From Halomonas rhizosphaerae (lineage in GTDB: Bacteria; Pseudomonadota; Gammaproteobacteria; Pseudomonadales; Halomonadaceae), in assembly GCF_030010555.1 (NCBI RefSeq), contig NZ_JASCQP010000021.1, positions 62,001-126,000 on the forward strand: a stretch of 64,000 nt of DNA, in the 5' to 3' direction. The position numbers and the translations under genes are program-made. The notes below the pieces were generated by a model that searched no databases, was not told the origin of the DNA, and saw only the letters and a program-made list of their open reading frames with translations. This document shows, one piece after another, positions 1-64,000 of this stretch; the stretch's first letter is position 1, and each line of letters opens with the position of its first letter.

Positions 1-204
1 GCGCGCCAGGTGCAGCATTACCGAGGAGTCCTTGCCGATGGAGTAGAGCATCACCGGGTTGGCGAACTCCGCCACCACCTCGCGGATGATGTGGATCGAC
101 TCGGCCTCGAGCTGCTGGAGGTGGGTCTGCCGCTGGCGCGACGGGACCAGGCCGGCGGCGGCCTCGACGGCGCTCTCGCGTGACGGTGCGTGAAGACTGC
201 TCAT
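1..204 (-). CDS. cysD: Sulfate adenylyltransferase subunit 2, N-terminal part (cut by window edge)
   Basis: Only the first 68 codons are present and the frame is still open at base 1. The start is the ATG at 202-204. The visible part has the CysD N-terminus, including the [16 protein letters not shown] helix and the PP-loop-type stretch [18 protein letters not shown], in which SxGKDS binds ATP. With CysN, CysD makes adenosine 5'-phosphosulfate from sulfate and ATP in cytoplasmic sulfate assimilation. The family is about 300 residues, so most of the gene lies outside the window. The AT-rich region behind the start is a likely CysB-controlled promoter. The family call is firm; the rest of the protein cannot be seen. 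Confidence 0.93.
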
Positions 205-326
205 GGCCCGGCTACCTCGCATGACGTTGGGCGGGTGAGATCATGCGAGACAGGGTAACGCCGGGCCAATAATAACCCAAAAGAATTAATAACTATCTTT
301 TTATAGCCAATATGGCTATTTGTCAT
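205..326 (-). promoter_or_regulatory. AT-rich promoter region of cysD
   Basis: This 122-bp gap between cpdA and cysD is strikingly AT-rich at 265-320 compared with the GC-rich surroundings. It holds two direct TAATAAC repeats (270-276 and 287-293, 17 bp apart start to start). A palindrome lies at 303-319 (ATAGCCA, 3-nt loop, TGGCTAT). CysB-regulated promoters are typically AT-rich with TTAT/ATAA half-sites, so the repeats are a candidate CysB region; this is inference. The palindrome could instead be the cpdA terminator. Confidence 0.4.
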
Positions 327-1061
327 TCACGGGTCGACGCGCTCCACCCAGGTCGCCAGCTCGCTGTCTCGAAGCTCGATGAGGCGATAGCCCGGGCGCG
401 AGGCCTCATCGAGGGCGAAGGTCGAGGAGCCGGGAAGGAACTGGTCGGAGGTGGCGGGGCAGCCGTAGGCCGGCACCTCGCCGTCCGCCAGGACATGGGT
501 GCCGTGGAAGGCCTGGTGGACATGGCCGAAGAACACCGCCCGGACCTGGCGATGGGGGGCGACGACCCGCCAGAAGGCCTCGCCATCGGCCAGGCCGATC
601 TCGTCGAGCCAGGCCGAGCCGACGGGCAGCGGCGGATGATGCATCACCAGCAGGATCGGCCGGTCGTCGGCCGCGAGACGCTCGTCCAGGGTGGCCAGGG
701 CCGCCTCGCCCAGCTCGCCGCCGGGCCGGCCGCTCACGCGGGTATCCAGCAGCAGCGCCCGCCAGCTTCCCAGGTCCAGCTCGTCGTGTAGCGCACGACT
801 CTCGGCCATCAGCGCCGGCTGGTCGTGGTTGCCGGGGAGCCAGAACCAGGGGGCGTCGAGCCGTGTCAGCACCTGTTCCGCCAGCCGGTAGGAAGCCGCC
901 GTCTCGTCCTCGCTGACGTCACCGGTGACCAGCACCAGCTCCGGCCGCTCCCGGTTCACCGCCTCGACCACGGCCTCCAGCTGGCGCAGCGGGAAGCCCG
1001 CCCGGGCGCGAGCCGCAGGGTCGGCCCGCAGGTGGCAGTCGGTGAGCTGGACCAGTCGCAT
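327..1061 (-). CDS. cpdA: 3',5'-cyclic-AMP phosphodiesterase
   Basis: The calcineurin-like metallophosphoesterase motifs appear in order: TDCHL (D8, H10), TGD, GNHD, MHHPP and GHVH. These are the metal ligands of class III cAMP phosphodiesterases. The protein hydrolyses cAMP to AMP in the cytoplasm and so tunes CRP-type signalling. The start is the ATG at 1059-1061, which gives the family-typical MRLVQLTDCHL and has GAGGAG upstream; an upstream in-frame extension is unlikely. The length of 244 residues is close to E. coli CpdA (275). It is the last gene of nudF-yqiB-cpdA, the same order as in E. coli, which supports the call. Confidence 0.92.
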   Translation of the reverse strand: MRLVQLTDCHLRADPAARARAGFPLRQLEAVVEAVNRERPELVLVTGDVSEDETAASYRLAEQVLTRLDAPWFWLPGNHDQPALMAESRALHDELDLGSWRALLLDTRVSGRPGGELGEAALATLDERLAADDRPILLVMHHPPLPVGSAWLDEIGLADGEAFWRVVAPHRQVRAVFFGHVHQAFHGTHVLADGEVPAYGCPATSDQFLPGSSTFALDEASRPGYRLIELRDSELATWVERVDP

Positions 1062-1077
1062 CAGTGCCGCATTCTCC

Positions 1078-1524
1078 TCAGGGCAGTTGGGGCAGGTCGA
1101 GGGAGTGGCCATGGGCCAGGCCATGGTCCAGCCATTCGCCGAGGAAGCGGTTGAGCTGCAGCTTCTCGTCGGGCTGGTGCATGCGCGAGTTGGGATAGCG
1201 GTAGCGACCGTCGAAGTGACGCTGACGCTGGAAGTCGGTGACCTCGGCCATGCGCACGTCGTGGTAGAGGTGAACGCGCATGCGCGGGGTGTCGATCATC
1301 GTGTCGAGCACCCCGCGCTGGGAGACGCGCACGATGCTGGTGTAGGGGGCACGCTCCTGGAGCTTGAGGCACAGGGCCCCCAGGCGACGGCCATGGTTGA
1401 ACAGCTCGACCTCGCGGGTCTCGCCGACCTCCAGGTCGCCCAGCAGCCGGGTCAGCCGGATGAAATTGGCGGTGCACTCGCCCTGCAGGGTCTTCAGGTC
1501 GGTGACATAGGCGTTTCTCGGCAC
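1078..1524 (-). CDS. yqiB: DUF1249 family protein YqiB
   Basis: This is a 148-residue cytoplasmic protein of unknown biochemical function. It matches the YqiB/DUF1249 family through motifs such as VRVHLYHDVRMAEV, RYRYPN and HQPDEKLQLNRFL-EWL. The GTG at 1522-1524 is preferred as the start because AAGGAGG sits 5 nt before it; an ATG at 1557 would read through the end of nudF. The gene lies between nudF and cpdA exactly as in E. coli. The nudF stop is 1 nt from this GTG, so the two are probably translationally coupled. Confidence 0.88.
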   Translation of the reverse strand: MPRNAYVTDLKTLQGECTANFIRLTRLLGDLEVGETREVELFNHGRRLGALCLKLQERAPYTSIVRVSQRGVLDTMIDTPRMRVHLYHDVRMAEVTDFQRQRHFDGRYRYPNSRMHQPDEKLQLNRFLGEWLDHGLAHGHSLDLPQLP

Positions 1525-1525
1525 G

Positions 1526-2176
1526 CTACCTCCTTGCTCGCAACGATGCGCGTTCACCGGCCAGCCAGTGGAAGGCGATCAGGCACATGGCATTGTCGAG
1601 TCGCCCGGCCTGCAGGAGTTCCCAGGCCCGGGTAAACGGCAGCACATGCACGCGGATATCCTCGTGCTCCTCGTCGAGCCCGTGCACCCCACCGAGGCCA
1701 CGGCTGTCGACCAGGCCACAGAACAGGGTGACCCGCTCGTCGCAGGCCCCGGGGCTCGGATAGTAGGTGTGCAGCTCGACCAGCTCGCCCACCTCGCAAC
1801 CGGCCTCCTCCATGGCCTCGCGTCGCGCTACCTCGGTGACACTCTCGCCACGCTCGACCAGCCCGGCCACCACCTCCATCTTCCAGGGGGAATCGGGGTC
1901 GTCGAGGGCACCGGCGCGGAACTGCTCGACCAGCACCACGGTGTCGCGCTCCACGTCGTAGAGCAGCACCCCCACCGCATCGTGACGATGGTGCACCTCG
2001 CGCACCACCCTGCCGCTCCAGCCGCCCTCGAAGAGGCGGTGGCGCAGGTGGAGCTCCTCCAGCCGGAAGAAGCCCTGGTGCAGGCAGCGACGCTCGGCCA
2101 GGTCCACGTCGGCGGCCGTGAAGGGCACCGCGAGGGGCAGGTCCTGATCGTCTGCGGGCGGGCGGGTCTCGCTCAT
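1526..2176 (-). CDS. nudF: ADP-ribose pyrophosphatase (Nudix)
   Basis: This is a 216-residue Nudix hydrolase with a complete Nudix box at about residues 105-127 (GLVERGE...RREAMEEAG). It would cleave ADP-ribose and related ADP-sugars to AMP and sugar phosphate, limiting free ADP-ribose in the cytoplasm. Length and N-terminal beta domain agree with NudF/AdpP (209 residues in E. coli), and so does its place ahead of yqiB-cpdA. The ATG at 2174-2176 is preceded by GGAGACC. Three Nudix enzymes occur in this window (also rppH and nudE), but only this one sits in the cpdA operon. Confidence 0.92.
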   Translation of the reverse strand: MSETRPPADDQDLPLAVPFTAADVDLAERRCLHQGFFRLEELHLRHRLFEGGWSGRVVREVHHRHDAVGVLLYDVERDTVVLVEQFRAGALDDPDSPWKMEVVAGLVERGESVTEVARREAMEEAGCEVGELVELHTYYPSPGACDERVTLFCGLVDSRGLGGVHGLDEEHEDIRVHVLPFTRAWELLQAGRLDNAMCLIAFHWLAGERASLRARR

Positions 2177-2255
2177 GCCGGTCTCCGGGTCGCGCAAAGG
2201 CTCCATTATCGGGACCGGGAGCGGGAATGCCAACCGCCCTGCCCTCCGGTGAGCC

Positions 2256-2891
2256 TCAGAAACGCTCCAGCAGCGCCCTGGCCTCCTCGCGCAGCGCCTC
2301 GTCGGAGGCCCGGCGAGCTTCCCTGGCCTGGCCGACCAAAGCGCGACGGGCATGCTCGCGGGCCTCGTCGTGGCGATCCTCGTCGTCGAGGAAGTCGGCA
2401 TAATAGTAGTTGACGTCGATGCCCTGGGGGCGAATCGACAAGGCGCGGCGAAACATCCTGTCGGCGGTCTCGTCATCGCCGAAGGCCACCGGCCACCCCG
2501 GCGCCCGGTGATAGAGGGCTCCCAGGGTCACCCAGGCGGAGCCGTTGTGCCCCTCGGGGTCGAGCTCGACGGCACGCTCCAGGGCATCGCGGGCGCTCTT
2601 GGCGCTGGAGAGCGCGCCCAGGCCACTGCGCTCGCGGGCCCAGGACGCCTCGATGATGCCCTGCCATACCAGCGGCGTGGCCGCGTTTGGGTGCTCGGCC
2701 ACCAGCCGCTCGGCCTGACCGGCCAACGCCTTGAGGCCATCGCCACGCTCGCCCTCGGCCTGCTCGGTGATCACCCGCTCCCAATGGTTCTTGATGCCTT
2801 CCACCCGGGCCTCCCAGGCGTGGACACTCGCCAGCGGCAGGGTGGCCAGGCTCAAGCCCAGGGCGGTGGCAAGCAGTCGGCGTCGCATCAT
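2256..2891 (-). CDS. Secreted TPR-like repeat protein
   Basis: This 211-residue protein starts MMRRRLLATALGLSLATLPLASVHA, a typical signal peptide cleaved after AHA-type residues. The mature part is helical with TPR-like repeats, for example ARDALERAVELDPEG followed by AWVTLGALYHRAPG and MFRRALSIRP. A run of AREHARRAL/REEARALLERF helices ends it. It is probably a periplasmic scaffold, but no partner is evident and no enzyme motif is seen. The ATG at 2889-2891 has AAGGAG 7 nt upstream and is chosen over upstream in-frame codons. It is transcribed divergently from greB and lies 79 nt upstream of nudF. Confidence 0.75.
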   Translation of the reverse strand: MMRRRLLATALGLSLATLPLASVHAWEARVEGIKNHWERVITEQAEGERGDGLKALAGQAERLVAEHPNAATPLVWQGIIEASWARERSGLGALSSAKSARDALERAVELDPEGHNGSAWVTLGALYHRAPGWPVAFGDDETADRMFRRALSIRPQGIDVNYYYADFLDDEDRHDEAREHARRALVGQAREARRASDEALREEARALLERF

Positions 2892-3035
2892 CTCGCATCT
2901 CCTTCGGGGTATTGGCATTGTGGTTCCCTTCCGCAATGTAACGAACGTTTGAATGATTCACCAGCCATGCCTGGCTTGGCCAGATCGACCGCTTGGCGTA
3001 TGTTCGCCGTCAGACACCAGACCGCGAGGAACGCC

Positions 3036-3575
3036 ATGAAAGGCCGCAACATGACGCGCTGGCGGGACCCCGCCAAGGACCCGCGCCAGGAACCCAAGAG
3101 CAACCTGATCACCGCCGAGGGGGCCGAGCGGCTGCGCGGCATCCTCGACCACCTCTCGAGGGTCAAGCGCCCAGCCCTCTCGGCCAAGGTGGGCGAGGCG
3201 GCGGCACTGGGCGACCGCAGCGAGAACGCCGACTACACCTACAACAAGAAGGAGCTCAACCGGGTCATCGCCCGCATCCGCTACCTGACCAAGCGCCTCG
3301 ACGAACTCACCGTGGTGGACCGCCTGCCGGCGGATACCGACAAGGTCTTCTTCGGCGCCTTCGTCACCCTGGAGGACGAGGAGGGCGAGGAGATGCGCAT
3401 CCGCCTCGTCGGGCATGACGAGACCGACACCACCAAGCGCTGGATCAGCGTCGACGCCCCGCTGGCGAAGGCCCTGCTCGGCAGGGCGCTGGACGACGAG
3501 GTGACGGTGACCGCCCCGGGCGGCGAGACCACCTACGTGATCACCGAGATCGTCTATCGCGACCCGCGGGCATAG
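3036..3575 (+). CDS. greB: Transcription elongation factor GreB
   Basis: This is a 179-residue Gre factor with the N-terminal coiled coil and the signature ALGDRSENADYTYNKKEL, whose acidic tip residues reach the RNA polymerase secondary channel and stimulate RNA cleavage of backtracked complexes. The C-terminal FKBP-like domain follows (VFFGAFVTLED... SVDAPLAKALLG). NKKELNR and VFFGA favour GreB over GreA. The ATG at 3036 has GAGGA 5 nt upstream; the ATG at 3051 would give 174 residues. It is about 20 residues longer than E. coli GreB because of a basic N-terminal lead. It is followed closely by the DUF4160 remnant. Confidence 0.93.
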   Translation: MKGRNMTRWRDPAKDPRQEPKSNLITAEGAERLRGILDHLSRVKRPALSAKVGEAAALGDRSENADYTYNKKELNRVIARIRYLTKRLDELTVVDRLPADTDKVFFGAFVTLEDEEGEEMRIRLVGHDETDTTKRWISVDAPLAKALLGRALDDEVTVTAPGGETTYVITEIVYRDPRA

Positions 3576-3585
3576 GAGGCTCACT

Positions 3586-3841
3586 ATGCCGGTCGTCTTC
3601 CACTACAAGGGGACGGTTTTTCTTCTTCTCCAACGAAGGCAACCCGCTGGAGCCCATCCATATCCATGCCGAGAGTGGTGATGGGGAAGCCAAGATATGG
3701 CTCGACCCGCAGGTCGCTATCGCCAGCAGCGCTGGCTACAATCGAAAGCAGTTGTCACAGCTCATGCAACTGGTTGAAGAACATCGTAGTGAAATCGAGA
3801 GGGCCTGGAATGAGCATTTCCGCCAAGACCGTCGGCTTTGA
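3586..3841 (+). pseudogene. DUF4160 family protein, frameshifted
   Basis: The ATG at 3586 follows AGGAGG and begins MPVVFHYKG in frame 1, which then runs to a stop after 31 codons. From 3611 the next frame encodes the rest of a DUF4160 protein: GRFFFFSNEGNPLEPIHIHAE, GDGEAKIWLDP, and a helical C-terminus ending ERAWNEHFRQDRRL at 3841. Removing one G from the GGGG run at 3609-3612 restores a complete protein of 84 residues. The break is therefore a +1 error in a homopolymer, either a real mutation or a sequencing artefact. DUF4160 is usually paired with DUF2442, as here. Its function is unknown; a toxin-antitoxin role is sometimes suspected. Confidence 0.8.
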
Positions 3842-4064
3842 CGACTACACCATGTGGGTCGAGCTCAACGACGGTAGAACATTGGGCATTCCACTGGCCT
3901 GGTTTCCCCGGCTGCTGCACGCAAGTCCAGTCGAAAGGGCCAAGTGTCGTATCAGCTATTCCGGCAAGGGCCTGCACTGGGATGATCTTGACGAAGACAT
4001 CTCTGTCGAGGGCCTCCTCGCCGGTCGTGGCGACGTGACTCAGCACCATGAGCACGTTGCCTGA
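3810..4064 (+). CDS. DUF2442 family protein
   Basis: This 84-residue protein shows the DUF2442 pattern: a short beta-rich domain with VELNDGRTLGIPLAWFPRLLHAS, then YSGKGLHWDDLDEDISVEGLLAG. The ATG at 3810 lies inside the end of the DUF4160 gene (32-nt overlap in another frame), the usual arrangement for this pair. Such proteins are small and cytoplasmic, with no assigned enzyme activity. The intact frame contrasts with the shifted partner. The stop codon abuts the rsmC stop on the other strand with no gap. Confidence 0.85.
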   Translation: MSISAKTVGFDDYTMWVELNDGRTLGIPLAWFPRLLHASPVERAKCRISYSGKGLHWDDLDEDISVEGLLAGRGDVTQHHEHVA

Positions 4065-5057
4065 TCAACCCTTCACCGCCCGATAGACCCGGAAGCGCCG
4101 GTCGTCGGCCAGGACCTCGAAGGCGCCGAAGGCGCGCTCCAGCAGGTCCGGATAGGGCAGGAAGGCGTTGGCCACCAGGATCAGCTGGCCGCCGGGGTGC
4201 AGGTGGTCGGGGGCCTCGAGGATCAACCGCCCCGCGGGGCCATAGTCGATCGCCCGCTCCTGGTGGAAGGGCGGGTTACTGACGATGGCATCGAAGCGTC
4301 GCTCCCCCAGCGCCGTGTAGACATCGCTCGCCAGGACCTCGCCCTCGAGGTCGTTGGCTGCCAGGGTGCGTCGGGTCGCCTCCACCGCGAAGTGGCCCAC
4401 ATCCACTGCCGTGACCCGCGCCCCATGCCGGGCCAGCCAGGCCGCCAGGATGCCGTCGCCGCAGCCCACGTCGAGAACATCATGCTGCGTCGCCGGGAGA
4501 AAAGCAGGCAACGTCTCCAGCAGCAGCCGGGTACCATCATCCAGCTTGCCGTGGCCGAACACACCCGGATGGCTGACCAGCCGAATGCTTTCTGCCTCGA
4601 AGGTGGTCCAGGCATCGTCCGGGTCGATGCCCACCCGGTCCAGGCGGGTCGCATAGAGCCCGCAGCGCCGTGCGCTGTCCACCTTGCGACAGCCCAGCCC
4701 CAGGGCCGCCAGCGCCTTGAGAACCCGCTTGATGCCGCCCTGGTTCTCGCCCACCAGCTGCAGCGGGGTACCCGGCGGCAGGTGGGCACATAGCCACAGC
4801 AGCCACCACTCGCCCAGGGCGTGGCTCTTGGGCCAGAACAGCACCGCCCCCGGCGGGGCCGGTATCCCACCCTCGAAGGGCGAATACGCCGCCCTCCCCC
4901 GCAACCGCCAGGCCGCGAGAATGCCCTGGTCGGCGGAGAGCAGGCTCCTCTCCCCGGCTTCCAGCCAGGCGTCCCTGGGTGGCGCAACCCACAGCCAGCC
5001 GCAGTAGTCTGCATCCTGGCGCTCCAGCAGCTCGCAGACGGGGGTCTCGGCACTCAT
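4065..5057 (-). CDS. rsmC: 16S rRNA guanine-N2 methyltransferase (G1207)
   Basis: This 330-residue protein has the RsmC layout: an inactive N-terminal methyltransferase-like domain and a catalytic C-terminal domain. The latter carries LDVGCGDG (SAM site, about residue 195) and SNPPFH, the N-P-P-F motif of base-amino N-methyltransferases. It methylates G1207 of 16S rRNA in the small subunit. The ATG at 5055-5057 has GAGGAG upstream and overlaps the cmoM stop by 4 nt, so the two are coupled. RsmC and its paralogue RlmG look alike; the order after cmoM and the length favour RsmC. Confidence 0.87.
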   Translation of the reverse strand: MSAETPVCELLERQDADYCGWLWVAPPRDAWLEAGERSLLSADQGILAAWRLRGRAAYSPFEGGIPAPPGAVLFWPKSHALGEWWLLWLCAHLPPGTPLQLVGENQGGIKRVLKALAALGLGCRKVDSARRCGLYATRLDRVGIDPDDAWTTFEAESIRLVSHPGVFGHGKLDDGTRLLLETLPAFLPATQHDVLDVGCGDGILAAWLARHGARVTAVDVGHFAVEATRRTLAANDLEGEVLASDVYTALGERRFDAIVSNPPFHQERAIDYGPAGRLILEAPDHLHPGGQLILVANAFLPYPDLLERAFGAFEVLADDRRFRVYRAVKG

Positions 5058-5863
5058 GCGGTGGTCTCCTCGGGGGGACGTATCGGTCGCTGCAGGGTAT
5101 AGAGCAGGTAGCGACCCAGACGCCAGTGGGGGTCGACGCGACAATAGCGCTGCTCCAGTGCCAGCAGGCGTTCCCGGTCGGCATCGCTCTCCGGCGGTTG
5201 GCGCAGATAGTCGGCGAAGACCCGGATGCCCGCCATCTCACGGATTACCAGGCCACTCTCGGCGCTCCAGGCCTCGACCTGGCCATGAGTCAGCGGCGAG
5301 ATCGGCGTCAACCGCTTGCGCAGCCCCCTGCCCTCGAGTCGGTCGGCCAGGGCTTTCTCCAGATTGCCCTTGACCACGTTGGAGAGCCTGAGGGCGTCCC
5401 GGTTGAACACCATCAGCGAGAGCTGACCGCCTGGCGACAGCAGGCCGGCCAGGGTGGCCAGGGCCCCGCGCGGATCCGCGAGCCACTCCAGCACGGCATG
5501 GCAGACGATCAACGGCCAGGGGCCGGGCGCCAGCTCGGGAAGCGCCTGGAGCGGCGCCTGCAGAACGTTCACCTCCCGGCCCGCCAACTGCTCCCGCGCC
5601 TGGGCCAGCATCTCGCCAGAGGGCTCGGCCAAGGTCACCGCATGGCCACGTGCGGCAAACCAGTCGGCCTGCTGGCCCAGGCCGCCACCTACGTCGAGCA
5701 GCGGCTGGCCGCGAAGGTCGAGCATCTCGGGCAGCAGGCGGTCGAGCAGCGCCAGACGCAGCTCGCCGCGGGCCCCGCCGTAGAGGCTCGCGGCGAACTT
5801 GTCGGCCAGGCCGTCGAAGTGACGGTCACCAGCCGGTGAAAGAGGAGAAACGGGTTCGGACAT
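5054..5863 (-). CDS. cmoM: tRNA 5-carboxymethoxyuridine methyltransferase
   Basis: This is a 269-residue class I SAM methyltransferase of the CmoM (SmtA/YecO) type. It opens with FDGLADKFAASLYGGARGELR, then LLDVGGGLGQQ as SAM motif I, CHAVLEWLADP and PGGQLSLMVFN. The C-terminus has RVFADYLR and LEQRYCRVDPHWRLGRYL, all as in E. coli CmoM. It methylates cmo5U34 to mcmo5U34 in the wobble position of several tRNAs. The ATG at 5861-5863 is preferred over a GTG at 5872; the ribosome site is weak in both. It overlaps rsmC by 4 nt. Confidence 0.88.
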   Translation of the reverse strand: MSEPVSPLSPAGDRHFDGLADKFAASLYGGARGELRLALLDRLLPEMLDLRGQPLLDVGGGLGQQADWFAARGHAVTLAEPSGEMLAQAREQLAGREVNVLQAPLQALPELAPGPWPLIVCHAVLEWLADPRGALATLAGLLSPGGQLSLMVFNRDALRLSNVVKGNLEKALADRLEGRGLRKRLTPISPLTHGQVEAWSAESGLVIREMAGIRVFADYLRQPPESDADRERLLALEQRYCRVDPHWRLGRYLLYTLQRPIRPPEETTA

Positions 5864-5952
5864 GCCGGCCACCGGTCGCGGGTTTGCCGTGCATTCTACT
5901 CGGGAATCCCGCCGGACTCATGGCCCGCGGCAAGGCCCAGGCCCACTGCGGG

Positions 5953-5981
5953 TTTATCTCGGCGGTTCAGGCGCTTATAAT
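5953..5981 (+). promoter_or_regulatory. Promoter of the tRNA-Arg gene
   Basis: A perfect -10 box TATAAT lies at 5976-5981, 12 bp before the mature tRNA. A weak -35 (TTTATC, 5953-5958) is placed 17 bp upstream. The short G+C-rich stretch after the -10 box resembles a stringent discriminator. Confidence 0.7.
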
Positions 5982-5993
5982 GCGCCCGGTCGC

Positions 5994-6070
5994 GCCCCCA
6001 TAGCTCAGCTGGATAGAGCGTCCCCCTCCTAAGGGGAAGGTCTCAGGTTCGAATCCTGATGGGGGCGCCA
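5994..6070 (+). tRNA. tRNA-Arg (anticodon CCU)
   Basis: This is a 77-nt cloverleaf with CCA encoded. The acceptor stem pairs 5994-6000 with 6060-6066, and the discriminator is G6067. The D arm holds TAGCTCAGCTGGATAGAGC. The anticodon stem TCCCC/GGGGA encloses the loop CTCCTAA, which gives anticodon CCT and reads AGG. The T arm is TCAGG TTCGAAT CCTGA. It has its own promoter. tRNA genes are common integration sites, but no integrase is seen within the next 10 kb. Confidence 0.96.
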
Positions 6071-6299
6071 GTAATTTCAATGATTTGCGTAAAAACAAGC
6101 AATCATTTCCATAGTCAAGATCGCTTTCGCCCCTACATACGCCCCCGCACTCTCCTGAGTAGGCCCCAAGATTCGGGCAACTACGCGACTCCAGCAACTG
6201 GGTGTACTGGCGCCTCATCTCCAGCCCGAGGCCCATGGGCGAATCAGGTTCTTCTCCCCAAAGTTGTCGATGGATATTCCCCATCCTCCAGGCAGCGCG
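6071..6299. other. Non-coding stretch after tRNA-Arg
   Basis: This 229-bp stretch lies between the tRNA and the stop of the CBS/CorC gene. It is less GC-rich than its neighbours and has no convincing gene on either strand. A minus-strand reading frame that crosses the tRNA gives the familiar false peptide derived from antisense tRNA and was discarded. No terminator with a clear U-run and no repeat of the tRNA 3' end was recognised. Confidence 0.5.
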
Positions 6300-7595
6300 T
6301 CAGCACGTCGGCGTTTCGCTCGCTGCAGTGGTTCGCTGAACAAGCAGTTGATCGATTCGCTGTCCATCCATGTCGACGACTTCGATCCGCCAGTCGCCGA
6401 CAGTCACGTGCTGGCCCACCTTCGGCAGTTCCTCGGCCCGGTGCAGGACGAGGCCGGCCACGGTCTCGTAGTCAGAAGCCTCCTCCAGCGTGATGCCGAT
6501 GTGGTCGGCGAACTCGTCGACAGGCATCGAGCCGGCGACTAGCAGGGAGCCGTCCGATCGCTCGACCAGCTTGGGTTCGTTCACTTCCGCGTCATCGAAT
6601 CCCCCTGTGATGGCGCTGAGAATATCCATGGGGGTGATGATGCCCTCGAAATGACCGTACTCATCGTAGACGAGGAGCATTTGCTCGGGGGCTGCCTTGA
6701 GTTGCTCGATCACCTGCATTGCCGGCAGGGCATCGTTGACCACCGGGGCAGGTCGCAGGAGCGATCCGGGATCGAAGCCTTCTTCCGCCACCTGCAGAAG
6801 ATCACGACTGTGAAGGATGCCGACGATGTCGTCCTGCCCGCCATAACGCAGCGGGAGGCGTGAGCGGCCGGAGGCGAGAAACCGGGCGAGGATCTCAGTA
6901 CGGGTATCGCCGATCTCGGCAAGCTCGACCTCGTGCCGCGGGGTCATCAAGCCGCGTGCGCAGCGGTCGGCGATGCGCATGACCCCGGCGATCATCCTGG
7001 TTTCCCCCTTCTCGATGGTGCCAGCGCCCTCCGCCTCGGTGATGAGCGTCCGGATCTCTTCGTCGCTGACAACAGCCTTCTGCTTGCCCGAATGTCCGAT
7101 CAGCATGAGCACGAGCTTGCCCGACCGGTCCAGCAGCCAGACGAGGGGCAGGGCAGCGCGGGAAAGAAGCTGCATCGCCGGCGCAATGCGGGAAGCGACC
7201 GACTCTGGGTTGGCCAACGCGATCTGCTTGGGAACGAGTTCGCCGATGATCAGGGAGAGGTAGGTAATGACGACGACGACCATACCGACGCCCAGCGGGT
7301 CGGCGAGGCGTGCAGGAATCCCGAGGCCAGGCAGCGCTTCGGCGAGCCGGATACCCAGCGTCGCCCCGGAGAAGGCACCGGAGAGCACACCGACCAGGGT
7401 GATCCCGATCTGGACAGTCGAGAGAAACCGCCCCGGGTCCTCGGAGAGAGCGAGGGCGATTCTGGCCCCCTGCGAGCCGCCCGCGGCGCGTGTCTTGAGG
7501 CGCGTCGGTCGGGAGGAGACGATCGCCAGCTCCGACATGGCGAGCAGGCCGTTCAGCAGGATCAGGGCCAGGACGATGAGGGTGTCGAGGAGCAT
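6300..7595 (-). CDS. CorC/HlyC family membrane protein (DUF21-CBS-CorC)
   Basis: This is a 431-residue inner-membrane protein. The N-terminal CNNM/DUF21 transmembrane domain (about residues 1-180) contains SELAIVSSRPTRL and the conserved VITYLSLIIGELVPKQIAL. Two CBS motifs follow (about 210-340; RGLMTPRHEVELAEIGDT and LLVYDEYGHFEGIITPMDIL), and then the CorC/HlyC C-terminal domain (DEFADHIGI, ETVAGLVLHRAEELPKVGQHV). Relatives export Mg2+/Co2+ or are annotated as hemolysin-like; the substrate here is unproven. The ATG at 7593-7595 starts directly at the first membrane helix, and the ribosome site is weak. It stands alone between the tRNA and the GntR cluster. Confidence 0.87.
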   Translation of the reverse strand: MLLDTLIVLALILLNGLLAMSELAIVSSRPTRLKTRAAGGSQGARIALALSEDPGRFLSTVQIGITLVGVLSGAFSGATLGIRLAEALPGLGIPARLADPLGVGMVVVVITYLSLIIGELVPKQIALANPESVASRIAPAMQLLSRAALPLVWLLDRSGKLVLMLIGHSGKQKAVVSDEEIRTLITEAEGAGTIEKGETRMIAGVMRIADRCARGLMTPRHEVELAEIGDTRTEILARFLASGRSRLPLRYGGQDDIVGILHSRDLLQVAEEGFDPGSLLRPAPVVNDALPAMQVIEQLKAAPEQMLLVYDEYGHFEGIITPMDILSAITGGFDDAEVNEPKLVERSDGSLLVAGSMPVDEFADHIGITLEEASDYETVAGLVLHRAEELPKVGQHVTVGDWRIEVVDMDGQRIDQLLVQRTTAASETPTC

Positions 7596-7865
7596 AGGAC
7601 TCGGTAGGGGGGACAACGGCAGGTAGCGCTCAGGAGAGTCCGCCACAAGGGGGAGAGCCGTTTGATGATGGCACAGGACCCGTGTGACCGTCACGGTACG
7701 ACGCGAGTCAAAGCGGCGCTCCCTCGCGGTTTCCACTGTCCCCCACCGCTCCCTTTCGGCCTTGCCGGACCGGGGCGGTGAGACGTTTCCCGGGGGCACT
7801 GCATGCACGTCGGCTATCCCTGATACTCACTGACATGCAGCACCTCGGTACGCTCTCTAACGAGC

Positions 7866-8528
7866 CTAACGAGCGAAGCTGCCGAGGGCCACTTCGTAGG
7901 AGCGTTGGATATGGTCATCCATCAGCGCCCTCGCCCCCTTGACGTCCCTGGCCAGCGCCAGTTCCACCAGCTCGCCATGCTGAGCATCAAGCACGTGTCG
8001 AACCTCCGGCTCCCCGGGCGCCAGGCGCCGGTAGCGGTCAAACTGGTCGTGCAACTGCTCGATGAAGCGCAGCAGCCACGCGGAACCACAGGGCGCCACC
8101 AGCGTGCGATGGAAGCGCATGTGCAGCCGCTCCCATTCCTCTTCCATCTCCGGCGCCTCGTCGGCACGTTTCAAGCGATGTGCCGCCGCCAGCAGCTCTG
8201 ACTCCCATTCGGCGTCGCCTCGCTGAATGGCCCGCTCCAGCGCCATGCCCTCCAGTGCACGCCGCATGTCGGCGATATCATCGAGCTCGTCGCGCGCCAG
8301 ACGCGGCACCCGGAAGCCACGCTGGTTCTCCTGAATCAGCAGACCATAGGCCGCAAGGCGATTGAGGGCTTCGCGCAGCGGACTCAGGCCCACCCCGTAG
8401 CGCTCCTTGAGGGCACTGATCGCCAGCTTCTCGCCGGCGGTGAAGCGTCCATTGACCAGGTCCTGCCGCAGGGTGTCGTAGATCCAACTGGACGCCGTTA
8501 CCCCCTCCTTGCGTTCGAAGATCCCCAT
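7866..8528 (-). CDS. GntR family regulator, FCD (FadR-like) type
   Basis: This 220-residue protein has an N-terminal winged helix (about residues 12-75; LRQDLVNGRFTAGEKLAISALKERYGVGLSPLREALNRLAAYGLL) and a C-terminal all-helical FCD domain. The FCD domain has ADMRRALEGMALERAI, metal-type residues HMRFHRTLVAPCG, and H in DAQHGELV and MDDHIQRS. Such proteins repress catabolic or transport genes and respond to organic acids. The ATG at 8526-8528 has GGGGAGG upstream. It is divergent from the CHR/Tct/GGT cluster, so it very probably controls that cluster through the shared 153-bp region. The effector is unknown. Confidence 0.9.
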   Translation of the reverse strand: MGIFERKEGVTASSWIYDTLRQDLVNGRFTAGEKLAISALKERYGVGLSPLREALNRLAAYGLLIQENQRGFRVPRLARDELDDIADMRRALEGMALERAIQRGDAEWESELLAAAHRLKRADEAPEMEEEWERLHMRFHRTLVAPCGSAWLLRFIEQLHDQFDRYRRLAPGEPEVRHVLDAQHGELVELALARDVKGARALMDDHIQRSYEVALGSFAR

Positions 8529-8681
8529 ACTGCCTCCCCGTGGCCTCCACACATTGAAGGTTGACGCTGCTTTCTGTTGCAAACTATATTCTAGACCAAA
8601 TAATCGATTTTTTATCTAAAAGACAATGACAATGACAAAATCAATTCCAGACATTGGGATCGACCGCTCGGGGCCGCGTTC
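8529..8681. promoter_or_regulatory. Divergent control region of the GntR gene and chr-tct cluster
   Basis: An AT-rich island at about 8575-8645 interrupts very GC-rich DNA. It contains the small palindromes TCTAGA (near 8591) and ATCGAT (near 8602), and a tandem TGACAA/TGACAA pair near 8626-8638. It is the natural place for a GntR operator and two divergent promoters. No single operator can be proven by eye. Confidence 0.5.
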
Positions 8682-9254
8682 ATGACCGACCCGTCTCCCG
8701 CTTCGCTGCGCAAGGTCTTCTGGGCCTTCACCCGCATCGGCCTGCTCGGCTTCGGTGGTGGGCCGGCCATGATTCCGCTGGTCCGCGAAGAGGTCGTCAC
8801 CCGTCATCACTGGCTGGATGACGATGCCTTCGCCGACGTGCTCGCGATCGCCAACACCCTTCCCGGCCCCATCGCCACCAAGATGCCGGGCTACATCGGC
8901 TATCGCGTCGGCGGTATCGCCGGCTGCATCATCGCGGTTGCTGCCGTCATCGTCCCCATGATGCTTGCCATGATCCTGCTGCTGGGCCTGTTCAGCCGCT
9001 ATCGCGACGTCACCTGGATCCGCGGGATGGGCTATGCCGTTGTGCCCGTGGTGATGGTCATGATGGGCCAGCTGACGCTGGACTTCTGGAACAAGTCACG
9101 CCTCTCCCTGGGCCCCTGGACGAGCCTCGTCATGGGGGCGGTGGCAGGCGTGCTCATCTACCTGCTCGGCCTCCATCCTGGCTGGATCATCGGTGCCCTG
9201 CTGATAACGGCGATGGTCGCGCCAGAGCCGCGCCCGAAGGAGGCCCGTGAATGA
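8682..9254 (+). CDS. CHR family (chromate transporter-like) protein, first half of a short pair
   Basis: This 190-residue membrane protein is one CHR domain. It carries the family motif GLLGFGGGPAMIPLVREEVV and NTLPGPIATKMPGYIGY, followed by about five hydrophobic helices. Short-chain CHR proteins work as pairs of oppositely oriented halves, and the next gene is the second half, overlapping by 4 nt (ATGA). The ATG at 8682 lacks a strong ribosome site. CHR proteins export chromate in some bacteria, but many are annotated only by family. The setting with a Tct transporter and a GGT-like hydrolase suggests an organic anion here instead. Confidence 0.85.
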   Translation: MTDPSPASLRKVFWAFTRIGLLGFGGGPAMIPLVREEVVTRHHWLDDDAFADVLAIANTLPGPIATKMPGYIGYRVGGIAGCIIAVAAVIVPMMLAMILLLGLFSRYRDVTWIRGMGYAVVPVVMVMMGQLTLDFWNKSRLSLGPWTSLVMGAVAGVLIYLLGLHPGWIIGALLITAMVAPEPRPKEARE

Positions 9255-9781
9255 TCCACTGGGAGCTGTTCCTTGCCTTCTTCATCCCCAACATCATCGG
9301 GTACGGCGGCGGCCCGGCGATCATTCCGCTGATCGAGGCGGAAGTCGTCGGCCGCTACGGCTGGATGACGGCCCAGGAATTCGCCGAGACCCTGGCCCTG
9401 GGCAACGCCGTGCCCAGCCCCATCGCCACCAAGATGGCCGGCCAGATCGGCTTTGACGTTGCCGGTGCGAGTGGCGCTCTGGTGGCGGTGCTGGCCACGG
9501 TGGTGCCTTCCCTCCTGTTGATGCTGGGCGCCCTGGGACTTCTCTATCGATACCGTGACTCACCCCGCGTCAAGCGCATGAGCCAGTGGGTCCGCCCGGT
9601 CATCGCCATGATGATGGCCTGGCTCACCTGGAGCTTCTTTAGCGAAGGGTTAGCAACGGCAGGACTCGTCCACACCCTGCTGATTGGCTCACTGGCGGCC
9701 CTGACGCTGCTGCGGTTTCGAATCCACCCGGCCTTCATCGTGATGGCCGCCCTGGCCTACGGAGGACTCTTTCTCGGTTGA
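9251..9781 (+). CDS. CHR family (chromate transporter-like) protein, second half of the pair
   Basis: This 176-residue second CHR domain parallels the upstream gene: NIIGYGGGPAIIPLIEAEVV, GNAVPSPIATKMAGQIGF and five or so membrane spans. The ATG at 9251 overlaps the previous stop and has AAGGAGG 7 nt before it, so the two halves are made together in an expected 1:1 complex in the inner membrane. The name should stay at family level because chromate resistance cannot be read from sequence. Confidence 0.85.
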   Translation: MIHWELFLAFFIPNIIGYGGGPAIIPLIEAEVVGRYGWMTAQEFAETLALGNAVPSPIATKMAGQIGFDVAGASGALVAVLATVVPSLLLMLGALGLLYRYRDSPRVKRMSQWVRPVIAMMMAWLTWSFFSEGLATAGLVHTLLIGSLAALTLLRFRIHPAFIVMAALAYGGLFLG

Positions 9782-9824
9782 ACGCCCCATAACAAGAACC
9801 GACACGGAACACGCGCTCACACCT

Positions 9825-9844
9825 GGTTCGGGATAGCCCGAACC
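9825..9844 (+). promoter_or_regulatory. Intercistronic hairpin before tctC
   Basis: A perfect 8-bp stem, GGTTCGGG at 9825-9832 and CCCGAACC at 9837-9844, closes a 4-nt loop (ATAG). No U-run follows, so it is more likely an mRNA processing or stabilising element than a full terminator. It separates the CHR pair from the binding-protein gene. Confidence 0.5.
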
Positions 9845-9880
9845 TCACGACAAAAGCCACAACATCCGAGGTGTACCACC

Positions 9881-10849
9881 ATGATGCGCAACAAGCTGAC
9901 TCCCATCATTGCCACCCTTGGCCTGAGCATTGCCATCGCCGGCAACGCCCAGGCCGAGTATCCCGAGAAGGATATCCGCCTGATCATCCCCTACGGCCCG
10001 GGCGGCGCCACCGACATCATCTTCCGGCTTATCTCGAAGGAGGCCGAGGAGCACCTGGGCGAATCGGTGGTGCCGGTGAACATGGCCGGCGCCGGCGCAA
10101 CGCTCGGTTCACGCAACGTCAAGGATGCCGATCCCGATGGCTACACCCTGCTGGGCAGCCATGACACCATCGCGCTCTCCAAGCTGGCCGGCACCGTGGA
10201 CTACTCCTACGATGCCTTCGAGCCCATCACCCTGCTGACCCAGACCATCAACCTGCCGGTTGCCCACGCCAACCATCCCGTCAAGAGCGCCGAGGAGATC
10301 GCCGACTACGTCAGCGAGAACCCGGGTGAAGTTCGCTTCAGCATGATCCCGAGCTCCACGGACCACTTCTTCTGGGTCCAGTTCTTCGAAGCCGCCGGCA
10401 TCGACATGGCCGACGTGCGCCTGGTCGGCTATCCCGATACCGGCGAACAGGTCTCCGCCCTGCTCGCCGAAGAGATCGACTTCGCGATGTTCAACCTGCC
10501 TTCCGCCGGGGCCTTCTTCGAGGACGGCAGCTTCACCCCGCTGGGCGTGGCGCACCCCGAGCGGCTCGACAGCCTGCCCGATGTCGCGACGCTGCGCGAG
10601 CAGGGGATCGAGATGGACCACTCCACCAGCCGTGGCCTGTTCGCCCCCAAGGGCACCCCGCAGGAGATCCTCGACACCCTGGCGGACGCCTACGGCAAGG
10701 CACTGGAAGATGACGAGGTACGCGGTCGCATCGAGAACGATTTCGGCTCGGTGGTGCGCTATCTGCCCGGGGAGGAGTACCAGGCCTTCCTGGAGGAGAA
10801 TGAGGCGGCCCTCACCGCCGCTGCCGAAGACATCGACTTCCAGAACTGA
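9881..10849 (+). CDS. tctC: Tripartite tricarboxylate transporter substrate-binding protein
   Basis: This 322-residue exported protein has a signal peptide (MMRNKLTPIIATLGLSIAIAGNAQA, cleaved before EYPEKD). The Bug/TctC fold is marked by IRLIIPYGPGGATDIIFRL, GAGATLGSRNVKDADPDGYTLL and RGLFAPKGTPQEILDTL near the C-terminus. It captures a carboxylate or other small anion in the periplasm and hands it to TctA/TctB. The ATG at 9881 is preceded by GAGGTG. Hairpins on both sides of the gene may raise its expression relative to its neighbours, as is usual for binding proteins. The ligand is unknown. Confidence 0.9.
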   Translation: MMRNKLTPIIATLGLSIAIAGNAQAEYPEKDIRLIIPYGPGGATDIIFRLISKEAEEHLGESVVPVNMAGAGATLGSRNVKDADPDGYTLLGSHDTIALSKLAGTVDYSYDAFEPITLLTQTINLPVAHANHPVKSAEEIADYVSENPGEVRFSMIPSSTDHFFWVQFFEAAGIDMADVRLVGYPDTGEQVSALLAEEIDFAMFNLPSAGAFFEDGSFTPLGVAHPERLDSLPDVATLREQGIEMDHSTSRGLFAPKGTPQEILDTLADAYGKALEDDEVRGRIENDFGSVVRYLPGEEYQAFLEENEAALTAAAEDIDFQN

Positions 10850-10861
10850 GACGCGGCGAGC

Positions 10862-10885
10862 CCCCGGAGACCCAGGTCTCCGGGG
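10862..10885 (+). promoter_or_regulatory. Intercistronic hairpin between tctC and tctB
   Basis: An 11-bp perfect stem, CCCCGGAGACC at 10862-10872 and GGTCTCCGGGG at 10875-10885, sits 13 bp after the tctC stop. It has no U-tract. It is placed to protect the tctC message or lower expression of the membrane genes downstream. Confidence 0.55.
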
Positions 10886-10905
10886 CAAGCACGGAGAGCA
10901 AGACC

Positions 10906-11388
10906 ATGCTGACCTTGACCAAGGACCGCGCCCTGGCACTTGCCATGCTGGCCCTCACCGGCATCCTGCTGGCAGAGACCCGAAACATCGCTCCGCCTAC
11001 CAGCTGGCAACCCTATGGTTCGGCCCTTTTTCCGCAGATCCTGCTGGGCATCATCGCCGTCCTGTCCCTGCTGCTGTTGCTGCGCACTTTTTTCGTCTCC
11101 CCCGCTGATCGCAAGGACGAACCGGACCGGCCACGTCGCTCCCTGGCGGCCTGGATCCGGCATAACGGTACCGTGCTGTCACTGTTCGGCCTGTTCGGAC
11201 TCTATGCCCTGCTGCTGCCACTGATCGGCTACCTGCCCGCCACGCTGGCGTTCCTGGTGACATCGCTGGCCCTGCTGCTCGGTATCGATACGCGCCGCAA
11301 GTGGATCATCAACCTGACGGTCTCGTGCACGCTAGCCCCGCTGGTCTACGTGATCTTTCGTTTCGTCCTCAACGTCTGGCTACCCTGA
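10906..11388 (+). CDS. tctB: Tripartite tricarboxylate transporter small membrane subunit
   Basis: This 160-residue TctB/DUF1468 protein has four predicted hydrophobic helices, including ALALAMLALTGILLAET, LFPQILLGIIAVLSLLLLL and LIGYLPATLAFLVTSLALLLG. The GSALFPQILLG region is typical of the family. It forms the small integral subunit that partners TctA. It is located between tctC and tctA, 14 nt before the latter. The ATG at 10906 follows a GGAGAG-like site. Confidence 0.88.
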   Translation: MLTLTKDRALALAMLALTGILLAETRNIAPPTSWQPYGSALFPQILLGIIAVLSLLLLLRTFFVSPADRKDEPDRPRRSLAAWIRHNGTVLSLFGLFGLYALLLPLIGYLPATLAFLVTSLALLLGIDTRRKWIINLTVSCTLAPLVYVIFRFVLNVWLP

Positions 11389-11402
11389 CGATGGAGTGAC
11401 CC

Positions 11403-12920
11403 ATGGCTGACTTCTTTCTACAAGCGCTTGCTCAGGTCGGCACGCCGTCGGTGCTGCTGCTGATCCTGATAGGCGTGCTGTTCGGCATCATCGGCGGCAG
11501 CATACCCGGCTTCACCGTGACCATGGCCATCCTGGTGGTGTTCCCCTTCACCTTTGCCATGGATCCCGTCAGTGGCGTTTCGCTGATGGTCGGTGTGTTT
11601 GTCGGAGGGTACTCGGGCGGTATCGTGTCCGGCGTGATGCTGGGAATCCCCGGCACGCCCTCCTCCATCACCACCGTCTATGACGGCTACCCCATGGCCC
11701 AGCGCGGGGAACCCGGGCGCGCACTCGGCATCGGCGTCGCCGCCTCGTTCATCGGCACCCTGATCAGCGTGGCCGTGCTGGTCTATTTCGGTCCCCTGCT
11801 GGCCAGTTTCAGCATGAACTTCCGGCCCTGGGAGATCACGGCATTGATCATCTTTGCCCTGACGCTGGTCGCCGGGCTCTCGCATGGTGCCCTGCTCAAG
11901 GGTCTGCTGGCCGCCGCCCTTGGCCTGCTGATCACCACCGTGGGCTATGACCGCAACAGCAACCTGCGCTTCGACTTCGGTTTCGATGCCCTCGGCGCCG
12001 GGTTCGAGATGCTGCCGGTGATGATCGGTATCTTTGCCTTCTCCCAGCTGATGGGGAACCTGGAGAAACTGCGTGATGACCCGCAATCCGCCAAGGGCGC
12101 CAATACCAACGTCGCCATACCCTATACCCTGATCCTGCGTGACATGGCCGGCCAGAAGCTCAACACGCTACGTTCGTCGCTGATCGGCAGCCTGATCGGC
12201 GCCCTGCCGGGTACCGGCGGCACCGTGGCCAACTTCGTCAGCTACGACCAGGCCAAGAAGTTCTCGCGCCACCCCGAGCGCTTCGGCACGGGCATACCGG
12301 ACGGCATCGTGGCCTCCGAAGCCTCCAACAGCGCCGTGGCGGGCGGGGCCTTCGTGCCGACCCTGGCGCTGGGCATCCCCGGCGACCTGCCCATGGCCAT
12401 CATGATGGGCGTGCTCATCCTCCACGGCATCACGCCCGGGCCGCTCATGTTCGAGCAGAACCCGGTGCTGGTGGGGGCCATCTACGCCAGCCTGATGATC
12501 GGCGCGGTGGTCATGGTGCTGTGTCAGCTGCTGCTGGTGCGCTGGTTCGCCAAGATCTCGCTGATCCCCCAGCAGGTCCTGGTACCGGTCGTGCTGATGC
12601 TGTGCGCCATCGGCTCCTATGCCCTCAACAACAACCTGTTTGACGTCTGGGTACTGTTCGCCTTCGGGATCCTCGGCTACCTGCTCTGGAAGGCCTCGGT
12701 GCCCCTGACCCCGCTGATCCTCGGCGTGGTGCTGGGTAACAACCTGGAACGTCAGCTGTTCCGCGCCCTGGAACTCGAGAGCAGCTGGCTGACCTTCCTG
12801 ACGCGACCGCTCTCGGCCCTCTTCCTGGCCCTGGCCGTCGCTTCCGTGATCTTCTCGCTCTACCAGAACCGCAAGATTCAGCGCCTTCAGGCCGATGGGG
12901 CCACGTCCCGCAACGCCTGA
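11403..12920 (+). CDS. tctA: Tripartite tricarboxylate transporter large permease
   Basis: This 505-residue membrane protein has about 11-12 helices and clear TctA motifs: GIIGGSIPGFTVTMAILVVFPFTF, GIPGTPSSITTVYDGYPMA, GALPGTGGTVANFVSYDQAKKFSRHPERFGTG and GGAFVPTLALGIPGD. It is the ion-driven channel of the system, taking ligand from TctC. It lies 14 nt after tctB and 20 nt before the GGT-like gene, so all are probably on one transcript with the regulator divergent. Confidence 0.92.
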   Translation: MADFFLQALAQVGTPSVLLLILIGVLFGIIGGSIPGFTVTMAILVVFPFTFAMDPVSGVSLMVGVFVGGYSGGIVSGVMLGIPGTPSSITTVYDGYPMAQRGEPGRALGIGVAASFIGTLISVAVLVYFGPLLASFSMNFRPWEITALIIFALTLVAGLSHGALLKGLLAAALGLLITTVGYDRNSNLRFDFGFDALGAGFEMLPVMIGIFAFSQLMGNLEKLRDDPQSAKGANTNVAIPYTLILRDMAGQKLNTLRSSLIGSLIGALPGTGGTVANFVSYDQAKKFSRHPERFGTGIPDGIVASEASNSAVAGGAFVPTLALGIPGDLPMAIMMGVLILHGITPGPLMFEQNPVLVGAIYASLMIGAVVMVLCQLLLVRWFAKISLIPQQVLVPVVLMLCAIGSYALNNNLFDVWVLFAFGILGYLLWKASVPLTPLILGVVLGNNLERQLFRALELESSWLTFLTRPLSALFLALAVASVIFSLYQNRKIQRLQADGATSRNA

Positions 12921-12940
12921 CATCCACAGAGGAACCCCGT

Positions 12941-14548
12941 ATGCAATTCGATGCGCGTTATTACCCCAGTCCCTCCCGTCGCATGACGACGTTCGGCCGC
13001 CGCGGCATGGTCGCCACCTCACAGGCCCTCGGCGCCGAGGCGGGCATGCAGATCCTGCGCCAGGGGGGCAATGCCGTGGATGCAGCCATCGCCACCGCCG
13101 CGGCGCTCACCGTGGTGGAGCCAACCTCCAACGGGCTGGGCAGCGACGCCTTTGCCATCGTCTGGATGAATGGTGAGCTGCATGGCCTGAACGCCAGTGG
13201 CCCTGCGCCACAGGCTGCCACCATCGAGGCCGTCAAGGCACTGGGTCACGAGGCGGTGCCCGAGCACGGCCTGATTCCCGTGACCGTTCCCGGCGCCCCT
13301 GCCGCCTGGGCCACGCTGTCCGAGCGCTTCGGTCGACTGCCCTTCGCCGACCTGCTGGCCCCGGCCATTACCCTGGCAGAGGAAGGCTTCCCGGTCTCGC
13401 CGTTGATCAATCAGCTGTGGGAGGAGGCCTTCGATACCTATAGCCGCTACGATGACGAGGCCTTCCAGCCCTGGTTCGGGACCTTCGCGCCAGGAGGCCA
13501 TGCGCCACGCCCCGGCGAGATGTGGTCCTCCCCGGATCATGCGCACAGCCTGCGCCTGATCGCTGAGACCCGCGCCCGAGCCTTCTATGACGGCGAGCTG
13601 GCCGACCGCATCGATGCCTTCTTCCGAGAGCACGGCGGACTGCTGCGCCGCGAGGATCTCGCCGCCTTCACACCGGAGTGGGTGGAACCGATCAGCACCC
13701 GCTACCGCGATCACGAGATCTGGGAAATCCCGCCCAACGGCTGTGGCCTGATCGCCCTTCAGGCCCTCGGCATGCTGGAACACCTCGGTGAAGAAGCACG
13801 GGATCCGGTCGAGACACTCCATCGACGCATCGAAGCCACCAAACTGGCCTATGTGGACGGGCTGCACCACATCACCGACGGTGATGCCATGCGGCCGAGC
13901 GTCGAGCAGATGCTGGCCGACCCGTATCTCAAGGGGCGTGCCGCCATGATCGGCGAGCAGGCGCTGGATCCGGTGCATGGCAACCCCATCACCGGCGGCA
14001 CCGTCTATCTCGCCACGGCGGACGCGGAGGGCAACATGGTCTCCTTCATCCAGAGCAACTTCAAAGGCTTCGGCTCCGGCATCGTGATCCCCGGCACGGG
14101 CATCAGCCTCCAGAACCGCGGCTGGTCGTTCAAGCTAGATGAGAGTCACGCCAACGCCCTGGCCCCCGGCAAGCGCACCTATCACACCATCATTCCCGGC
14201 TTCATCACCCGCAACGGCCAGGCCGTCGGTCCGTTCGGCGTCATGGGGGGCTTCATGCAACCCCAGGGCCACGTCCAGGTGATCACCGGCATGCTCGACG
14301 ACGCCCTTAACCCGCAGGCCGCGCTGGACATGCCACGCTGGAAGTGGACGAAAGGACGCACCGTCGAGGTCGAGCCCCACTTCCCCGACCACCTGGCCCA
14401 GGCGCTTGCACGACGCGGTCATCACATCGTCAAGCTGGCGGATTCCGTGAGTTTCGGTCGTGGGCAGATCATTGTGCGCGACGCGGAAACCGGCGTGCTG
14501 TGCGGGGGCACCGAGCCCCGCACCGACGCCGCGGTACTGCCCTGGTAA
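12941..14548 (+). CDS. Gamma-glutamyltransferase family Ntn-hydrolase (YwrD/HpxW-like)
   Basis: This 535-residue protein has no signal peptide, so it is expected in the cytoplasm, unlike periplasmic GGT. It has GGNAVDAAIATAAALTVVEPTSNGLGSDAFA near the N-terminus and the self-processing site ITGGTVYLATADAEGNMVS, where Thr354 would become the N-terminal nucleophile of the small subunit. The C-terminal part has FGVMGGFMQPQGHVQV and EPRTDAAVLPW. The family includes glutathione hydrolases and oxamate amidohydrolase. The adjacent transporter genes suggest it cleaves an imported amide or gamma-glutamyl compound. This is inference; the exact substrate is unknown. Confidence 0.85.
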   Translation: MQFDARYYPSPSRRMTTFGRRGMVATSQALGAEAGMQILRQGGNAVDAAIATAAALTVVEPTSNGLGSDAFAIVWMNGELHGLNASGPAPQAATIEAVKALGHEAVPEHGLIPVTVPGAPAAWATLSERFGRLPFADLLAPAITLAEEGFPVSPLINQLWEEAFDTYSRYDDEAFQPWFGTFAPGGHAPRPGEMWSSPDHAHSLRLIAETRARAFYDGELADRIDAFFREHGGLLRREDLAAFTPEWVEPISTRYRDHEIWEIPPNGCGLIALQALGMLEHLGEEARDPVETLHRRIEATKLAYVDGLHHITDGDAMRPSVEQMLADPYLKGRAAMIGEQALDPVHGNPITGGTVYLATADAEGNMVSFIQSNFKGFGSGIVIPGTGISLQNRGWSFKLDESHANALAPGKRTYHTIIPGFITRNGQAVGPFGVMGGFMQPQGHVQVITGMLDDALNPQAALDMPRWKWTKGRTVEVEPHFPDHLAQALARRGHHIVKLADSVSFGRGQIIVRDAETGVLCGGTEPRTDAAVLPW

Positions 14549-14618
14549 CTCCCCGGGCAGGCAGCCGGCTGGAAGGCGCTTCACGGCCGGCCAAGCAATC
14601 ACGATGGCAAGGAGATGC

Positions 14619-14890
14619 TCCTCCATCGCCTTCGGTGAGCGCTGCCGGAAGGCCGGTGTTCGGCCCTCGATGGGGTCTGTCGGGGATTGTTACGATGACT
14701 CGATGGCCGAGAGCGTCTTTGCCACTCTGGAATGCGAGTTGCTCGACAGGAAACGGTTCGCCACGCCGGCGGAGGCGAAGCGGACGGTCTTCGCGTTCAT
14801 CGAGGGATGGCACAACCCACATCGCCGACACTCGGCGATTGGCTATGCCAGTCCCTCCGCTTCAAGCGACTACAGGCGGCAGCCTACGTC
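14619..14890 (+). pseudogene. IS3 family transposase (OrfB) C-terminal remnant
   Basis: In one frame this region encodes the end of an IS3 OrfB integrase: AFGERCRKAGVRPSMGSVGDC, YDDSMAESVFATLECELLDRKRF and EGWHNPHRRHSAIGYASP. The glutamate of ...AES.FATLE.E is the last residue of the DDE triad. No upstream DD part and no OrfA are present, and the GGT gene ends only 70 bp before it, so it is a truncated mobile-element relic. It marks the left side of the accessory LigD patch. A terminal repeat could not be identified with certainty; the GC-rich stretch near 14900-14925 is a candidate end. Confidence 0.88.
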
Positions 14891-14935
14891 CGAAACCGCG
14901 CAACGTCCGCTGACTCGGGGAACGCCAACGCTCAG

Positions 14936-15517
14936 TTGGAGGAGTATAACGACATACGGGACTTCCGAAAGCGTCCGGCACCCACCGGCGAGGAGGACAA
15001 CGTGGGCAGGAAACGCATCTTCGTCATCCACAAGCACGACGCCAGCCAGCTGCACTACGACTTTCGCCTTCGCATCGGCGATGTCCTGGCCTCCTGGGCC
15101 GTGCCGAAGGGGCTCTCCACCGAAGCCAATGACAAGCGACTGGCGATCCGGGTGGAGGACCACCCGCTCGACTACGCCGACTTCGAGGGCGTGATTCCCG
15201 AGGGCGAATACGGGGCCGGCACGGTCATGGTCTGGGATCAGGGAACCTACGCGCCGATCCTCGACGAAGACGAGAAGAGCATGGAAGACGCGCGCGAGGG
15301 CGGTTCGCTCAAGTTCGAGCTCCACGGCAAGAAACTCAAGGGCGGCTTCGCCATGGCGCGCACAGGAAAGCGCGATGGAAAGGAGCAGTGGGTGATCTTC
15401 AAACTGGACGACGAGCACGCCGACGCACGCCGAAAGCCGACGAGCACCGAGCCGAACTCGGTCAAGACGGGCCGCTCCCTGGAGGAAATCGAAGCGGAGG
15501 AGGGTAAGGATGCATGA
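14936..15517 (+). CDS. LigD-type 3'-phosphoesterase (PE) domain protein
   Basis: This is a stand-alone PE domain of 193 residues from a TTG start (LEEYNDIRDF, matching the family N-terminus LEEYrrkRDF). Starting at the GTG at 15002, which has GAGGAGG upstream, would give 171 residues. It has the metal and catalytic motif HKHDASQLHYDFRL, then SWAVPKGLS, VEDHPLDYADFEGVIPEGEYGAGTV and a final EQWVIFKLDD. In bacterial end joining this domain trims 3'-phosphate and ribonucleotide ends. Usually it is fused to the ligase. Here it overlaps the ligase gene by 8 nt, so the parts are probably made together. The IS remnant lies immediately upstream. Confidence 0.88.
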   Translation: MEEYNDIRDFRKRPAPTGEEDNVGRKRIFVIHKHDASQLHYDFRLRIGDVLASWAVPKGLSTEANDKRLAIRVEDHPLDYADFEGVIPEGEYGAGTVMVWDQGTYAPILDEDEKSMEDAREGGSLKFELHGKKLKGGFAMARTGKRDGKEQWVIFKLDDEHADARRKPTSTEPNSVKTGRSLEEIEAEEGKDA

Positions 15518-16511
15518 TGCCCTGGCAGCCCTTCCGGCGGAAGCGCGCTCGAAGCTGAAGAGGGCACCGCAGCCCGGCTTCGTCGAGCCGATGAAGGCGA
15601 CGCTGGTGCACGAGCCTTTTTCCGACCCCGACTGGATCTACGAGCGCAAGCTCGACGGCGAGCGCTGCCTACTGCACAAGAAGGGGCGCACAGTGACGCT
15701 CTACTCCCGGAACGAGAAGAAGAAAAACAGTACTTACCCCGAGATCGCGGAAGCGGTGGGCAGCCTCGACGGGAGTTGCATCCTCGATTCGGAAATCGTG
15801 ACCTTCGACGGGAAGGTGACCAGTTTCAAGCGACTGCAGAAGCGCATCCACAGAAAGGCGCCCGGTGACGACATCCTCAGGGAATGCCCGGTCTACGCCT
15901 ACGCCTTCGATATCCTCTACCTAGACGGCTACGACCTGACCGACCTCCCCCTGCGGGAACGCAAGAAGGTCCTGCGAAGGGCGTTCGAGTGGGCGTCGCC
16001 CCTGCGCGTTCTGCCGTACCGTAACGCGGAGGGAGAGGCCTATCTCAAGGAGGCATCGAAGAAGGGCTGGGAAGGCCTGATCGCGAAGGATGCCCGGTCC
16101 TCCTACGTGCACAGGCGCTCCAGGCAGTGGTTGAAGTTCAAGTGCGGCCACCGCCAGGAAATGGTGATCGCCGGCTACACGGAGCCGAAAGGCGAGCGGG
16201 TCGGCTTCGGCGCGCTGCTGCTCGGTTACTACGAGGATGGCGAGCTTCGCTACGCGGGCCGCGTGGGCACCGGCTTCGACGATGCGTTTCTGACATCCTT
16301 TCACAAGACGATGCAGCGCGAGGAGCGCGATACGTCGCCCTATGCCGATGACATGGAGGAGGACGCTGACATCCACTGGATCGAGCCAAGGTTCGTCGGC
16401 GAGGTGGGCTTCACGGAATGGACGCAGGATGGCTGTCTCCGGCATCCGCGCTTCCTCGGCCTGCGCGACGACAAGGATCCCCAGGAGGTCAGGAGGGAGA
16501 GCGCCCAATGA
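15510..16511 (+). CDS. ligD: ATP-dependent DNA ligase (LigD ligase domain)
   Basis: This 333-residue ATP-dependent ligase has the nucleotidyl-transfer motif YERKLDGER with Lys47 as the adenylated residue. Further motifs are ILDSEIVTFDG, YAFDILYLDGYDL, EGLIAKDARSSY and WLKFKCGHRQEMVIAGYTEPKGER. The OB-fold part, FVGEVGFTEWTQDGCLRHPRFLGLRDDKDP, completes it. It would seal double-strand breaks in non-homologous end joining, normally with Ku. It is one piece of a LigD that is usually fused, here with neither PE nor POL attached. It overlaps PE by 8 nt and POL by 4 nt. No ku gene occurs in the window. Confidence 0.9.
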   Translation: MHDALAALPAEARSKLKRAPQPGFVEPMKATLVHEPFSDPDWIYERKLDGERCLLHKKGRTVTLYSRNEKKKNSTYPEIAEAVGSLDGSCILDSEIVTFDGKVTSFKRLQKRIHRKAPGDDILRECPVYAYAFDILYLDGYDLTDLPLRERKKVLRRAFEWASPLRVLPYRNAEGEAYLKEASKKGWEGLIAKDARSSYVHRRSRQWLKFKCGHRQEMVIAGYTEPKGERVGFGALLLGYYEDGELRYAGRVGTGFDDAFLTSFHKTMQREERDTSPYADDMEEDADIHWIEPRFVGEVGFTEWTQDGCLRHPRFLGLRDDKDPQEVRRESAQ

Positions 16512-17395
16512 AACCCAACGAGATCGAGATATCACATCACGACAAGGTGCTGTTCCCCGACACGGGCATCACCAAGCGTGAGCTCGCCGATTATTACGCG
16601 CGAATCGCGCAGCGGTTGTTGCTTTATGCAAAGGGACGCCCGCTGACGCTGCGTGCGTTTCCGGAAGGCATCGGCGAGGAGGGATTCTTCAATAAGCATG
16701 CGCCCGACCATTTTCCGGACTTCATCAGGCGTATCGAGGTGCCCACCCGCGACGCCGGTAGAGAGGCCGCGCTCATGTCCAGTGCCGACGAGGCGGCGGA
16801 CCTGGTGTACTTCGCCGGGCAAAACGTGATCGAGATCCACGCGGCACTCTCGACGGAGGCGGACCTCGAGAAGCCTGACCAGCTCATTGTCGACTTCGAT
16901 CCGTCCGACGACGATTTCGACAAGGTGCGGAGGGTGGCCCTGGGATTCTGCGAGTTGCTTGATTCCTTGGCGCTTAACGCCTTCTGGAAGACGACGGGCT
17001 CGAGGGGGTTTCACGCCCATATTCCGATTCGCCCCGAACGGGACTTCAGCACGGTCAAGGGTTGGGCCAAGGCCCTCGCCCGCAAGCTGCACGACGAGAT
17101 GCCCGCGGAAACCACGCTGGAACAGCGTAAGGACAAGCGGGGCGACAGGGTCTTCATCGACGTGCTGCGCAACGACTACGGGCAGACGGCGGTCCTGCCC
17201 TATTCGGTGCGCGCCAGGGAAGGCGCCCCGGTCGCGATGCCGATCCGCGCAGACGAGCTGGAAGACGGCGATCTCCTGCCGGACCGCTATACCCTGAAGA
17301 ACGTCTTCCAGCGCCTCGGCCAGATCGAGGATCCCTGGCGACACTTCAAGCGCCGACGCATCGGGGCGAAGCGGTTGGCGGAGGCTGTCAGCTGA
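16508..17395 (+). CDS. LigD polymerase/primase-like (POL) domain protein
   Basis: This 295-residue protein is the archaeo-eukaryotic primase-type POL domain of LigD. It has LIVDFDPSDDDFDKVR, carrying the paired catalytic aspartates, GSRGFHAHIPIRPERDF, and VFIDVLRNDYGQTAVLPYSVRAREGAPVAMPI with the third Asp in IDVLRN. It would add nucleotides at broken ends before ligation. The ATG at 16508 overlaps the ligase stop (ATGA) and follows a GGAGGGAGAG site, so the three genes form a coupled PE-LIG-POL operon. Length matches a free POL domain. Confidence 0.9.
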   Translation: MKPNEIEISHHDKVLFPDTGITKRELADYYARIAQRLLLYAKGRPLTLRAFPEGIGEEGFFNKHAPDHFPDFIRRIEVPTRDAGREAALMSSADEAADLVYFAGQNVIEIHAALSTEADLEKPDQLIVDFDPSDDDFDKVRRVALGFCELLDSLALNAFWKTTGSRGFHAHIPIRPERDFSTVKGWAKALARKLHDEMPAETTLEQRKDKRGDRVFIDVLRNDYGQTAVLPYSVRAREGAPVAMPIRADELEDGDLLPDRYTLKNVFQRLGQIEDPWRHFKRRRIGAKRLAEAVS

Positions 17396-17420
17396 GGAGA
17401 AGCGGGGTGGGTGGCCGGCC

Positions 17421-17925
17421 TCAGGCTTCCCAGCCCTCGCGCACATGGAATAGTGAGAGCTGGCCGCGCGTCTCCCAATGGTGGGCCCAGCGCAGGTCGC
17501 CCGAAAGCTCCAGACCTATAGAGGGTGACGTCGACATTGCGGTAGACACTGACGCCATCCAACACTCGCGAAAGACATAGTCGTCGACGCACAGTCGGCG
17601 ACGGCCGCTACCTCGAGGCTACCACTGGCCAGACGCCGCTCCAGCCTCAGGTCCAGCTAATGGTGCACCTCGGGGTTGAGACCAGGATTGCCCACCGTCA
17701 CCCGGTCGAAGCAGTGCAGCGGCACATAGGCGGTGGGTGGGTCCATACGGTTGGGACAGCCGCCGAAGACATACCCCCCATCCACCAGGATATTCAGCGC
17801 ATTGCCCTGCTGGCCGCGAATCACCGGATCGAGGCCGTGACCGCCCATGCGTAACGCCTCGATGCCGTTGATCCGGCGCAGCCAGTCGCCGGCAGGCGAC
17901 GAAGGATCGGTGTGGTCATGGTCCC
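17421..17925 (-). pseudogene. TonB-dependent copper receptor (OprC/NosA-like), badly decayed
   Basis: On the minus strand a plug-domain fragment reads GDWLRRINGIEALRMGGHGLDPVIRGQQGN, then ILVDGGYVFGGCPNRMDPPTAY, including the CxxxM pair typical of the OprC copper receptor. It then jumps straight to late barrel sequence (NPGLNPEVHH), so most of the barrel is deleted. A TAG at 17657-17659 replaces the expected Gln codon. LDLRLERRLASGSLEV follows in the same frame. Pieces VDDYVFRE, VSVYRNVDVTLY and LELSGDLRWAHHWETRG follow in other frames, so at least two or three frameshifts are present. The last frame stops at 17421. It is non-functional. Confidence 0.85.
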
Positions 17926-18086
17926 GTGCTTTTTCGAATCAGTTTATAAGGTAAGGGAATATTAAGCCGGGGTGAAATGACCAGGAATAGGTCAGGATAC
18001 GGCATGGGGAGCATCGCCGACATGGCGAGCCACCTTGTCTCAGTAGCCATGCCTGGTAACCAACGCGCGGAGGCGGGCTCCCTCGC

Positions 18087-18836
18087 TCAGCGGCGGGTCT
18101 CGCCCTGCTCGGCCAGGGCTTCCAGGGCCGGCAGGTCCAGCAGCGTCACCTCGCGCCCCCTGACCGCGAGCAGGCCATGCCGCTGGAAGCGGCTCATCAG
18201 CCGGCTGACGGTCTCCAGCGCCAGCCCCAGGAAGCTGCCGATGTCGGCCCGCGACATGGCCAGCTGGAAGCCATAGGGGGAGTAGCCCCGCGCGGCATGG
18301 CGCTCTGACATGCCGAGCAGGAAGCTCGCCATGCGCCGCTCCGCGGTGGCGAAAGAGAGCAGGCAGTGCAGGCGCTGGTCACGATGGAGTTCCTGGCTCA
18401 TGCAGCGGTAGAGCGCCCCGCGCAGGGCCGGCAGCCGGTCACTCAGCGCCTCAAGCGAGGCGAACGGCAGTTCGCAGACGAAGCTGCTCTCCAGCGCCAC
18501 CACGCTGGTCGGGTGGAGCGCCTCTCCGACCGCGTCCAGCCCTGCCACCTCGCTGGGCAGCAGGAAATGGGTCACGTTCTCGCGATACCCCGTGTCCGCC
18601 ACCACCTGCTTGAAGCTGCCCGAGCGCACCACGTAGAGGCTGGTGAAGGGGTCCCCCTCGCGCACCAGCAGCGCCCCCCGCTTTAGCGGCCGGGGGCGGC
18701 GGATGATGGCGTCAAACTGCTCCAGATCGTCAGGAGCGAGTCCCAGCGGCAGGCAGTGCGCGCAGAGGCTGCAGCCCTGACAGCGCGACACCTGGCCTGA
18801 CGGCGTTGCCGCATGGCCAGGGGTATGGTGGGTCAT
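18087..18836 (-). CDS. fnr: Crp/Fnr family oxygen-responsive regulator (FNR/ANR)
   Basis: This 249-residue regulator has an N-terminal cysteine cluster at C19, C22, C25 and C28, and a central C121 (SSFVCELPF). C19, C22, C28 and C121 fit the four ligands of the FNR [4Fe-4S] cluster. The effector domain (about 40-150) follows, and then the helix-turn-helix MSRADIGSFLGLALETVSRLMSRFQR, with the E..SR residues that read TTGAT half-sites. It would switch genes on low oxygen. The ATG at 18834-18836 has GGGAG upstream. It lies next to the decayed copper receptor and divergent from a porin. Confidence 0.92.
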   Translation of the reverse strand: MTHHTPGHAATPSGQVSRCQGCSLCAHCLPLGLAPDDLEQFDAIIRRPRPLKRGALLVREGDPFTSLYVVRSGSFKQVVADTGYRENVTHFLLPSEVAGLDAVGEALHPTSVVALESSFVCELPFASLEALSDRLPALRGALYRCMSQELHRDQRLHCLLSFATAERRMASFLLGMSERHAARGYSPYGFQLAMSRADIGSFLGLALETVSRLMSRFQRHGLLAVRGREVTLLDLPALEALAEQGETRR

Positions 18837-19230
18837 GGTGAACTCCCTGTTCCTTGACGTTCGAGTCGTTCAAGGCTCGGGCCCCCTCCGCGGCACCGAA
18901 GTTGCCTTGGTATCGGTCAAGCGTAGTTCAGGAAGCTGTGATGCAAAATGCCGGCTTACCGATCCTGCGCCAACCGCCATGGCGCAAAGACACATGGGTC
19001 CCAACCAGGCTGCCAGGGAGAATGATGCCTACGAACCTTACAGAAAGATTCCTCATCCTTTTGTCGTAAGTCTGGCTTAGTCGATTGTCAGCCCCGGACG
19101 CGGCCGTTATGTTGAGCCCTGGCGCCGAACGTATCTTCGCCATGCGTACAAGTTACGTTGACGTCAAGGTCACTACAATAAACGATCTGCCCTTCTGCAG
19201 GGGGCAGTCACGCATCGAAAGGAACCGCAA
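18837..19230. promoter_or_regulatory. Divergent region between fnr and the DcaP porin
   Basis: This 394-bp stretch has no convincing gene; the short reading frames in it lack family features. A 6-bp inverted repeat CCTTGA (18852-18857) / TCAAGG (18870-18875), with a 12-nt spacer, lies right behind the fnr start. Near the porin, the perfect palindrome TTGACGTCAA (19158-19167) is 6 bp ahead of TACAAT (19174-19179), a plausible -10 box. Neither is a canonical FNR box (TTGAT-N4-ATCAA). Both are candidate operators only. Confidence 0.4.
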
Positions 19231-20430
19231 GTGACAATTCAAAACCGCTTCAAGCAAACCGCCATCTTCTCCGCCAGCGCCTTGGCCCTCGCCGTTGCCA
19301 GCGCTTCCCATGCCGTCGATTTCGAGGTGGGCGACACCACCGCCAGCGTCTATGGCTACGCCAAGCTGGACATGATCTACGATGTGGATGCCGAACTGGG
19401 TAATTCCCTTGTGCATGAGAACATCCGTCTGGATGATGCCGATGGCTCCGATGGCCATACCACGCTGCATGCCTACCAGAGCCGTATCGGTTTCAAGACC
19501 AGCACTCCGGTCGCCGGCAGCGACCTGGTGACCCAGATCGAGGGTGACTTCTACGGCAGCGGCGGCGGCGAGCTGCGCCTGCGCCATGCCTTTGGCTCCT
19601 GGAACGGCATCCTGGCCGGCCAGACCTGGACCAACCTCTATGGCTTCGTCGCCGGCACCCCGACCATCGATTTCACCGGCACCCACGGCACCGGCAACCA
19701 GGCCCGCCAGGCCCAGCTGCGCTATACCACCGGCAACTTTGCCGTCTCCCTCGAGGAACCGGATGCACTGGGTGGTGTCGTTGATGCCGACTACAACTTC
19801 GTACGCGACGTAGAGTTTAATGACACTGTAATCGCCGAGGAAGTAGCTGGCGGTGATGCGGCGAAGAGCAAATTGCCCGACCTGATCGCCCGCTATACCG
19901 ATACCTCTGGCCCCTTCAAGTACTCCGCCTCCGGCGTGCTGCGCCAGCTCGAGTACGATGCAGACGGTCAGGCCAATGCACCGGCCAATTGGAGCGACGA
20001 CACCGCTACCGGCTGGGGGATCACCCTTGAAGCCGCCATGGACGTGACCGAGGCGCTGACCTTGCGCGGCGGTGTGATCCACGGTGAGGGCCTGGGCGAT
20101 TACCAGAACGTCAGCCCGATGCCTTCTCCCGCCTACGTCAACAGTGACGGCGAGCTCGAGGCCATCGAGGCCACCGGCGGCACCTTCGGCGCCAGCCTCA
20201 AGGCCGGCCCAGGTGCCATCAACGCTGCCTACAGCATCTCTACTGTCGACCTGGACGATGAAGAGATCGATGGCAACGATACTTTCGAAACCGTGCACCT
20301 GAACTATATCTGGTCACCGGCAGAGCGTATCAGCTACGGCATCGAGACCAGCTGGGTCGGCCGCGAGACCAGTGGTGGTGACGAGGGTGACGCCATGCGC
20401 ATCCAGGGCATGGCGATGTACAGCTTCTAA
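19231..20430 (+). CDS. DcaP-like trimeric outer-membrane porin
   Basis: This 399-residue outer-membrane protein starts with GTG at 19231 (AAAGGA upstream) and has a signal peptide ending ASHA before VDFEVGDT. The mature protein begins with SVYGYAKLDMIYD, the DcaP-family opening, and then alternates barrel strands such as YQSRIGFKT, TQIEGDFYG, LRLRHAFGSW and ILAGQTWTNL. It ends AMRIQGMAMYSF with the C-terminal Phe used for barrel assembly. DcaP-type channels pass dicarboxylates and similar anions. Strong hairpins follow the gene. The sequence is acidic, as expected for a halophile. Confidence 0.88.
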   Translation: MTIQNRFKQTAIFSASALALAVASASHAVDFEVGDTTASVYGYAKLDMIYDVDAELGNSLVHENIRLDDADGSDGHTTLHAYQSRIGFKTSTPVAGSDLVTQIEGDFYGSGGGELRLRHAFGSWNGILAGQTWTNLYGFVAGTPTIDFTGTHGTGNQARQAQLRYTTGNFAVSLEEPDALGGVVDADYNFVRDVEFNDTVIAEEVAGGDAAKSKLPDLIARYTDTSGPFKYSASGVLRQLEYDADGQANAPANWSDDTATGWGITLEAAMDVTEALTLRGGVIHGEGLGDYQNVSPMPSPAYVNSDGELEAIEATGGTFGASLKAGPGAINAAYSISTVDLDDEEIDGNDTFETVHLNYIWSPAERISYGIETSWVGRETSGGDEGDAMRIQGMAMYSF

Positions 20431-20438
20431 GCCGAACC

Positions 20439-20462
20439 GATGGCGGGGCAGGCCCCGCCATC
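20439..20462 (+). terminator. Hairpin directly after the DcaP porin
   Basis: An 11-bp perfect stem, GATGGCGGGGC (20439-20449) / GCCCCGCCATC (20452-20462), with a 2-nt loop begins 8 bp after the porin stop. There is no U-run behind it, so it may protect the mRNA end; the hairpin at 20511 is the stronger terminator. Confidence 0.6.
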
Positions 20463-20500
20463 ATTGCGATAGTTCTTTAGAGTACAAGCAACTGCATATT
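20461..20500 (-). repeat. Relic of a porin 5' leader
   Basis: Fifteen bases at 20461-20475 (TCATTGCGATAGTTC) are identical to 23272-23286, the start codon and leader of the second porin, and weaker similarity continues to about 20500. Both read on the minus strand with ATG at the same relative place (20462-20464 and 23273-23275). Behind the first copy there is no porin gene, only the hairpin of the DcaP gene. It looks like the remains of a deleted porin copy. Confidence 0.5.
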
Positions 20501-20510
20501 CGATCCTTGC

Positions 20511-20537
20511 GCCCCGGCCATTCGGCCGGGGCTTTTT
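20511..20537 (+). terminator. Rho-independent terminator
   Basis: A 9-bp stem GCCCCGGCC (20511-20519) / GGCCGGGGC (20524-20532) with loop ATTC is followed by TTTTT. It ends transcripts of the DcaP porin. Confidence 0.9.
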
Positions 20538-20694
20538 CGTTCGGGCGACAATGCCGTCGACTTCCTCGTGGCAACAGTGCACGGAAAAATGCACAGCACC
20601 ATGGTCGCCCTGTAAGCCTGGCCAGATCAGTGACACCAAGCAGCAGGACCTGACGGCAGGTCCCTCCCACCCACACAACACAATGAGGTACACC

Positions 20695-20913
20695 ATGAAG
20701 ATGAAGCTGCTCATTGCCGGCCTGCTTACCAGCCTGATGATGGCCGGCTCTGCCCTGGCCATGGATTCCGAAGCCATCGAGAAGCATATGGCCAAGATCA
20801 ACGACAACTACGTCAAGGCCGTCGAGGATGAAGGCAAGGTCAAGGCACTCGAGGAGAAGGTCGAGGAACTCGAGGAAATGATCCAGATGATCATCGACGA
20901 GCAGGATTCCTGA
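20695..20913 (+). CDS. Small exported coiled-coil protein
   Basis: This 72-residue protein starts MKMKLLIAGLLTSLMMAGSALA, a signal peptide with an ALA cleavage site and no lipobox Cys. The 50-residue mature part is highly charged and ends in a heptad pattern (VKALEEKVEELEEMIQMI), so a short coiled coil in the periplasm is likely. The ATG at 20695 has GAGGT 5 nt upstream and beats the ATG at 20683. It lies between two porin genes with a terminator after it, suggesting a cell-envelope role. No named family was recognised. The base at 20913 is the last of its stop. Confidence 0.75.
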   Translation: MKMKLLIAGLLTSLMMAGSALAMDSEAIEKHMAKINDNYVKAVEDEGKVKALEEKVEELEEMIQMIIDEQDS

Positions 20914-20944
20914 CGGCCCTCATGCAACTGAGGCCTGACGACGA

Positions 20945-20974
20945 GAGGCCCCGGTGCATTCGCACCGGGGCCTC
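20945..20974 (+). terminator. Hairpin terminator between convergent genes
   Basis: A 13-bp perfect stem, GAGGCCCCGGTGC (20945-20957) / GCACCGGGGCCTC (20962-20974), with loop ATTC lies between the small coiled-coil gene and the convergent gene ending at 20998. The U-run is lacking, but the stem is very stable, and it may serve both strands. Confidence 0.75.
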
Positions 20975-20997
20975 GCCGTATCGCGGCACTGGAAAGG

Positions 20998-22029
20998 TTA
21001 CCGACGATCCAGCTGCCGCACCTTGAGTTCGTAGTTATTGACCCCGGAGCCCGAACCCGCGAACTTCTGGCCCTGCACTCGGACGCGATAGCGGCCGGGC
21101 TCCAGTTCGGTGCGCAGGTCCACATCGCCGTCGAACCCCTCACCCGCATCCTGGGCGACCACGCGGCCCTGCTCGTCCAGTACCTCGGCCTCGATGCGGT
21201 AGGTGCCCTCGTTGCCGGGGAAGGTCGCCGTGGTGATGGCCACGGTGCCTGCCTCCAGCACCTCGAAGGTCAGCACCTCACCACGGGCGCGGATCTTCAC
21301 GTCGGTGACGATCTCCTCGAAGCCCTTGGATGGCTCGGCATCGGCGGCGGCAGGCTCGCGCCGGGCAACGCTACCTTCGCTCTCCGCCACTGTCGCGGTA
21401 GTGGTTTCGCTGGTTGATGCGACGGGCTGGCTGCGCTCTGCCTGGCCGGTCGCGGCAGAAGGCGCAGCCACCGCGGCCACGGCATCGGAGCGGCGCACGA
21501 AGGCGGTACGCCCCCCCTCGCGGCGGTTACCGATGAAGGCGATACCGTCGCCGGATGACACGTCGTCCTCCACGTCCAGGCCAGTCACGGTGATATAGAA
21601 GCTGTTGCCGTCGCGGCGCACGCTGCCGAACTTGTTGCCCTGCACCTGGAGCACATAGTCGCCTGGCTCCAGGCGCTGGCGCAGCGCCAGGCCGCCGCTC
21701 TCGCCCAGCCCCTCGCCGCGGGCCACCACCCTGCCCTCGCCGTCGAGCAGCACCGCCTCGACCCGGTAGCTGTCGGACTCGCCCCCCGGCACGCTGCTCT
21801 CGAAGCGGTAGGTGCCGGCCTCCTTCACGGTGAAGTCGTGCTCGTGCACGCTCCCATAGAGAAAGCTGCGGCTACGGGCGTCATTATCGGACTTCAGGAA
21901 GCGAGTCAGGTCGAGCTGTTTACCCTCCTCCCGGAAGCGCTGCTCCATGGCACTATCGGCCCATAGCGGCGCCGAGGAGAACGCCATGCAAAGTGCCAGC
22001 AGGCCGGTGGTCATCTTCTGCTGTTTCAT
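20998..22029 (-). CDS. Secreted protein with two PPC-like repeat domains
   Basis: This 343-residue protein has a signal peptide (to about residue 24, WADS). Two homologous domains lie at about residues 62-152 and 253-343. They share F.V.EAGTY, YR.EA..LD..GRVVA, LR..LEPG.Y...VQG.KF and a final LD. This is the layout of pre-peptidase C-terminal (PPC)-like beta domains. A linker (about 170-240) rich in Ala, Ser, Thr and Glu separates them. It would be a periplasmic or surface binding protein, and no catalytic motif is seen. The ATG at 22027-22029 follows AGGTGAG. The function is unknown. Confidence 0.75.
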   Translation of the reverse strand: MKQQKMTTGLLALCMAFSSAPLWADSAMEQRFREEGKQLDLTRFLKSDNDARSRSFLYGSVHEHDFTVKEAGTYRFESSVPGGESDSYRVEAVLLDGEGRVVARGEGLGESGGLALRQRLEPGDYVLQVQGNKFGSVRRDGNSFYITVTGLDVEDDVSSGDGIAFIGNRREGGRTAFVRRSDAVAAVAAPSAATGQAERSQPVASTSETTTATVAESEGSVARREPAAADAEPSKGFEEIVTDVKIRARGEVLTFEVLEAGTVAITTATFPGNEGTYRIEAEVLDEQGRVVAQDAGEGFDGDVDLRTELEPGRYRVRVQGQKFAGSGSGVNNYELKVRQLDRR

Positions 22030-22061
22030 GAAATCTCACCTGGATGCGTTTACGCCCAATG

Positions 22062-22090
22062 AAAAAAGCCGACCCCGGAGGATCGGCTTT
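22062..22090 (-). terminator. Rho-independent terminator of the second porin gene
   Basis: Read on the minus strand, an 8-bp stem AAAGCCGA/TCGGCTTT (22083-22090 with 22065-22072) with a 10-nt loop is followed by a run of T (complement of A22062-22067). It lies 49 bp after the porin stop and just before the next gene. Confidence 0.9.
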
Positions 22091-22138
22091 CGGTCTCGAA
22101 ACCCGTCGGGGCAGGGTCAGACCCTGCGACCAAGGAGT

Positions 22139-23275
22139 TTAGAACAGGTAGACCGCACCAACGGCGACGCCGTCGTTCTCGTCGTTCTCGCGATCGTACC
22201 AGGCACCCTCGATGAAGGTGTACATGGCATCGGAGATGTTGTAGTTGGCACCCAGGACGACCTCGTTGTAGCTCTCGTCCTCGCGCTCGTTCGGCCAGTC
22301 ACCGCTGGTGAAGGCATCGTCGGCGGTATCGAGGAAATTGCCACCACCCACGTCGACATACTGGTAAGCCGCGTAGATGTCGCCCATGCCGTAGCCGTAG
22401 CGGGCACCCAGGCCATAGTAGTTGGTGTCGGCCAGCAGGTCGCTGTCGGACTCGAAGCGCTCCAGCTTCAGGGCGACACGCAGGGTGTCCATGGTGTACT
22501 GGCCAGTGATGCCGTACTGGTCGCCTGCGTCGAAATCGCCGCCAATGGCGTTGCCATCGCCGTCTGTGCCGCTGAATTCACCATCGTTGTTGCCCAAGTC
22601 GTCGTAGACGGCCGCGATGGAGAAGGCGCCGGCGGTATACTTCACGCCAGCGAAGAAGGAAGCGTCGCTGCTCTCGGCGTCGAAGACATCGACGTTGCCG
22701 CCGTCTGCAGTGGTAGCGTTGACGGAGCCGGTTTCGAACTCGGCGTCGCCCTCGTACTGGGTCCCCACGCCGAACTGGAAGCCGCTGAGCGACGGGGAGA
22801 GGTACTGCAGCTTGTCGCCTTCACGGCTCTCGATGCCCACGATGCGGCTGCTGGAATCGGTAACGTCGAAGAACTCGTTGTTGGTGATCGGATCCTGGAT
22901 CCAGTCATCAATCAGCGGATCCCAGGAACCCAGGCGAACGTCACCGAAGTTGCCCTTCAGGCCCAGGTAAGCCTGGTCACCGGTATCCAGGCCGCCGGCG
23001 GTCTTGGCCTCGTCGGCGTCATGCTCGAGCTCGGCCTTGAAGTAGCCGGCCAGGCCCTGGCTGATCACGTGCTCGCCGGAGAAGCCGATGGTGGAACCGT
23101 TGTCGGCCACGGCGTCCTGGGACTCACCCTCGGCATTGTTGGTGTTGTAGTAGGCAATCTGGATGTTGCCGTAGAGGTCCAGCTTGGTGCCGTCCTCGTT
23201 GTAGACGGTGGCGGCCTGGGCGCCGGAAGCGGCCAGGGCACCGGCGATAGCAGTCGCTAACAGTGTCTTTTTCAT
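22139..23275 (-). CDS. Gram-negative general porin (Porin_4 / OmpC-like)
   Basis: This 378-residue porin has signal MKKTLLATAIAGALAASGAQA, then TVYNEDGTKLDLYGNIQIAYYNT, the usual first barrel strand and loop. GSTIGFSGEHVISQGLAGYFKAELEHD and GDQAYLGLKGNFGDVRLGSWD follow, and the eyelet-loop region. The C-terminus NDGVAVGAVYLF ends in Phe. It would let small hydrophilic solutes through the outer membrane. The protein is strongly acidic, fitting a halophile. The ATG at 23273-23275 has AAGGA about 10 nt upstream. A copy of its leader lies at 20461-20500. Confidence 0.9.
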   Translation of the reverse strand: MKKTLLATAIAGALAASGAQAATVYNEDGTKLDLYGNIQIAYYNTNNAEGESQDAVADNGSTIGFSGEHVISQGLAGYFKAELEHDADEAKTAGGLDTGDQAYLGLKGNFGDVRLGSWDPLIDDWIQDPITNNEFFDVTDSSSRIVGIESREGDKLQYLSPSLSGFQFGVGTQYEGDAEFETGSVNATTADGGNVDVFDAESSDASFFAGVKYTAGAFSIAAVYDDLGNNDGEFSGTDGDGNAIGGDFDAGDQYGITGQYTMDTLRVALKLERFESDSDLLADTNYYGLGARYGYGMGDIYAAYQYVDVGGGNFLDTADDAFTSGDWPNEREDESYNEVVLGANYNISDAMYTFIEGAWYDRENDENDGVAVGAVYLF

Positions 23276-23685
23276 TGCGATAGTTCCTTATTGACTAGCT
23301 TGCTGTTTCGATCGTGGCTGCCCGTTCTTGGTGAGCGGGTCAGCGGGCTTGGCCGGTCTTGGTGCCGGTTCTCGTGCCTGCGGGCTCCCTCCCGGGAGGT
23401 GGCAGGTCGCGAGCCAGACCTCGGCAAAGCCTTGTTATAGTCCAATGCTCGCAAGAGGAACTCTATACCGGGATATACGGGAACGCAACAAGAAAAAAAC
23501 ACTGTTTTCCTTCGCTGCGCCCTACCCTGTCCCGGCGCGTCCCCCTGCCCTTGCGATTCGGGCGCCATCCCGGCGAGCCCGGTACCCGTTCCACCAGCCA
23601 CGGCGATCCGGCATGCGAATCAGGTACCTGGCGCGATGAGCGGGTTCATCATGCCCTGCGAATATGACGAGAGCAAGTCAGCGGA
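23276..23685. other. 410-bp upstream region of the second porin; no gene seen
   Basis: No convincing protein is encoded here on either strand. It carries the promoter and 5' leader of the porin transcribed to the left. TATAAC on the minus strand (near 23434-23439) is a possible -10 box with no convincing -35. The rest, up to the stop of the coiled-coil/ProQ gene at 23686, shows no repeat or RNA that I recognise. Confidence 0.4.
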
Positions 23686-24780
23686 TCAACGCTGGTTGTG
23701 CTTGGCGAGCAGGGCGGAGAGCTTCTCTTCCAGGGTGGCGGGCTCCTTGCCCGGGGCGGCGCCATGCCCGGCACCTTCGGCCGCGGCGGGCGCCCGGTTC
23801 GAGGAGGGGGCGGCCGCCTCGGCCGCGTCATGGCGGGTCGCATCGGCGGAGGGCTTGCCGCCCTTGGCGGCATCCCCCTTCTTCCCCCGCTGCCTGGCCG
23901 GGCGGCCCTTGTGCCGGCGGTCGGCCTGCAGCCGCTCGAGCTTCTTGTGGGCATGCTCGGCGGCCGCGGCATCCACCCGCCCGGCGGGCTCCCCGGCCAG
24001 GTCGAGCCGCTCGGCGCCCTCGCGCACCGACTTGAGGTAGCGCGGCAGGTTGACGTAGCAGGCCAGCGCCCGGCGCACCAGCTTCTCGGGCCAGGGCTCG
24101 CGCGCGGTCAGCTCCTCGTGGATGCCGACCTTGAGTGGCCGGGTGTGGCCCTTGAAGAAGGTCGAGGAGTAGCGCTGGTACCACTGGTCGAGCAGCGCCT
24201 GGGGGGATGGTGCCTCCTCGGGGGGCGTCTCGGCCGGGGCCTTGGAATCAGCGGCGGGCTCGGCGGGGGCAGGTACCGGTGCCGGCGCCGACGGGGTGGC
24301 CACCTCCGGGGTGGGGGGGGGCTCGCCAGCGGCCTCGCCGGCGTCAGGCTGCCGGGGGCGATGACCGATCAGCGCGGAGAGCCCCTGGGCGCGGCGCGCC
24401 TGGCGGTGGAAGAGCGATGCCGGAGCCTCGGCGGGTTCGCGCTCCAGCAGGCGACGGTTGTGCGCCTCGAGTTCGCGGTTCTGCTCGTCGAGCTCGCGGT
24501 TCTCCTCGGCGAGCTCCAGGCGGGTCGCCTCCAGCTCGGCGAGACGCGCCTCCAACTCGCCGCAGCGATGCACCAGGGCCTCCCGGCCGGCCTGCTCCTC
24601 GCGGGCCTCGGCGGCCAGCTCGGCATTGCTCGCCTCCAGTTCGACGCGACGGCGTTCCAGCTCGGCCAGCCGGGTGTGCAGGGCATCCTGCTGGACGCGG
24701 GATTCCCGCAATACGCCCAGCAGTGCCGCGGCGCGTCGCTCCAGCTGTTCCAGCAGGCGGGTTGAGCGTTCCTCGATCAC
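23686..24780 (-). CDS. ProQ/FinO-domain RNA-binding protein with N-terminal coiled coil
   Basis: This 364-residue protein starts at a GTG (24778-24780) with GGAGGG 7 nt upstream; a GTG at 24849 would add 23 residues. Residues about 5-115 form a long coiled coil with repeated LE..N.EL-type heptads. A Pro/Ala-rich linker (about 120-192) follows. The ProQ/FinO domain occupies about 195-285 (ALLDQWYQRYSSTFF, PLKVGIHEEL, VRRALACYVNLPRYLKSV). A very basic tail with RRHKGRPARQRGKK lies after it. Such proteins bind sRNAs and mRNA 3' ends. The coiled coil may make it oligomeric. It is the last gene downstream of folA. Confidence 0.85.
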   Translation of the reverse strand: MIEERSTRLLEQLERRAAALLGVLRESRVQQDALHTRLAELERRRVELEASNAELAAEAREEQAGREALVHRCGELEARLAELEATRLELAEENRELDEQNRELEAHNRRLLEREPAEAPASLFHRQARRAQGLSALIGHRPRQPDAGEAAGEPPPTPEVATPSAPAPVPAPAEPAADSKAPAETPPEEAPSPQALLDQWYQRYSSTFFKGHTRPLKVGIHEELTAREPWPEKLVRRALACYVNLPRYLKSVREGAERLDLAGEPAGRVDAAAAEHAHKKLERLQADRRHKGRPARQRGKKGDAAKGGKPSADATRHDAAEAAAPSSNRAPAAAEGAGHGAAPGKEPATLEEKLSALLAKHNQR

Positions 24781-24889
24781 ATCCAGGCCCTCCAATGCGC
24801 CTTCCCGGTGACTCCTCGGGCCGCGGCCGACTGTGTCCGGCCACGGCACCTGCTGCTCAGTCTGTGCCAGGCGTGGCGTGGTGACAAAT

Positions 24890-24905
24890 GTCGCCGGCCG
24901 GCGAC
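24890..24905 (-). terminator. Possible folA terminator (GC-rich palindrome)
   Basis: The perfect palindrome GTCGCCGG-CCGGCGAC lies 20 bp after the folA stop, followed on the minus strand by ATTTGTC. It is a weak candidate because the U-run is poor and the stem has no loop beyond the centre. Confidence 0.35.
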
Positions 24906-24924
24906 GGCATCAACGTCGCTGCCC

Positions 24925-25461
24925 TTAACATCGACGGTACTGCACGAAATGGTAGGCCGGCTGGCCCTCGGCGGGCTCACCGGGCACGCGCTGCACCTCC
25001 TCCCACTCGGCCATGTCCAGTTCGGGGAAGCGGGCCTCGCCCTCCACCTCGATATCGACCTCGGTGAGATAGAGCCGGCTGGCGAAGGGCAGCGCCTGGG
25101 CGTAGATCTGCGCGCCACCCATCACCATGATCTCCTCGACGCCGTCGATGGTGGCCTGCTGGTCGGCGAGCCGCAACGCGGAGGCGAGGTCATGGCAGAC
25201 CCGCACGCCCTCGGCATGGAAGTCGGGGTCGCGGGTCACCACGATATTGAGCCGTCCGGGCAGCGGTCGGCCGATGGACTGATACGTCTTGCGCCCCATC
25301 ACCAGCGGCTTGGCCTGGGTCATGCGCTTGAAGAATTTCAGGTCCTCCGGCAGGTACCAGGGCAGCTGGTTGTCCACGCCGATCACCCGGTTGTGAGCCA
25401 GGGCGGCGATCATGGCCACGGGGACGAGGGTCTCGTCTGTCATGCCAGGAGTCTCGTTCAT
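24925..25461 (-). CDS. folA: Dihydrofolate reductase
   Basis: This 178-residue DHFR has the substrate and cofactor signature [29 protein letters not shown], with the active-site acid in [29 protein letters not shown] and [24 protein letters not shown] follow. It reduces dihydrofolate to tetrahydrofolate with NADPH. The ATG at 25459-25461 overlaps the thyA stop (ATGA), so folA is coupled to thyA, which makes the dihydrofolate it recycles. Nine residues precede the usual first strand. Confidence 0.95.
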
Positions 25462-26279
25462 ACGGCCACCTCGGCCTTGATATGGGGATGCGGGTCGTAG
25501 CCCTCGATGGCGATATGCTCATAGCGGAAGGCGAAGAGGTCGGTGACGCTCGGGTCGAGCACCAGGTGCGGTGCCGCGCGTGGCGTGCGCGAGAGCTGCT
25601 CCTCGGCCTGCTCGAGGTGGTTCAGGTAGAGGTGGGCATCGCCCAGGGTGTGCACGAAGTCACCGGGTTCGAGCCCCGAGACCCGGGCGATCATCTGCGT
25701 CAGCAGCGCGTAGCTGGCGATATTGAAGGGCACGCCCAGGAAGATGTCGGCGCTGCGCTGGTAGAGCTGGCAGGAGAGCCGCCCCTCGGCCACGTAGAAC
25801 TGGAACAGGCAGTGGCACGGCGGCAGGGCCATCTCGTCCACCAGTGCCGGGTTCCAGGCCGAGACGATCAGCCGCCGCGAGCGCGGGTTCTCGCGGATCT
25901 GCTCGAGGAGTTTCGCGATCTGGTCGACGTGGCCGCCGCGAGGATCGGGCCAGCTGCGCCACTGGTAGCCGTAGACCGGGCCGAGGTCGCCGTTGTCGTC
26001 GGCCCACTCGTCCCAGATGCGCACCCCGTTCGCCTTGAGGTAGGCGATGTTGGTGTCGCCGGCCAGGAACCACAGCAGCTCGTGGATGATCGAGCGCAGG
26101 TGCAGCTTCTTGGTGGTGACCAGCGGAAAGCCGCGGGAGAGATCGAAGCGCATCTGGTGACCGAACAGCGAGCGGGTGCCGACGCCGGTGCGGTCGTCGC
26201 GCTCCACGCCGCGGTCGAGCACCTGGCGCATCAGGTCGAGGTAGGGCTGTTCGAGAGCGGGAAGCGAGTTGTCGTTCAC
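25458..26279 (-). CDS. thyA: Thymidylate synthase
   Basis: This 273-residue ThyA has [30 protein letters not shown] and the nucleophile in [12 protein letters not shown] (Cys155). [20 protein letters not shown] and [13 protein letters not shown] complete it. It methylates dUMP to dTMP using methylene-tetrahydrofolate. The start is uncertain: the GTG at 26277-26279 (N-terminus [11 protein letters not shown]) is chosen on length, but no clear ribosome site precedes it; the codons at 26312 and 26330 are in frame. It is preceded by lgt and overlaps folA, a common gammaproteobacterial cluster. Confidence 0.94.
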
Positions 26280-26333
26280 GGCGGCATCATGGCTGGTAAA
26301 TGGGCGGATCATTCTACATGTCGATGCCACGCG

Positions 26334-27122
26334 CTACACCCTGACATCCACCGCCTGGCGACGCGACCAGGCGATCAGGGCGAGTCCGACGGCGATCATC
26401 GGCAGGGTCAGCAGCATGCCCATGGTCACCCAGCCGAAGGCCAGGTAGCCGATATGGGCATCCGGCAGGCGCACGAATTCCACCAGGAAGCGGAAGGCGC
26501 CGTAGAGCACGAGGAACAGCCCCGAGACCAGGCCGCGACGCTGCGGGCGTGCCGAGACCCACCAGAGCACCACGAAGAGCACCACCCCCTCCAGCAGCGC
26601 CTCGTAGAGGGACGAGGGATGGCGCGGCTCGGGGCCCATGCCGGGAAAGGGCATGCCCCAGGGCAGCCCGGTGACGCGGCCGGGCAGCTCGTGGTTGATG
26701 AAGTTGCCGATGCGCCCCGCCCCCAGGCCGATGGGCACCAGGGGCGCGACGAAGTCGGTCAGGCTGATGAAGGCGAGCCCCTTCTTCCTGGCGAACCACA
26801 GGGCCGCGAGCAGGACGCCGACCAGGCCGCCGTGGAAGCTCATGCCGCCGTCCCAGACGCGGAAGATCCAGAGCGGGTCGGCGAACCACTGGGGCAGACC
26901 ATAGAAGAGCGCATAGCCGAGCCGGCCACCGACCACCACGCCGATGGCGGCATAGAACAGCAGGTCGCCCACGTCGTCCCGGGTCAGGCCGATGCGCTGG
27001 GCCCGCTGGCGCCCCAGCCACCAGGCGGCGACGAAGCCGACGACGTACATCAGGCCATACCAGTGGACCTGGAAGGGACCGAGGGAGATGGCCACGGGGT
27101 CGATGTCGGGATAGCTCAGCAT
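26334..27122 (-). CDS. lgt: Prolipoprotein diacylglyceryl transferase
   Basis: This 262-residue inner-membrane protein has seven predicted helices. It carries [17 protein letters not shown] and [15 protein letters not shown], with the essential His. [22 protein letters not shown] is the Lgt signature, with the Arg and Asn at the active site. It transfers diacylglycerol from phosphatidylglycerol to the lipobox Cys of prolipoproteins. The ATG at 27120-27122 is the first in the hydrophobic run. The thyA gene follows at once. Confidence 0.95.
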
Positions 27123-27147
27123 GGAAGGCCTTTGAGTGACTGGAGGA

Positions 27148-27942
27148 TCAGAGAAGGAACTTGAGCCCCACTGCCGTCAGCAGGGCGGCGAAGGAGAGGC
27201 GCAGCGTCCGGGCCGAGAGGCGATGGGCCAGCAGGACGCCGAGACGCGCGAAGGGCACGCTGGCCAGCACGATACCGAAGAACGCGGGCAGCATCACGAA
27301 ACCGATGGCCCCGGCGGGCAGCAGCGTGTTGCCCCACCCCACTACCACGAAGGTGGCCGCGCCGAACAGTGCGATGGGCAGCCCGCAGGCCGAGGAGGTG
27401 CCCACGGCCTGGGTCATGGTGGCCCCGCAGCGCGACAGCCAGGGCACGCTGAGGGTGCCGCCGCCGATGCCGAAGAGCGCCGAGACGCCGCCGATCACCG
27501 CGCCCGCCAGGCCCATCACGGCACGCTCGGGCGCCACGCTGCCGGGTCGGGGGCCACGCCCCAGCGCCATCTTCAGGGCCACCAGGATCACGAAGAGGCC
27601 GAACAGGGTCCCCAGGTGCCCACCGGAGAGGCTGCCGGCGACGAAGACCCCGGCGACCGCGCCGAGCATCAGGCCCGGCAGCAGGGCCAGGAACCAGTCG
27701 CGGCGGATGCTGCCGCGACGGTAGTGTCCCCAGGCCGAGGAGGCCCCGGTGACCACGATGGTGGCCAGCGACGTGCCCACCGCCAGGTGCATGATCACCT
27801 CCGGCGCCACGTCCTGCAGCCCGAAGGCCAGCGTCAGGGCCGGCACGATGATCAGGCCGCCGCCCACGCCATACAGGCCTGCCATGGTGCCGGCCAGCAT
27901 GCCCAGGACCAGGTAGCCCGCCAGGCTTGCCAGCAGGCTCAT
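27148..27942 (-). CDS. TauE/SafE family sulfite/anion exporter permease
   Basis: This 264-residue polytopic protein has about eight helices and two TauE/SafE half-motifs: [25 protein letters not shown] near the N-terminus and [25 protein letters not shown] in the middle. Members move sulfite, sulfoacetate or other C2 anions across the inner membrane. The ATG overlaps the stop of the receiver protein upstream by 4 nt, so expression is coupled to that regulator-like gene. The substrate cannot be read from sequence. Confidence 0.85.
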
Positions 27943-29075
27943 GCCGAGCCGAGCGCCGGGGAGGCGGGCAGCCAGCGCCGCACCAGGTCGACCAGCGCCT
28001 GGGGACGATAGGGCTTGGCCAGGTAGTCGTCCATGCCAGCCTGGCGAAAGCGGCGGCGATCCTCGTCGCTGGCGTTGGCGGTCAGCGCCACCAGGATGCT
28101 GCGCTGGCGGGCTGGCCCGTCGGCCTCCCGGTCCCGCCAGTGTCGGCTGGTCTCCACGCCGTCCATGCCGGGCATGAAGATGTCCATCAGCACCAGGTCG
28201 AAGGGGACACCCTCCAGCCGGGACAGGGCCTCCTCGCCGCTGGTGGCCGTCTCGACATCGAGCCCCTGGCGCTCCAGCACCTGGCGTGCCAGGGTCAGGT
28301 TCACCGGGCCATCATCGACGATCAGCACCCGCCCCTTCCCGGAGGAGAGCGGCTGGGGAGGCGCCGCGGACGTGCCGGTGGACTCGCCGAGGTTCTCCAG
28401 CAGCACCACCGCGTCGGCCAGGCGCTCGCGCAGCGCCAGCAGCGCCGCATGGTCACGGTCGCTGCCGCACTGGCGAAGGGCATCGCTCTCGAGCACCTCG
28501 GAGAGCGAGCTCATCAGCGGGGCCAGCGACTGCTGCAGGTGGGCGAGATAGCCGGACTTGAGGCGCGACTCCTCGCGGGCCCGCACCCGTCCGGCCTCCA
28601 ACCGCTCGATCTGGCCGCGGCGGGCCTGGAGGTCGCCGGCCAGGCGACGCTCGGCGGCTCGGCTCTCCTCGAGGTCGCACTGCCAGCCCGCGAGCAGCGC
28701 CTCGCAGGTTTCGGAAATGATCGCCAGGCGCCTGGGGAGCGGCTGCTTGTCGCCGGGCTGGGGACGATGATGGCGGGCCAGCCAGGCCTCGATGCCGGCA
28801 AGGGCGTCGTTGACCTCGCGCTGGATGCCGCGCAGGCGCTGTCGCAGCAGCGTCAGGAAGACCGCCACGTTCAGGCTGCTGCCCAGCAGCAGCGCCAGCA
28901 GCAACCAGAAGGTGGCGCCCCAGGAGGCGTGGGAGGGCATCATCGACCACAGCATGACCCCGACCACCAGGCAGAGCACCACCAGAGTGGCCTGAGCGAG
29001 CAGCACCGGCCAGAGGATCGGCCAGACCAGGCGCGACCAGATGCGGTCCAGGCGAATGTCGTCCTGCATTGTCAT
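27939..29075 (-). CDS. Degenerate membrane hybrid kinase retaining a receiver domain
   Basis: This 378-residue protein has two N-terminal membrane helices (about 15-45 and 52-77) and a coiled coil (about 135-175). A HisKA-like segment reads RLKSGYLAHLQQSLAPL (171-187), in which the phospho-accepting His is replaced by Gln182. No HATPase N, G1 or G2 box follows. A complete receiver domain (about 248-370) ends it, with D254/D255, phospho-acceptor D298 in LVLMDIFMPGMDG, T332 and K354. It cannot phosphorylate itself, so its receiver must be served by another kinase or work without phosphate. It is coupled to the TauE gene. The layout resembles a BarA-type kinase that has lost its kinase core. Confidence 0.8.
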   Translation of the reverse strand: MTMQDDIRLDRIWSRLVWPILWPVLLAQATLVVLCLVVGVMLWSMMPSHASWGATFWLLLALLLGSSLNVAVFLTLLRQRLRGIQREVNDALAGIEAWLARHHRPQPGDKQPLPRRLAIISETCEALLAGWQCDLEESRAAERRLAGDLQARRGQIERLEAGRVRAREESRLKSGYLAHLQQSLAPLMSSLSEVLESDALRQCGSDRDHAALLALRERLADAVVLLENLGESTGTSAAPPQPLSSGKGRVLIVDDGPVNLTLARQVLERQGLDVETATSGEEALSRLEGVPFDLVLMDIFMPGMDGVETSRHWRDREADGPARQRSILVALTANASDEDRRRFRQAGMDDYLAKPYRPQALVDLVRRWLPASPALGSA

Positions 29076-29174
29076 CCCTGTGCAAGCACGATGGTGAACA
29101 GAGTGTACGCGGCCAGGCCGGGACTGTCATGACGGCGCCTTCCCCCCGGCCGGCCGGCCGGCTAAGCTGGCCCC

Positions 29175-29951
29175 ATGTGCCTGATCGCCTTCGACCATCG
29201 CCCCGGCAGTGCCTGCCCGCTGCGCCTGGTGGCCAACCGTGACGAATTCCATGCCCGTCCTGCCGCCCCGCTGGACGCCTGGGACGATGCCCCCGAGATC
29301 CTCGGCGGCCGCGACCTGGAGGCCGGCGGCACCTGGCTGGCGGTGCACCGCTGCGGCCGCTTCGCCGCCGTCACCAATGTGCGCGACCCGCGCCTCAAGG
29401 TGCCGCCGGGGGCCCCCAGCCGCGGCGCGCTGGTGCGCGAGGCGCTGGAGCGCGACGACCTGCCGGCCTGGCTGGACCGACTGTCGGGCGGGGCCGCTCG
29501 CCACTACGCGGGCTTCAACCTGCTGGTCGGTGACGGGGAGAGGCTCTGGCACCTCCACCGGGGGCTCGACGGCATTTGGCTGAGGCGGGTCCCGCCGGGC
29601 CTGCACGGCCTTTCCAACGCCAGCCTGGACACTCCCTGGCCCAAGCTGATCGCCGCCCGCCAGGGGCTTGCCGCCAGCCTGCGCCATGGCCGCTGGCCCG
29701 AGGATGCCCTGGCCGTGCTCGGCGACCCCCACCCCGCCGAAGACGACCAGTTGCCGGAAACCGGCGTGGGACTCGAGATGGAGCGCCGGCTCTCGTCCCC
29801 CTTCATCGTCGGACGGGACTACGGCACCCGCGCCTCCACCTGGCTGGCCTGGCACGGTGACGGACGGGTCGAGATCGGCGAGCGACGCTTCGGGCCGGAA
29901 GGGGTCAGGCTGGGGGAGAGCGTGGTGCAACTGTCACTGAACCAACCGTAG
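29175..29951 (+). CDS. NRDE family (TANGO2-like) protein
   Basis: This 258-residue cytoplasmic protein begins MCLIAFDHRPG and has VANRDEFHARPA, which contains the NRDE signature. ILGGRDLEAGGTWLAV and FAAVTNVRDPR follow. The family is an Ntn-type fold with Cys2 as the possible nucleophile; TANGO2 homologues have been linked to haem or lipid handling. The ATG at 29175 lies in good context, and the protein ends 14 bp before the first REP-like repeat. No partner in the neighbourhood explains it. Confidence 0.88.
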   Translation: MCLIAFDHRPGSACPLRLVANRDEFHARPAAPLDAWDDAPEILGGRDLEAGGTWLAVHRCGRFAAVTNVRDPRLKVPPGAPSRGALVREALERDDLPAWLDRLSGGAARHYAGFNLLVGDGERLWHLHRGLDGIWLRRVPPGLHGLSNASLDTPWPKLIAARQGLAASLRHGRWPEDALAVLGDPHPAEDDQLPETGVGLEMERRLSSPFIVGRDYGTRASTWLAWHGDGRVEIGERRFGPEGVRLGESVVQLSLNQP

Positions 29952-29964
29952 AAGCCCTACCCCA

Positions 29965-29990
29965 TCGCGCTGCAAGCAGCGCTCCTACAA
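29965..29990 (+). repeat. REP-like intergenic element, copy 1
   Basis: The unit is TCGCGCTGCAAGCAGCGCTCCTACAA. Its core GCGCTGC-AA-GCAGCGC is a self-pairing hairpin. It is in the short gap between convergent genes and is repeated in the same orientation at 30052. Confidence 0.75.
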
Positions 29991-30051
29991 GGTGTTGAGC
30001 CACCGGGCAGGTTGTCGTGGGAGATTCTATGTTGCCTTCCTGACACCCTCT

Positions 30052-30076
30052 TCGCGCTGCAAGCAGCGCTCCTGCA
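30052..30076 (+). repeat. REP-like intergenic element, copy 2
   Basis: This is the second copy of the 25-26-bp unit (TTCGCGCTGCAAGCAGCGCTCCTGCA), direct repeat, 87-88 bp from the first. It differs mainly at the 3' end (TGCA in place of TACAA). Such GC-rich palindromes are the REP/REPIN type known from pseudomonads and relatives. Confidence 0.75.
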
Positions 30077-30099
30077 GGGCGTTCCCAGGCAAGGGGCAC

Positions 30100-32379
30100 T
30101 CAATCGCGGGGCGGCAGCAGGTGGGCAAGGTCCCAGCCGCCGAGGCGTTCAGCGAGATGGCGGCGCACCTCACCGGGTGAGTCGAGCCTGAGCGTCTCCG
30201 CGACCAGCTCGCGGGCGCTGTCGAGGGGCACCCGGCGGATCGCCGCCCTCACCCGCGGCAGGCTGGGGGCGTTCATCGACAGGGCATCGAAGCCCATGCC
30301 CATCAGCAGCAGCGCCCCGGCGGGGTCGCCGGCCATCTCACCGCATACCGAGGTGGGCATATCCAGACGCCGGGCATCCTCGGCGAGCCGGGCCATGGCC
30401 GAGAGGACGGCGGGATGGCAGGCATCGTAGAGTTCGGCGACGCGCGGATTGTTGCGATCCACCGCCAGCAGGTACTGGGTCAGGTCGTTGCTGCCCACCG
30501 AAAAGAAGTCGACCCGCCTGGCCAGGGCATCGAGCTGGTAGAGGGTCGCCGGCACTTCCAGCATCACCCCCACCGGAGGCCGATTCACCGGCACTCCCTC
30601 TTCGCCGAGCTCGAGGATGGCGCGGTCGAGCAGGCGCAGCGCATCGTCGACCTCCTCGACGTTGGTGACCATCGGCAACAGCACCTGCAGGTTGTCCAGC
30701 CCCTGGGAGGCGCGCAGCATGGCACGCAGCTGCACCATCAGCACCTCGGGATGGTCGAGGGTGACCCGGATGCCGCGCCAGCCCAGGAAGGGGTTGGCCT
30801 CCTCGATGGGAAAGTAGGGCAGGTCCTTGTCGCCGCCGATGTCCAGGGTGCGCATCACCACCGGCAAGGGGGCGAAGCTCTCGAGCTGGTCACGATAGAG
30901 TCGGGTCTGCTCCTGCTCGCCGGGGAAGCGCTCGGTGATCATGAAGGGCACTTCGGTGCGGTAGAGCCCCACCCCGCCGATCCGCGACTTGAGCGAGGCC
31001 ACGGCGTCCACCGCCAGGCCGGTGTTGACCATGAGCGGCATGTCATGGCCATCCGGAGTGCGGCTGGGCAGATCCTGCTCGTGCTCCAGCACTTCCATCA
31101 GCGCCCGCTCCTCGTCGATCAGGCTCTGGTAGTGGCTCTCGAGCTCCGGCGTGGGTCGCACGAAGAGGCGCCCGCGGTGACCATCCAGCACCACCCGGTT
31201 GCCGCCGAGACGCGGCAGCGGCAGGTCGACCATCCCCGAGACCGTGGGGATTCCCATGGCCCGGGCGACGATGGCCACGTGGGACGTGCTGGAACCGCGC
31301 ACCGAGACCAGCCCGGCCAGCTTTTCGCGGGGCACCTCGCCGAGCATCGCCACACTGATCTCGTCGCCCACCAGGATGGTGCTGTCGGGATATACCGCCG
31401 GGGTCTGGGGGGTCTCCTCCTGAAGGTGGGCCAGCACCCGCCGCCCCAGGTCACGGACGTCGGCGGCACGCTCGCGGAGGTAGTTGTCGTCGACCCGTTC
31501 CAGGTACTGGACATGACGACGCACCACGTCGGCCAGGGCGCCAGGCGCCCACTGGCCTTCGCGGATGCGCTTCTCGACCTCCTGGGAGAGTGCCGCCTCG
31601 CCGAGCATCTGCTGGTAGACGTCGAACAGCGCCAGCTCCTGGGCAGAGATGCGGCTGGCCAGGCGCTCACCGGCGGCGCGGATCTCGTCGCGCACCCGGC
31701 CGATGGCCTCCTTGAGCCGGGCGATCTCGTACTCAACGTCGGTGGGAATCAGGTCCGGCACGCTGTTGAGGTCCGCCGGGGCAGCGATCACCACCGCCTC
31801 GCCGATGGCCATGCCGGGCGAGGCCGCCACGCCGGTAAAGCGCGCCTGCCCCCCCGGCATGCTCGGCCGGTTGAGCCCGCCCGTTGCCAGGGCGTGAGCC
31901 AGCACGCCCGCCAGCTGGGCGGCCATGGTGACCAGGAAGGCCTCGTCCTCCTCGTCGAAGCGGCGCTTCTCGGACTGCTGCACCACCAGCACCCCCAGCA
32001 TGCGGCGCTGGTGGATGATCGGCACGCCGAGGAAACTCGAGTAGCGCTCCTCGCCGGTGGCCTCGAAGTAGAGGAACTGGGGATGGGCCTGGGCATCTTC
32101 CAGGTTCAGTGGCTCCTCGCGCTTGGCCACCAGGCCCACCAGGCCCTCGCCCACCTCCAGGCTGACCCGGCCCACCGCCTGGGCGCGAAGGCCGATGGTC
32201 TCCATCAGCACCAGCCGGTCGATCGTCCCGTCGAACAGGTAGAAGGAGCACACGTCGGTGCGCATCGCCTTGCGGATGCGTCGCACCATGGTGGCCAGGG
32301 CCGCTTCCAGGTTGCGGGCTCCGTTGACCTCCTGAATGATGCGTCGCAACACCTCGAGCATCGGCGTCTTCTTTTCCAT
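30100..32379 (-). CDS. ptsP: Phosphoenolpyruvate-protein phosphotransferase, nitrogen PTS (EI-Ntr)
   Basis: This 759-residue protein has an N-terminal GAF domain (about 15-160). The PTS enzyme I parts follow: the phospho-histidine SSTSHVAIVARAMGIPTVSG (His367) and the PEP-binding barrel with GGVGLYRTEVPFM, TLDIGGDKDLPYFPIEEANPFLGWRG and the active-site Cys in MPTSVCGEMAGDP. It passes phosphate from PEP to NPr (PtsO) and starts the PTS-Ntr regulatory cascade; its GAF domain senses glutamine in relatives. The start is the ATG at 32377-32379 with a weak site. The neighbour rppH lies upstream, as in pseudomonads and E. coli. Confidence 0.95.
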   Translation of the reverse strand: MEKKTPMLEVLRRIIQEVNGARNLEAALATMVRRIRKAMRTDVCSFYLFDGTIDRLVLMETIGLRAQAVGRVSLEVGEGLVGLVAKREEPLNLEDAQAHPQFLYFEATGEERYSSFLGVPIIHQRRMLGVLVVQQSEKRRFDEEDEAFLVTMAAQLAGVLAHALATGGLNRPSMPGGQARFTGVAASPGMAIGEAVVIAAPADLNSVPDLIPTDVEYEIARLKEAIGRVRDEIRAAGERLASRISAQELALFDVYQQMLGEAALSQEVEKRIREGQWAPGALADVVRRHVQYLERVDDNYLRERAADVRDLGRRVLAHLQEETPQTPAVYPDSTILVGDEISVAMLGEVPREKLAGLVSVRGSSTSHVAIVARAMGIPTVSGMVDLPLPRLGGNRVVLDGHRGRLFVRPTPELESHYQSLIDEERALMEVLEHEQDLPSRTPDGHDMPLMVNTGLAVDAVASLKSRIGGVGLYRTEVPFMITERFPGEQEQTRLYRDQLESFAPLPVVMRTLDIGGDKDLPYFPIEEANPFLGWRGIRVTLDHPEVLMVQLRAMLRASQGLDNLQVLLPMVTNVEEVDDALRLLDRAILELGEEGVPVNRPPVGVMLEVPATLYQLDALARRVDFFSVGSNDLTQYLLAVDRNNPRVAELYDACHPAVLSAMARLAEDARRLDMPTSVCGEMAGDPAGALLLMGMGFDALSMNAPSLPRVRAAIRRVPLDSARELVAETLRLDSPGEVRRHLAERLGGWDLAHLLPPRD

Positions 32380-32456
32380 CGTGGTTGTCTCTCGCCTCGC
32401 TGAGGAATGGCGCGGCCATCAGGCCCTCGGATCATCCGTGGCGCTCATCCCTGCGC

Positions 32457-32948
32457 TTATCCATGCCCGAGGGCCAGCCGCTGTGCCCGAGGGGACAGCT
32501 CGCGCAGGGCACGGCGGTAGACCTCACGCTTGAATGGCACGACCTGCCCCAGAGGGTACCAGTAACTGACCCATCGCCAGCCGTCGAATTCCGGCTTGCC
32601 GGACATGTCCATGCAGATCCGGCTCTCCTGGCAGCAAATCCTCAGCAGAAACCACTTCTGCTTCTGGCCGATGCATACCGGCCTCGAGTGGGTACGAACC
32701 ATGCGTCGCGGCAGGCGGTAGCGCAGCCAGCCCCGGGTGCAGGCAAGGATCTCGACGTCGTCGGCGGTAAGGCCGATCTCCTCGTGCAGCTCACGAAAAA
32801 GTGCCTGTTGCGGAGTCTCGCTAGCCTTGATGCCTCCCTGGGGAAACTGCCACGCATTCTGTCCTACCCGACGCGCCCAAAGCAGCTGCCCCTGCTCGTT
32901 GGCGATGATGATGCCAACATTGGGGCGAAAGCCGTCAGCGTCGATCAC
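32457..32948 (-). CDS. rppH: RNA pyrophosphohydrolase (5' mRNA decapping)
   Basis: This 163-residue Nudix enzyme has the Nudix box [23 protein letters not shown]. RppH-specific motifs are [42 protein letters not shown] and RTHSR. It removes pyrophosphate from 5' triphosphate RNA and so opens mRNAs to RNase E decay. The start is the GTG at 32946-32948 (AAGGTGA upstream), which gives [13 protein letters not shown]; an upstream ATG at 32990 would add 14 extra residues. It sits upstream of ptsP, the conserved rppH-ptsP order. Confidence 0.95.
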
Positions 32949-33149
32949 GGACTTCACCTTATGAATCCAGTATTGCTGCCATTCTTCCACAAGGCCGCAA
33001 AGGGCATCAATACAACCATGCCGTAAGCCGTGAATGCGTCGTCATCGGCGCCGTCCCAGCGCTCGAAGCCCGACGGCGCTTCTGCCATAATCGCCGACCT
33101 TGTCACGACCCTGAAACGCTCTTGACCATCAACACCAGAGGGGAATGCA

Positions 33150-33806
33150 GTGAGCCTGGCCATCTTCGACCTGGACAACACCCTGCTGTCGACCGACAGC
33201 GACCATGCCTGGGGCGAGTTCCTGCTGGAGCAGGGCGCCGTGGACCCGGTGGCCTATCGCGAGGCCAACGACCGCTTCCTGGCCGACTACGAGGCCGGCA
33301 CCCTGGACATCCACGCCTTCCTGGAGGTGGCGCTGCGCCCGCTCGCCGAGCACAGCCCCGAGCAGCTCACCGCCTGGCACCAGCAGTTCATGGCCAGCAA
33401 GATCGAGCCGCACATCCTGCCCAGGGGCGAGGAGCTGGTGGCCCGCCACCGCACCCGCGGCGACACCCTGCTGATCGTCACCGCCACCAACCGCTTCATC
33501 ACCGGCCCCATCGCCGAGCGCCTGGGCATCGACGAGCTGATCGCCGTGGAGCCCGAGGTGGTCGACGGTCGCTACACCGGACGCGCCACCGGCATCCCCA
33601 GCTATCGCGAGGGCAAGGTCAAGCGCCTGGAGGCATGGCTCGCCGACCGCGACCTGACCCTGGACGACAGCTGGTTCTACAGCGACTCCCACAACGACCT
33701 GGTGCTGCTGGAGCAGGTCGACCATCCGGTGGCGGTGGACCCCGACCCCAGCCTGCGCGAGGTCGCCGAGGCCCGCGGCTGGAAGATCATCAGCCTGAGG
33801 GACTGA
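33150..33806 (+). CDS. HAD-superfamily IB phosphatase (histidinol-phosphatase-like)
   Basis: This 218-residue protein starts with GTG at 33150 (AGAGGGG upstream). HAD motifs are FDLDNTLL (motif I), LLIVTATNRFITGPI (motif II), KVKRL (motif III) and YSDSHNDLVLLEQVDHPVAVDPD (motif IV). The four-helix cap between motifs I and II fits the SerB/IB class. The pseudomonad gene in the same place, next to rppH and ptsP, has been identified as a histidinol-phosphate phosphatase, so that role is plausible; phosphoserine phosphatase-like activity is the alternative. A terminator follows. Confidence 0.82.
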   Translation: MSLAIFDLDNTLLSTDSDHAWGEFLLEQGAVDPVAYREANDRFLADYEAGTLDIHAFLEVALRPLAEHSPEQLTAWHQQFMASKIEPHILPRGEELVARHRTRGDTLLIVTATNRFITGPIAERLGIDELIAVEPEVVDGRYTGRATGIPSYREGKVKRLEAWLADRDLTLDDSWFYSDSHNDLVLLEQVDHPVAVDPDPSLREVAEARGWKIISLRD

Positions 33807-33825
33807 TCCGGCCTTCGTCCGGATC
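33805..33825 (+). terminator. Small hairpin overlapping the HAD stop codon
   Basis: A 7-bp stem GATCCGG (33805-33811) / CCGGATC (33819-33825) with a 7-nt loop begins inside the TGA stop. It lacks a U-run and is a weaker element than the bidirectional terminator downstream. Confidence 0.4.
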
Positions 33826-33828
33826 AGA

Positions 33829-33957
33829 GCTGTAAGCCGTAAGCTGGAAGCGCGTCGCTTCGCTCCTGGAAGAGGCCCTACAAAAAACCCCGCTCAGGGT
33901 CATCCCGAGCGGGGTTGCTTTTTCTTACCGCTTATCGCTTACAGCTTACCGCTGGGG
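33829..33957. repeat. GTAAGC-type repeat pair flanking a terminator
   Basis: The left side at 33829-33852 holds the units GTAAGCCGTAAGCTGGAAGC. The right side, at 33924-33955, holds inverted and degenerate GTAAGC units (CTTACCGCTTATCGCTTACAGC on the plus strand). The sixteen bases GCCGTAAGCTGGAAGC at 33836-33851 recur inverted at 62156-62171 next to lon. The pair encloses the terminator at 33882-33923. It is an intergenic repeat family of unknown role. Confidence 0.6.
33882..33923. terminator. Bidirectional terminator between the HAD gene and mdh
   Basis: The stem AACCCCGCTC (33886-33895) / GAGCGGGGTT (33907-33916) has an inner GGG/CCC pair. It is preceded by AAAAAA (33882-33887) and followed by a T-rich tract (33919-33923), so it works on both strands for the two convergent genes. 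Confidence 0.9.
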
Positions 33958-33958
33958 T

Positions 33959-34933
33959 TTAGCCCAGCAGATGCTCGACGGCGGCGCGCTCCTCGCGCAG
34001 CTCGTCCTCGGTGGCCTTCATGCGGCCACGGCTGAACTCGTCGACCTCGAGGCCCTGGACGATCTCGTACTTGCCGTTCTTGCAGACGACCGGGTAGGAA
34101 TACATGATGCCGGACTCGACGCCGTAGCTGCCGTCGGCGGGAATGCCCATGCTCACCACCTCATCGGTACCCAGCGCCCAGTCGCGCATGTGGTCGATGG
34201 CCGCGGAGGCCGCCGAGGCCGCGGAGGAGGCACCACGCGCCTTGATGATCGCGGCACCGCGCTGCTGCACGGTGGGGATGAAGTCGTTCTCGTACCAGTC
34301 ACGCTCGACCAGGTCGAAGGCCGGGGTGCCGTCCACCTTGCAGTGGGCCAGGTCGGGATACTGGGTCGCGCTGTGGTTACCCCAGACGATCATCTGCTCG
34401 ACGTCGGTGACGTGCTTGCCGGTCTTCTGGGCCAGCTGGGTCTTGGCGCGGTTGTGGTCCAGGCGCATCATCGCGGTGAACTGGCCCGCATCCAGGTCAG
34501 GCGCGTTGCAGGAGGCGATCAGGGCATTGGTGTTGGCCGGGTTGCCCACCACCAGCACGCGCACGTCGCGGCTGGCGTTGTCGTTGAGCGCCTTGCCCTG
34601 CACGGAGAAGATCGCCGCATTGGCTTCCAGCAGGTCCTTGCGCTCCATGCCCGGTCCGCGCGGACGGGCGCCGACCAGCAGGGCGAAGTCGGCATCCTTG
34701 AAGGCGACATTGGCATCGTCGGTGGCGACGATGTCCTGGAGCAGCGGGAAGGCACAGTCGTTGAGCTCCATCACCACGCCGTTGAGGGCGTCCATGGCCG
34801 GCGGAATCTCCAGCAGCTGCAGGATGACCGGCTGGTCCTTGCCCAGCATGTCGCCGGAGGCGATGCGGAAGGCGAGCGAGTAGCTGATCTGGCCGGCAGC
34901 GCCGGTGATGGAAATACGGACGGGATCTTTCAT
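33959..34933 (-). CDS. mdh: Malate dehydrogenase (NAD-dependent)
   Basis: This 324-residue LDH/MDH-family enzyme has the Rossmann motif [23 protein letters not shown]. The substrate-binding residues are in [17 protein letters not shown], the cofactor region is [12 protein letters not shown], and the catalytic His is in [14 protein letters not shown]. It converts malate and oxaloacetate in the TCA cycle. [17 protein letters not shown] is the alpha-helical substrate loop. The ATG at 34931-34933 has AAGGAG 6 nt upstream. It ends at the shared terminator opposite the HAD gene. Confidence 0.95.
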
Positions 34934-35183
34934 GGTGGCTCCTTGGGTTTTCAACGCGCGGGTTGTCGCCGTGAGGATGAGCCGGGCCGGCATGCCGCCT
35001 GCCCTGGCCGGAATTCGAACCGCCAAGATGGTATGCCTGCACTGCACAAAACTCAATTCGACCTGCGGCTAGGTCAGGTACCGCCGGCGACACCCCGGCA
35101 CCCCCTGCGCTATGCTGGCAGCCTGTCGACCCGGGCCGCCAGGCCCCGTTCTCGAACGTCGCGCCGCACCAGGGAAGGTCCGC

Positions 35184-36314
35184 ATGCCTCGTCGTCTCCC
35201 CCCGCTCTCCGTCCTGCTCGCCATCGGGCTGGCCTGCCTGCTGCTGATCTGGCTGGCACTCGGGGACATCGAGGGGTTCCGCGATACCCCACCCGAGGGC
35301 GACGAGGCCGAGGGGCCGGCGCTGACCCGGGTCGAGGTGGTGGAGCGCCAGGCACGGGCCCACTCGCCGCGGCTGGTGCTACAGGGCCAGCTCGAGGCCC
35401 ACCGCGAGGTGGAGCTGCGTGCCCGGCAGTCAGGCCGGGTGGAGACGTTGCCCGTCGCCCTGGGCGCGCGGGTCAGCCGGGGCGAGACGCTGCTGGCGTT
35501 GGCCCGCGAGGAGCTTCCCGCCCGGCTCGAGCAGGCCGAGGCCGAACTGGCCCTGGCGCGGGGCGAGCTGGCCGGCGCCGATTCCCTGCGCCGTCGTGAG
35601 CTGATCTCCAATCCCGACTACCTGCGTCTGCAGAGCGGCGTCAGCCGGGCCCTGGCGGAGGTCGCCGCCCTGCGCCGCCAGCTCGAAGACACCCGCCCCG
35701 AGGCGCCCTTCGATGGGGTGCTCGACCGCCTCGACGTGGAGCTCGGCGACCTGGTCCAGGTCGGCGAGGCCTGGGGCCGGCTGGTCGACGACTCGCGCCT
35801 CACGGCCCTCGCCGCGGCCCCCCAGCGGAATGCCCTGTCGCTGGAGCTCGGACTGCCCGCCGAGATCCAGCTGCTCGACGGCACCCGCCTTGCCGGCGAG
35901 CTGAGCCACGTCGCCAGCCGCGCCGACGACAGCACCCGCAGCTTCCCCGTCGAGGCGACGGCGGCCAATCCCGAGGGACGCCGCCTGGCCGGTGCCAGCG
36001 CCACCCTGGTCATCCGCCTGCCCGAGCGCCGGGTACATCGCCTCTCCCCTGCCCTGCTCGAGCTCGATGGCGACGGGCGGCTGGCGGTGAAGCACCTGGA
36101 CGACGACGACCGGGTGCGCCTCACCCCGGTCGAGCTGGTCAGCGCGGATGCCGAAACCGCCCGGGTGGCCGGGCTGCCCGAGCGGATCCGGCTGATCACC
36201 CTGGGCGGCGGCTTCGTCGAGGCCGGCGAGCGGGTGGAGGCCGTCCCCGTCGCGACGGCTACCCCGCAGGCTGGCACGCAGGCCGGCCCGGACGCGCCCG
36301 GGGACGCGCGCTGA
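35184..36314 (+). CDS. RND efflux periplasmic adaptor (membrane-fusion protein)
   Basis: This 376-residue protein has one N-terminal membrane anchor (LSVLLAIGLACLLLIWLAL). A barrel-sandwich/lipoyl half reads LVLQGQLEAHREVELRARQSGRVETLPVALGARVSRGETLLALA. A helical hairpin (about 100-160) and a second half, FDGVLDRLDVELGDLVQVGEAWGRLVD, follow, and then beta-barrel sequence. It links the RND pump to an outer-membrane channel. The ATG at 35184 has GGGAAGG upstream. It is 1 nt before the pump gene. No TolC-type gene is in the window, so the pair likely uses a channel from elsewhere. Confidence 0.9.
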   Translation: MPRRLPPLSVLLAIGLACLLLIWLALGDIEGFRDTPPEGDEAEGPALTRVEVVERQARAHSPRLVLQGQLEAHREVELRARQSGRVETLPVALGARVSRGETLLALAREELPARLEQAEAELALARGELAGADSLRRRELISNPDYLRLQSGVSRALAEVAALRRQLEDTRPEAPFDGVLDRLDVELGDLVQVGEAWGRLVDDSRLTALAAAPQRNALSLELGLPAEIQLLDGTRLAGELSHVASRADDSTRSFPVEATAANPEGRRLAGASATLVIRLPERRVHRLSPALLELDGDGRLAVKHLDDDDRVRLTPVELVSADAETARVAGLPERIRLITLGGGFVEAGERVEAVPVATATPQAGTQAGPDAPGDAR

Positions 36315-36315
36315 C

Positions 36316-39300
36316 ATGCGCACCCTGATCGAGGCGGCGCTGGATCGCTCGCGCACCACCCTGCTGTTGCTGGTCGCGCTGCTGCTGGCGGGGCTCGCCG
36401 CCTGGCAGGCGATCCCCAAGGAGGCCAATCCCGACGTCACCATCCCCATCATCTATGTCTCGATGTCGCTGGAGGGGGTCAGTCCCGAGGACGGCGAACG
36501 CCTGCTGGTGCGACCCATGGAGCAGGAACTGCGCAGCATCGAGGGACTGCGCAAGATGACCGCCCAGGCAAGTGAGAGCCATGCCGCGGTCACCCTGGAG
36601 TTCGATGCCGGCTTCGATCCCGACCAGGCGCTGACCGACGTGCGCGAGAAGGTCGACATCGCCCGCGCCGAGCTGCCCGCCGAGGCCGACGAACCGCGGG
36701 TCACGGAGGTCAACGTGGCGCTCTTTCCGGTGCTTTCCATCGGCCTCTCGGGGCCGCTGGAGGAGAACCGGCGGCTGGCCGTGGCACGCCGCCTTCAGCA
36801 GGAGATCGAGGGCATCCCGGAAGTGCTCGAGGTGGACATCGGTGGCGACCGCGAGGACCTGCTGGAGATCGTCGTCGACCCCCTGGTGCTCGACAGCTAC
36901 GGGGTCGACTTCACCACCCTGTTCAACCTGGTCAGCCGCAACAACCGACTGGTGGCGGCGGGCAGCCTGGACACCGGGACCGGACGCCAGGCGCTCAAGG
37001 TGCCGGGCATCATCGAGCGCCTCGAGGACGTCATGGCGATGCCGGTGAAGATCGACGGGGACCGGGTGGTGACCTTCGGCGACGTGGCCTGGATCCGCCC
37101 CACCTTCAAGGACCCGGAGGGCTTCGCCCGCATCGACGACCAGCCGGCCCTGGTGCTGGAGATCTCCAAGCGCGCCGGTGCCAACATCATCGCCACCGTG
37201 GCGCAAGTGCAGGGGCTGCTCGACGAGGCGGCCGGCCTGATTCCCGACGAGTTGGAGATCACCACCATCCTCGACCAGTCCGAGACCGTGCGCGACATCC
37301 TCTCGGAACTGCTCAACAACGTGGTCACCGCCGTGGTGCTGGTGCTGGTGCTAATCCTGGCCGCCATGGGCCTGCGCTCGGCGCTGATGGTGGGCCTGAC
37401 CATCCCCGGGGCCTTCCTGACCGGCATCCTGCTGATCTGGGCCCTCGGCTACACCCTCAACATCGTGGTGATGTTCGCGCTGATCCTGGTCGCCGGCATG
37501 CTGGTGGACGGCGCCATCGTGGTCAGCGAGCTGGCCGACCGCCACCTGCGCCAGGGCCAGCCGCCCCGGGAGGCCTGGATCCGGGCCGCCACGCGCATGA
37601 GCTGGCCGGTGATCGCCTCCACCGCCACCACCCTGGCGGTCTTCGTGCCGTTGCTGTTCTGGCCGGGCGTGGTGGGCCAGTTCATGAAGTACCTGCCGAT
37701 CACGGTGATCCTCTGCCTGCTGGCGTCGCTGGCCATGGCGCTGGTGTTCCTGCCGACCCTGGGCGGGGTCTTCGGCGTGCGCAGCGCCGGCGCCACCCGG
37801 GATGCCGAGCTGGTCACCGCCGGCGGACGGCTCTACCGGGGCCTGCTGGCCCGCCTGCTCGCCCGGCCCGGCCTCACCCTGCTGGTCACCCTGCTGCTGA
37901 TGGCGCTGATCTATACCGCCTACGCCCGCTTCAACCATGGCGTCGAGTTCTTCCCCAACGTCGAGCCCGACACCGCCCAGGTGCTGGTGCGCTCGCGGGG
38001 CGACTTCTCCGCCGCCGAGACCGATGCGGTGGTGCGACGGGTCGAGGCGCGGCTCGCCGGCATGAGCGAGGTCCAGGCGCTCTATGCGCGCTCCTTCGCC
38101 GTGCCCGACCAGCAGCTCGGCGGCGACGTGGTGGGGGTACTGCAGTTCCAGCTGATCGACTGGCAGCGGCGCCGCCCGGCCAGCGCGATCCTGGCCGAGA
38201 TGGCCGAGCGCACCCGCGATCTGCCGGGTATCCAGCTGGAGTTCCGCGAACAGGAGATGGGGCCGGCCGGCGGCAAGCCCATCGTGCTGGAAATCAGCGC
38301 CGAGGAGCCGGGCCTGGCCGACCAGGCCGTGACCGAACTGCGACGGACCATGACCGAGCTGGGCGGCTTCCGCGACATCGAGGACAATCGCAGCCTGCCC
38401 GGCGTGGAGTGGCGGGTGAAGGTGGACCGCGAGGCTGCCGCCCGCTTCGGCACCGACGTGGCAAGCGTAGGCAGTGCCGTGCAGCTGATCACCACCGGGC
38501 TGCAGGTGGCGAGCTACCGCCCCGCCGGCGTCAACGACGAGGTGGATATCCGGGTGCGCCTGCCGCGGGGGGCCCGCTCGCTGGACCAGCTGGGCCGCCT
38601 GACGCTGAACACCACGCGAGGGCAGGTGCCGATCTCGCACTTCGTCTCGCTGGAGCCCGCCCCCAAGGTGGGTATCCTGCACCGCATCGACGGGCGCCGG
38701 GCCGTCACGCTGGAGGCCGACGTGGAACCGGACCAGAGCGCCGACGAACGGCTGCGGGCACTGCTCGAGGCGGCCAAGGCGCCTCCCGAGGGGGTGATGG
38801 TGAACGTGGCCGGCGAGCAGGAGGACCAGCAGGAGGCGATGCGCTTCCTGGCCACGGCCTTCCTGGTGGCGATCTGCCTGATGGCGCTGATCCTGGTCAC
38901 CCAGTTCAACAGCCTCTACCAGGCGGCGCTGGTGCTCTCCGCCATCGTCTTCTCCACCGCCGGCGTGCTGCTCGGCCTGCTCGCCAATGCCCAGCCCTTC
39001 GGCATCGTCATGGTGGGCATGGGCATCATCGCCCTGGCGGGCATCGTGGTGAACAACAACATCGTGCTGATCGACACTTACAACCAGCTGCGCGGTGACG
39101 GGCTCGCTCCCGGCGAGGCGGCCCTCGAGGCCGGCGGCCTGCGCCTGCGCCCGGTGCTGCTCACCGCCGTGACCACGGTGCTGGGCCTCGCGCCCATGGT
39201 GCTGGGCGTCAACGTCGACCTGATCACCCCGAGCCTGGGGCTGGGCGCCCCCTCGACCCAGTGGTGGACCCAGCTCTCCAGCGCCATCGCCGGCGGCCTG

Positions 39301-39378
39301 ACCTTCGCCACCGGCCTGACCCTGCTGCTCACGCCCTGCATGCTGGTGCTTGGCGCGCGACTGGACCGCCGGCTCTAG
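36316..39378 (+). CDS. RND efflux pump inner-membrane transporter
   Basis: This 1020-residue AcrB-like transporter has 12 predicted helices and two large periplasmic loops (about 35-330 and 560-860). The proton-relay helix 4 reads GMLVDGAIVVSELADRHL: Asp398 is present but the second Asp of the usual D-D pair is Gly399, as in some heavy-metal and divergent RND pumps. TM10 has GIVVNNNIVLIDTYNQL. The signature VRPMEQELRSIEGLRKM is in porter domain 1. It would expel organic molecules powered by protons. The neighbour adaptor is coupled. The substrate is unknown. Confidence 0.92.
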   Translation: MRTLIEAALDRSRTTLLLLVALLLAGLAAWQAIPKEANPDVTIPIIYVSMSLEGVSPEDGERLLVRPMEQELRSIEGLRKMTAQASESHAAVTLEFDAGFDPDQALTDVREKVDIARAELPAEADEPRVTEVNVALFPVLSIGLSGPLEENRRLAVARRLQQEIEGIPEVLEVDIGGDREDLLEIVVDPLVLDSYGVDFTTLFNLVSRNNRLVAAGSLDTGTGRQALKVPGIIERLEDVMAMPVKIDGDRVVTFGDVAWIRPTFKDPEGFARIDDQPALVLEISKRAGANIIATVAQVQGLLDEAAGLIPDELEITTILDQSETVRDILSELLNNVVTAVVLVLVLILAAMGLRSALMVGLTIPGAFLTGILLIWALGYTLNIVVMFALILVAGMLVDGAIVVSELADRHLRQGQPPREAWIRAATRMSWPVIASTATTLAVFVPLLFWPGVVGQFMKYLPITVILCLLASLAMALVFLPTLGGVFGVRSAGATRDAELVTAGGRLYRGLLARLLARPGLTLLVTLLLMALIYTAYARFNHGVEFFPNVEPDTAQVLVRSRGDFSAAETDAVVRRVEARLAGMSEVQALYARSFAVPDQQLGGDVVGVLQFQLIDWQRRRPASAILAEMAERTRDLPGIQLEFREQEMGPAGGKPIVLEISAEEPGLADQAVTELRRTMTELGGFRDIEDNRSLPGVEWRVKVDREAAARFGTDVASVGSAVQLITTGLQVASYRPAGVNDEVDIRVRLPRGARSLDQLGRLTLNTTRGQVPISHFVSLEPAPKVGILHRIDGRRAVTLEADVEPDQSADERLRALLEAAKAPPEGVMVNVAGEQEDQQEAMRFLATAFLVAICLMALILVTQFNSLYQAALVLSAIVFSTAGVLLGLLANAQPFGIVMVGMGIIALAGIVVNNNIVLIDTYNQLRGDGLAPGEAALEAGGLRLRPVLLTAVTTVLGLAPMVLGVNVDLITPSLGLGAPSTQWWTQLSSAIAGGLTFATGLTLLLTPCMLVLGARLDRRL

Positions 39379-39428
39379 GCAGCGCCGTCAGCCTCGCATC
39401 AGGTGGATACGGCACCCGCAACGAGAAC

Positions 39429-39457
39429 GCCCCATCGACCTCGGGAGCCGATGGGGC
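39429..39457. terminator. Hairpin between the RND pump and rsd
   Basis: The 9-bp stem GCCCCATCG (39429-39437) / CGATGGGGC (39449-39457) with an 11-nt loop lies between convergent genes. It likely ends both transcripts, although U-runs are short. Confidence 0.7.
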
Positions 39458-39505
39458 GAATCATGACGATGCGGATCGTGGCTTCGTCTCGAGAGGACGG
39501 TGGGC

Positions 39506-40006
39506 TCAGGCCCGGGAGTCGGCCTCGGCGCGAGTGGCATCCGGCGCATGGGCCGCATGCAGGCGGGCGATCAGCTGGTCCTCGAGGGTGAAGCGTTCGC
39601 TGAGCCCCCGGCTCAGGCGGTCGAGCCAGGCGGGGAGTCGACGCATATGGTGCTGGGCACGGGCGGGACTGTCGTAGTCGCGATCGAAGGAGAGCACCAG
39701 TTCGGTGGACATCTCCAGGCGCTCGAGCAGGCGGTCGGCGAGCTCCAGGGCCTGGTGGTCGTCGAAGGCCTTGGCCTCCTCCCGCAGCTGGGGATAGACC
39801 TCGAAGTGGCCGGCACTGATGTAGTCCATCAGCAGTTCGCCGAAGGTATCGACGCGCTCCGCGCTCACCGCCTCGAGCTCGGCGTCACAGGCCTGCTTCA
39901 GCGCGGCAAAATGGATCAGCAGCTCACGGCGCTCGTGCAGCCAGCGATCGATCAGCTCGTGCACGCCTCCCCAGCGCTCCAGGGCATTCTTGCAGTCTTC
40001 CAGCAT
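39506..40006 (-). CDS. rsd: Rsd/AlgQ anti-sigma-70 factor
   Basis: This 166-residue helical protein matches Rsd/AlgQ: LERWGGVHELIDRWLHERRELLIHF, LLMDYISAGHFEVYPQL and a final ERFTLEDQLI. Rsd binds region 4 of sigma-70 in stationary phase and shifts RNA polymerase to alternative sigma factors; AlgQ also regulates alginate in pseudomonads. The ATG at 40004-40006 has GGGAGG upstream; longer in-frame extensions are not coding. It sits alone, facing the RND operon. Confidence 0.9.
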   Translation of the reverse strand: MLEDCKNALERWGGVHELIDRWLHERRELLIHFAALKQACDAELEAVSAERVDTFGELLMDYISAGHFEVYPQLREEAKAFDDHQALELADRLLERLEMSTELVLSFDRDYDSPARAQHHMRRLPAWLDRLSRGLSERFTLEDQLIARLHAAHAPDATRAEADSRA

Positions 40007-40286
40007 GGGTGCCTCCCTTGCCCGATGCGGCCAGCCACTCGGGGCACTCGACCCGCGAGTTGACAGACTCGCGCCTGCCGGGCCCGGTGTCAATCCCGTT
40101 GCCGCCTCAGCGCGACGTGGCGCTTGAGTCGCCGCGGCTTGCCCGCGAGGATGGCAGGGCGTGCGGTCACCTGTCACCGCTGGGGGAGCGTGGAGAGGTC
40201 ATCGCGGCATTCGTAGTAACGTGTATCTCGGGCAGCTCCGCCCGCGCTGCCGCCATCACACCATCAGGACTCTGGAGGGGACTCCC
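40007..40286. other. 280-bp divergent gap; no gene seen
   Basis: The gap separates rsd from the ABC binding-protein gene. It should hold two promoters, but no clear -35/-10 pair or operator could be picked by eye. No RNA or repeat was recognised. Confidence 0.4.
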
Positions 40287-41429
40287 ATGAACAAGCTGAC
40301 CCGCGCCGGCCTCGGCCTGCTGATGACGACCGCCGTGGCCACGGCTCAGGCCGAGGAGGTCAGGATCGGCATGATCACCACCCTCTCGGGGGGAGGCTCC
40401 CATCTCGGCGTCGATGTCCGCGACGGCTTCATGCTCGCCATCGACCAGGCAGACCGCGGCGACATCGAGGTGCTGATCCAGGACGACGCCCGCCGCCCCG
40501 ACCTGGCCAAGACGCTCTCGAACGAGTTCATGCAGCGCGACGAGGTCGACATCATGACCGGCATCATCTGGTCCAACCTGGCCATGGCCGTGGTGCCCTC
40601 CGTGGTCCGCCAGGGGACCTTCTATCTCTCGCCCAATGCCGGCCCCTCGGCGCTGGCCGGGAAGATGTGCCACGAGAACTACTTCAACGTGGCCTACCAG
40701 AACGACAACCTGCACGGCGCGATGGGCGCCTGGATGCGCGAGCAGGGCTACGAGGCCCCCATCCTGATGGCGCCTAACTATCCCGCGGGCACCGATGCTC
40801 TGGCCGGCTTCAAGCACCTCTACGAGGGTGAGGTCATCGACGAGATCTACACCCAGCTGGGCCAGACCGACTACGCCGCCGAGATCGCCAGGATCCGCGC
40901 CAGCGACGCCGATAGCCTGTTCTTCTTCCTGCCTGGCGGCATGGGCATCTCCTTCATGAAGCAGTGGGAGAACTCGGGGGTGGAGATGCCGGTGTTCGGA
41001 GCGGCCTTCTCGTTAGACGAGACGATCATCAAGGCGGTGGGCAGCGCCGCGATCGGCGCCATGAACACCTCACAGTGGGCCTACGACCTGGAGAACGCGG
41101 CCAACCAGGCCTTCGTCGAGGGCTTCCGTGAGGCCTACGAGCGGACCCCGACCCTCTATGCGGCCCAGGGCTACGACACGGCCCGCCTGATCCTGAGCGC
41201 CCTGGAGAAGGCCCACCCGAGCGACAAGGACGCCTTTCGCGAGGCCCTGCGCGAGGCCGACTTCGACTCGGTGCGCGGCAAGTTCCGTTTCGGTCCGAAC
41301 CACCACCCGATCCAGGACATCCATGTCCGCGAGGTGGTCGAGGGCGAGGACGGCGAGCCGACCAACCGCCTGGTCGGCCTGGCCGTCGAGGACATCCAGG
41401 ACGTCTATGCCGAGCAGTGCCGGATGTGA
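40287..41429 (+). CDS. ABC transporter substrate-binding protein (HAAT/LivJ type)
   Basis: This 380-residue exported protein has signal MNKLTRAGLGLLMTTAVATAQA before EEVRIG. The Peripla_BP_6 fold shows IGMITTLSGGGSHLGVDVRDGFMLAIDQA and MTGIIWSNLAMAVVPSVVRQGTFYLSPNAGPSALAGK. It captures branched-chain amino acids or, in many homologues, aromatic or other carboxylates; the ligand cannot be read here. The ATG has GGAGGGG upstream. It is the first gene of a five-gene operon with two permeases and two ATPases. Confidence 0.9.
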   Translation: MNKLTRAGLGLLMTTAVATAQAEEVRIGMITTLSGGGSHLGVDVRDGFMLAIDQADRGDIEVLIQDDARRPDLAKTLSNEFMQRDEVDIMTGIIWSNLAMAVVPSVVRQGTFYLSPNAGPSALAGKMCHENYFNVAYQNDNLHGAMGAWMREQGYEAPILMAPNYPAGTDALAGFKHLYEGEVIDEIYTQLGQTDYAAEIARIRASDADSLFFFLPGGMGISFMKQWENSGVEMPVFGAAFSLDETIIKAVGSAAIGAMNTSQWAYDLENAANQAFVEGFREAYERTPTLYAAQGYDTARLILSALEKAHPSDKDAFREALREADFDSVRGKFRFGPNHHPIQDIHVREVVEGEDGEPTNRLVGLAVEDIQDVYAEQCRM

Positions 41430-41498
41430 TCGTCGCGATGCCGGGCCGGGCGTGGTCTCGGCACCGCCCCTTCCTTCGTTCCACCAAGGATGCCTGAC

Positions 41499-42419
41499 GT
41501 GTCCGTTACCCTGCTGATCGAGCAACTGATCAACGGCCTGCAGCTCGGTACCATGCTCTTCCTGATGGCCAGTGGCCTGACCCTGGTGTTCGGGGTCATG
41601 GGGCTGATCAACCTGGCCCATGGCTCCTTCTACATGGTCGGGGCCTATGTCACCGCCCTGGCCACCGCCTCGACCGGCTCCTTCCTGCTGGGGCTGGCCG
41701 CCGGCGTACTGGCGGCCGCCGCGGCGGGGGCCATCGTCGAGTTGCTGGTGATCCGCCGTCTCTACCGGCGCCAGCACCTCGACCAGGTGCTGGCCACCTT
41801 CGCGCTGATCCTGATCTTCTCCGAGGGCACCCGCTGGCTGTTCGGCTCCTCGCCGCTGTGGCTCAGCCCGCCCGAGGCGCTGGCCGGGTCGGTGGCCCTG
41901 CCCGGCGGCTCCCGCTATCCCGTCTACCGGCTGGTGATCATCGCCGTGGGCGTGGTCGTTGCTGCCGGCCTCTACCTGCTGATCGCGCATACCCGGCTGG
42001 GCATGCGCATCCGCGCCGGCGAGAGCGACCGCGAGATGATCGGCGCCCTGGGGGTCAACATCCGGCGGCTCTATACCCTGGTGTTCGCCCTGGGCGCCGC
42101 CCTGGCGGGCCTGGCCGGGTCACTGGTGGGCGCCCTGCAGTCGGTGCAGGTGGGCATGGGCGAGCCGGTGCTGATCCTGGCCTTCGTGGTGATCGTGATC
42201 GGCGGCATCGGCTCGATCAAGGGTGCCCTGCTCGGCGCCCTGCTGGTCGGCCTGGTGGATACCCTGGGCCGGGTCTTCCTTCCCGCCCTGTTCGGCCAGT
42301 TCATGGCGCCGTCGGACGCCGCCGGGGCCGGGACAGCCCTGGCCGCCATGCTGATCTACATTCTCATGGCGGTAATTCTGGCCTTCAAGCCGAAAGGACT
42401 CTTTGCCGCCCATGACTAG
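41499..42419 (+). CDS. ABC permease, LivH type
   Basis: This 306-residue inner-membrane permease has about eight helices and the LivH start LLIEQLINGLQLGTMLFLMASGLTLVFGVMGLINLAHGSFYMVGAYV. The EAA-like loop is MIGALGVNIRRLYTLVFALGAALAGLAGSLVG. The GTG at 41499 is preferred as the start because AAGGA lies 8 nt upstream; the ATG at 41490 overlaps that site. It pairs with the LivM-type permease that follows, with which it overlaps by 8 nt. Confidence 0.9.
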   Translation: MSVTLLIEQLINGLQLGTMLFLMASGLTLVFGVMGLINLAHGSFYMVGAYVTALATASTGSFLLGLAAGVLAAAAAGAIVELLVIRRLYRRQHLDQVLATFALILIFSEGTRWLFGSSPLWLSPPEALAGSVALPGGSRYPVYRLVIIAVGVVVAAGLYLLIAHTRLGMRIRAGESDREMIGALGVNIRRLYTLVFALGAALAGLAGSLVGALQSVQVGMGEPVLILAFVVIVIGGIGSIKGALLGALLVGLVDTLGRVFLPALFGQFMAPSDAAGAGTALAAMLIYILMAVILAFKPKGLFAAHD

Positions 42420-43443
42420 GCTCCATCCCACGACCACCCCCGCCGCGGAGCGCCCGGCTGGCACGAACCGCTGGCTGGACCGCGCACACCTGGTGCAAGG
42501 CGGTCTTCTGACGCTGATGCTGCTGGCCCCCGTCGCCGCCCACCTGCTGGGGGAGGTCTACTACGTCAATCTCGCCTCGCGCATTGCCCTGGTGGCCATG
42601 GCCGCGGTGGGACTCAACCTGGCCATCGGCTACGGCGGCATGATCAGCTTCGGCCATGCCGCCTACTTCGGCCTGGGCGGCTACGTGAGCGGCGTCAGCG
42701 CCTACCACGCCTTCGACGGCAGCCTGGTGATGGGCCTGCCCGGCAGCGACGACATGCTGGTGATCTGGCTGGCGGCCGCGCTGCTCTGCGGCCTGCTCGC
42801 CCTGGTGATCGGCGCCATCTCGCTGCGCACCAGCGGGGTCTACTTCATCATGATCACCCTGGCCTTCGCCCAGATGGCCTACTACTTTGCCAACTCGTGG
42901 CCCGACTACGGGGGCGAGGATGGCCTGCCGATCTATCTGCGCAATTCCCTGCCCGGGCTCGACACCAACCACGCCCTGAGCTTCTTCCTGGTCTGCTTCA
43001 CGGGCCTGGTGTTCTCCCTGGCGCTCACCTCGCGACTGATGAAGTCCCGCTTCGGGGCCGCCCTGAGCATGGCGCGGCTCAACGAGACCCGCCTGGCCAC
43101 CGCCGGTATCTCGCCCTTCCCCATCCGCCTGGTAGCCTTCGTCATCTCGGCGATGATCACCGGCCTGGCCGGTGCCCTCTACGCCGACCTGAACGGCTTC
43201 GTCAGTCCCTCCATGCTGAGCTGGCACCTTTCCGGCGAACTGATGGTGATCGTGATCCTAGGCGGGGTCGGGCGCCTCTACGGGCCGCTTGCCGGGGCCA
43301 TCCTCTTCGTGTTGATGGAGACCCTGCTGGGGGGGCTGACCGAATACTGGAAGTTCTTCCTCGGCCTGGTGCTGCTGGGCGTGGTGCTGTTCGCCAGGCA
43401 GGGCGTGATCGGCTGGCTGGCCGGGAGGGAGCGCCATGAGTGA
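42412..43443 (+). CDS. ABC permease, LivM type
   Basis: This 343-residue permease has about ten helices: VAMAAVGLNLAIGYGGMISFGHAAYFGLGGYV and the EAA loop SMARLNETRLATAGISPFPIRLVAFVISAMITGLAGALYADLNGF. The ATG at 42412 overlaps the LivH stop; the TTG at 42403 is an alternative. It forms the channel with LivH. The next ATPase begins inside its 3' end. Confidence 0.9.
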   Translation: MTRLHPTTTPAAERPAGTNRWLDRAHLVQGGLLTLMLLAPVAAHLLGEVYYVNLASRIALVAMAAVGLNLAIGYGGMISFGHAAYFGLGGYVSGVSAYHAFDGSLVMGLPGSDDMLVIWLAAALLCGLLALVIGAISLRTSGVYFIMITLAFAQMAYYFANSWPDYGGEDGLPIYLRNSLPGLDTNHALSFFLVCFTGLVFSLALTSRLMKSRFGAALSMARLNETRLATAGISPFPIRLVAFVISAMITGLAGALYADLNGFVSPSMLSWHLSGELMVIVILGGVGRLYGPLAGAILFVLMETLLGGLTEYWKFFLGLVLLGVVLFARQGVIGWLAGRERHE

Positions 43444-44179
43444 GGCCGTGCTGTCGATGTCCGGCCTGCACAAGCGCTTCGGTGCACTGCAGGCCACCCA
43501 CGACGTGTCGCTGGACCTGAGGGCCGGCGAGATCCATGCCCTGATCGGCCCCAACGGCGCCGGAAAGTCGACGCTGATCGCCCAGATTGCCGGCAGCCTC
43601 AGGCCCGATGCGGGGCAGATCCATCTGGGGCAGCGCGACATCACCGCCCTGGGGGTCGCCCGCCGGGCACGCCTCGGCCTGGGACGGAGCTTCCAGGTCT
43701 CGTGCCTTGCCGAACCGCTCAGCGTGCTGCGCAACGTGATGATCGGCGCCCAGGCGCTGCAGGGCCACAGCTTCCGCTTCTGGCGGCCGGTCAGCCGCGA
43801 TCGCAGTTTGCTCGAACCCGCCTATGAGGCACTTGAGCGCATGCACCTCGCCCACCGTGCCGACACGCCGGTAGCGGCGCTCTCCCATGGCGAGCGCCGC
43901 CAGGTAGAGGTGGCCTGTGCGCTGGTCCTCGAGCCGCGGGCCCTGCTCCTGGACGAGCCCATGGCGGGTCTCGGCCCCGAGGGGTCGGCGCGGCTCACCG
44001 AACTGCTCGAGACGCTGAAACGGGAAGTCCCCATCCTGCTGATCGAACATGACATGGACGCGGTGTTCCGGCTGGCGGATCGCATTTCCGTGCTGGTAGC
44101 GGGCAGCGTCATCGCCCATGGCGACAGCGCGGCCATCCGCCGGGACCCGCGCGTCCGCGATGCCTACCTGGGAGACTGA
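43436..44179 (+). CDS. ABC ATP-binding protein, LivG type
   Basis: This 247-residue ATPase has Walker A GPNGAGKST, a signature region LSHGERRQVEVACAL and Walker B ALLLDEPMAGLGPEG, with switch His in IEHDMDAVF. A long inserted region (RNVMIGAQALQGHSFRFWRPVSRD) is typical of LivG. It overlaps the permease by 8 nt. The two-residue gap to the LivF-type gene supports one operon. Confidence 0.92.
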   Translation: MSEAVLSMSGLHKRFGALQATHDVSLDLRAGEIHALIGPNGAGKSTLIAQIAGSLRPDAGQIHLGQRDITALGVARRARLGLGRSFQVSCLAEPLSVLRNVMIGAQALQGHSFRFWRPVSRDRSLLEPAYEALERMHLAHRADTPVAALSHGERRQVEVACALVLEPRALLLDEPMAGLGPEGSARLTELLETLKREVPILLIEHDMDAVFRLADRISVLVAGSVIAHGDSAAIRRDPRVRDAYLGD

Positions 44180-44180
44180 G

Positions 44181-44861
44181 ATGCTCGTCATCGCCGACAT
44201 CGAGACCTTCTACGGGCCGTCCCAGGCGCTGTTCGGCGTCAGCCTGCAGGTCGAGGCCGGCGAGATGGTGGCGCTCATGGGGCGCAACGGCATGGGCAAG
44301 ACCACCACCATCCGTTCGCTGTTCGGCCTGACGCCGGCGCGGCGCGGACGCATCGAGTTCGAGTCGCGGGACCTGCGGCGCCTGCCGGCCTACCGCATCG
44401 CCCAGTGCGGCCTGGGGCTCGTGCCGGAGGGCCGCCGCTGCTTTCCCAACCTGTCGGTGCACGAGAACCTGATGGTGACCGCCCGCCCCGGTCCCTGGAC
44501 CCGGGAGCGCGTCGAGAGCCTCTTCCCGCGGCTGGCCGAGCGGCGCCGCCAGATGGCGGCCACCCTCTCCGGCGGCGAGCAGCAGATGCTTGCCATCGGT
44601 CGCGCCCTGATGACCAACCCGCGTCTGCTGGTACTCGACGAGGCGACCGAGGGCCTGGCACCGGTCATCCGCCAGGAGATCTGGTCAGCGTTGCGCCTGC
44701 TCAAGGCACAGGGCCAGTCGACCCTCATCGTCGACAAGTCGCTCGGCGAACTGCTGCCGGTCGTCGACCGCTGCACCATTCTGGAGAAGGGACGCACGGC
44801 GTGGGAGGGGCCACCCGAGGCCCTGGATACCGGCATCCGCGACCGCTACCTGGGCGTGTAG
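44181..44861 (+). CDS. ABC ATP-binding protein, LivF type
   Basis: This 226-residue ATPase has Walker A GRNGMGKTT, signature LSGGEQQMLAIGRALM, Walker B LLVLDEATEGLAPVI and, in the switch place, DKSLGE where Gly/Asp-His is usual (VDKSLGEL). The short LivF shape begins MLVIADIETFYGPSQALFGVSL. The ATG at 44181 follows GGGAGA. It forms a heterodimer with the LivG-type subunit. The lack of a switch His is normal for LivF-type halves. Confidence 0.92.
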   Translation: MLVIADIETFYGPSQALFGVSLQVEAGEMVALMGRNGMGKTTTIRSLFGLTPARRGRIEFESRDLRRLPAYRIAQCGLGLVPEGRRCFPNLSVHENLMVTARPGPWTRERVESLFPRLAERRRQMAATLSGGEQQMLAIGRALMTNPRLLVLDEATEGLAPVIRQEIWSALRLLKAQGQSTLIVDKSLGELLPVVDRCTILEKGRTAWEGPPEALDTGIRDRYLGV

Positions 44862-44902
44862 CACCCCCTTATCTGACTGCCCCACCTTGGCGCCATCAGC
44901 GC

Positions 44903-45787
44903 TCAGGGATGAAAGGCGGTGATCCAGTCGCCGATACGCCCGTTGGGGCGATAGTGGTCGAGGATAGAGAAGTGGTCATCGCCTTCGAGTAATGTCGGCT
45001 CGACGCTGACTCCCTGCCCGCGCAGGTGCTCGGCGTAGGCCTGCATCTGGCGCGCGAACTCGCTGGACTCCTCGCCCCCGGCAACCAGCCGCACCGCGGA
45101 CGGGACGCGGCAGGGCTGCCGCACGGGACTGTAGTCGCTCACGTCACGCCCGGTGAGCTGCAGCTTGGGCTGCAGCCATGACCAGGGGAAGGGCCCGAGG
45201 TCATAGAGGCCACTGACGCACAGCGCCCCCCTGATCAAGTCGTGGGGCAGACCGTACGTGCCTTCCCAGTCGGTGGCCAGCAGCATGGCGCAGAGGTGCC
45301 CGCCGGCGGAGTGGCCCGAGACGCTGAGCTGGTGCGGGTCGACACCCAGTGCCCCCGCATTGCGATGGACCCACGCCAGCGCCGCCCGGGCCTGGCGCAC
45401 CACCTCGCCGAACGCCACCGCGGGGCAGAGGGCGTAGTTGACCACCGCCACGCTGATGCCAGCGGCCACCAGGCCGTCGACGACGAAGCTGAATTCCTTG
45501 TGGCTGAGCGAGCGCCAGTAGCCGCCATGGAAGAAGAGGTGGCAGGGAGCAGGCTTGCCCTCCTCTCTCCCCTCCGCGCTCTCCTCCCCCATGCCCTCGG
45601 CATGGAAGAGATCCAGGCACTCGGCGAGGGTCGGCCCGTAGGGCAGGTCGAGCGTTACCCGATGGCGCTGGCGGGAGGCCGCGCTACGCGCGCGCCAGTC
45701 CTCGAGCAGGGCCGCCGGGTCGCGCCCCCGCATGGGGTCGTAGGCCCGGTCGATCGCCTCCTGGGAGGCCAGGTCTCGATAGAGCAT
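44903..45787 (-). CDS. Alpha/beta hydrolase (arylformamidase/esterase-like)
   Basis: This 294-residue hydrolase has the oxyanion motif FFHGGYWRSL and the nucleophile elbow SVSGHSAGGHL (Ser). The acid and His are in the last third (LLEGDDHFSILDHY). The HGGYW form and size fit kynurenine formamidase-like or carboxylesterase families. It is transcribed towards the LIV-type transporter and from just before dsbB (9 nt gap), so it may be cotranscribed with dsbB-gshA. The substrate is unknown. Confidence 0.8.
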   Translation of the reverse strand: MLYRDLASQEAIDRAYDPMRGRDPAALLEDWRARSAASRQRHRVTLDLPYGPTLAECLDLFHAEGMGEESAEGREEGKPAPCHLFFHGGYWRSLSHKEFSFVVDGLVAAGISVAVVNYALCPAVAFGEVVRQARAALAWVHRNAGALGVDPHQLSVSGHSAGGHLCAMLLATDWEGTYGLPHDLIRGALCVSGLYDLGPFPWSWLQPKLQLTGRDVSDYSPVRQPCRVPSAVRLVAGGEESSEFARQMQAYAEHLRGQGVSVEPTLLEGDDHFSILDHYRPNGRIGDWITAFHP

Positions 45788-45796
45788 GGCCCGAGC

Positions 45797-46333
45797 CTAG
45801 CCCTGCCAGTGATAGCCGCGACGCGGGCGATTGGCCGCCAGCAGCAGGCCCAGCGGGACCAGCGCGAGCACCAGAAAGCCGGCCAGGGTCCAGCCGGGCA
45901 GCGAGATGCCAAGCAGCAGGAAATCGATCTCGGCGCATTCTCCCGAGCCGGAGAGCACCTGGGCCAGCACCTGCTGCAGGGGCAGGATCTCCATCATGTA
46001 GTCGAGCCCCGGGCCGCAGCTCGGTACCTCGTCGGCGGGCAGCGACTGCAGCCACAGGTGGCGCCCCGCCACGGCGATGCCGCCGCCCACGGCGACCAGC
46101 GACAGCAGGCCGTAGGTCACCGCACCCGCGCGGCCCTCGGGGTCGTGGATCGCGGCGACGAGGAAGACGGCGGCGGCGGCCAGCACGGCCACCCGCTGGA
46201 AGATACACAGCGGGCAGGGCTCCAGCCCGACGAGGTGCTCGAGCCCCAGGGCCACGGCCATCATCAGGGCGCAGAAGGCGAGGCCCGCGAGGCTCCACTC
46301 GCGGACCGAGAGGCGCCGAAGGTCGTCGATCAT
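45797..46333 (-). CDS. dsbB: Disulfide bond formation protein B
   Basis: This 178-residue inner-membrane protein has four helices and two periplasmic cysteine pairs: [10 protein letters not shown] in the first loop, and [10 protein letters not shown] with SGECAEI in the second. DsbB reoxidises DsbA and passes electrons to quinone. The ATG at 46331-46333 overlaps the gshA stop by 4 nt, an unusual but sensible link of periplasmic oxidation with glutathione synthesis. Confidence 0.93.
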
Positions 46334-47961
46334 GACGTCTCTCCCGTCTGTAGCGGCGTGACGGCCCGCACCTCTCGGGCGCGCTCGAAGTAGCGAGCCA
46401 GGAAGGCGTCGAAGTCCTCGGTGTCTGCCGCCTCGAGGTCCTGCTGCTGCGCCAGGGACGTTGCCACCAGTTCGTCGAACATCGACTCCCGGGACGGGTC
46501 CATGGAGGTGTCACGGAAGTCTTGGGCCTGTTCCCGGGCGAGGCCCAGCATGGCCTCGACGAAGGATTCCCCGGTCGACTCGAGGCGCGCCAGCAGGCGA
46601 GCGGAAGGCGTCAGGGCGGGGTCGTCGAGGCGCGGCGACAGGGCCGCCAGCGCCTCGCCATGGGGCTCTCCCTCTTCCAGGCGGTCGAGCAGCTCCGCCA
46701 CCGCCACCATCTCGTCGAAGATCTCGCCCCCCCAGTCGGCGATGGAGCGGTGCCGACCATCCTGCAGCAGGCGCAGCTCGGGGTCCCGGCCGCGCTCGAC
46801 CACCAGGCGGCGGTTGTCGTCCAGCCGGTCGCACTCGTCGTCGGGAATCCAGGGGCTCTCGCTGAGCAGGCACCACATCAGGAAGGTGTCGATGAAGCGG
46901 ATCTGGGGCTCATCCACCCCCAGCGGCAGGAAGGGGTTGAGGTCCAGGCAGCGCACCTCGATGTACTCCACGCCGCGGGCCTCCAGTGCCTGGCTGGGGG
47001 TCTCGTCGTGGCGCGCCACCCGCTTGGGGCGGATGTCGCTGTAGTACTCGTTCTCGATCTGCAGGATGTTGGCATTGAGCTGGCGCCACTCGTCGCCCTC
47101 CTTCACGCCCAGCCTCTGGTAGTCCTGCCAGGGCGTGGCGATGGCGTGGCGCAGGGTGTTGACGTAGTTGGAAAGCGAGTTGAAGCAGATCTTCAGCTGC
47201 TCCTGGACCTTGTTCTGGTAGCCCAGGTCCGACATGCGCAGGCTGGTGGCGTGACGCGACACCAGGGTCTCCTCGCCATGCCGCTGGAGCTTCTCGGGCA
47301 CCTCGCCGCTCGGCAGGAAGCTGTGATCCAGTGCCGGCGAGGCGCCGAACAGGTAGAGCAGCAGCCAGCTGTGGCGACGGAAGTTGCGGATCAGGCCGAA
47401 GTAGCGCGCCGAACGGTAGTCGCGAAGGGGGGTGTCGCGGTCACCCTCGAGCTCGCGCAGCAGCTGCCAGAGGTCATCGGGCAGCGAGACGTTGTAGTGC
47501 ACCCCGGCGATGGACTGCATGATCCGTCCGTAGCGCAGGTCCAGCCCCTTGCGGTAGACGTGCTTCATGGTGCCCACGTTGGAACGGCCGTAGTCGGCGA
47601 TGGGGACGCTGTCATTGCCGTCCAGGCGCGCCGGCATGCTGGCCGGCCAGATCAGCTCGTCGTCAAGGTGACGATAGCTGAAGCGGTGCAGGTCGGCGAG
47701 GAAGGCCATGGCATCGCCCGGCCGACAATAGACCGGGGTGATGTATTCCAGCAGCGCCTCGGAGTAGTCGGTGGTGATGTGCGGGTGGGTCAGCTTGGAG
47801 CCCAGCGCGGCGGGATGCAGGGTGGCGGCGATGCGCCCCTCGCCGTCGACCCGCAACCCCTCCTTCTCGATGCCGCGGCGCAGGCGCCCGACCCGCCCCT
47901 GGTCGGCCAGGGACTTGAGTCGATCGACGCGGCTGGTGAGCGATTCGGACAAGATGGTCAC
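46330..47961 (-). CDS. gshA: Glutamate-cysteine ligase
   Basis: This 543-residue gamma-proteobacterial GshA has [49 protein letters not shown] near the N-terminus. [36 protein letters not shown] and [20 protein letters not shown] follow. It forms gamma-glutamylcysteine, the first step of glutathione synthesis. The start is a GTG (47959-47961), translated as Met. It is about 25 residues longer than E. coli GshA. It heads a gshA-dsbB operon. Confidence 0.94.
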
Positions 47962-47978
47962 CCCATATGTGGAAAGGC

Positions 47979-47994
47979 GGGCGCCATGGCGCCC
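47979..47994. promoter_or_regulatory. GC-rich hairpin between tex and gshA
   Basis: The stem GGGCGCC (47979-47985) / GGCGCCC (47988-47994) with a 2-nt loop lies in the 75-bp gap. It may act as the tex terminator or as a structure near the gshA promoter. There is no U-run. Confidence 0.4.
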
Positions 47995-48036
47995 GGCAAA
48001 CGTCAGATTATGGTGCCGCCAGGCGGCGCTTCAAGG

Positions 48037-50394
48037 TCAGCGGCCCTTCTTTGCCTGCAGCAGGGCCGCCCCCAGGGCGCCCATCTGGTTGGCCGGCTCG
48101 GCCACCTTGCCGCCGCGGCCGGCCTTGCCGGCTCCCTGGCCCCGGCCATTGCCACGCCCGCGGCGCGGCGGGCCGGAGGCCTGGTCGCCCCCCCGGTCGT
48201 CGGGCTGGTCATCGAGGCGCAGGGTGAGGCCGATGCGCGAGCGCGCGAGGTCCACGCTCATCACCTTGACCCGCACGATGTCGCCGGCCTTGACCACGGT
48301 GCGCGGGTCCTCGATGAACTTCTCGGAGAGTGCCGAGATGTGCACCAGGCCATCCTGGTGGACGCCGATGTCGACGAAGGCCCCGAAGTGGGTGACGTTG
48401 GTCACGCTGCCCTCGAGGATCATGCCGGGCTCGAGGTCCTTCAGGGTCTCGACGCCCTCGCGGAACTCGGCCGCCTTGAACTCGGGGCGCGGGTCACGGC
48501 CCGGCTTGTCGAGCTCGGCGAGGATATCGGTGACCGTGGGCACGCCGAAGCGCTCGTCGGCGAACTCGGCGGGCTTGAGCGACCTGAGGGTGGCGCTGTC
48601 GCCGATCAGCCCGGCCAGCGGGCGCCCGCTGCGCTGGGCGATGCGCTCCACCAGCGGATAGGCCTCGGGGTGCACGGCGCTGGCATCCAGCGGATTGTCG
48701 CCGTTCATGATGCGCAGGAAGCCGGCGCACTGCTCGAAGGTCTTGGGCCCGAGGCGGCTGACGTCGAGCAGCGCCCGGCGGCTGGTGAAGGCACCCTCGG
48801 CGTTGCGACGGGCGACGATGTTGTCGGCCAGGGCCGCATTGAGGCCGGCGACCCGCGAGAGCAGCGCGCTCGACGCCGTGTTGAGGTCCACCCCCACGGC
48901 GTTCACGCAGTCCTCGATCACCGCCTCCAGGCTCCGGGAGAGCTGCAGCTGCGAGACGTCATGCTGGTACTGGCCCACGCCGATGGACTTGGGCTCGATC
49001 TTGACCAGCTCGGCCAGCGGGTCCTGCAGGCGCCGGGCGATGGAGACCGCGCCGCGGATGGTGACGTCGAGCTCCGGCAGCTCCCGGGACGCATACTCCG
49101 AGGCGGAGTAGACCGAGGCCCCCGCCTCGCTGACCATCACCTTGGAAAGCGCTTTCTTTCCGGCGAAGGCCTTGACCAGGTCGCCGGCGAGCCTGTCGGT
49201 CTCGCGGCTGGCGGTGCCGTTGCCCACGGCGATCAGCGCCACGTCGTGCGTCTCCACCAGCCGGGCCAGCTCGGAAAGCGAAGCCTCCCAGGCATTGCGG
49301 GGCGCATGGGGGTAGATCGTGGCGTGCTCGAGGAACTGGCCGGTGGCATCCACCACCGCCACCTTGCAGCCGGTACGCAGGCCCGGGTCGATCGCCAGCG
49401 TGGCCTTCTGGCCCGCCGGCGCGGCCAGCAGCAGGTCCTTGAGGTTGGCGGCGAACACCTCGATGGCCTCGAGCTCCGCGCGCTCGCGCAGCCGCCCCAT
49501 CAGCTCGGTCTCCAGGTGGGTATAGAGCTTGACCCGCCAGGTCCAGCGCACCACCTCGGCCAGCCAGCGGTCGGCGGGCCGGCCCTGGTCGCTGATAGCG
49601 AAGTGCCGGGCGATGGCCACCTGGGCCGGATGGAGCGGGGCCTCGTCCTCGCCGGGCAGGCGCAGGGCCAGCGCCAGCACGCCCTCATTGCGGCCGCGGA
49701 ACATGGCCAGCGCCCGATGCGAGGGCACCCTGGCGAGCCGCTCGTCGTGCTCGAAGTAGTCGGAGAACTTGGCGCCCTCCTGCTCCTTGCCGGCGATCAC
49801 CCGGGAGGAGAGCTCGCCCTCGCGCCACAACCGTTCGCGTAGCTGGCCGACCAGTTCGGGGTCCTCGGCGAAACGCTCCATGAGGATCTGCTTGGCCCCG
49901 TCCAGGGCCGCCTTGGCGTCCTCGATGGCGGGACTCTCGCCCCCGGCGGCGCGAAGGTACTTGGCCGCCTCTGCCTCGGGGACCAGGGCCGGGTCGGCCA
50001 GCAGGGTGTCGGCCAGCGGCTCGAGCCCCGCCTCCCGGGCAATCTGCGCCTTGGTGCGCCGCTTCTTCTTGTAGGGCAGGTAGAGGTCCTCGAGGCGCTG
50101 CTTGGTGTCCGCGGCACGGAGGCTGGCGGCGAGCGCGTCGGTGAGCTTGCCCTGCTCGTCGATGGCGGCGAGCACCGTCTCGCGGCGCTCCTCCAGCTCG
50201 CGCAGGTAGGCGAGGCGCTCATGGAGCTGGCGCAGCTGGATATCATCGAGCCCGCCGGTGACTTCCTTGCGATAGCGGGCGATGAAGGGCACGGTGGCCC
50301 CGCCGTCGAGCAGTTCCACCGTTGCCTTGACCTGCGGCGGGCGAACGGCGAGTTCCTCGGCGAGGCGGCTGATGATCTTGTCGTGTGCGTCCAT
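48037..50394 (-). CDS. tex: Tex family RNA-binding transcription accessory protein
   Basis: This 785-residue Tex protein has the N-terminal helical domain ([27 protein letters not shown]). The YqgF-like nuclease fold contains [18 protein letters not shown] and [12 protein letters not shown]. Helix-hairpin-helix modules follow ([27 protein letters not shown]), and then an S1 RNA-binding domain ([31 protein letters not shown]). A low-complexity Gly/Arg tail ends it. Tex helps transcription under stress and binds nucleic acid. The ATG at 50392-50394 has AAGGA upstream. Confidence 0.95.
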
Positions 50395-50450
50395 GAAATC
50401 CTTGGCAATCAAACGTCCAGACGATCGCGACAAGGTATCACAATCGGGAT

Positions 50451-50948
50451 TCAGGCGGGGACGAATCGCAGCGCCAGGCCGTTGTTGCACCAGCGCAGGC
50501 CGGTAGGCTCGGGGCCGTCGTCGAAGACGTGGCCCTGGTGACCGCCACACCGCGCGCAGTGGTACTCGGTGCGCGGGAAGACCAGGAAGTAGTCGACGCT
50601 GGTCAGCAGGTGTCCCTCGACGTGCTCGAAGAAGCTCGGCCAGCCGGTCCCGGAGTCGTACTTCATGGCGCTGGTGAAGAGCAGCAGGTCACAGCCGGCA
50701 CAGCGGTATTCGCCCTCGCGGGTCTCCTTGTCCAGCGGGCTCGAGAAGGCCGGCTCGGTCCCCTCCTCGCGCAGGATCTCGAACTGCTCGTCGCTCAGGC
50801 GCTCACGCCACTCGGCCTCGGAGAGCTCCAGCACCTCGAGCCCCTCGGCCCGCGTGAGGTCGGGCTTGGGCCGGGCCGCGGCCAACCCCGGCAGCAGCCC
50901 GGCGAGGCTGCCGGCTCCCAGCACGCCAAGAAAATGCCGTCGTTTCAT
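50451..50948 (-). CDS. msrB: Peptide-methionine (R)-S-oxide reductase MsrB, Tat-exported
   Basis: This 165-residue protein starts [25 protein letters not shown], which carries a twin-arginine (RRHFLG) Tat-type signal. The MsrB domain shows two zinc Cys pairs ([11 protein letters not shown] and [23 protein letters not shown]), SGTGWPSFF and the catalytic Cys in [11 protein letters not shown]. It repairs R-methionine sulfoxide, here in the periplasm. The CNNG around the catalytic Cys is unlike the usual CINS. The ATG is at 50946-50948. Confidence 0.9.
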
Positions 50949-51016
50949 GGTCTCTCTCCGCTGATGGGAATGACGAAGGCGCCAGCGTTCCCCTGAGGTG
51001 ACGCCAGGACGCAAAC

Positions 51017-51068
51017 GGGGGAAGGACATGCGTCCTTCCCCCAGTCAGACCGTCGATGCCATCGACGG
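51017..51068 (-). terminator. Tandem hairpins ending pckA
   Basis: Read from pckA, the 8-bp stem CCGTCGAT/ATCGACGG (51050-51068) comes first. A very stable 11-bp stem GGGGGAAGGAC/GTCCTTCCCCC (51017-51042) follows with loop ATGC. They lie in the gap between pckA and msrB. Confidence 0.75.
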
Positions 51069-51086
51069 TTCGCCGTTCTCTCGCCC

Positions 51087-52655
51087 TCAGGTCAGGCTGG
51101 GGCCCGCCTTGATGATCGCCTCGTTGACGCCCTCGAACTTCTTGAAGTTGTCGACGAACTTGGCGGCAAGCTCGTAGCGCTTGCGGTCGTAGGCGGCCTT
51201 GTCTTCCCAGGTCTCGCGCGGATCGAGCAGGCGGGAGTCGACGCCCGGCACGGCGGTGGGCACGGCCAGGTTCAGGCCCTCGACCTGGCGCGTCTCGACG
51301 TCGCGCAGCACGCCGGACTGGATGGCGCTGATGATGGCGCGGGTGGTGGGGATCGAGAAGCGCGCGCCACCTTCACCGTAGGCGCCACCGGTCCAGCCGG
51401 TGTTGACCAGGTAGACCTGGGCATCCTTCTCGGCCACGCGCTTGATCAACAGGTCGGCGTACTCGCGCGCCGGACGCGGGAAGAAGGGCGCACCAAAGCA
51501 GGTGGAGAAGGTCGCCTCGAGCCCGGCGGAAGAGCCCACCTCGGTGGAGCCCACCTTGGCGGTGTAGCCGGAGAGGAAGTGGTAGGCAGCGGCTTCCTTG
51601 GAGAGCACGGAGACCGGCGGCAGCACCCCGGACATGTCGCAGGTCAGGAAGACGATGGCATTGGGCTCCCCGGCGCGGTTCTCGGGCACGCGCTTCTCGA
51701 CATGCTCCAGCGGGTAGGCGGCACGGGAGTTCTGGGTCAGGCTGTCGTCGGCGTAGTCCGGCTCGCGGCGATCGTCGAGGACCACATTCTCCAGCACAGT
51801 GCCGAACCTGATGGCCTGCCAGATGATCGGCTCATTCTTCTCGGAGAGGTCGATGCACTTGGCGTAGCAGCCGCCCTCGATGTTGAAGACGGTACCCGGC
51901 CCCCAGCCATGCTCGTCGTCGCCGATGAGATAGCGGGCCGGGTCGGCGGAGAGAGTGGTCTTGCCGGTGCCGGAGAGGCCGAAGAACAGCGTGGTCTCGC
52001 CATCCTCGCCGACGTTAGCCGAGCAGTGCATGGGCAGCACGTCGGCGGCCGGCAGCAGGAAGTTCTGTACCGAAAACATCGCCTTCTTCATCTCGCCGGC
52101 ATAGCGCATACCGGCGATCAGCACCTTTTTCTGGGCGAAGTTGAGGATCACGCAGCCATCGGCGTTAGTGCCGTCACGGGCCGGATCGCACTCGAAGAAG
52201 GGGGCGTTGAGGATGGTCCACTCGTCCTTCACGGACGGGTTGTAGGCCTCGGGACGCACGAACATGGTGCGGCCGAAGAGGCCGTGCCAGGCGGTCTCGG
52301 TGGTGACACGCACCGGCAGGTAGTGGACCGGGTCACTCCCAACGTGGAGCTCGGAAACATAGTGCTCGCCGCCGGCCAGGTACTCATCGACCCGGGCCCA
52401 GAGCGCATCGAACTTCTCGGCGTCGAACGGGAGATTGACGCTGCCCCAGTCGATCTGGCCACTGGTGCTCGCCTCGTCGACGATGAAGCGATCCTTGGGC
52501 GAACGGCCGGTGCGCACGCCGGTGTTCACCACCAGGGCACCATTGGCGGCCAGACGCCCTTCCCCGTTGGCCACTGCCCGCTCGATCAGCTCGGCGCTGC
52601 AGAGGTTGACGTGGGAAATGGCGGCTTGCTGGGGGGCGGCTTGGGTCGTGGTCAT
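51087..52655 (-). CDS. pckA: Phosphoenolpyruvate carboxykinase (ATP)
   Basis: This 522-residue PckA has [11 protein letters not shown], the kinase P-loop [17 protein letters not shown], the metal motif [16 protein letters not shown] and [39 protein letters not shown]. It converts oxaloacetate to PEP, the entry to gluconeogenesis. The ATG at 52653-52655 has AGGAA upstream. It stands downstream of hslO as in E. coli. A HexR-like operator lies 188-202 bp upstream of the start. Confidence 0.96.
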
Positions 52656-52791
52656 GTCGTTTCCTGGGCCTTGCGGCCGCTTCTCTCTCGTGTGCCGGGC
52701 GTCGGTGACGCAACGTGGGTCATGCCTTGATCGCCGTGTGCGGGTCATTGCCGTCTTGTAGCCGGGCGATCGGACCGGAAAAAACGGCGCC

Positions 52792-52797
52792 ATTATG
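52792..52797 (-). promoter_or_regulatory. Candidate pckA -10 box
   Basis: CATAAT on the minus strand lies inside GCCATAATGGC, 137 bp before the pckA ATG; the -35 region is weak, as expected for an activated promoter. Confidence 0.45.
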
Positions 52798-52842
52798 GCA
52801 AAAACCCGGCCGTCGGGAAACGCCGTTCTTGGGCGAAGTTCA

Positions 52843-52857
52843 TGTAGTTTTACTACT
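52843..52857 (-). promoter_or_regulatory. HexR-like operator upstream of pckA
   Basis: On the minus strand the 15-mer AGTAGTAAAACTACA differs in one base from the HexR consensus as I recall it (TGTART-WWW-AYTACA). It is part of a longer hairpin-like palindrome, ATGTAGT/ACTACAT (52842-52861). HexR controls central carbon genes, including pckA, in several gammaproteobacteria. The site is 46 bp before the candidate -10 box, consistent with activation. Confidence 0.7.
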
Positions 52858-52926
52858 ACATCGGCGCCGTTCACTACAGCTCACTTGAAGACGCATGCTG
52901 CTATGCAGCACCGGAGCATGACGTCC

Positions 52927-53802
52927 TTAATGCAGGGTCGGAGGAGCTCCCTCCGGGTCGTCGAGCATCGCCTCGATCTCGGGCACCGGGAAGTGGTAGC
53001 GGGTATGGCAGAAGTGGCACTGGGTGTCGATGCCGCCCTGCTCGACCAGCACCTCGCGCAGCTCCTGCTCGCCCAGGGTCATCAGGGCGGAGGCGATGCG
53101 CTCGCGCGAGCAGGTGCAACCGAAACGTAGTGCCTTGGGGTCGAAGACCCGCACCGTCTCCTCATGGTAGAGCCGACGCAGCACCTCCAGCGGCTCGAGG
53201 CCGAGCAGCTCCTCGTCCTTCACGGTGTCGGCCAGGTGCACGGTGCGCTCCCAGGCGTCGGCATCCTGGTTACGGGACTCGTCGGGCAGGCGCTGCAGCA
53301 GCAGGCCGGCGGCGCGGCACCCGTCGGCGGCCAGCCACAGCCGCGTCGGCAGCTGCTCGGACTGGGCGAAGTAGGCGGCGAGGCAGCCGGCCAGGCTGTC
53401 GTGCTCGAGGGCCACGATGCCCTGATAGCGGTGGCCATCGGTGGGATCCAGGGTGATCATGATCTGTCCCTCACCCACCAGCTCGCGGAAGCCGGCATCC
53501 TCGCCGGGAATCGGCGCATCCTCGGCCAGGCGAGCAATGGCGCGCAGCTCGCCGCCGGGATTGGACTCGGCCATCAGCAGGGCGAGCGCCCCCTGGCCGC
53601 GCACCTCGATACTCAGGGTGCCGTCGAGCTTGACGGTATCGGTGAGCAGGGCCACCGCGGCGAGCAGCTCGCCGAGCAGGTGGTTCACCGCGGGGGGATA
53701 GTCGTGGCGCTCGAGCACCTCGCCGTAGGCGCGCTCGAGGGTGACGATCTCGCCGCGCACGTTGGTGTTGTCGAAGAGGAAACGCTGGATCTGGTCGGTC
53801 AT
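52927..53802 (-). CDS. hslO: Redox-regulated chaperone Hsp33
   Basis: This 291-residue protein opens [20 protein letters not shown], the Hsp33 N-terminal domain. The C-terminal redox switch has two Cys pairs, [10 protein letters not shown] and [12 protein letters not shown], that bind zinc when reduced. Oxidation unfolds this part and turns the chaperone on. The ATG at 53800-53802 starts 9 nt after the hslR stop, so the two are coupled. The next gene, pckA, has its own promoter. Confidence 0.95.
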
Positions 53803-53811
53803 TAGGCTCTC

Positions 53812-54190
<379 letters not shown>

Positions 54191-54198
<8 letters not shown>

Positions 54199-54880
54199 GG
54201 ACACCTCCCTCGCCCGCCGCAGGCGGCAGGTTGTCGGGCAGGATGCTGGCGAAGCGGTCCAGGGCGATGAACTCCTCGAGTTCCCGCTCGGGCCGGCGAC
54301 TGTCGGGCTGCTTGATGCCCAGCAGGTGACGGATACCGAACTCCCGGGCACTCTCCAGCACCGAGGCATTGTCGTCGATGAACAGGGTGCGCTGCGGGTC
54401 GAAGGGCTCGATCTCCTGCAGGGCGAACCAGAAGGCCTGCTCCTCCTTGGGCACGCCGAGATCCGCCGAGGAGACGATGGCATCCAGGTACTCCTCGAGG
54501 CCGGTCAGCGGCAGCTTGAGCTCCAGGCTCGCGCGGTCGGCATTGGTGGCCAGCACCACCCGCGGATGGGCCGCCTTGAGCCAGCGGAGGAAGTCCAGGG
54601 CGTCGCTGCGCAGGCCGATCAGGTGCTGCACCTCTCGCTTGAGCGCCACCACGTCGACCCCCAGCTCGCGACTCCAGTAGGCCAGGCTGTACCAGTTGAG
54701 GGTGCCCTGCTCGCGGATGATTCGGGCGCGCAGCTCCTCCTGGGTCGCCTCGTCGAGGCGATGCAGTTCCACATAGCGCCGCGGCAGGTGCTCGAGCCAG
54801 AAGTGGCTGTCGAAATGCAGGTCCAGCAGGGTGCCGTCCATGTCCAGCAGGACGGTATCGATGGCGCGCCAGTCGATCAT
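54191..54880 (-). CDS. yrfG: GMP/IMP nucleotidase YrfG (HAD)
   Basis: This 229-residue HAD phosphatase has LLDMDGTLLDLHFDS (motif I), VVLATNADRASLELKL (motif II) and GVPKEEQAFW (motif III). LFIDDNASVLESAREFGI is motif IV. The protein matches YrfG, which dephosphorylates GMP and IMP. The ATG at 54878-54880 has CGGAG upstream. It is the head gene of yrfG-hslR-hslO, as in E. coli. NudE is divergent from it. Confidence 0.92.
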
Positions 54881-55019
54881 CGCTACTCCGGGGGTGAGTC
54901 GGGGGCCGTTGAGACGTAGTATTGTAACGAATCGCCATGCAGGGCGCACAGCGGCTGTCTGGCCTCCACGCATGCCCCTCTCGCTCGCCCCTTTCGCTCG
55001 CCAACAGGGAATCCCGCCC

Positions 55020-55625
55020 ATGTCCGACCAGCACGACGCCTCCCGGCCCTGGCCCGTCAAACCGCACATCCTCGACCGGCGCAGCGTGGCGCGAAGTCGC
55101 CTCTTCCACGTCGAGGAGCTGGACCTGCGCTTCTCCAACGGCGCCGAGCGCACCTTCGAGCGGCTTACCGGCACCGGCCAGGGCATCGGTGCGGTGATGA
55201 TCGTGGCCATGCCCGACCCGGAGCACGTGCTGCTCATCCGCGAGTATGCCGCCGGCTTCGAGGACTATGTGCTGACCCTGCCCAAGGGCCTCGTCGACCC
55301 GGGCGAGGATATCGTCACCGCGGCCAATCGCGAGCTGATGGAGGAGTGCGGCTTCGGCGCCAACCGCATCGAGCCCCTGGTGGAGCTGTCGCTCGCCCCC
55401 AACTACATGCGCCACCGCATGCAGGTGCTGCTGGCCAGCGACCTCTACCCGAGGCGCCTGCCCGGCGACGAGCCGGAGCCGTTGATCGTGGAGACCCACG
55501 CCATCGACGAGCTCTCGGCCCTGCTGGCCCGGGAGGACTTCCACGAGGCCCGCGCCATCGCCGCGTTGTTCATCGCCCGGGACAAGCTGCGCAGCGAGGC
55601 GCCCGTCGATGCCGGTCTCTGGTGA
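55020..55625 (+). CDS. nudE: ADP compounds hydrolase NudE (Nudix)
   Basis: This 201-residue Nudix enzyme has LPKGLVDPGEDIVTAANRELMEECGFGA, in which the Nudix box runs G.....E.......RELMEECGF. The N-terminal half (RSRLFHVEELDLRFSNG) and the motif YEAGFEDY-like IREYAAGFEDYVL match NudE. It cleaves ADP-ribose, Ap3A and NADH to AMP. It is divergent from yrfG, matching the E. coli neighbourhood. The ATG at 55020 has AGGGA upstream. The gene ends 15 nt from the convergent oxidoreductase. Confidence 0.92.
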   Translation: MSDQHDASRPWPVKPHILDRRSVARSRLFHVEELDLRFSNGAERTFERLTGTGQGIGAVMIVAMPDPEHVLLIREYAAGFEDYVLTLPKGLVDPGEDIVTAANRELMEECGFGANRIEPLVELSLAPNYMRHRMQVLLASDLYPRRLPGDEPEPLIVETHAIDELSALLAREDFHEARAIAALFIARDKLRSEAPVDAGLW

Positions 55626-55640
55626 GCCCGGCGGCCTCCT

Positions 55641-56729
55641 CTACCGTGAGTGCAGCCGACGCAGTGCGCTGTTGCCCTCCTTGAGCTTCACCCAGCGGCC
55701 CTGCCGGTAGCTGTCGAGTCCGCTCTCCAGCAGGGTCATCACGTCCAGCGCCGACTCGCTGGTGACCGGCGGGGGCGTGCCGTCGAGCAGGGCTCGAGCG
55801 ATGCCGGCATAGAAGGCGGGATAGTCTCCCGGCACGACCGGTGCCTCGCGGCTCGTCAGGGCCATTGATTCGCCCTCCCCCTCGTCGAGGGTCAGGGTAC
55901 CGGGCGAGGGATCCACGCCCCAGCCCGGCGACGGGGCCTGTCCCTCCTTGAGCCAGGCCTCCTGGGGATCGAGCCCGTACTTCACGAAGCTGCCCCGGGT
56001 GCCGTGGACCCGGAAGCGCGGGGTCGGCTCGGCCACCAGGGAACTGGCCTGCAGGCTCACCCGCAGGTGGTCGTACTCCAGCAGCGCCAGGAAGTCGTCG
56101 TCCACCTCGGCCCCCTGGCGAGAGGTGGCGAGTTCCAGCAGGATCGCCTTGGGCATGCCGAAGAGCTGCCGGGCCTGGTCGAGCAGGTGCGGCCCCAGGT
56201 CGTACCAGATGCCACCGCCAGGCTTGTGATGGTCGCGCCAGCGGTCGGTGACCCGGGGGCGAAAGCGGTCGAAGCGCGACTCCAGCGCCACCACCCGTCC
56301 CAGGGTCCCCTCGTCGAGCAGCGCCTTGAGGGTCAGGAAGTCGCTGTCCCAGCGGCGGTTGTGAAAGACGCTCAGCAGGCGCTCGGCGCCATCGGCCTGG
56401 GCCTTGAGAAGGCGGGCCTCGGAGGCGCTGACGCTGAAGGGCTTGTCGATCACCACGTGCTTGCCGGCATTGAGCGCCGCCTTGGCCAGCGGGAAGTGGG
56501 TGTCGTTGGGGGTGGCGATCACCACCAGGTCGATGTCGCGTCGTGCGAACAGCGGCGCCGCCTTGGGCAGCACCTCGACCTCGGGGTGGTCGGCCTCGAC
56601 CCGCTCGGCATCGCCGCTGACCACGGCGGTCAGCTCCAGGCCGGGGGCGGCCTGGATCAGCGGGGCGTGGAAGGTACGCCCGGCCATGCCGTAGCCGACC
56701 AGGCCGACGTTGAGGGTCTGTGTCTTCAT
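55641..56729 (-). CDS. Gfo/Idh/MocA family oxidoreductase
   Basis: This 362-residue protein has the NAD(P) fold VGLVGYGMAGRTFHAPLI. The conserved VVIDKPFSVSASEARLL contains the EKP-type Lys region (DKP). The C-terminal domain has DHHKPGGGIWYDLGPHLLDQARQLFG with the catalytic His. It resembles YdgJ/YhhX-like dehydrogenases; the substrate is probably a sugar or polyol derivative. It is a single gene between nudE and ilvD with no operon partner. The ATG at 56727-56729 is at the Rossmann start. Confidence 0.88.
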   Translation of the reverse strand: MKTQTLNVGLVGYGMAGRTFHAPLIQAAPGLELTAVVSGDAERVEADHPEVEVLPKAAPLFARRDIDLVVIATPNDTHFPLAKAALNAGKHVVIDKPFSVSASEARLLKAQADGAERLLSVFHNRRWDSDFLTLKALLDEGTLGRVVALESRFDRFRPRVTDRWRDHHKPGGGIWYDLGPHLLDQARQLFGMPKAILLELATSRQGAEVDDDFLALLEYDHLRVSLQASSLVAEPTPRFRVHGTRGSFVKYGLDPQEAWLKEGQAPSPGWGVDPSPGTLTLDEGEGESMALTSREAPVVPGDYPAFYAGIARALLDGTPPPVTSESALDVMTLLESGLDSYRQGRWVKLKEGNSALRRLHSR

Positions 56730-56811
56730 CGTGCGGGCTTCCCTGCAGGGGTCATGGGGCCCGGCCCGGGGCCGTGACTCGCGTCGCCAGGCATCCGGCC
56801 GGGTCTCGGGC

Positions 56812-58656
56812 TCAGTCTAGCCGGGTCAGGTCGCGCACCGCGCCCTTGTCGGCGGAGGTCGCCAGCAAGGCATAGGCCTTGAGGGCCGCCGAGACCTTGC
56901 GGTCGCGCGTGATGCTCGGCTTCCAGGCCTCTGCGCCCTTCGCCTCCTCCGCCTGACGGCGGCGGGCGAGTTCCTCGTCGGTGAGCTTCACGTCGATGCG
57001 CCGATTGGGGATGTCGATGCGGATGAGGTCGCCGCTCTCCACCAGGCCGATGGCGCCGCCGGCGGCGGCCTCCGGCGAGGCGTGGCCGATGGAGAGTCCG
57101 GAGGTGCCGCCGGAGAAGCGCCCGTCGGTGAGCAGCGCGCAGGCCTTGCCCAGCCCCTTGGACTTGAGGTAGCTGGTCGGGTAGAGCATTTCCTGCATGC
57201 CGGGACCGCCCCGCGGGCCTTCGTAGCGGATGACGACCACCTCGCCCTCCTTCACCTGGCCACCGAGGATATGCTCCACCGCCTGGTCCTGGGACTCTAC
57301 CACATGCGCCGGGCCCTCGAAGACCAGGTTCGCGTCGTCGACGCCGGCGGTCTTCACCACGCAGCCGTCCTCGGCGATGTTGCCCTTGAGCACCGCCAGG
57401 CCCCCCTCGTGAGAGAAGGCATGTTCGAGGTCACGGATGCAGCCGCCGGCCCGGTCGCCGTCGAGGCTCGGCCAGCGGGCGGCCTGGGAGAAGGCCTCCT
57501 GAGTGGGGATGCCCCCGGGGCCGGCCTTGTAGAACTCCACTACCTCGGGACTCGGGGAGCGCATGATGTCCCACTCCTCAAGGGCCCCGGCCAGGCTCTC
57601 GCCGTAGACGGTGGGCACCCGGGTACCCAGCACCCCGGCGCGGTCCAGCTCGCCAAGGATGGCCATGATGCCGCCGGCGCGGTGGCAGTCCTCGATATGG
57701 TACTGCTGGGTATTGGGCGCCAGCTTGCACAGCTGTGGCACCTCCCGCGACAGACGGTCGATATCGGCCATGGTGAAGTCCACCTCGCCCTCCTGGGCGG
57801 CGGCCAGCAGGTGCAGGATGGTGTTGGTGGAGCCGCCCATGGCGATGTCCAGGGTCATGGCGTTGCGGAAGGCCGCCTTCGAGCCGATGGCCCGCGGCAG
57901 CAGGTGCGCCTCGTTGCCCTCGTAATAGCGCTTGGCCAGTTCGACGATGCGGCTTCCCGCCTCCTCGAACAGCCGGCGGCGGTCGGCGTGAGTGGCCAGC
58001 ACCGTGCCGTTGCCCGGGAGCGCCAGGCCCAGGGCCTCCATCAGGCAGTTCATGGAGTTGGCAGTGAACATCCCCGAGCAGCTGCCGCAGGTCGGGCAGG
58101 CGCTGCGCTCGATCTCCTCGATCTCCTCGTCGCTGTAGCGATCGTCGGCGGCGGAGATCATCGCATCGATCAGGTCGATGCCGTGGTCGAGCAGCTTGGT
58201 CTTGCCCGCCTCCATGGGGCCACCGGAGACGAAGATCACCGGGATGTTCAGGCGCATGGCCGCGTTGAGCATTCCCGGAGTGATCTTGTCGCAGTTGGAG
58301 ATGCACACCAGGGCATCGGCGCAGTGGGCGTTGACCATGTACTCGACGCTGTCGGCGATCAGGTCGCGGCTCGGCAGCGAGTAGAGCATGCCGTCGTGGC
58401 CCATGGCGATGCCGTCGTCCACGGCGATGGTGTTGAACTCCTTGGCCACCCCGCCGGCCCTCTCGATCTCGCGCGCCACCAGCTGCCCCATGTCCTTCAG
58501 GTGCACGTGACCCGGCACGAACTGGGTGAAGGAGTTGGCCACGGCGATGATCGGCTTGTGGAAGTCGTCGTCCTTCATGCCGGTGGCGCGCCACAGGGCG
58601 CGGGCACCGGCCATGTTGCGGCCGGCAGTGGTGGTGCGGGAACGATACTCGGGCAT
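56812..58656 (-). CDS. ilvD: Dihydroxy-acid dehydratase
   Basis: This 614-residue IlvD/Edd-family enzyme has [13 protein letters not shown] and [17 protein letters not shown], which hold the Fe-S cysteines. [46 protein letters not shown] and [18 protein letters not shown] at the start fit IlvD (616 residues in E. coli). It dehydrates dihydroxy acids in valine and isoleucine synthesis. The ATG at 58654-58656 has GAGGA upstream and is preferred over a longer form starting at 58749. Confidence 0.95.
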
Positions 58657-58773
58657 GGTGTCCTCTTCGTCATGCATGCCGCCCCTCGCCTCCTCGATCG
58701 CTCGAGGAGCCTGGGGCGATTCTGGTGTCATTGGGGCCGATTCTGTCACGCGGCCGGTCGTCAGGCCAGTCGC

Positions 58774-59427
58774 TCAGCCGACGGGCAGCAGCCTGCCGCC
58801 CTCCAGCCGGCAGCGCCGGTCGGCCAGCGCCTCGATGTCGTCGCGGTCGTGGCTGACCAGTACCACCGCCGCCCCCGCGGCCTTCTGGCGACGCACCAGG
58901 GCCCAGAGCCCGTCGCGGGTCACCTCGTCCAGGCCAGCGAAGGGCTCGTCGAGCAGCAGGACCCTCGAGCCGCGCAGCAGGGCCCGCAGCAGCGCCACCC
59001 GCTGTCGCTGGCCGCCCGAGAGCTCCTCGGGCAGGCGGTCCTCGAGCCCCTCGAGTCCCACCTCGGCCAGTCCCGCACGGATCCGGGCCTGCTGCTCATG
59101 GGTAAGCTTCATGTCCGGCGCCAGCCCCAGGCCCACGTTGAGCCAGACCGGCAGCTGGTCGAAGAGATTGTGCTCCTGGAAGACGGTGGTAATCCCGCGC
59201 TCCCAGGGCGGCAGCGCCAGCAGGTCCTGCCCCTGCCAGGCGAGAGAGCCGCCGGCCGGCTCGAGGAATCCCGCCAGCAGCCCCAGCAGGGTGCTCTTGC
59301 CAGTCCCCGACGGCCCCTCCACCGACAGGCACTCGCCCGGGGCGAGCCGGAAGGTGAAATGGAAGTCCGGCGTCTCCCCGGGATCATGGCGGTCATAGTG
59401 GAAGGTCAGGTCACGACACTCGAGCAT
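58774..59427 (-). CDS. thiQ: Thiamine ABC transporter ATP-binding protein
   Basis: This 217-residue ATPase has Walker A GPSGTGKSTLLGLLAGF, signature ELSGGQRQRVALLRALLR, Walker B VLLLDEPFAGLDE and switch VSHDRDD. The size and the thiBPQ setting indicate ThiQ. It powers uptake of thiamine and thiamine phosphates. The ATG at 59425-59427 lies inside the last codons of thiP (17-nt overlap), so the pair is coupled. The gene ends the operon. Confidence 0.93.
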   Translation of the reverse strand: MLECRDLTFHYDRHDPGETPDFHFTFRLAPGECLSVEGPSGTGKSTLLGLLAGFLEPAGGSLAWQGQDLLALPPWERGITTVFQEHNLFDQLPVWLNVGLGLAPDMKLTHEQQARIRAGLAEVGLEGLEDRLPEELSGGQRQRVALLRALLRGSRVLLLDEPFAGLDEVTRDGLWALVRRQKAAGAAVVLVSHDRDDIEALADRRCRLEGGRLLPVG

Positions 59428-61084
59428 GGCGCTCCTCGCGGGCGTAGCGGGTCCAGGGATAGCGAGGCGGACGACGGGTCAGCCACCCCAGCAGCATGAA
59501 CACCAGCACCACCAGCATCAGCAGCACCAGCGCCGTGGCGGCGGCGCCCTGCCAGCGATAGCCGCCCAGTTGCTGATAGAGCAGCATCGGCAGAGTCGGG
59601 GCCGAGGGGCTGCCGAACAGGGCGATGACGCTGAAATCCCCCAGCGACAGGGTCATGGCATAGGCCAGCGCCAGGGCCAGGGGGCGGCGCAGACGCGGCC
59701 AGATAAGCCACCGCAGCCGGGCCCGTCCGCGGATGCCGAACTGGTCGGCCAGGCGCAGCTCGGGGGCCGACAGCCCCGGCAGGGCCCCGCGCACCACCTG
59801 CATGGCGAAGGGCAGCGCCATGAAGGCATTGACCAGCACCACCAGGCCGTAGCCCTGCCAGCCGCTGCCCAGGGTCGGGCGCAGCAGCAGGAAGAGCCCG
59901 GTCCCCAGCACCAGGGAGGGGATCACCAGGATCAGCTGACCGCCCCCTTCCATCAGCAGCGCCGACCAGGCATGTTGCCGAGTCCGCAGCCAGCGACTGC
60001 CCACCAGCAGGGCCACGGCCAGCGACAGGGCCCCGGCCCCCGCGCCCAGGGCCATCACCAGGCTGCGCGCCGCCGCCGGCCACAGGCTGGCGCTGCGGGG
60101 CAGTTCGGGCAGCCCGGTGAGCCCCGCCAGCACCACCGCGAGCAGCGGCGGCAGCAGCAGCGCCGCCAGGGCGGTGAGCCAGACGGCATCGGTGAGCCGG
60201 GAAGCGCCGACGGCATCTCGGCGGTGCCAGCGCCCCCCGGCCGGCAGGGCGGCGCTGCCGACCACCAGCGAGGGCGCCCCGCCCCGGGAGAGAGCCAGCA
60301 GCCACAGCGACAGACAGATAACCAGCTGGGTCAGGGCCAGCAGGGCCGCCAGGGCCAGGTCATGGTCGAACTTGAGGGCCTGGTAGAGCGCCACCTCCAG
60401 GGTCGAGGAGCGCGGTCCGCCGCCCAGCGTCATGACGATGGCGAAGCTGGTGAAGCAGAGGGTGAAGACCAGCGCCGCCAGGCGCGGCAGCAGCGGTGCG
60501 AGGCGCGGCCACTCCAGGGTGCGCCAGAGCGCCGCCCGCGTCAGTCCAAGTTGGGAGGCCAGCCGCCAGTGCGCCGCGGGCGCCGTCTCCAGGGCCTGCA
60601 GCATCAACCGGGCCGAGAGCGGGAGGTTGTAGAAGACATGGGCCAGCACGATGCCGGAGAGGCCGTAGAGATAGCCCGACTCGGCCCCGACCAGCCACTC
60701 CCAGAGCGGGGCCGCCCAGCCCCGCCGTCCATGCACCGCCACCAGGCCGAACAGGCCGATCAGCGTCGGCAGCACCAGCGAGAGCTCCATGGCGCGCAGC
60801 AGCAGGGCGCGCCCCGGGAAGCGCGGGCGCCTCGCCAGGGCCACGGCCACCGGCACGGCAAGCCCCACCGCCAGCAGGGTCGAGAGGGTGGCCTGCCAGA
60901 GGGTGAAGCGCAGCACGGCAGCCAGCCACGGTTCTTGCCAGAGCATGGCCGGATGCAGCTCCCGGGCCTGCCACAGCAGCGCCCCCAGGCTGCCGAGCCC
61001 CAGCCCTGCCACCGCCGTCAGGGCGGCAAGGCCGAGCCCCGGCGGCCAGCGCGACAGGGTGGCCCAGCGAGAGGGCAGCGACAC
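59411..61084 (-). CDS. thiP: Thiamine ABC transporter permease
   Basis: This 557-residue permease has about 12 helices in two halves, each with an EAA loop: ALETAPAAHWRLASQLGLTRAALWRTLEWPRL in the first half and LRLADQFGIRGRARLRWLIWPRLRRPLALALAY in the second. The fused two-domain layout is typical of ThiP. The GTG at 61082-61084 is chosen as the start because it follows the thiB stop at 61090 by 5 nt; a GTG at 61114 would overlap thiB. The remaining genes of the transporter flank it. Confidence 0.9.
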   Translation of the reverse strand: MSLPSRWATLSRWPPGLGLAALTAVAGLGLGSLGALLWQARELHPAMLWQEPWLAAVLRFTLWQATLSTLLAVGLAVPVAVALARRPRFPGRALLLRAMELSLVLPTLIGLFGLVAVHGRRGWAAPLWEWLVGAESGYLYGLSGIVLAHVFYNLPLSARLMLQALETAPAAHWRLASQLGLTRAALWRTLEWPRLAPLLPRLAALVFTLCFTSFAIVMTLGGGPRSSTLEVALYQALKFDHDLALAALLALTQLVICLSLWLLALSRGGAPSLVVGSAALPAGGRWHRRDAVGASRLTDAVWLTALAALLLPPLLAVVLAGLTGLPELPRSASLWPAAARSLVMALGAGAGALSLAVALLVGSRWLRTRQHAWSALLMEGGGQLILVIPSLVLGTGLFLLLRPTLGSGWQGYGLVVLVNAFMALPFAMQVVRGALPGLSAPELRLADQFGIRGRARLRWLIWPRLRRPLALALAYAMTLSLGDFSVIALFGSPSAPTLPMLLYQQLGGYRWQGAAATALVLLMLVVLVFMLLGWLTRRPPRYPWTRYAREERHARVS

Positions 61085-61089
61085 CTCGC

Positions 61090-62088
61090 TCAACGCACGC
61101 TGGCGTTGAGCCACTCGCGGATCCAGGCGCGGCGGTTCTCGCGCACCTCCTCGGGCGTGAAGGTCAGACTCCGTGGCTGGATCAACCGCTCGAAGACCTC
61201 GGGCAGCGCATCGCCCAGATCGATGGCCGGGTTCATGACGTTGCCCAGCGGGATATGGCGCTGGAAGTCCGGCGTCAACATGAAGGCCAGGAAGTCACGG
61301 GCGAGCTCGGGCTGCTCGGTATTCGCCAGCATGGCGGCGGTCTCCACCTGCAGATAGTGGCCCTCCTCGAACTCGGCGGCCTGGTAGCGGTCGGTCTCCT
61401 CCACCGCCATGTGGTAGGCCGGCGAGGTGGCATAGGAGAGCACCAGGGGCGCCTCGCCGTTCATGAACAGCGAGAAGTAGGCCTGGCTCCAGCCGTTGGT
61501 GACGGTCAGCACCCGCTCGTTGAGCCGCGCCCAGACGGCCGGGGCCTCATCGCCATAGACGTGCCTGATCCACAGCAGCAGGCCCTGGCCGGTGACGCTG
61601 GTGCGCGGGTCCTGGAGGATCACCTTGACGTCGTCCGGCGCCTCGAGCAGTTCACGAAAGCTGCCCGGCGGCTCACTGAGCTGCTCACTGTCGTAGACGA
61701 AGGCGAAGTGGCCCCAGTCGTAGGGCAGGAAGGTGTCGTCGGCCCAGTCGATGGGCAGCGCCAGCGGCGCGGTGTCGACCCGGTGGGGGGCCAGCAGGTC
61801 AAGCTCGCGGGCCTCGGCCATCAGGTTCATGTCCAGCCCCAGCACCAGGTCCGCCCCGGTGCCCTCCCCCTCCAGGCGCAGGCGCTGGAGGATGTCGACG
61901 CCACCGTCCAGCGCCACGAAGCGCAGGTCGCAGTCGCCGCAGCGCTCCTCGAAGGCGGCCTCGATGCCGGGGCCCGGCCCCCACTCGGAGACGAAGGAGT
62001 CGTAGGTGTAGACGGTGAGCGTTCGCTCGGCGGCGGATGCCGCGCCCGACGTCGCCAGCCCCAGGACCAGGGCTACCAGATATCTCAT
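61090..62088 (-). CDS. thiB: Thiamine ABC transporter substrate-binding protein
   Basis: This 332-residue protein has signal MRYLVALVLGLATSGAASAAE. The ThiB/TbpA fold shows TLTVYTYDSFVSEWGPGPGIEAAFEERCGDCDLRFVALDGGVDILQRL and SVTGQGLLLWIRHVYG. It binds thiamine, thiamine phosphate and thiamine pyrophosphate in the periplasm. The ATG at 62086-62088 has GGGAAGG upstream. It is the first gene of thiBPQ. A terminator separates it from lon. No TPP riboswitch was recognised. Confidence 0.93.
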   Translation of the reverse strand: MRYLVALVLGLATSGAASAAERTLTVYTYDSFVSEWGPGPGIEAAFEERCGDCDLRFVALDGGVDILQRLRLEGEGTGADLVLGLDMNLMAEARELDLLAPHRVDTAPLALPIDWADDTFLPYDWGHFAFVYDSEQLSEPPGSFRELLEAPDDVKVILQDPRTSVTGQGLLLWIRHVYGDEAPAVWARLNERVLTVTNGWSQAYFSLFMNGEAPLVLSYATSPAYHMAVEETDRYQAAEFEEGHYLQVETAAMLANTEQPELARDFLAFMLTPDFQRHIPLGNVMNPAIDLGDALPEVFERLIQPRSLTFTPEEVRENRRAWIREWLNASVR

Positions 62089-62111
62089 GGGGCCTTCCCG
62101 TTGTCGGTAAT

Positions 62112-62148
62112 AACCCCGGCACCGGTTCAGGTACCGGATCCGGGGGTT
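62112..62148 (-). terminator. Interrupted hairpin after lon
   Basis: The outer stem AACCCC (62112-62117) / GGGGTT (62143-62148) and an inner CCGGT/ACCGG (62122-62126/62133-62137) form an interrupted hairpin about 37 bp after the lon stop. The U-run is weak. Confidence 0.55.
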
Positions 62149-62155
62149 TCTTACA

Positions 62156-62171
62156 GCTTCCAGCTTACGGC
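62156..62171. repeat. Inverted copy of the GCCGTAAGCTGGAAGC repeat
   Basis: This 16-base unit on the minus strand is identical to 33836-33851. It lies between the lon stop and its hairpin. It suggests a small dispersed intergenic repeat family. Confidence 0.65.
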
Positions 62172-62185
62172 CCCGGCCAAGCCGG

Positions 62186-64000
<1,815 letters not shown>

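Follow-up and report, generated by a model that had tools for sequence, protein, structure and literature searches.

A stand-alone LigD-type phosphoesterase, ligase and polymerase gene set in a Halomonas rhizosphaerae genome without recognisable Ku

Bacterial end joining is described as the work of two proteins, Ku and LigD, the first recruiting and stimulating the second. A locus on contig NZ_JASCQP010000021.1 of Halomonas rhizosphaerae, analysed here within a stretch of 64,000 nucleotides (the window), raises the question of what the LigD activities may do when they are encoded by separate genes in a cell in which no Ku is recognised. Three separate + strand genes follow in the order PE, LIG, POL: a LigD-type 3'-phosphoesterase (PE, 14936..15517, start uncertain; LigD_N 147 bits, TIGR02777 205 bits), an NHEJ-type ATP-dependent DNA ligase of 333 aa (LIG, ATG 15510 to TGA 16511; TIGR02779 281 bits, Pfam DNA_ligase_A_M 129 bits and DNA_ligase_A_C 109 bits), and a LigD-type primase-polymerase of 295 aa (POL, ATG 16508 to TGA 17395; LigD_Prim-Pol 272 bits, NCBIfam TIGR02778 232 bits). 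All of these Pfam and NCBIfam matches exceed the curated cut-offs, and along the fused model NF004628 (870 long) the three proteins cover the consecutive parts 7-197, 230-550 and 579-855. Frames and domain matches thus agree with the preliminary description of three genes, LIG overlapping PE by 8 nt (15510-15517) and POL overlapping LIG by 4 nt (16508-16511); the catalytic motifs named in it (LHYDFRL, KLDG, DFDPSDDD and IDVLRN) are present, and the LIG active-site residues have been found retained in the alignment with 1vs0. From the family matches and the retained catalytic residues, LIG, POL and PE are predicted to have activities of the LigD type. Shine-Dalgarno-like sites lie on the + strand before LIG (GGAGGAGGG, 15496..15504, within the PE tail) and before POL (AGGAGGG, 16491..16497, within the LIG tail), and the overlaps suggest coupled translation. 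No sigma-70-like pattern has been found within 14400-17700, a result that carries little weight.

The PE gene had been described as running from 14936; its end at 15517 stands, and its true start is uncertain, as the TTG at 14936 has no visible Shine-Dalgarno sequence. The in-frame alternatives, ATG 14807 or 14732, both lie in sequence on the IS side. A native-type start lying precisely 7 codons upstream of the alignment has been observed in six of nine relatives (ATG in five, GTG in one; in the remaining three the alignment begins further in). In the window PE these 7 codons hold no start codon and lie beyond an IS3-family transposase remnant (14622..14858, + strand, C-terminal part) that adjoins PE upstream, and the native PE start is replaced by this remnant. 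It is a fragment with 77 bits to NF033516 (profile 289-366 of 369), below the family cut-off of 160, and with 37.6 bits to rve_3 on residues 55-133 of frame 14460-15191. The genome contains no second good IS3 copy, one weak partial match being found, and a search of plasmids for the end of the IS element has returned 15 records with identities of 60-80%, in all of which less than 80% of the query is covered. On the other side, outside the module, a TonB-dependent receptor gene remnant (17458..17893, - strand) is internally deleted: its two blastn pieces lie about 1 kb apart in genome G170, within an intact 674-aa frame there, and its Plug profile match of 20.5 bits is below the cut-off of 23.9. 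With these two flanks and a patchy distribution, the locus fits the accessory block that had been proposed.

The closest solved relative of PE is the Methanocella paludicola PE (165 bits), nearly equalled by P. aeruginosa LigD (154 bits), and Gln40 of the P. aeruginosa PE is a His in the window PE. For POL, the best PDB match is Methanocella Pol (5dmu, 246 bits), all others reaching at most 144 bits; the AlphaFold model (pLDDT 97.1; the second model, from 78 sequences, the first with 11 sequences and pLDDT 52.8 having been discarded) gives Z 39.9 to 5dmu. Two lysines of the 5'-phosphate pocket in the M. tuberculosis POL, Lys16 and Lys26, are matched in the alignment by Lys13 and Lys23 of the window POL, and the pocket residue Asn13 is replaced by His10. 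This affinity recurs in an unrooted tree of 98 POL rows, in which a group supported at 96/91 (bootstrap/SH-aLRT) unites the window POL with stand-alone POLs and with Methanocella Pol, and P. aeruginosa together with ten LigDs of the fused type from the window's family is set apart (100/99); the fused group is represented here by ten of the fused loci, and the POLs of G181 (internal stop) and G207 (fragment) have been left out. The earlier idea that a fused LigD has been split here is not supported, and a recent split of the genus's own fused LigD is ruled out by this position. The stand-alone POLs of the genus occupy three separate positions in the tree, and the sets have entered the genus about three times, none with Ku.

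The absence of ku, previously noted for the window, extends to the whole genome: a family profile search of this 99.99% complete assembly has given no Ku match, and the genome-wide check has found neither ku nor a fused LigD, hence no second ligD-ku locus that would make the set redundant. LIG and POL are the single NHEJ-type ligase and the single POL of the genome. The same Ku model finds matches in the control genome, and in the sister species at about 1e-36 to 1e-44. Sister species of the genus carry fused LigD with two ku genes. Among 90 genomes of the genus, Ku is present in 18 of the 20 with fused LigD and in none of the 12 with stand-alone POL; taken against all 90 genomes (Ku in 18), the latter count is no strong departure (hypergeometric 0.056), so that the stand-alone sets do not go with Ku, and avoidance of Ku is not thereby shown. 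In a class sample of 35 genomes whose matches exceed the family cut-off (a further 4 with weaker matches left out), Ku has been detected in 22/23 genomes with a long-frame POL and in 4/12 with short-frame POL only, the 8 Ku-less genomes being a group chosen after the scores were known. Three genomes of this sample (G459, G470 and G502) combine long-frame and short-frame POL and have Ku. The Fisher tests of the Ku association take no account of kinship. Across phyla about half of the stand-alone loci of other organisms (36/73; 80 minus seven duplicate Halomonas loci) belong to Ku-positive genomes, among them those of two Legionella with a POL close to the window POL.

Our leading explanation, to which we give an even chance, is that a PE-LIG-POL operon belonging to the stand-alone (Methanocella Pol) lineage has been acquired horizontally and putatively works in a Ku-less cell. 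POL would itself bring the ends together on short microhomologies, by means of its loops and 5'-phosphate pocket, or would alternatively bind short gaps, and may add a few ribonucleotides; PE would make the 3' end ligatable by trimming it, and LIG would seal it, a step that the housekeeping ligase could take over where LIG is absent. POL domains have been reported to form synapses on microhomologies (PMC8656161). This explanation is further favoured by the Ku counts in the genus and the class sample, the three tree positions, the dN/dS values of LIG and POL given below, the match of POL to Methanocella Pol in sequence and fold, and the two pocket lysines; the Ku-positive genomes with stand-alone POL, the lost native start of PE and the two His replacements speak against it. 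As a broader and more tentative proposal, less likely than not, stand-alone POL and PE with an optional LIG may constitute a Ku-independent end-repair pathway that has spread horizontally in Gammaproteobacteria (Halomonas, Marinobacter, Wenzhouxiangella) and some Alphaproteobacteria and is kept by purifying selection in Ku-less cells, POL supplying end synapsis. PE is present in 12/12 stand-alone-POL genomes of the genus and LIG in 4/12. POL relatives occur in 611 plasmid records, all below 60% identity, so that no plasmid source has been found; the 85 pattern matches of viral contigs to relatives of the locus have yielded none that was confirmed.

That sequencing errors have cut one fused ligD into three frames would be suggested by nothing except the short overlaps, and its probability is close to nil. 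The LIG and POL frames of G145 and G170 are separate with the same boundaries as in the window, G157 carries PE-LIG-POL with an 8-nt PE/LIG overlap, and separate frames in that order have been counted in 25 of the 73 loci of other organisms (same-strand neighbours only, so that L080, whose PE is on the opposite strand, enters as LIG-POL and L092 as POL); the Shine-Dalgarno-like sites before LIG and POL point the same way. The gene breaks are real, because similar loci recur in relatives and other phyla, and this suspected artefact is thereby ruled out. A decaying NHEJ leftover, in which Ku was lost or never arrived and the enzymes drift towards loss, is a more serious rival, if still an unlikely one. 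It would account for the native PE start removed by the IS3 remnant, the short PE tail that is all G145 and G170 hold ahead of LIG, the internal stop in the POL of G181, the fragmentary POL of G207, the 28-bit POL piece after PE in G169, the six genomes with PE and no POL over the cut-off, and the second PE of the own genome, only a fragment, on contig C24. Against decay stand the conserved catalytic residues, the repeated separate acquisition on the POL tree, the intact-length PE elsewhere in the G145 and G170 genomes, and dN/dS values of 0.11-0.15 for LIG and POL (YN00; window, G145 and G170, all Ku-less; pairs below 60% identity skipped, nan failures uninterpreted, window PE not among the pairs). 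These values indicate purifying selection on both genes.

The set may also serve Ku-independent excision repair of single-strand gaps, as in mycobacterial LigC/Prim-PolC, with POL filling short gaps with ribonucleotides, PE cleaning 3' ends and LIG sealing, and no joining of double-strand breaks; we consider this improbable to the same degree as decay. The lack of Ku, the LigC complex acting in base excision repair (PMC5663958), and the retention throughout of the 3'-end-healing PE where LIG is often missing all speak for it, as does the POL fold, whose similarity to Prim-PolC (Z 37.8) falls little short of that to Methanocella Pol. However, the hallmark of Prim-PolC, a C-terminal extension with Loop 3 (PMC5663958), is absent from the window POL when the residues after the DPW motif are compared: 18 here and at most 36 in stand-alone POLs (74 of 84 measured, 10 rows without the motif left out), against 48 in Prim-PolC (5op0), which on the tree falls outside the group of stand-alone POLs and Methanocella Pol, on a long branch. 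No base-excision gene has been recognised as a recurrent neighbour, in a weak analysis whose clustering returned mainly shadow frames of the GC-rich DNA and local synteny within the genus. The same blurred clustering has revealed neither a conserved extra gene nor a Ku substitute or repair gene, and it argues, with the sensitivity of the Ku model in the sister species, against the idea that end joining of the ordinary kind proceeds here with Ku replaced by some end-binding protein that has escaped recognition. This last reading, for which it may be said that LigD is usually recruited by Ku (PMC8656161) and that a family search detects recognisable Ku only, is very unlikely.

The preferred reading, an acquired operon putatively working without Ku, has one of its closest counterparts in Methanocella paludicola, the source of the closest solved relatives of both POL and PE, in which NHEJ Pol and PE (5dmu, 5dmp) and an operonic ligase (PMC4797286) are likewise encoded separately; M. 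paludicola, however, uses Ku (PMC4797286). The fused LigD with Ku of P. aeruginosa and of the sister species shares the three domains, their PE-LIG-POL order and the catalytic residues, but is one polypeptide instead of three genes, and its POL lies across the 100/99 branch. Ligase and polymerase genes are separate, as here, in mycobacterial LigC/Prim-PolC (PMC5663958), where a Ku-free excision-repair role has been shown for LigC, and in Streptomyces ligC-polR (PMC5124664); LigC/Prim-PolC differs in that the set here includes a PE gene. As operons that encode Lig, Pol and PE in separate genes have been stated to be common (PMC4797286, PMC5663958), the architecture alone is not new, and the notable feature of the locus is the absence of Ku. 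A Streptomyces species with ligC-polR and without any ku gene has been reported (PMC5124664), and Ku-less stand-alone LIG and POL are thus already published. In a survey of about 6,000 genomes, 619 (10.3%) have been classed as 'LigD only', without Ku, and 90% of these lack POL and PE (PMC7719229); a Ku-less set with PE, LIG and POL belongs to the small remainder, which has no separate treatment in the accessible part of that survey. Where Ku is lacking, PE-POL(-LIG) sets that are natural and under selection, next to sister species with fused LigD and two ku genes, would allow Ku-free roles to be compared and the dispensable part to be recognised.

PE (LigD-type 3'-phosphoesterase, stop at 15517), LIG (NHEJ-type ATP-dependent DNA ligase, 15510-16511) and POL (LigD-type primase-polymerase, 16508-17395) have been found, as first described, as three separate consecutive frames on the plus strand, with overlaps of 8 nt between PE and LIG and 4 nt between LIG and POL, and with a Shine-Dalgarno-like sequence preceding the starts of both LIG and POL. 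Each product has been assigned its NHEJ-type domain above the curated cut-offs of Pfam and NCBIfam. The claim that catalytic motifs are kept has held in all three alignments, in which the catalytic and substrate-binding residues named in the available passages of PMC8656161 appear conserved: the counterparts of His42, His48, Asp50, Arg52, His84 and Tyr88 of P. aeruginosa PE, all of Lys481, Arg486, Arg501, Glu530, Glu613, Arg629, Lys635 and Lys637 of M. tuberculosis LIG, and Asp137, Asp139, Asp227 and Arg244 of POL. PE carries His in place of Gln40, a residue described in the same passages as dispensable for catalysis. The predicted model of POL (mean pLDDT 97.1) has its top fold match in the Methanocella paludicola Pol structure 5dmu (Z 39.9, 1.5 Å, 287 residues), followed by fused-LigD POLs and the mycobacterial Prim-PolC at Z 35-38.

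The flanks have likewise turned out as noted, with an IS3 remnant directly preceding PE and, downstream of POL, the remnant of an internally deleted TonB-dependent receptor (17458-17893), recognized from its counterpart in the related genome G170, where an intact 674-aa receptor frame occupies the same place beside LIG-POL (L059:7681-9705). At the codons where relatives start PE the window holds no start codon, which leaves TTG 14936 or the in-frame ATG 14807 and ATG 14732 on the IS side as candidates; PE may be made from such a substitute start, or be poorly made. The C-terminal part of a second PE (75 bits) has been detected on another contig of the same genome (L143, G000:C24:34000-44000, frame 4559-4852), and this fragment is closest to the other PEs of the genus.

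Sequencing errors, which the preliminary description had named as a possible origin of the frame breaks, have been ruled out by the recurrence of the same gene boundaries in other genomes: those of LIG and POL in G145 and G170 (81-85% identical), and the 8-nt PE/LIG overlap in the PE-LIG-POL set of G157, which is 44-58% identical to that of the window. Among the window, G145 and G170, LIG and POL are under purifying selection (dN/dS 0.11-0.15 by YN00, 0.18-0.24 by NG86); the homology of G145 and G170 to the window starts only within the PE tail, and each holds a PE elsewhere in its genome, which the PE tree places on two branches other than that of the window PE. PE-POL pairs have been observed in seven further genomes of the genus, with a stop inside POL in G181, and in G092 PE and POL lie apart on opposite strands. 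The 73 loci collected from other organisms lean towards the query, since they represent the best 80 of at least 537 confirmed matches minus seven duplicates; within this sample 25 have separate frames in the order PE-LIG-POL, 11 PE-POL, 7 LIG-POL, 24 have POL alone, two fuse PE with POL and four are arranged otherwise. One-frame PE-POL fusions of 534 and 538 aa, with no LIG beside them, occur at L120 and L123, the latter in a Dependentiae assembly.

A recent split of a fused LigD has been ruled out by the POL tree, in which the window POL is placed with stand-alone POLs, the tree (98 rows) being unrooted and silent on which state is the older, fused or separate. On this tree, ten fused LigDs from the family of the window have grouped with P. 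aeruginosa LigD (100/99) and, apart from these, the stand-alone POLs have joined Methanocella Pol (96/91), while the POL of the fused M. tuberculosis LigD and Prim-PolC have fallen outside both groups on long branches. Of the original reading, a LigD split into three, the separate genes have been confirmed, and the splitting gives way, on the POL tree, to a stand-alone lineage to which the set appears to belong. The stand-alone POLs of the genus occupy three places: those of the window, G145 and G170 with Marinobacter and two Legionella sequences (100/98), that of G157 with the L051-group relatives G092, G175, G184, G186, G205 and G209 next to an Aegiribacteria sequence (100/94), and that of G164 with a Chromatiales sequence (90/94). 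The window PE also stands beside a Marinobacter PE with weak support (83), and the proximity of both PE and POL to Marinobacter is consistent with a joint transfer. Genuine splitting of a fused-type LigD may have occurred in G318, G463 and G569, genomes of 1.4-1.6 Mb from one genus, in which a POL of 305-309 bits lies in a short frame with Ku 2-3 kb away.

Ku has not been found anywhere in the window's own genome (4.07 Mb, 46 contigs, 99.99% complete), which extends the previously noted absence of ku from the window to the whole genome. Among 90 genomes of the genus, a fused-type POL (317-334 bits) is found in 20, a stand-alone POL in a short frame (232-255 bits) in 12 and both together in none, and a further one (G207) holds a POL fragment. 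Ku has been detected in 18, all among the fused-LigD genomes and with two matches each, and in none of the 12 stand-alone-POL genomes (Fisher test, 18/20 vs 0/12, 4e-7, kinship uncorrected); the remaining two fused-LigD genomes, in which Ku is missing, have completeness values of 85% and 77%. The two Ku matches lie mostly beside ligD, with one about 36 kb away in G133. Of 151 genomes of the family, 25 carry Ku, and each of these is one of the 27 that hold a fused-type POL; fused LigD without Ku also exists, because G003 and G091 are near complete, Ku-less and hold a fused-type POL. In the class, 35 of 369 genomes have POL over the cut-off, and Ku accompanies a POL in a frame of at least 600 aa in 22 of 23 genomes (three of which also hold a short-frame POL) vs 4 of 12 with short-frame POL only (Fisher test 1.6e-4, kinship uncorrected). 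The eight Ku-less genomes of the latter group are those with POL of 232-257 bits, a division recognized post hoc, and the POL score alone is not decisive for Ku, because G293, G381 and G462 combine Ku with a long-frame POL scoring 229-246 bits. Given that 18/90 genomes of the genus have Ku, the hypergeometric probability of 0/12 is 0.056; the stand-alone sets are without the Ku link of fused LigD, and the counts stop short of demonstrating an avoidance of Ku.

Across phyla, Ku-positive genomes hold 36 of the 73 loci from the best 80 of at least 537 matches (minus 7), many of them from metagenome assemblies, in which an absence of Ku means little. Within this same best-80 sample, Ku-positive genomes account for 7/7 LIG-POL, 14/24 POL-only, 10/25 PE-LIG-POL and 1/11 PE-POL loci, and, when LIG-POL loci without PE are set against PE-POL loci, Ku status seems to follow which enzyme is paired with POL. 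Ku status has also been clustered on the POL tree (13 and 14 changes vs shuffled means of 31.5 and 29.1). All 12 stand-alone-POL genomes of the genus hold PE (in G186 a partial profile match only) and four hold LIG; PE without a POL over the cut-off occurs in six genomes of the genus.

Because Ku, a defining NHEJ part, has been looked for and not found, we do not class the PE-LIG-POL genes as an NHEJ system, and the NHEJ-type enzymes may work like one even so. According to the passages available from PMC8656161, POL domains synapse complementary ends on microhomologies via a 5'-phosphate pocket (Lys16, Lys26, Asn13) and two loops. In the window POL these positions align with Lys13, Lys23 and His10; across 78 stand-alone POLs Lys23 never varies and Lys13 hardly does. 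Going beyond the sequence, POL would drive end synapsis and fill-in, PE would trim and LIG would seal. By a small margin we prefer this over a purely LigC-like role, since the pocket lysines are kept and the window POL has no Loop 3-bearing C-terminal extension, which the accessible part of PMC5663958 presents as a mark of the gap-filling Prim-PolC.

The separate-gene architecture is already known: according to the parts available of PMC4797286 and PMC5663958, Lig, Pol and PE are commonly encoded by separate genes in an operon, and 'LigD only' genomes have been counted in the portion available of PMC7719229. Ku-less stand-alone PE-LIG-POL sets treated as a pathway have not been found in the open-licence literature searched, in which the recurrence of such sets, built around an unvarying PE and POL, in genomes of one genus and class that lack Ku is apparently undescribed. 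This recurrence with a PE-POL core makes a Ku-independent function directly testable. A likeness is seen in the ligC-polR pair of a Streptomyces species, which, in the available text of PMC5124664, combines a stand-alone ligase and polymerase without ku, as in the window set.
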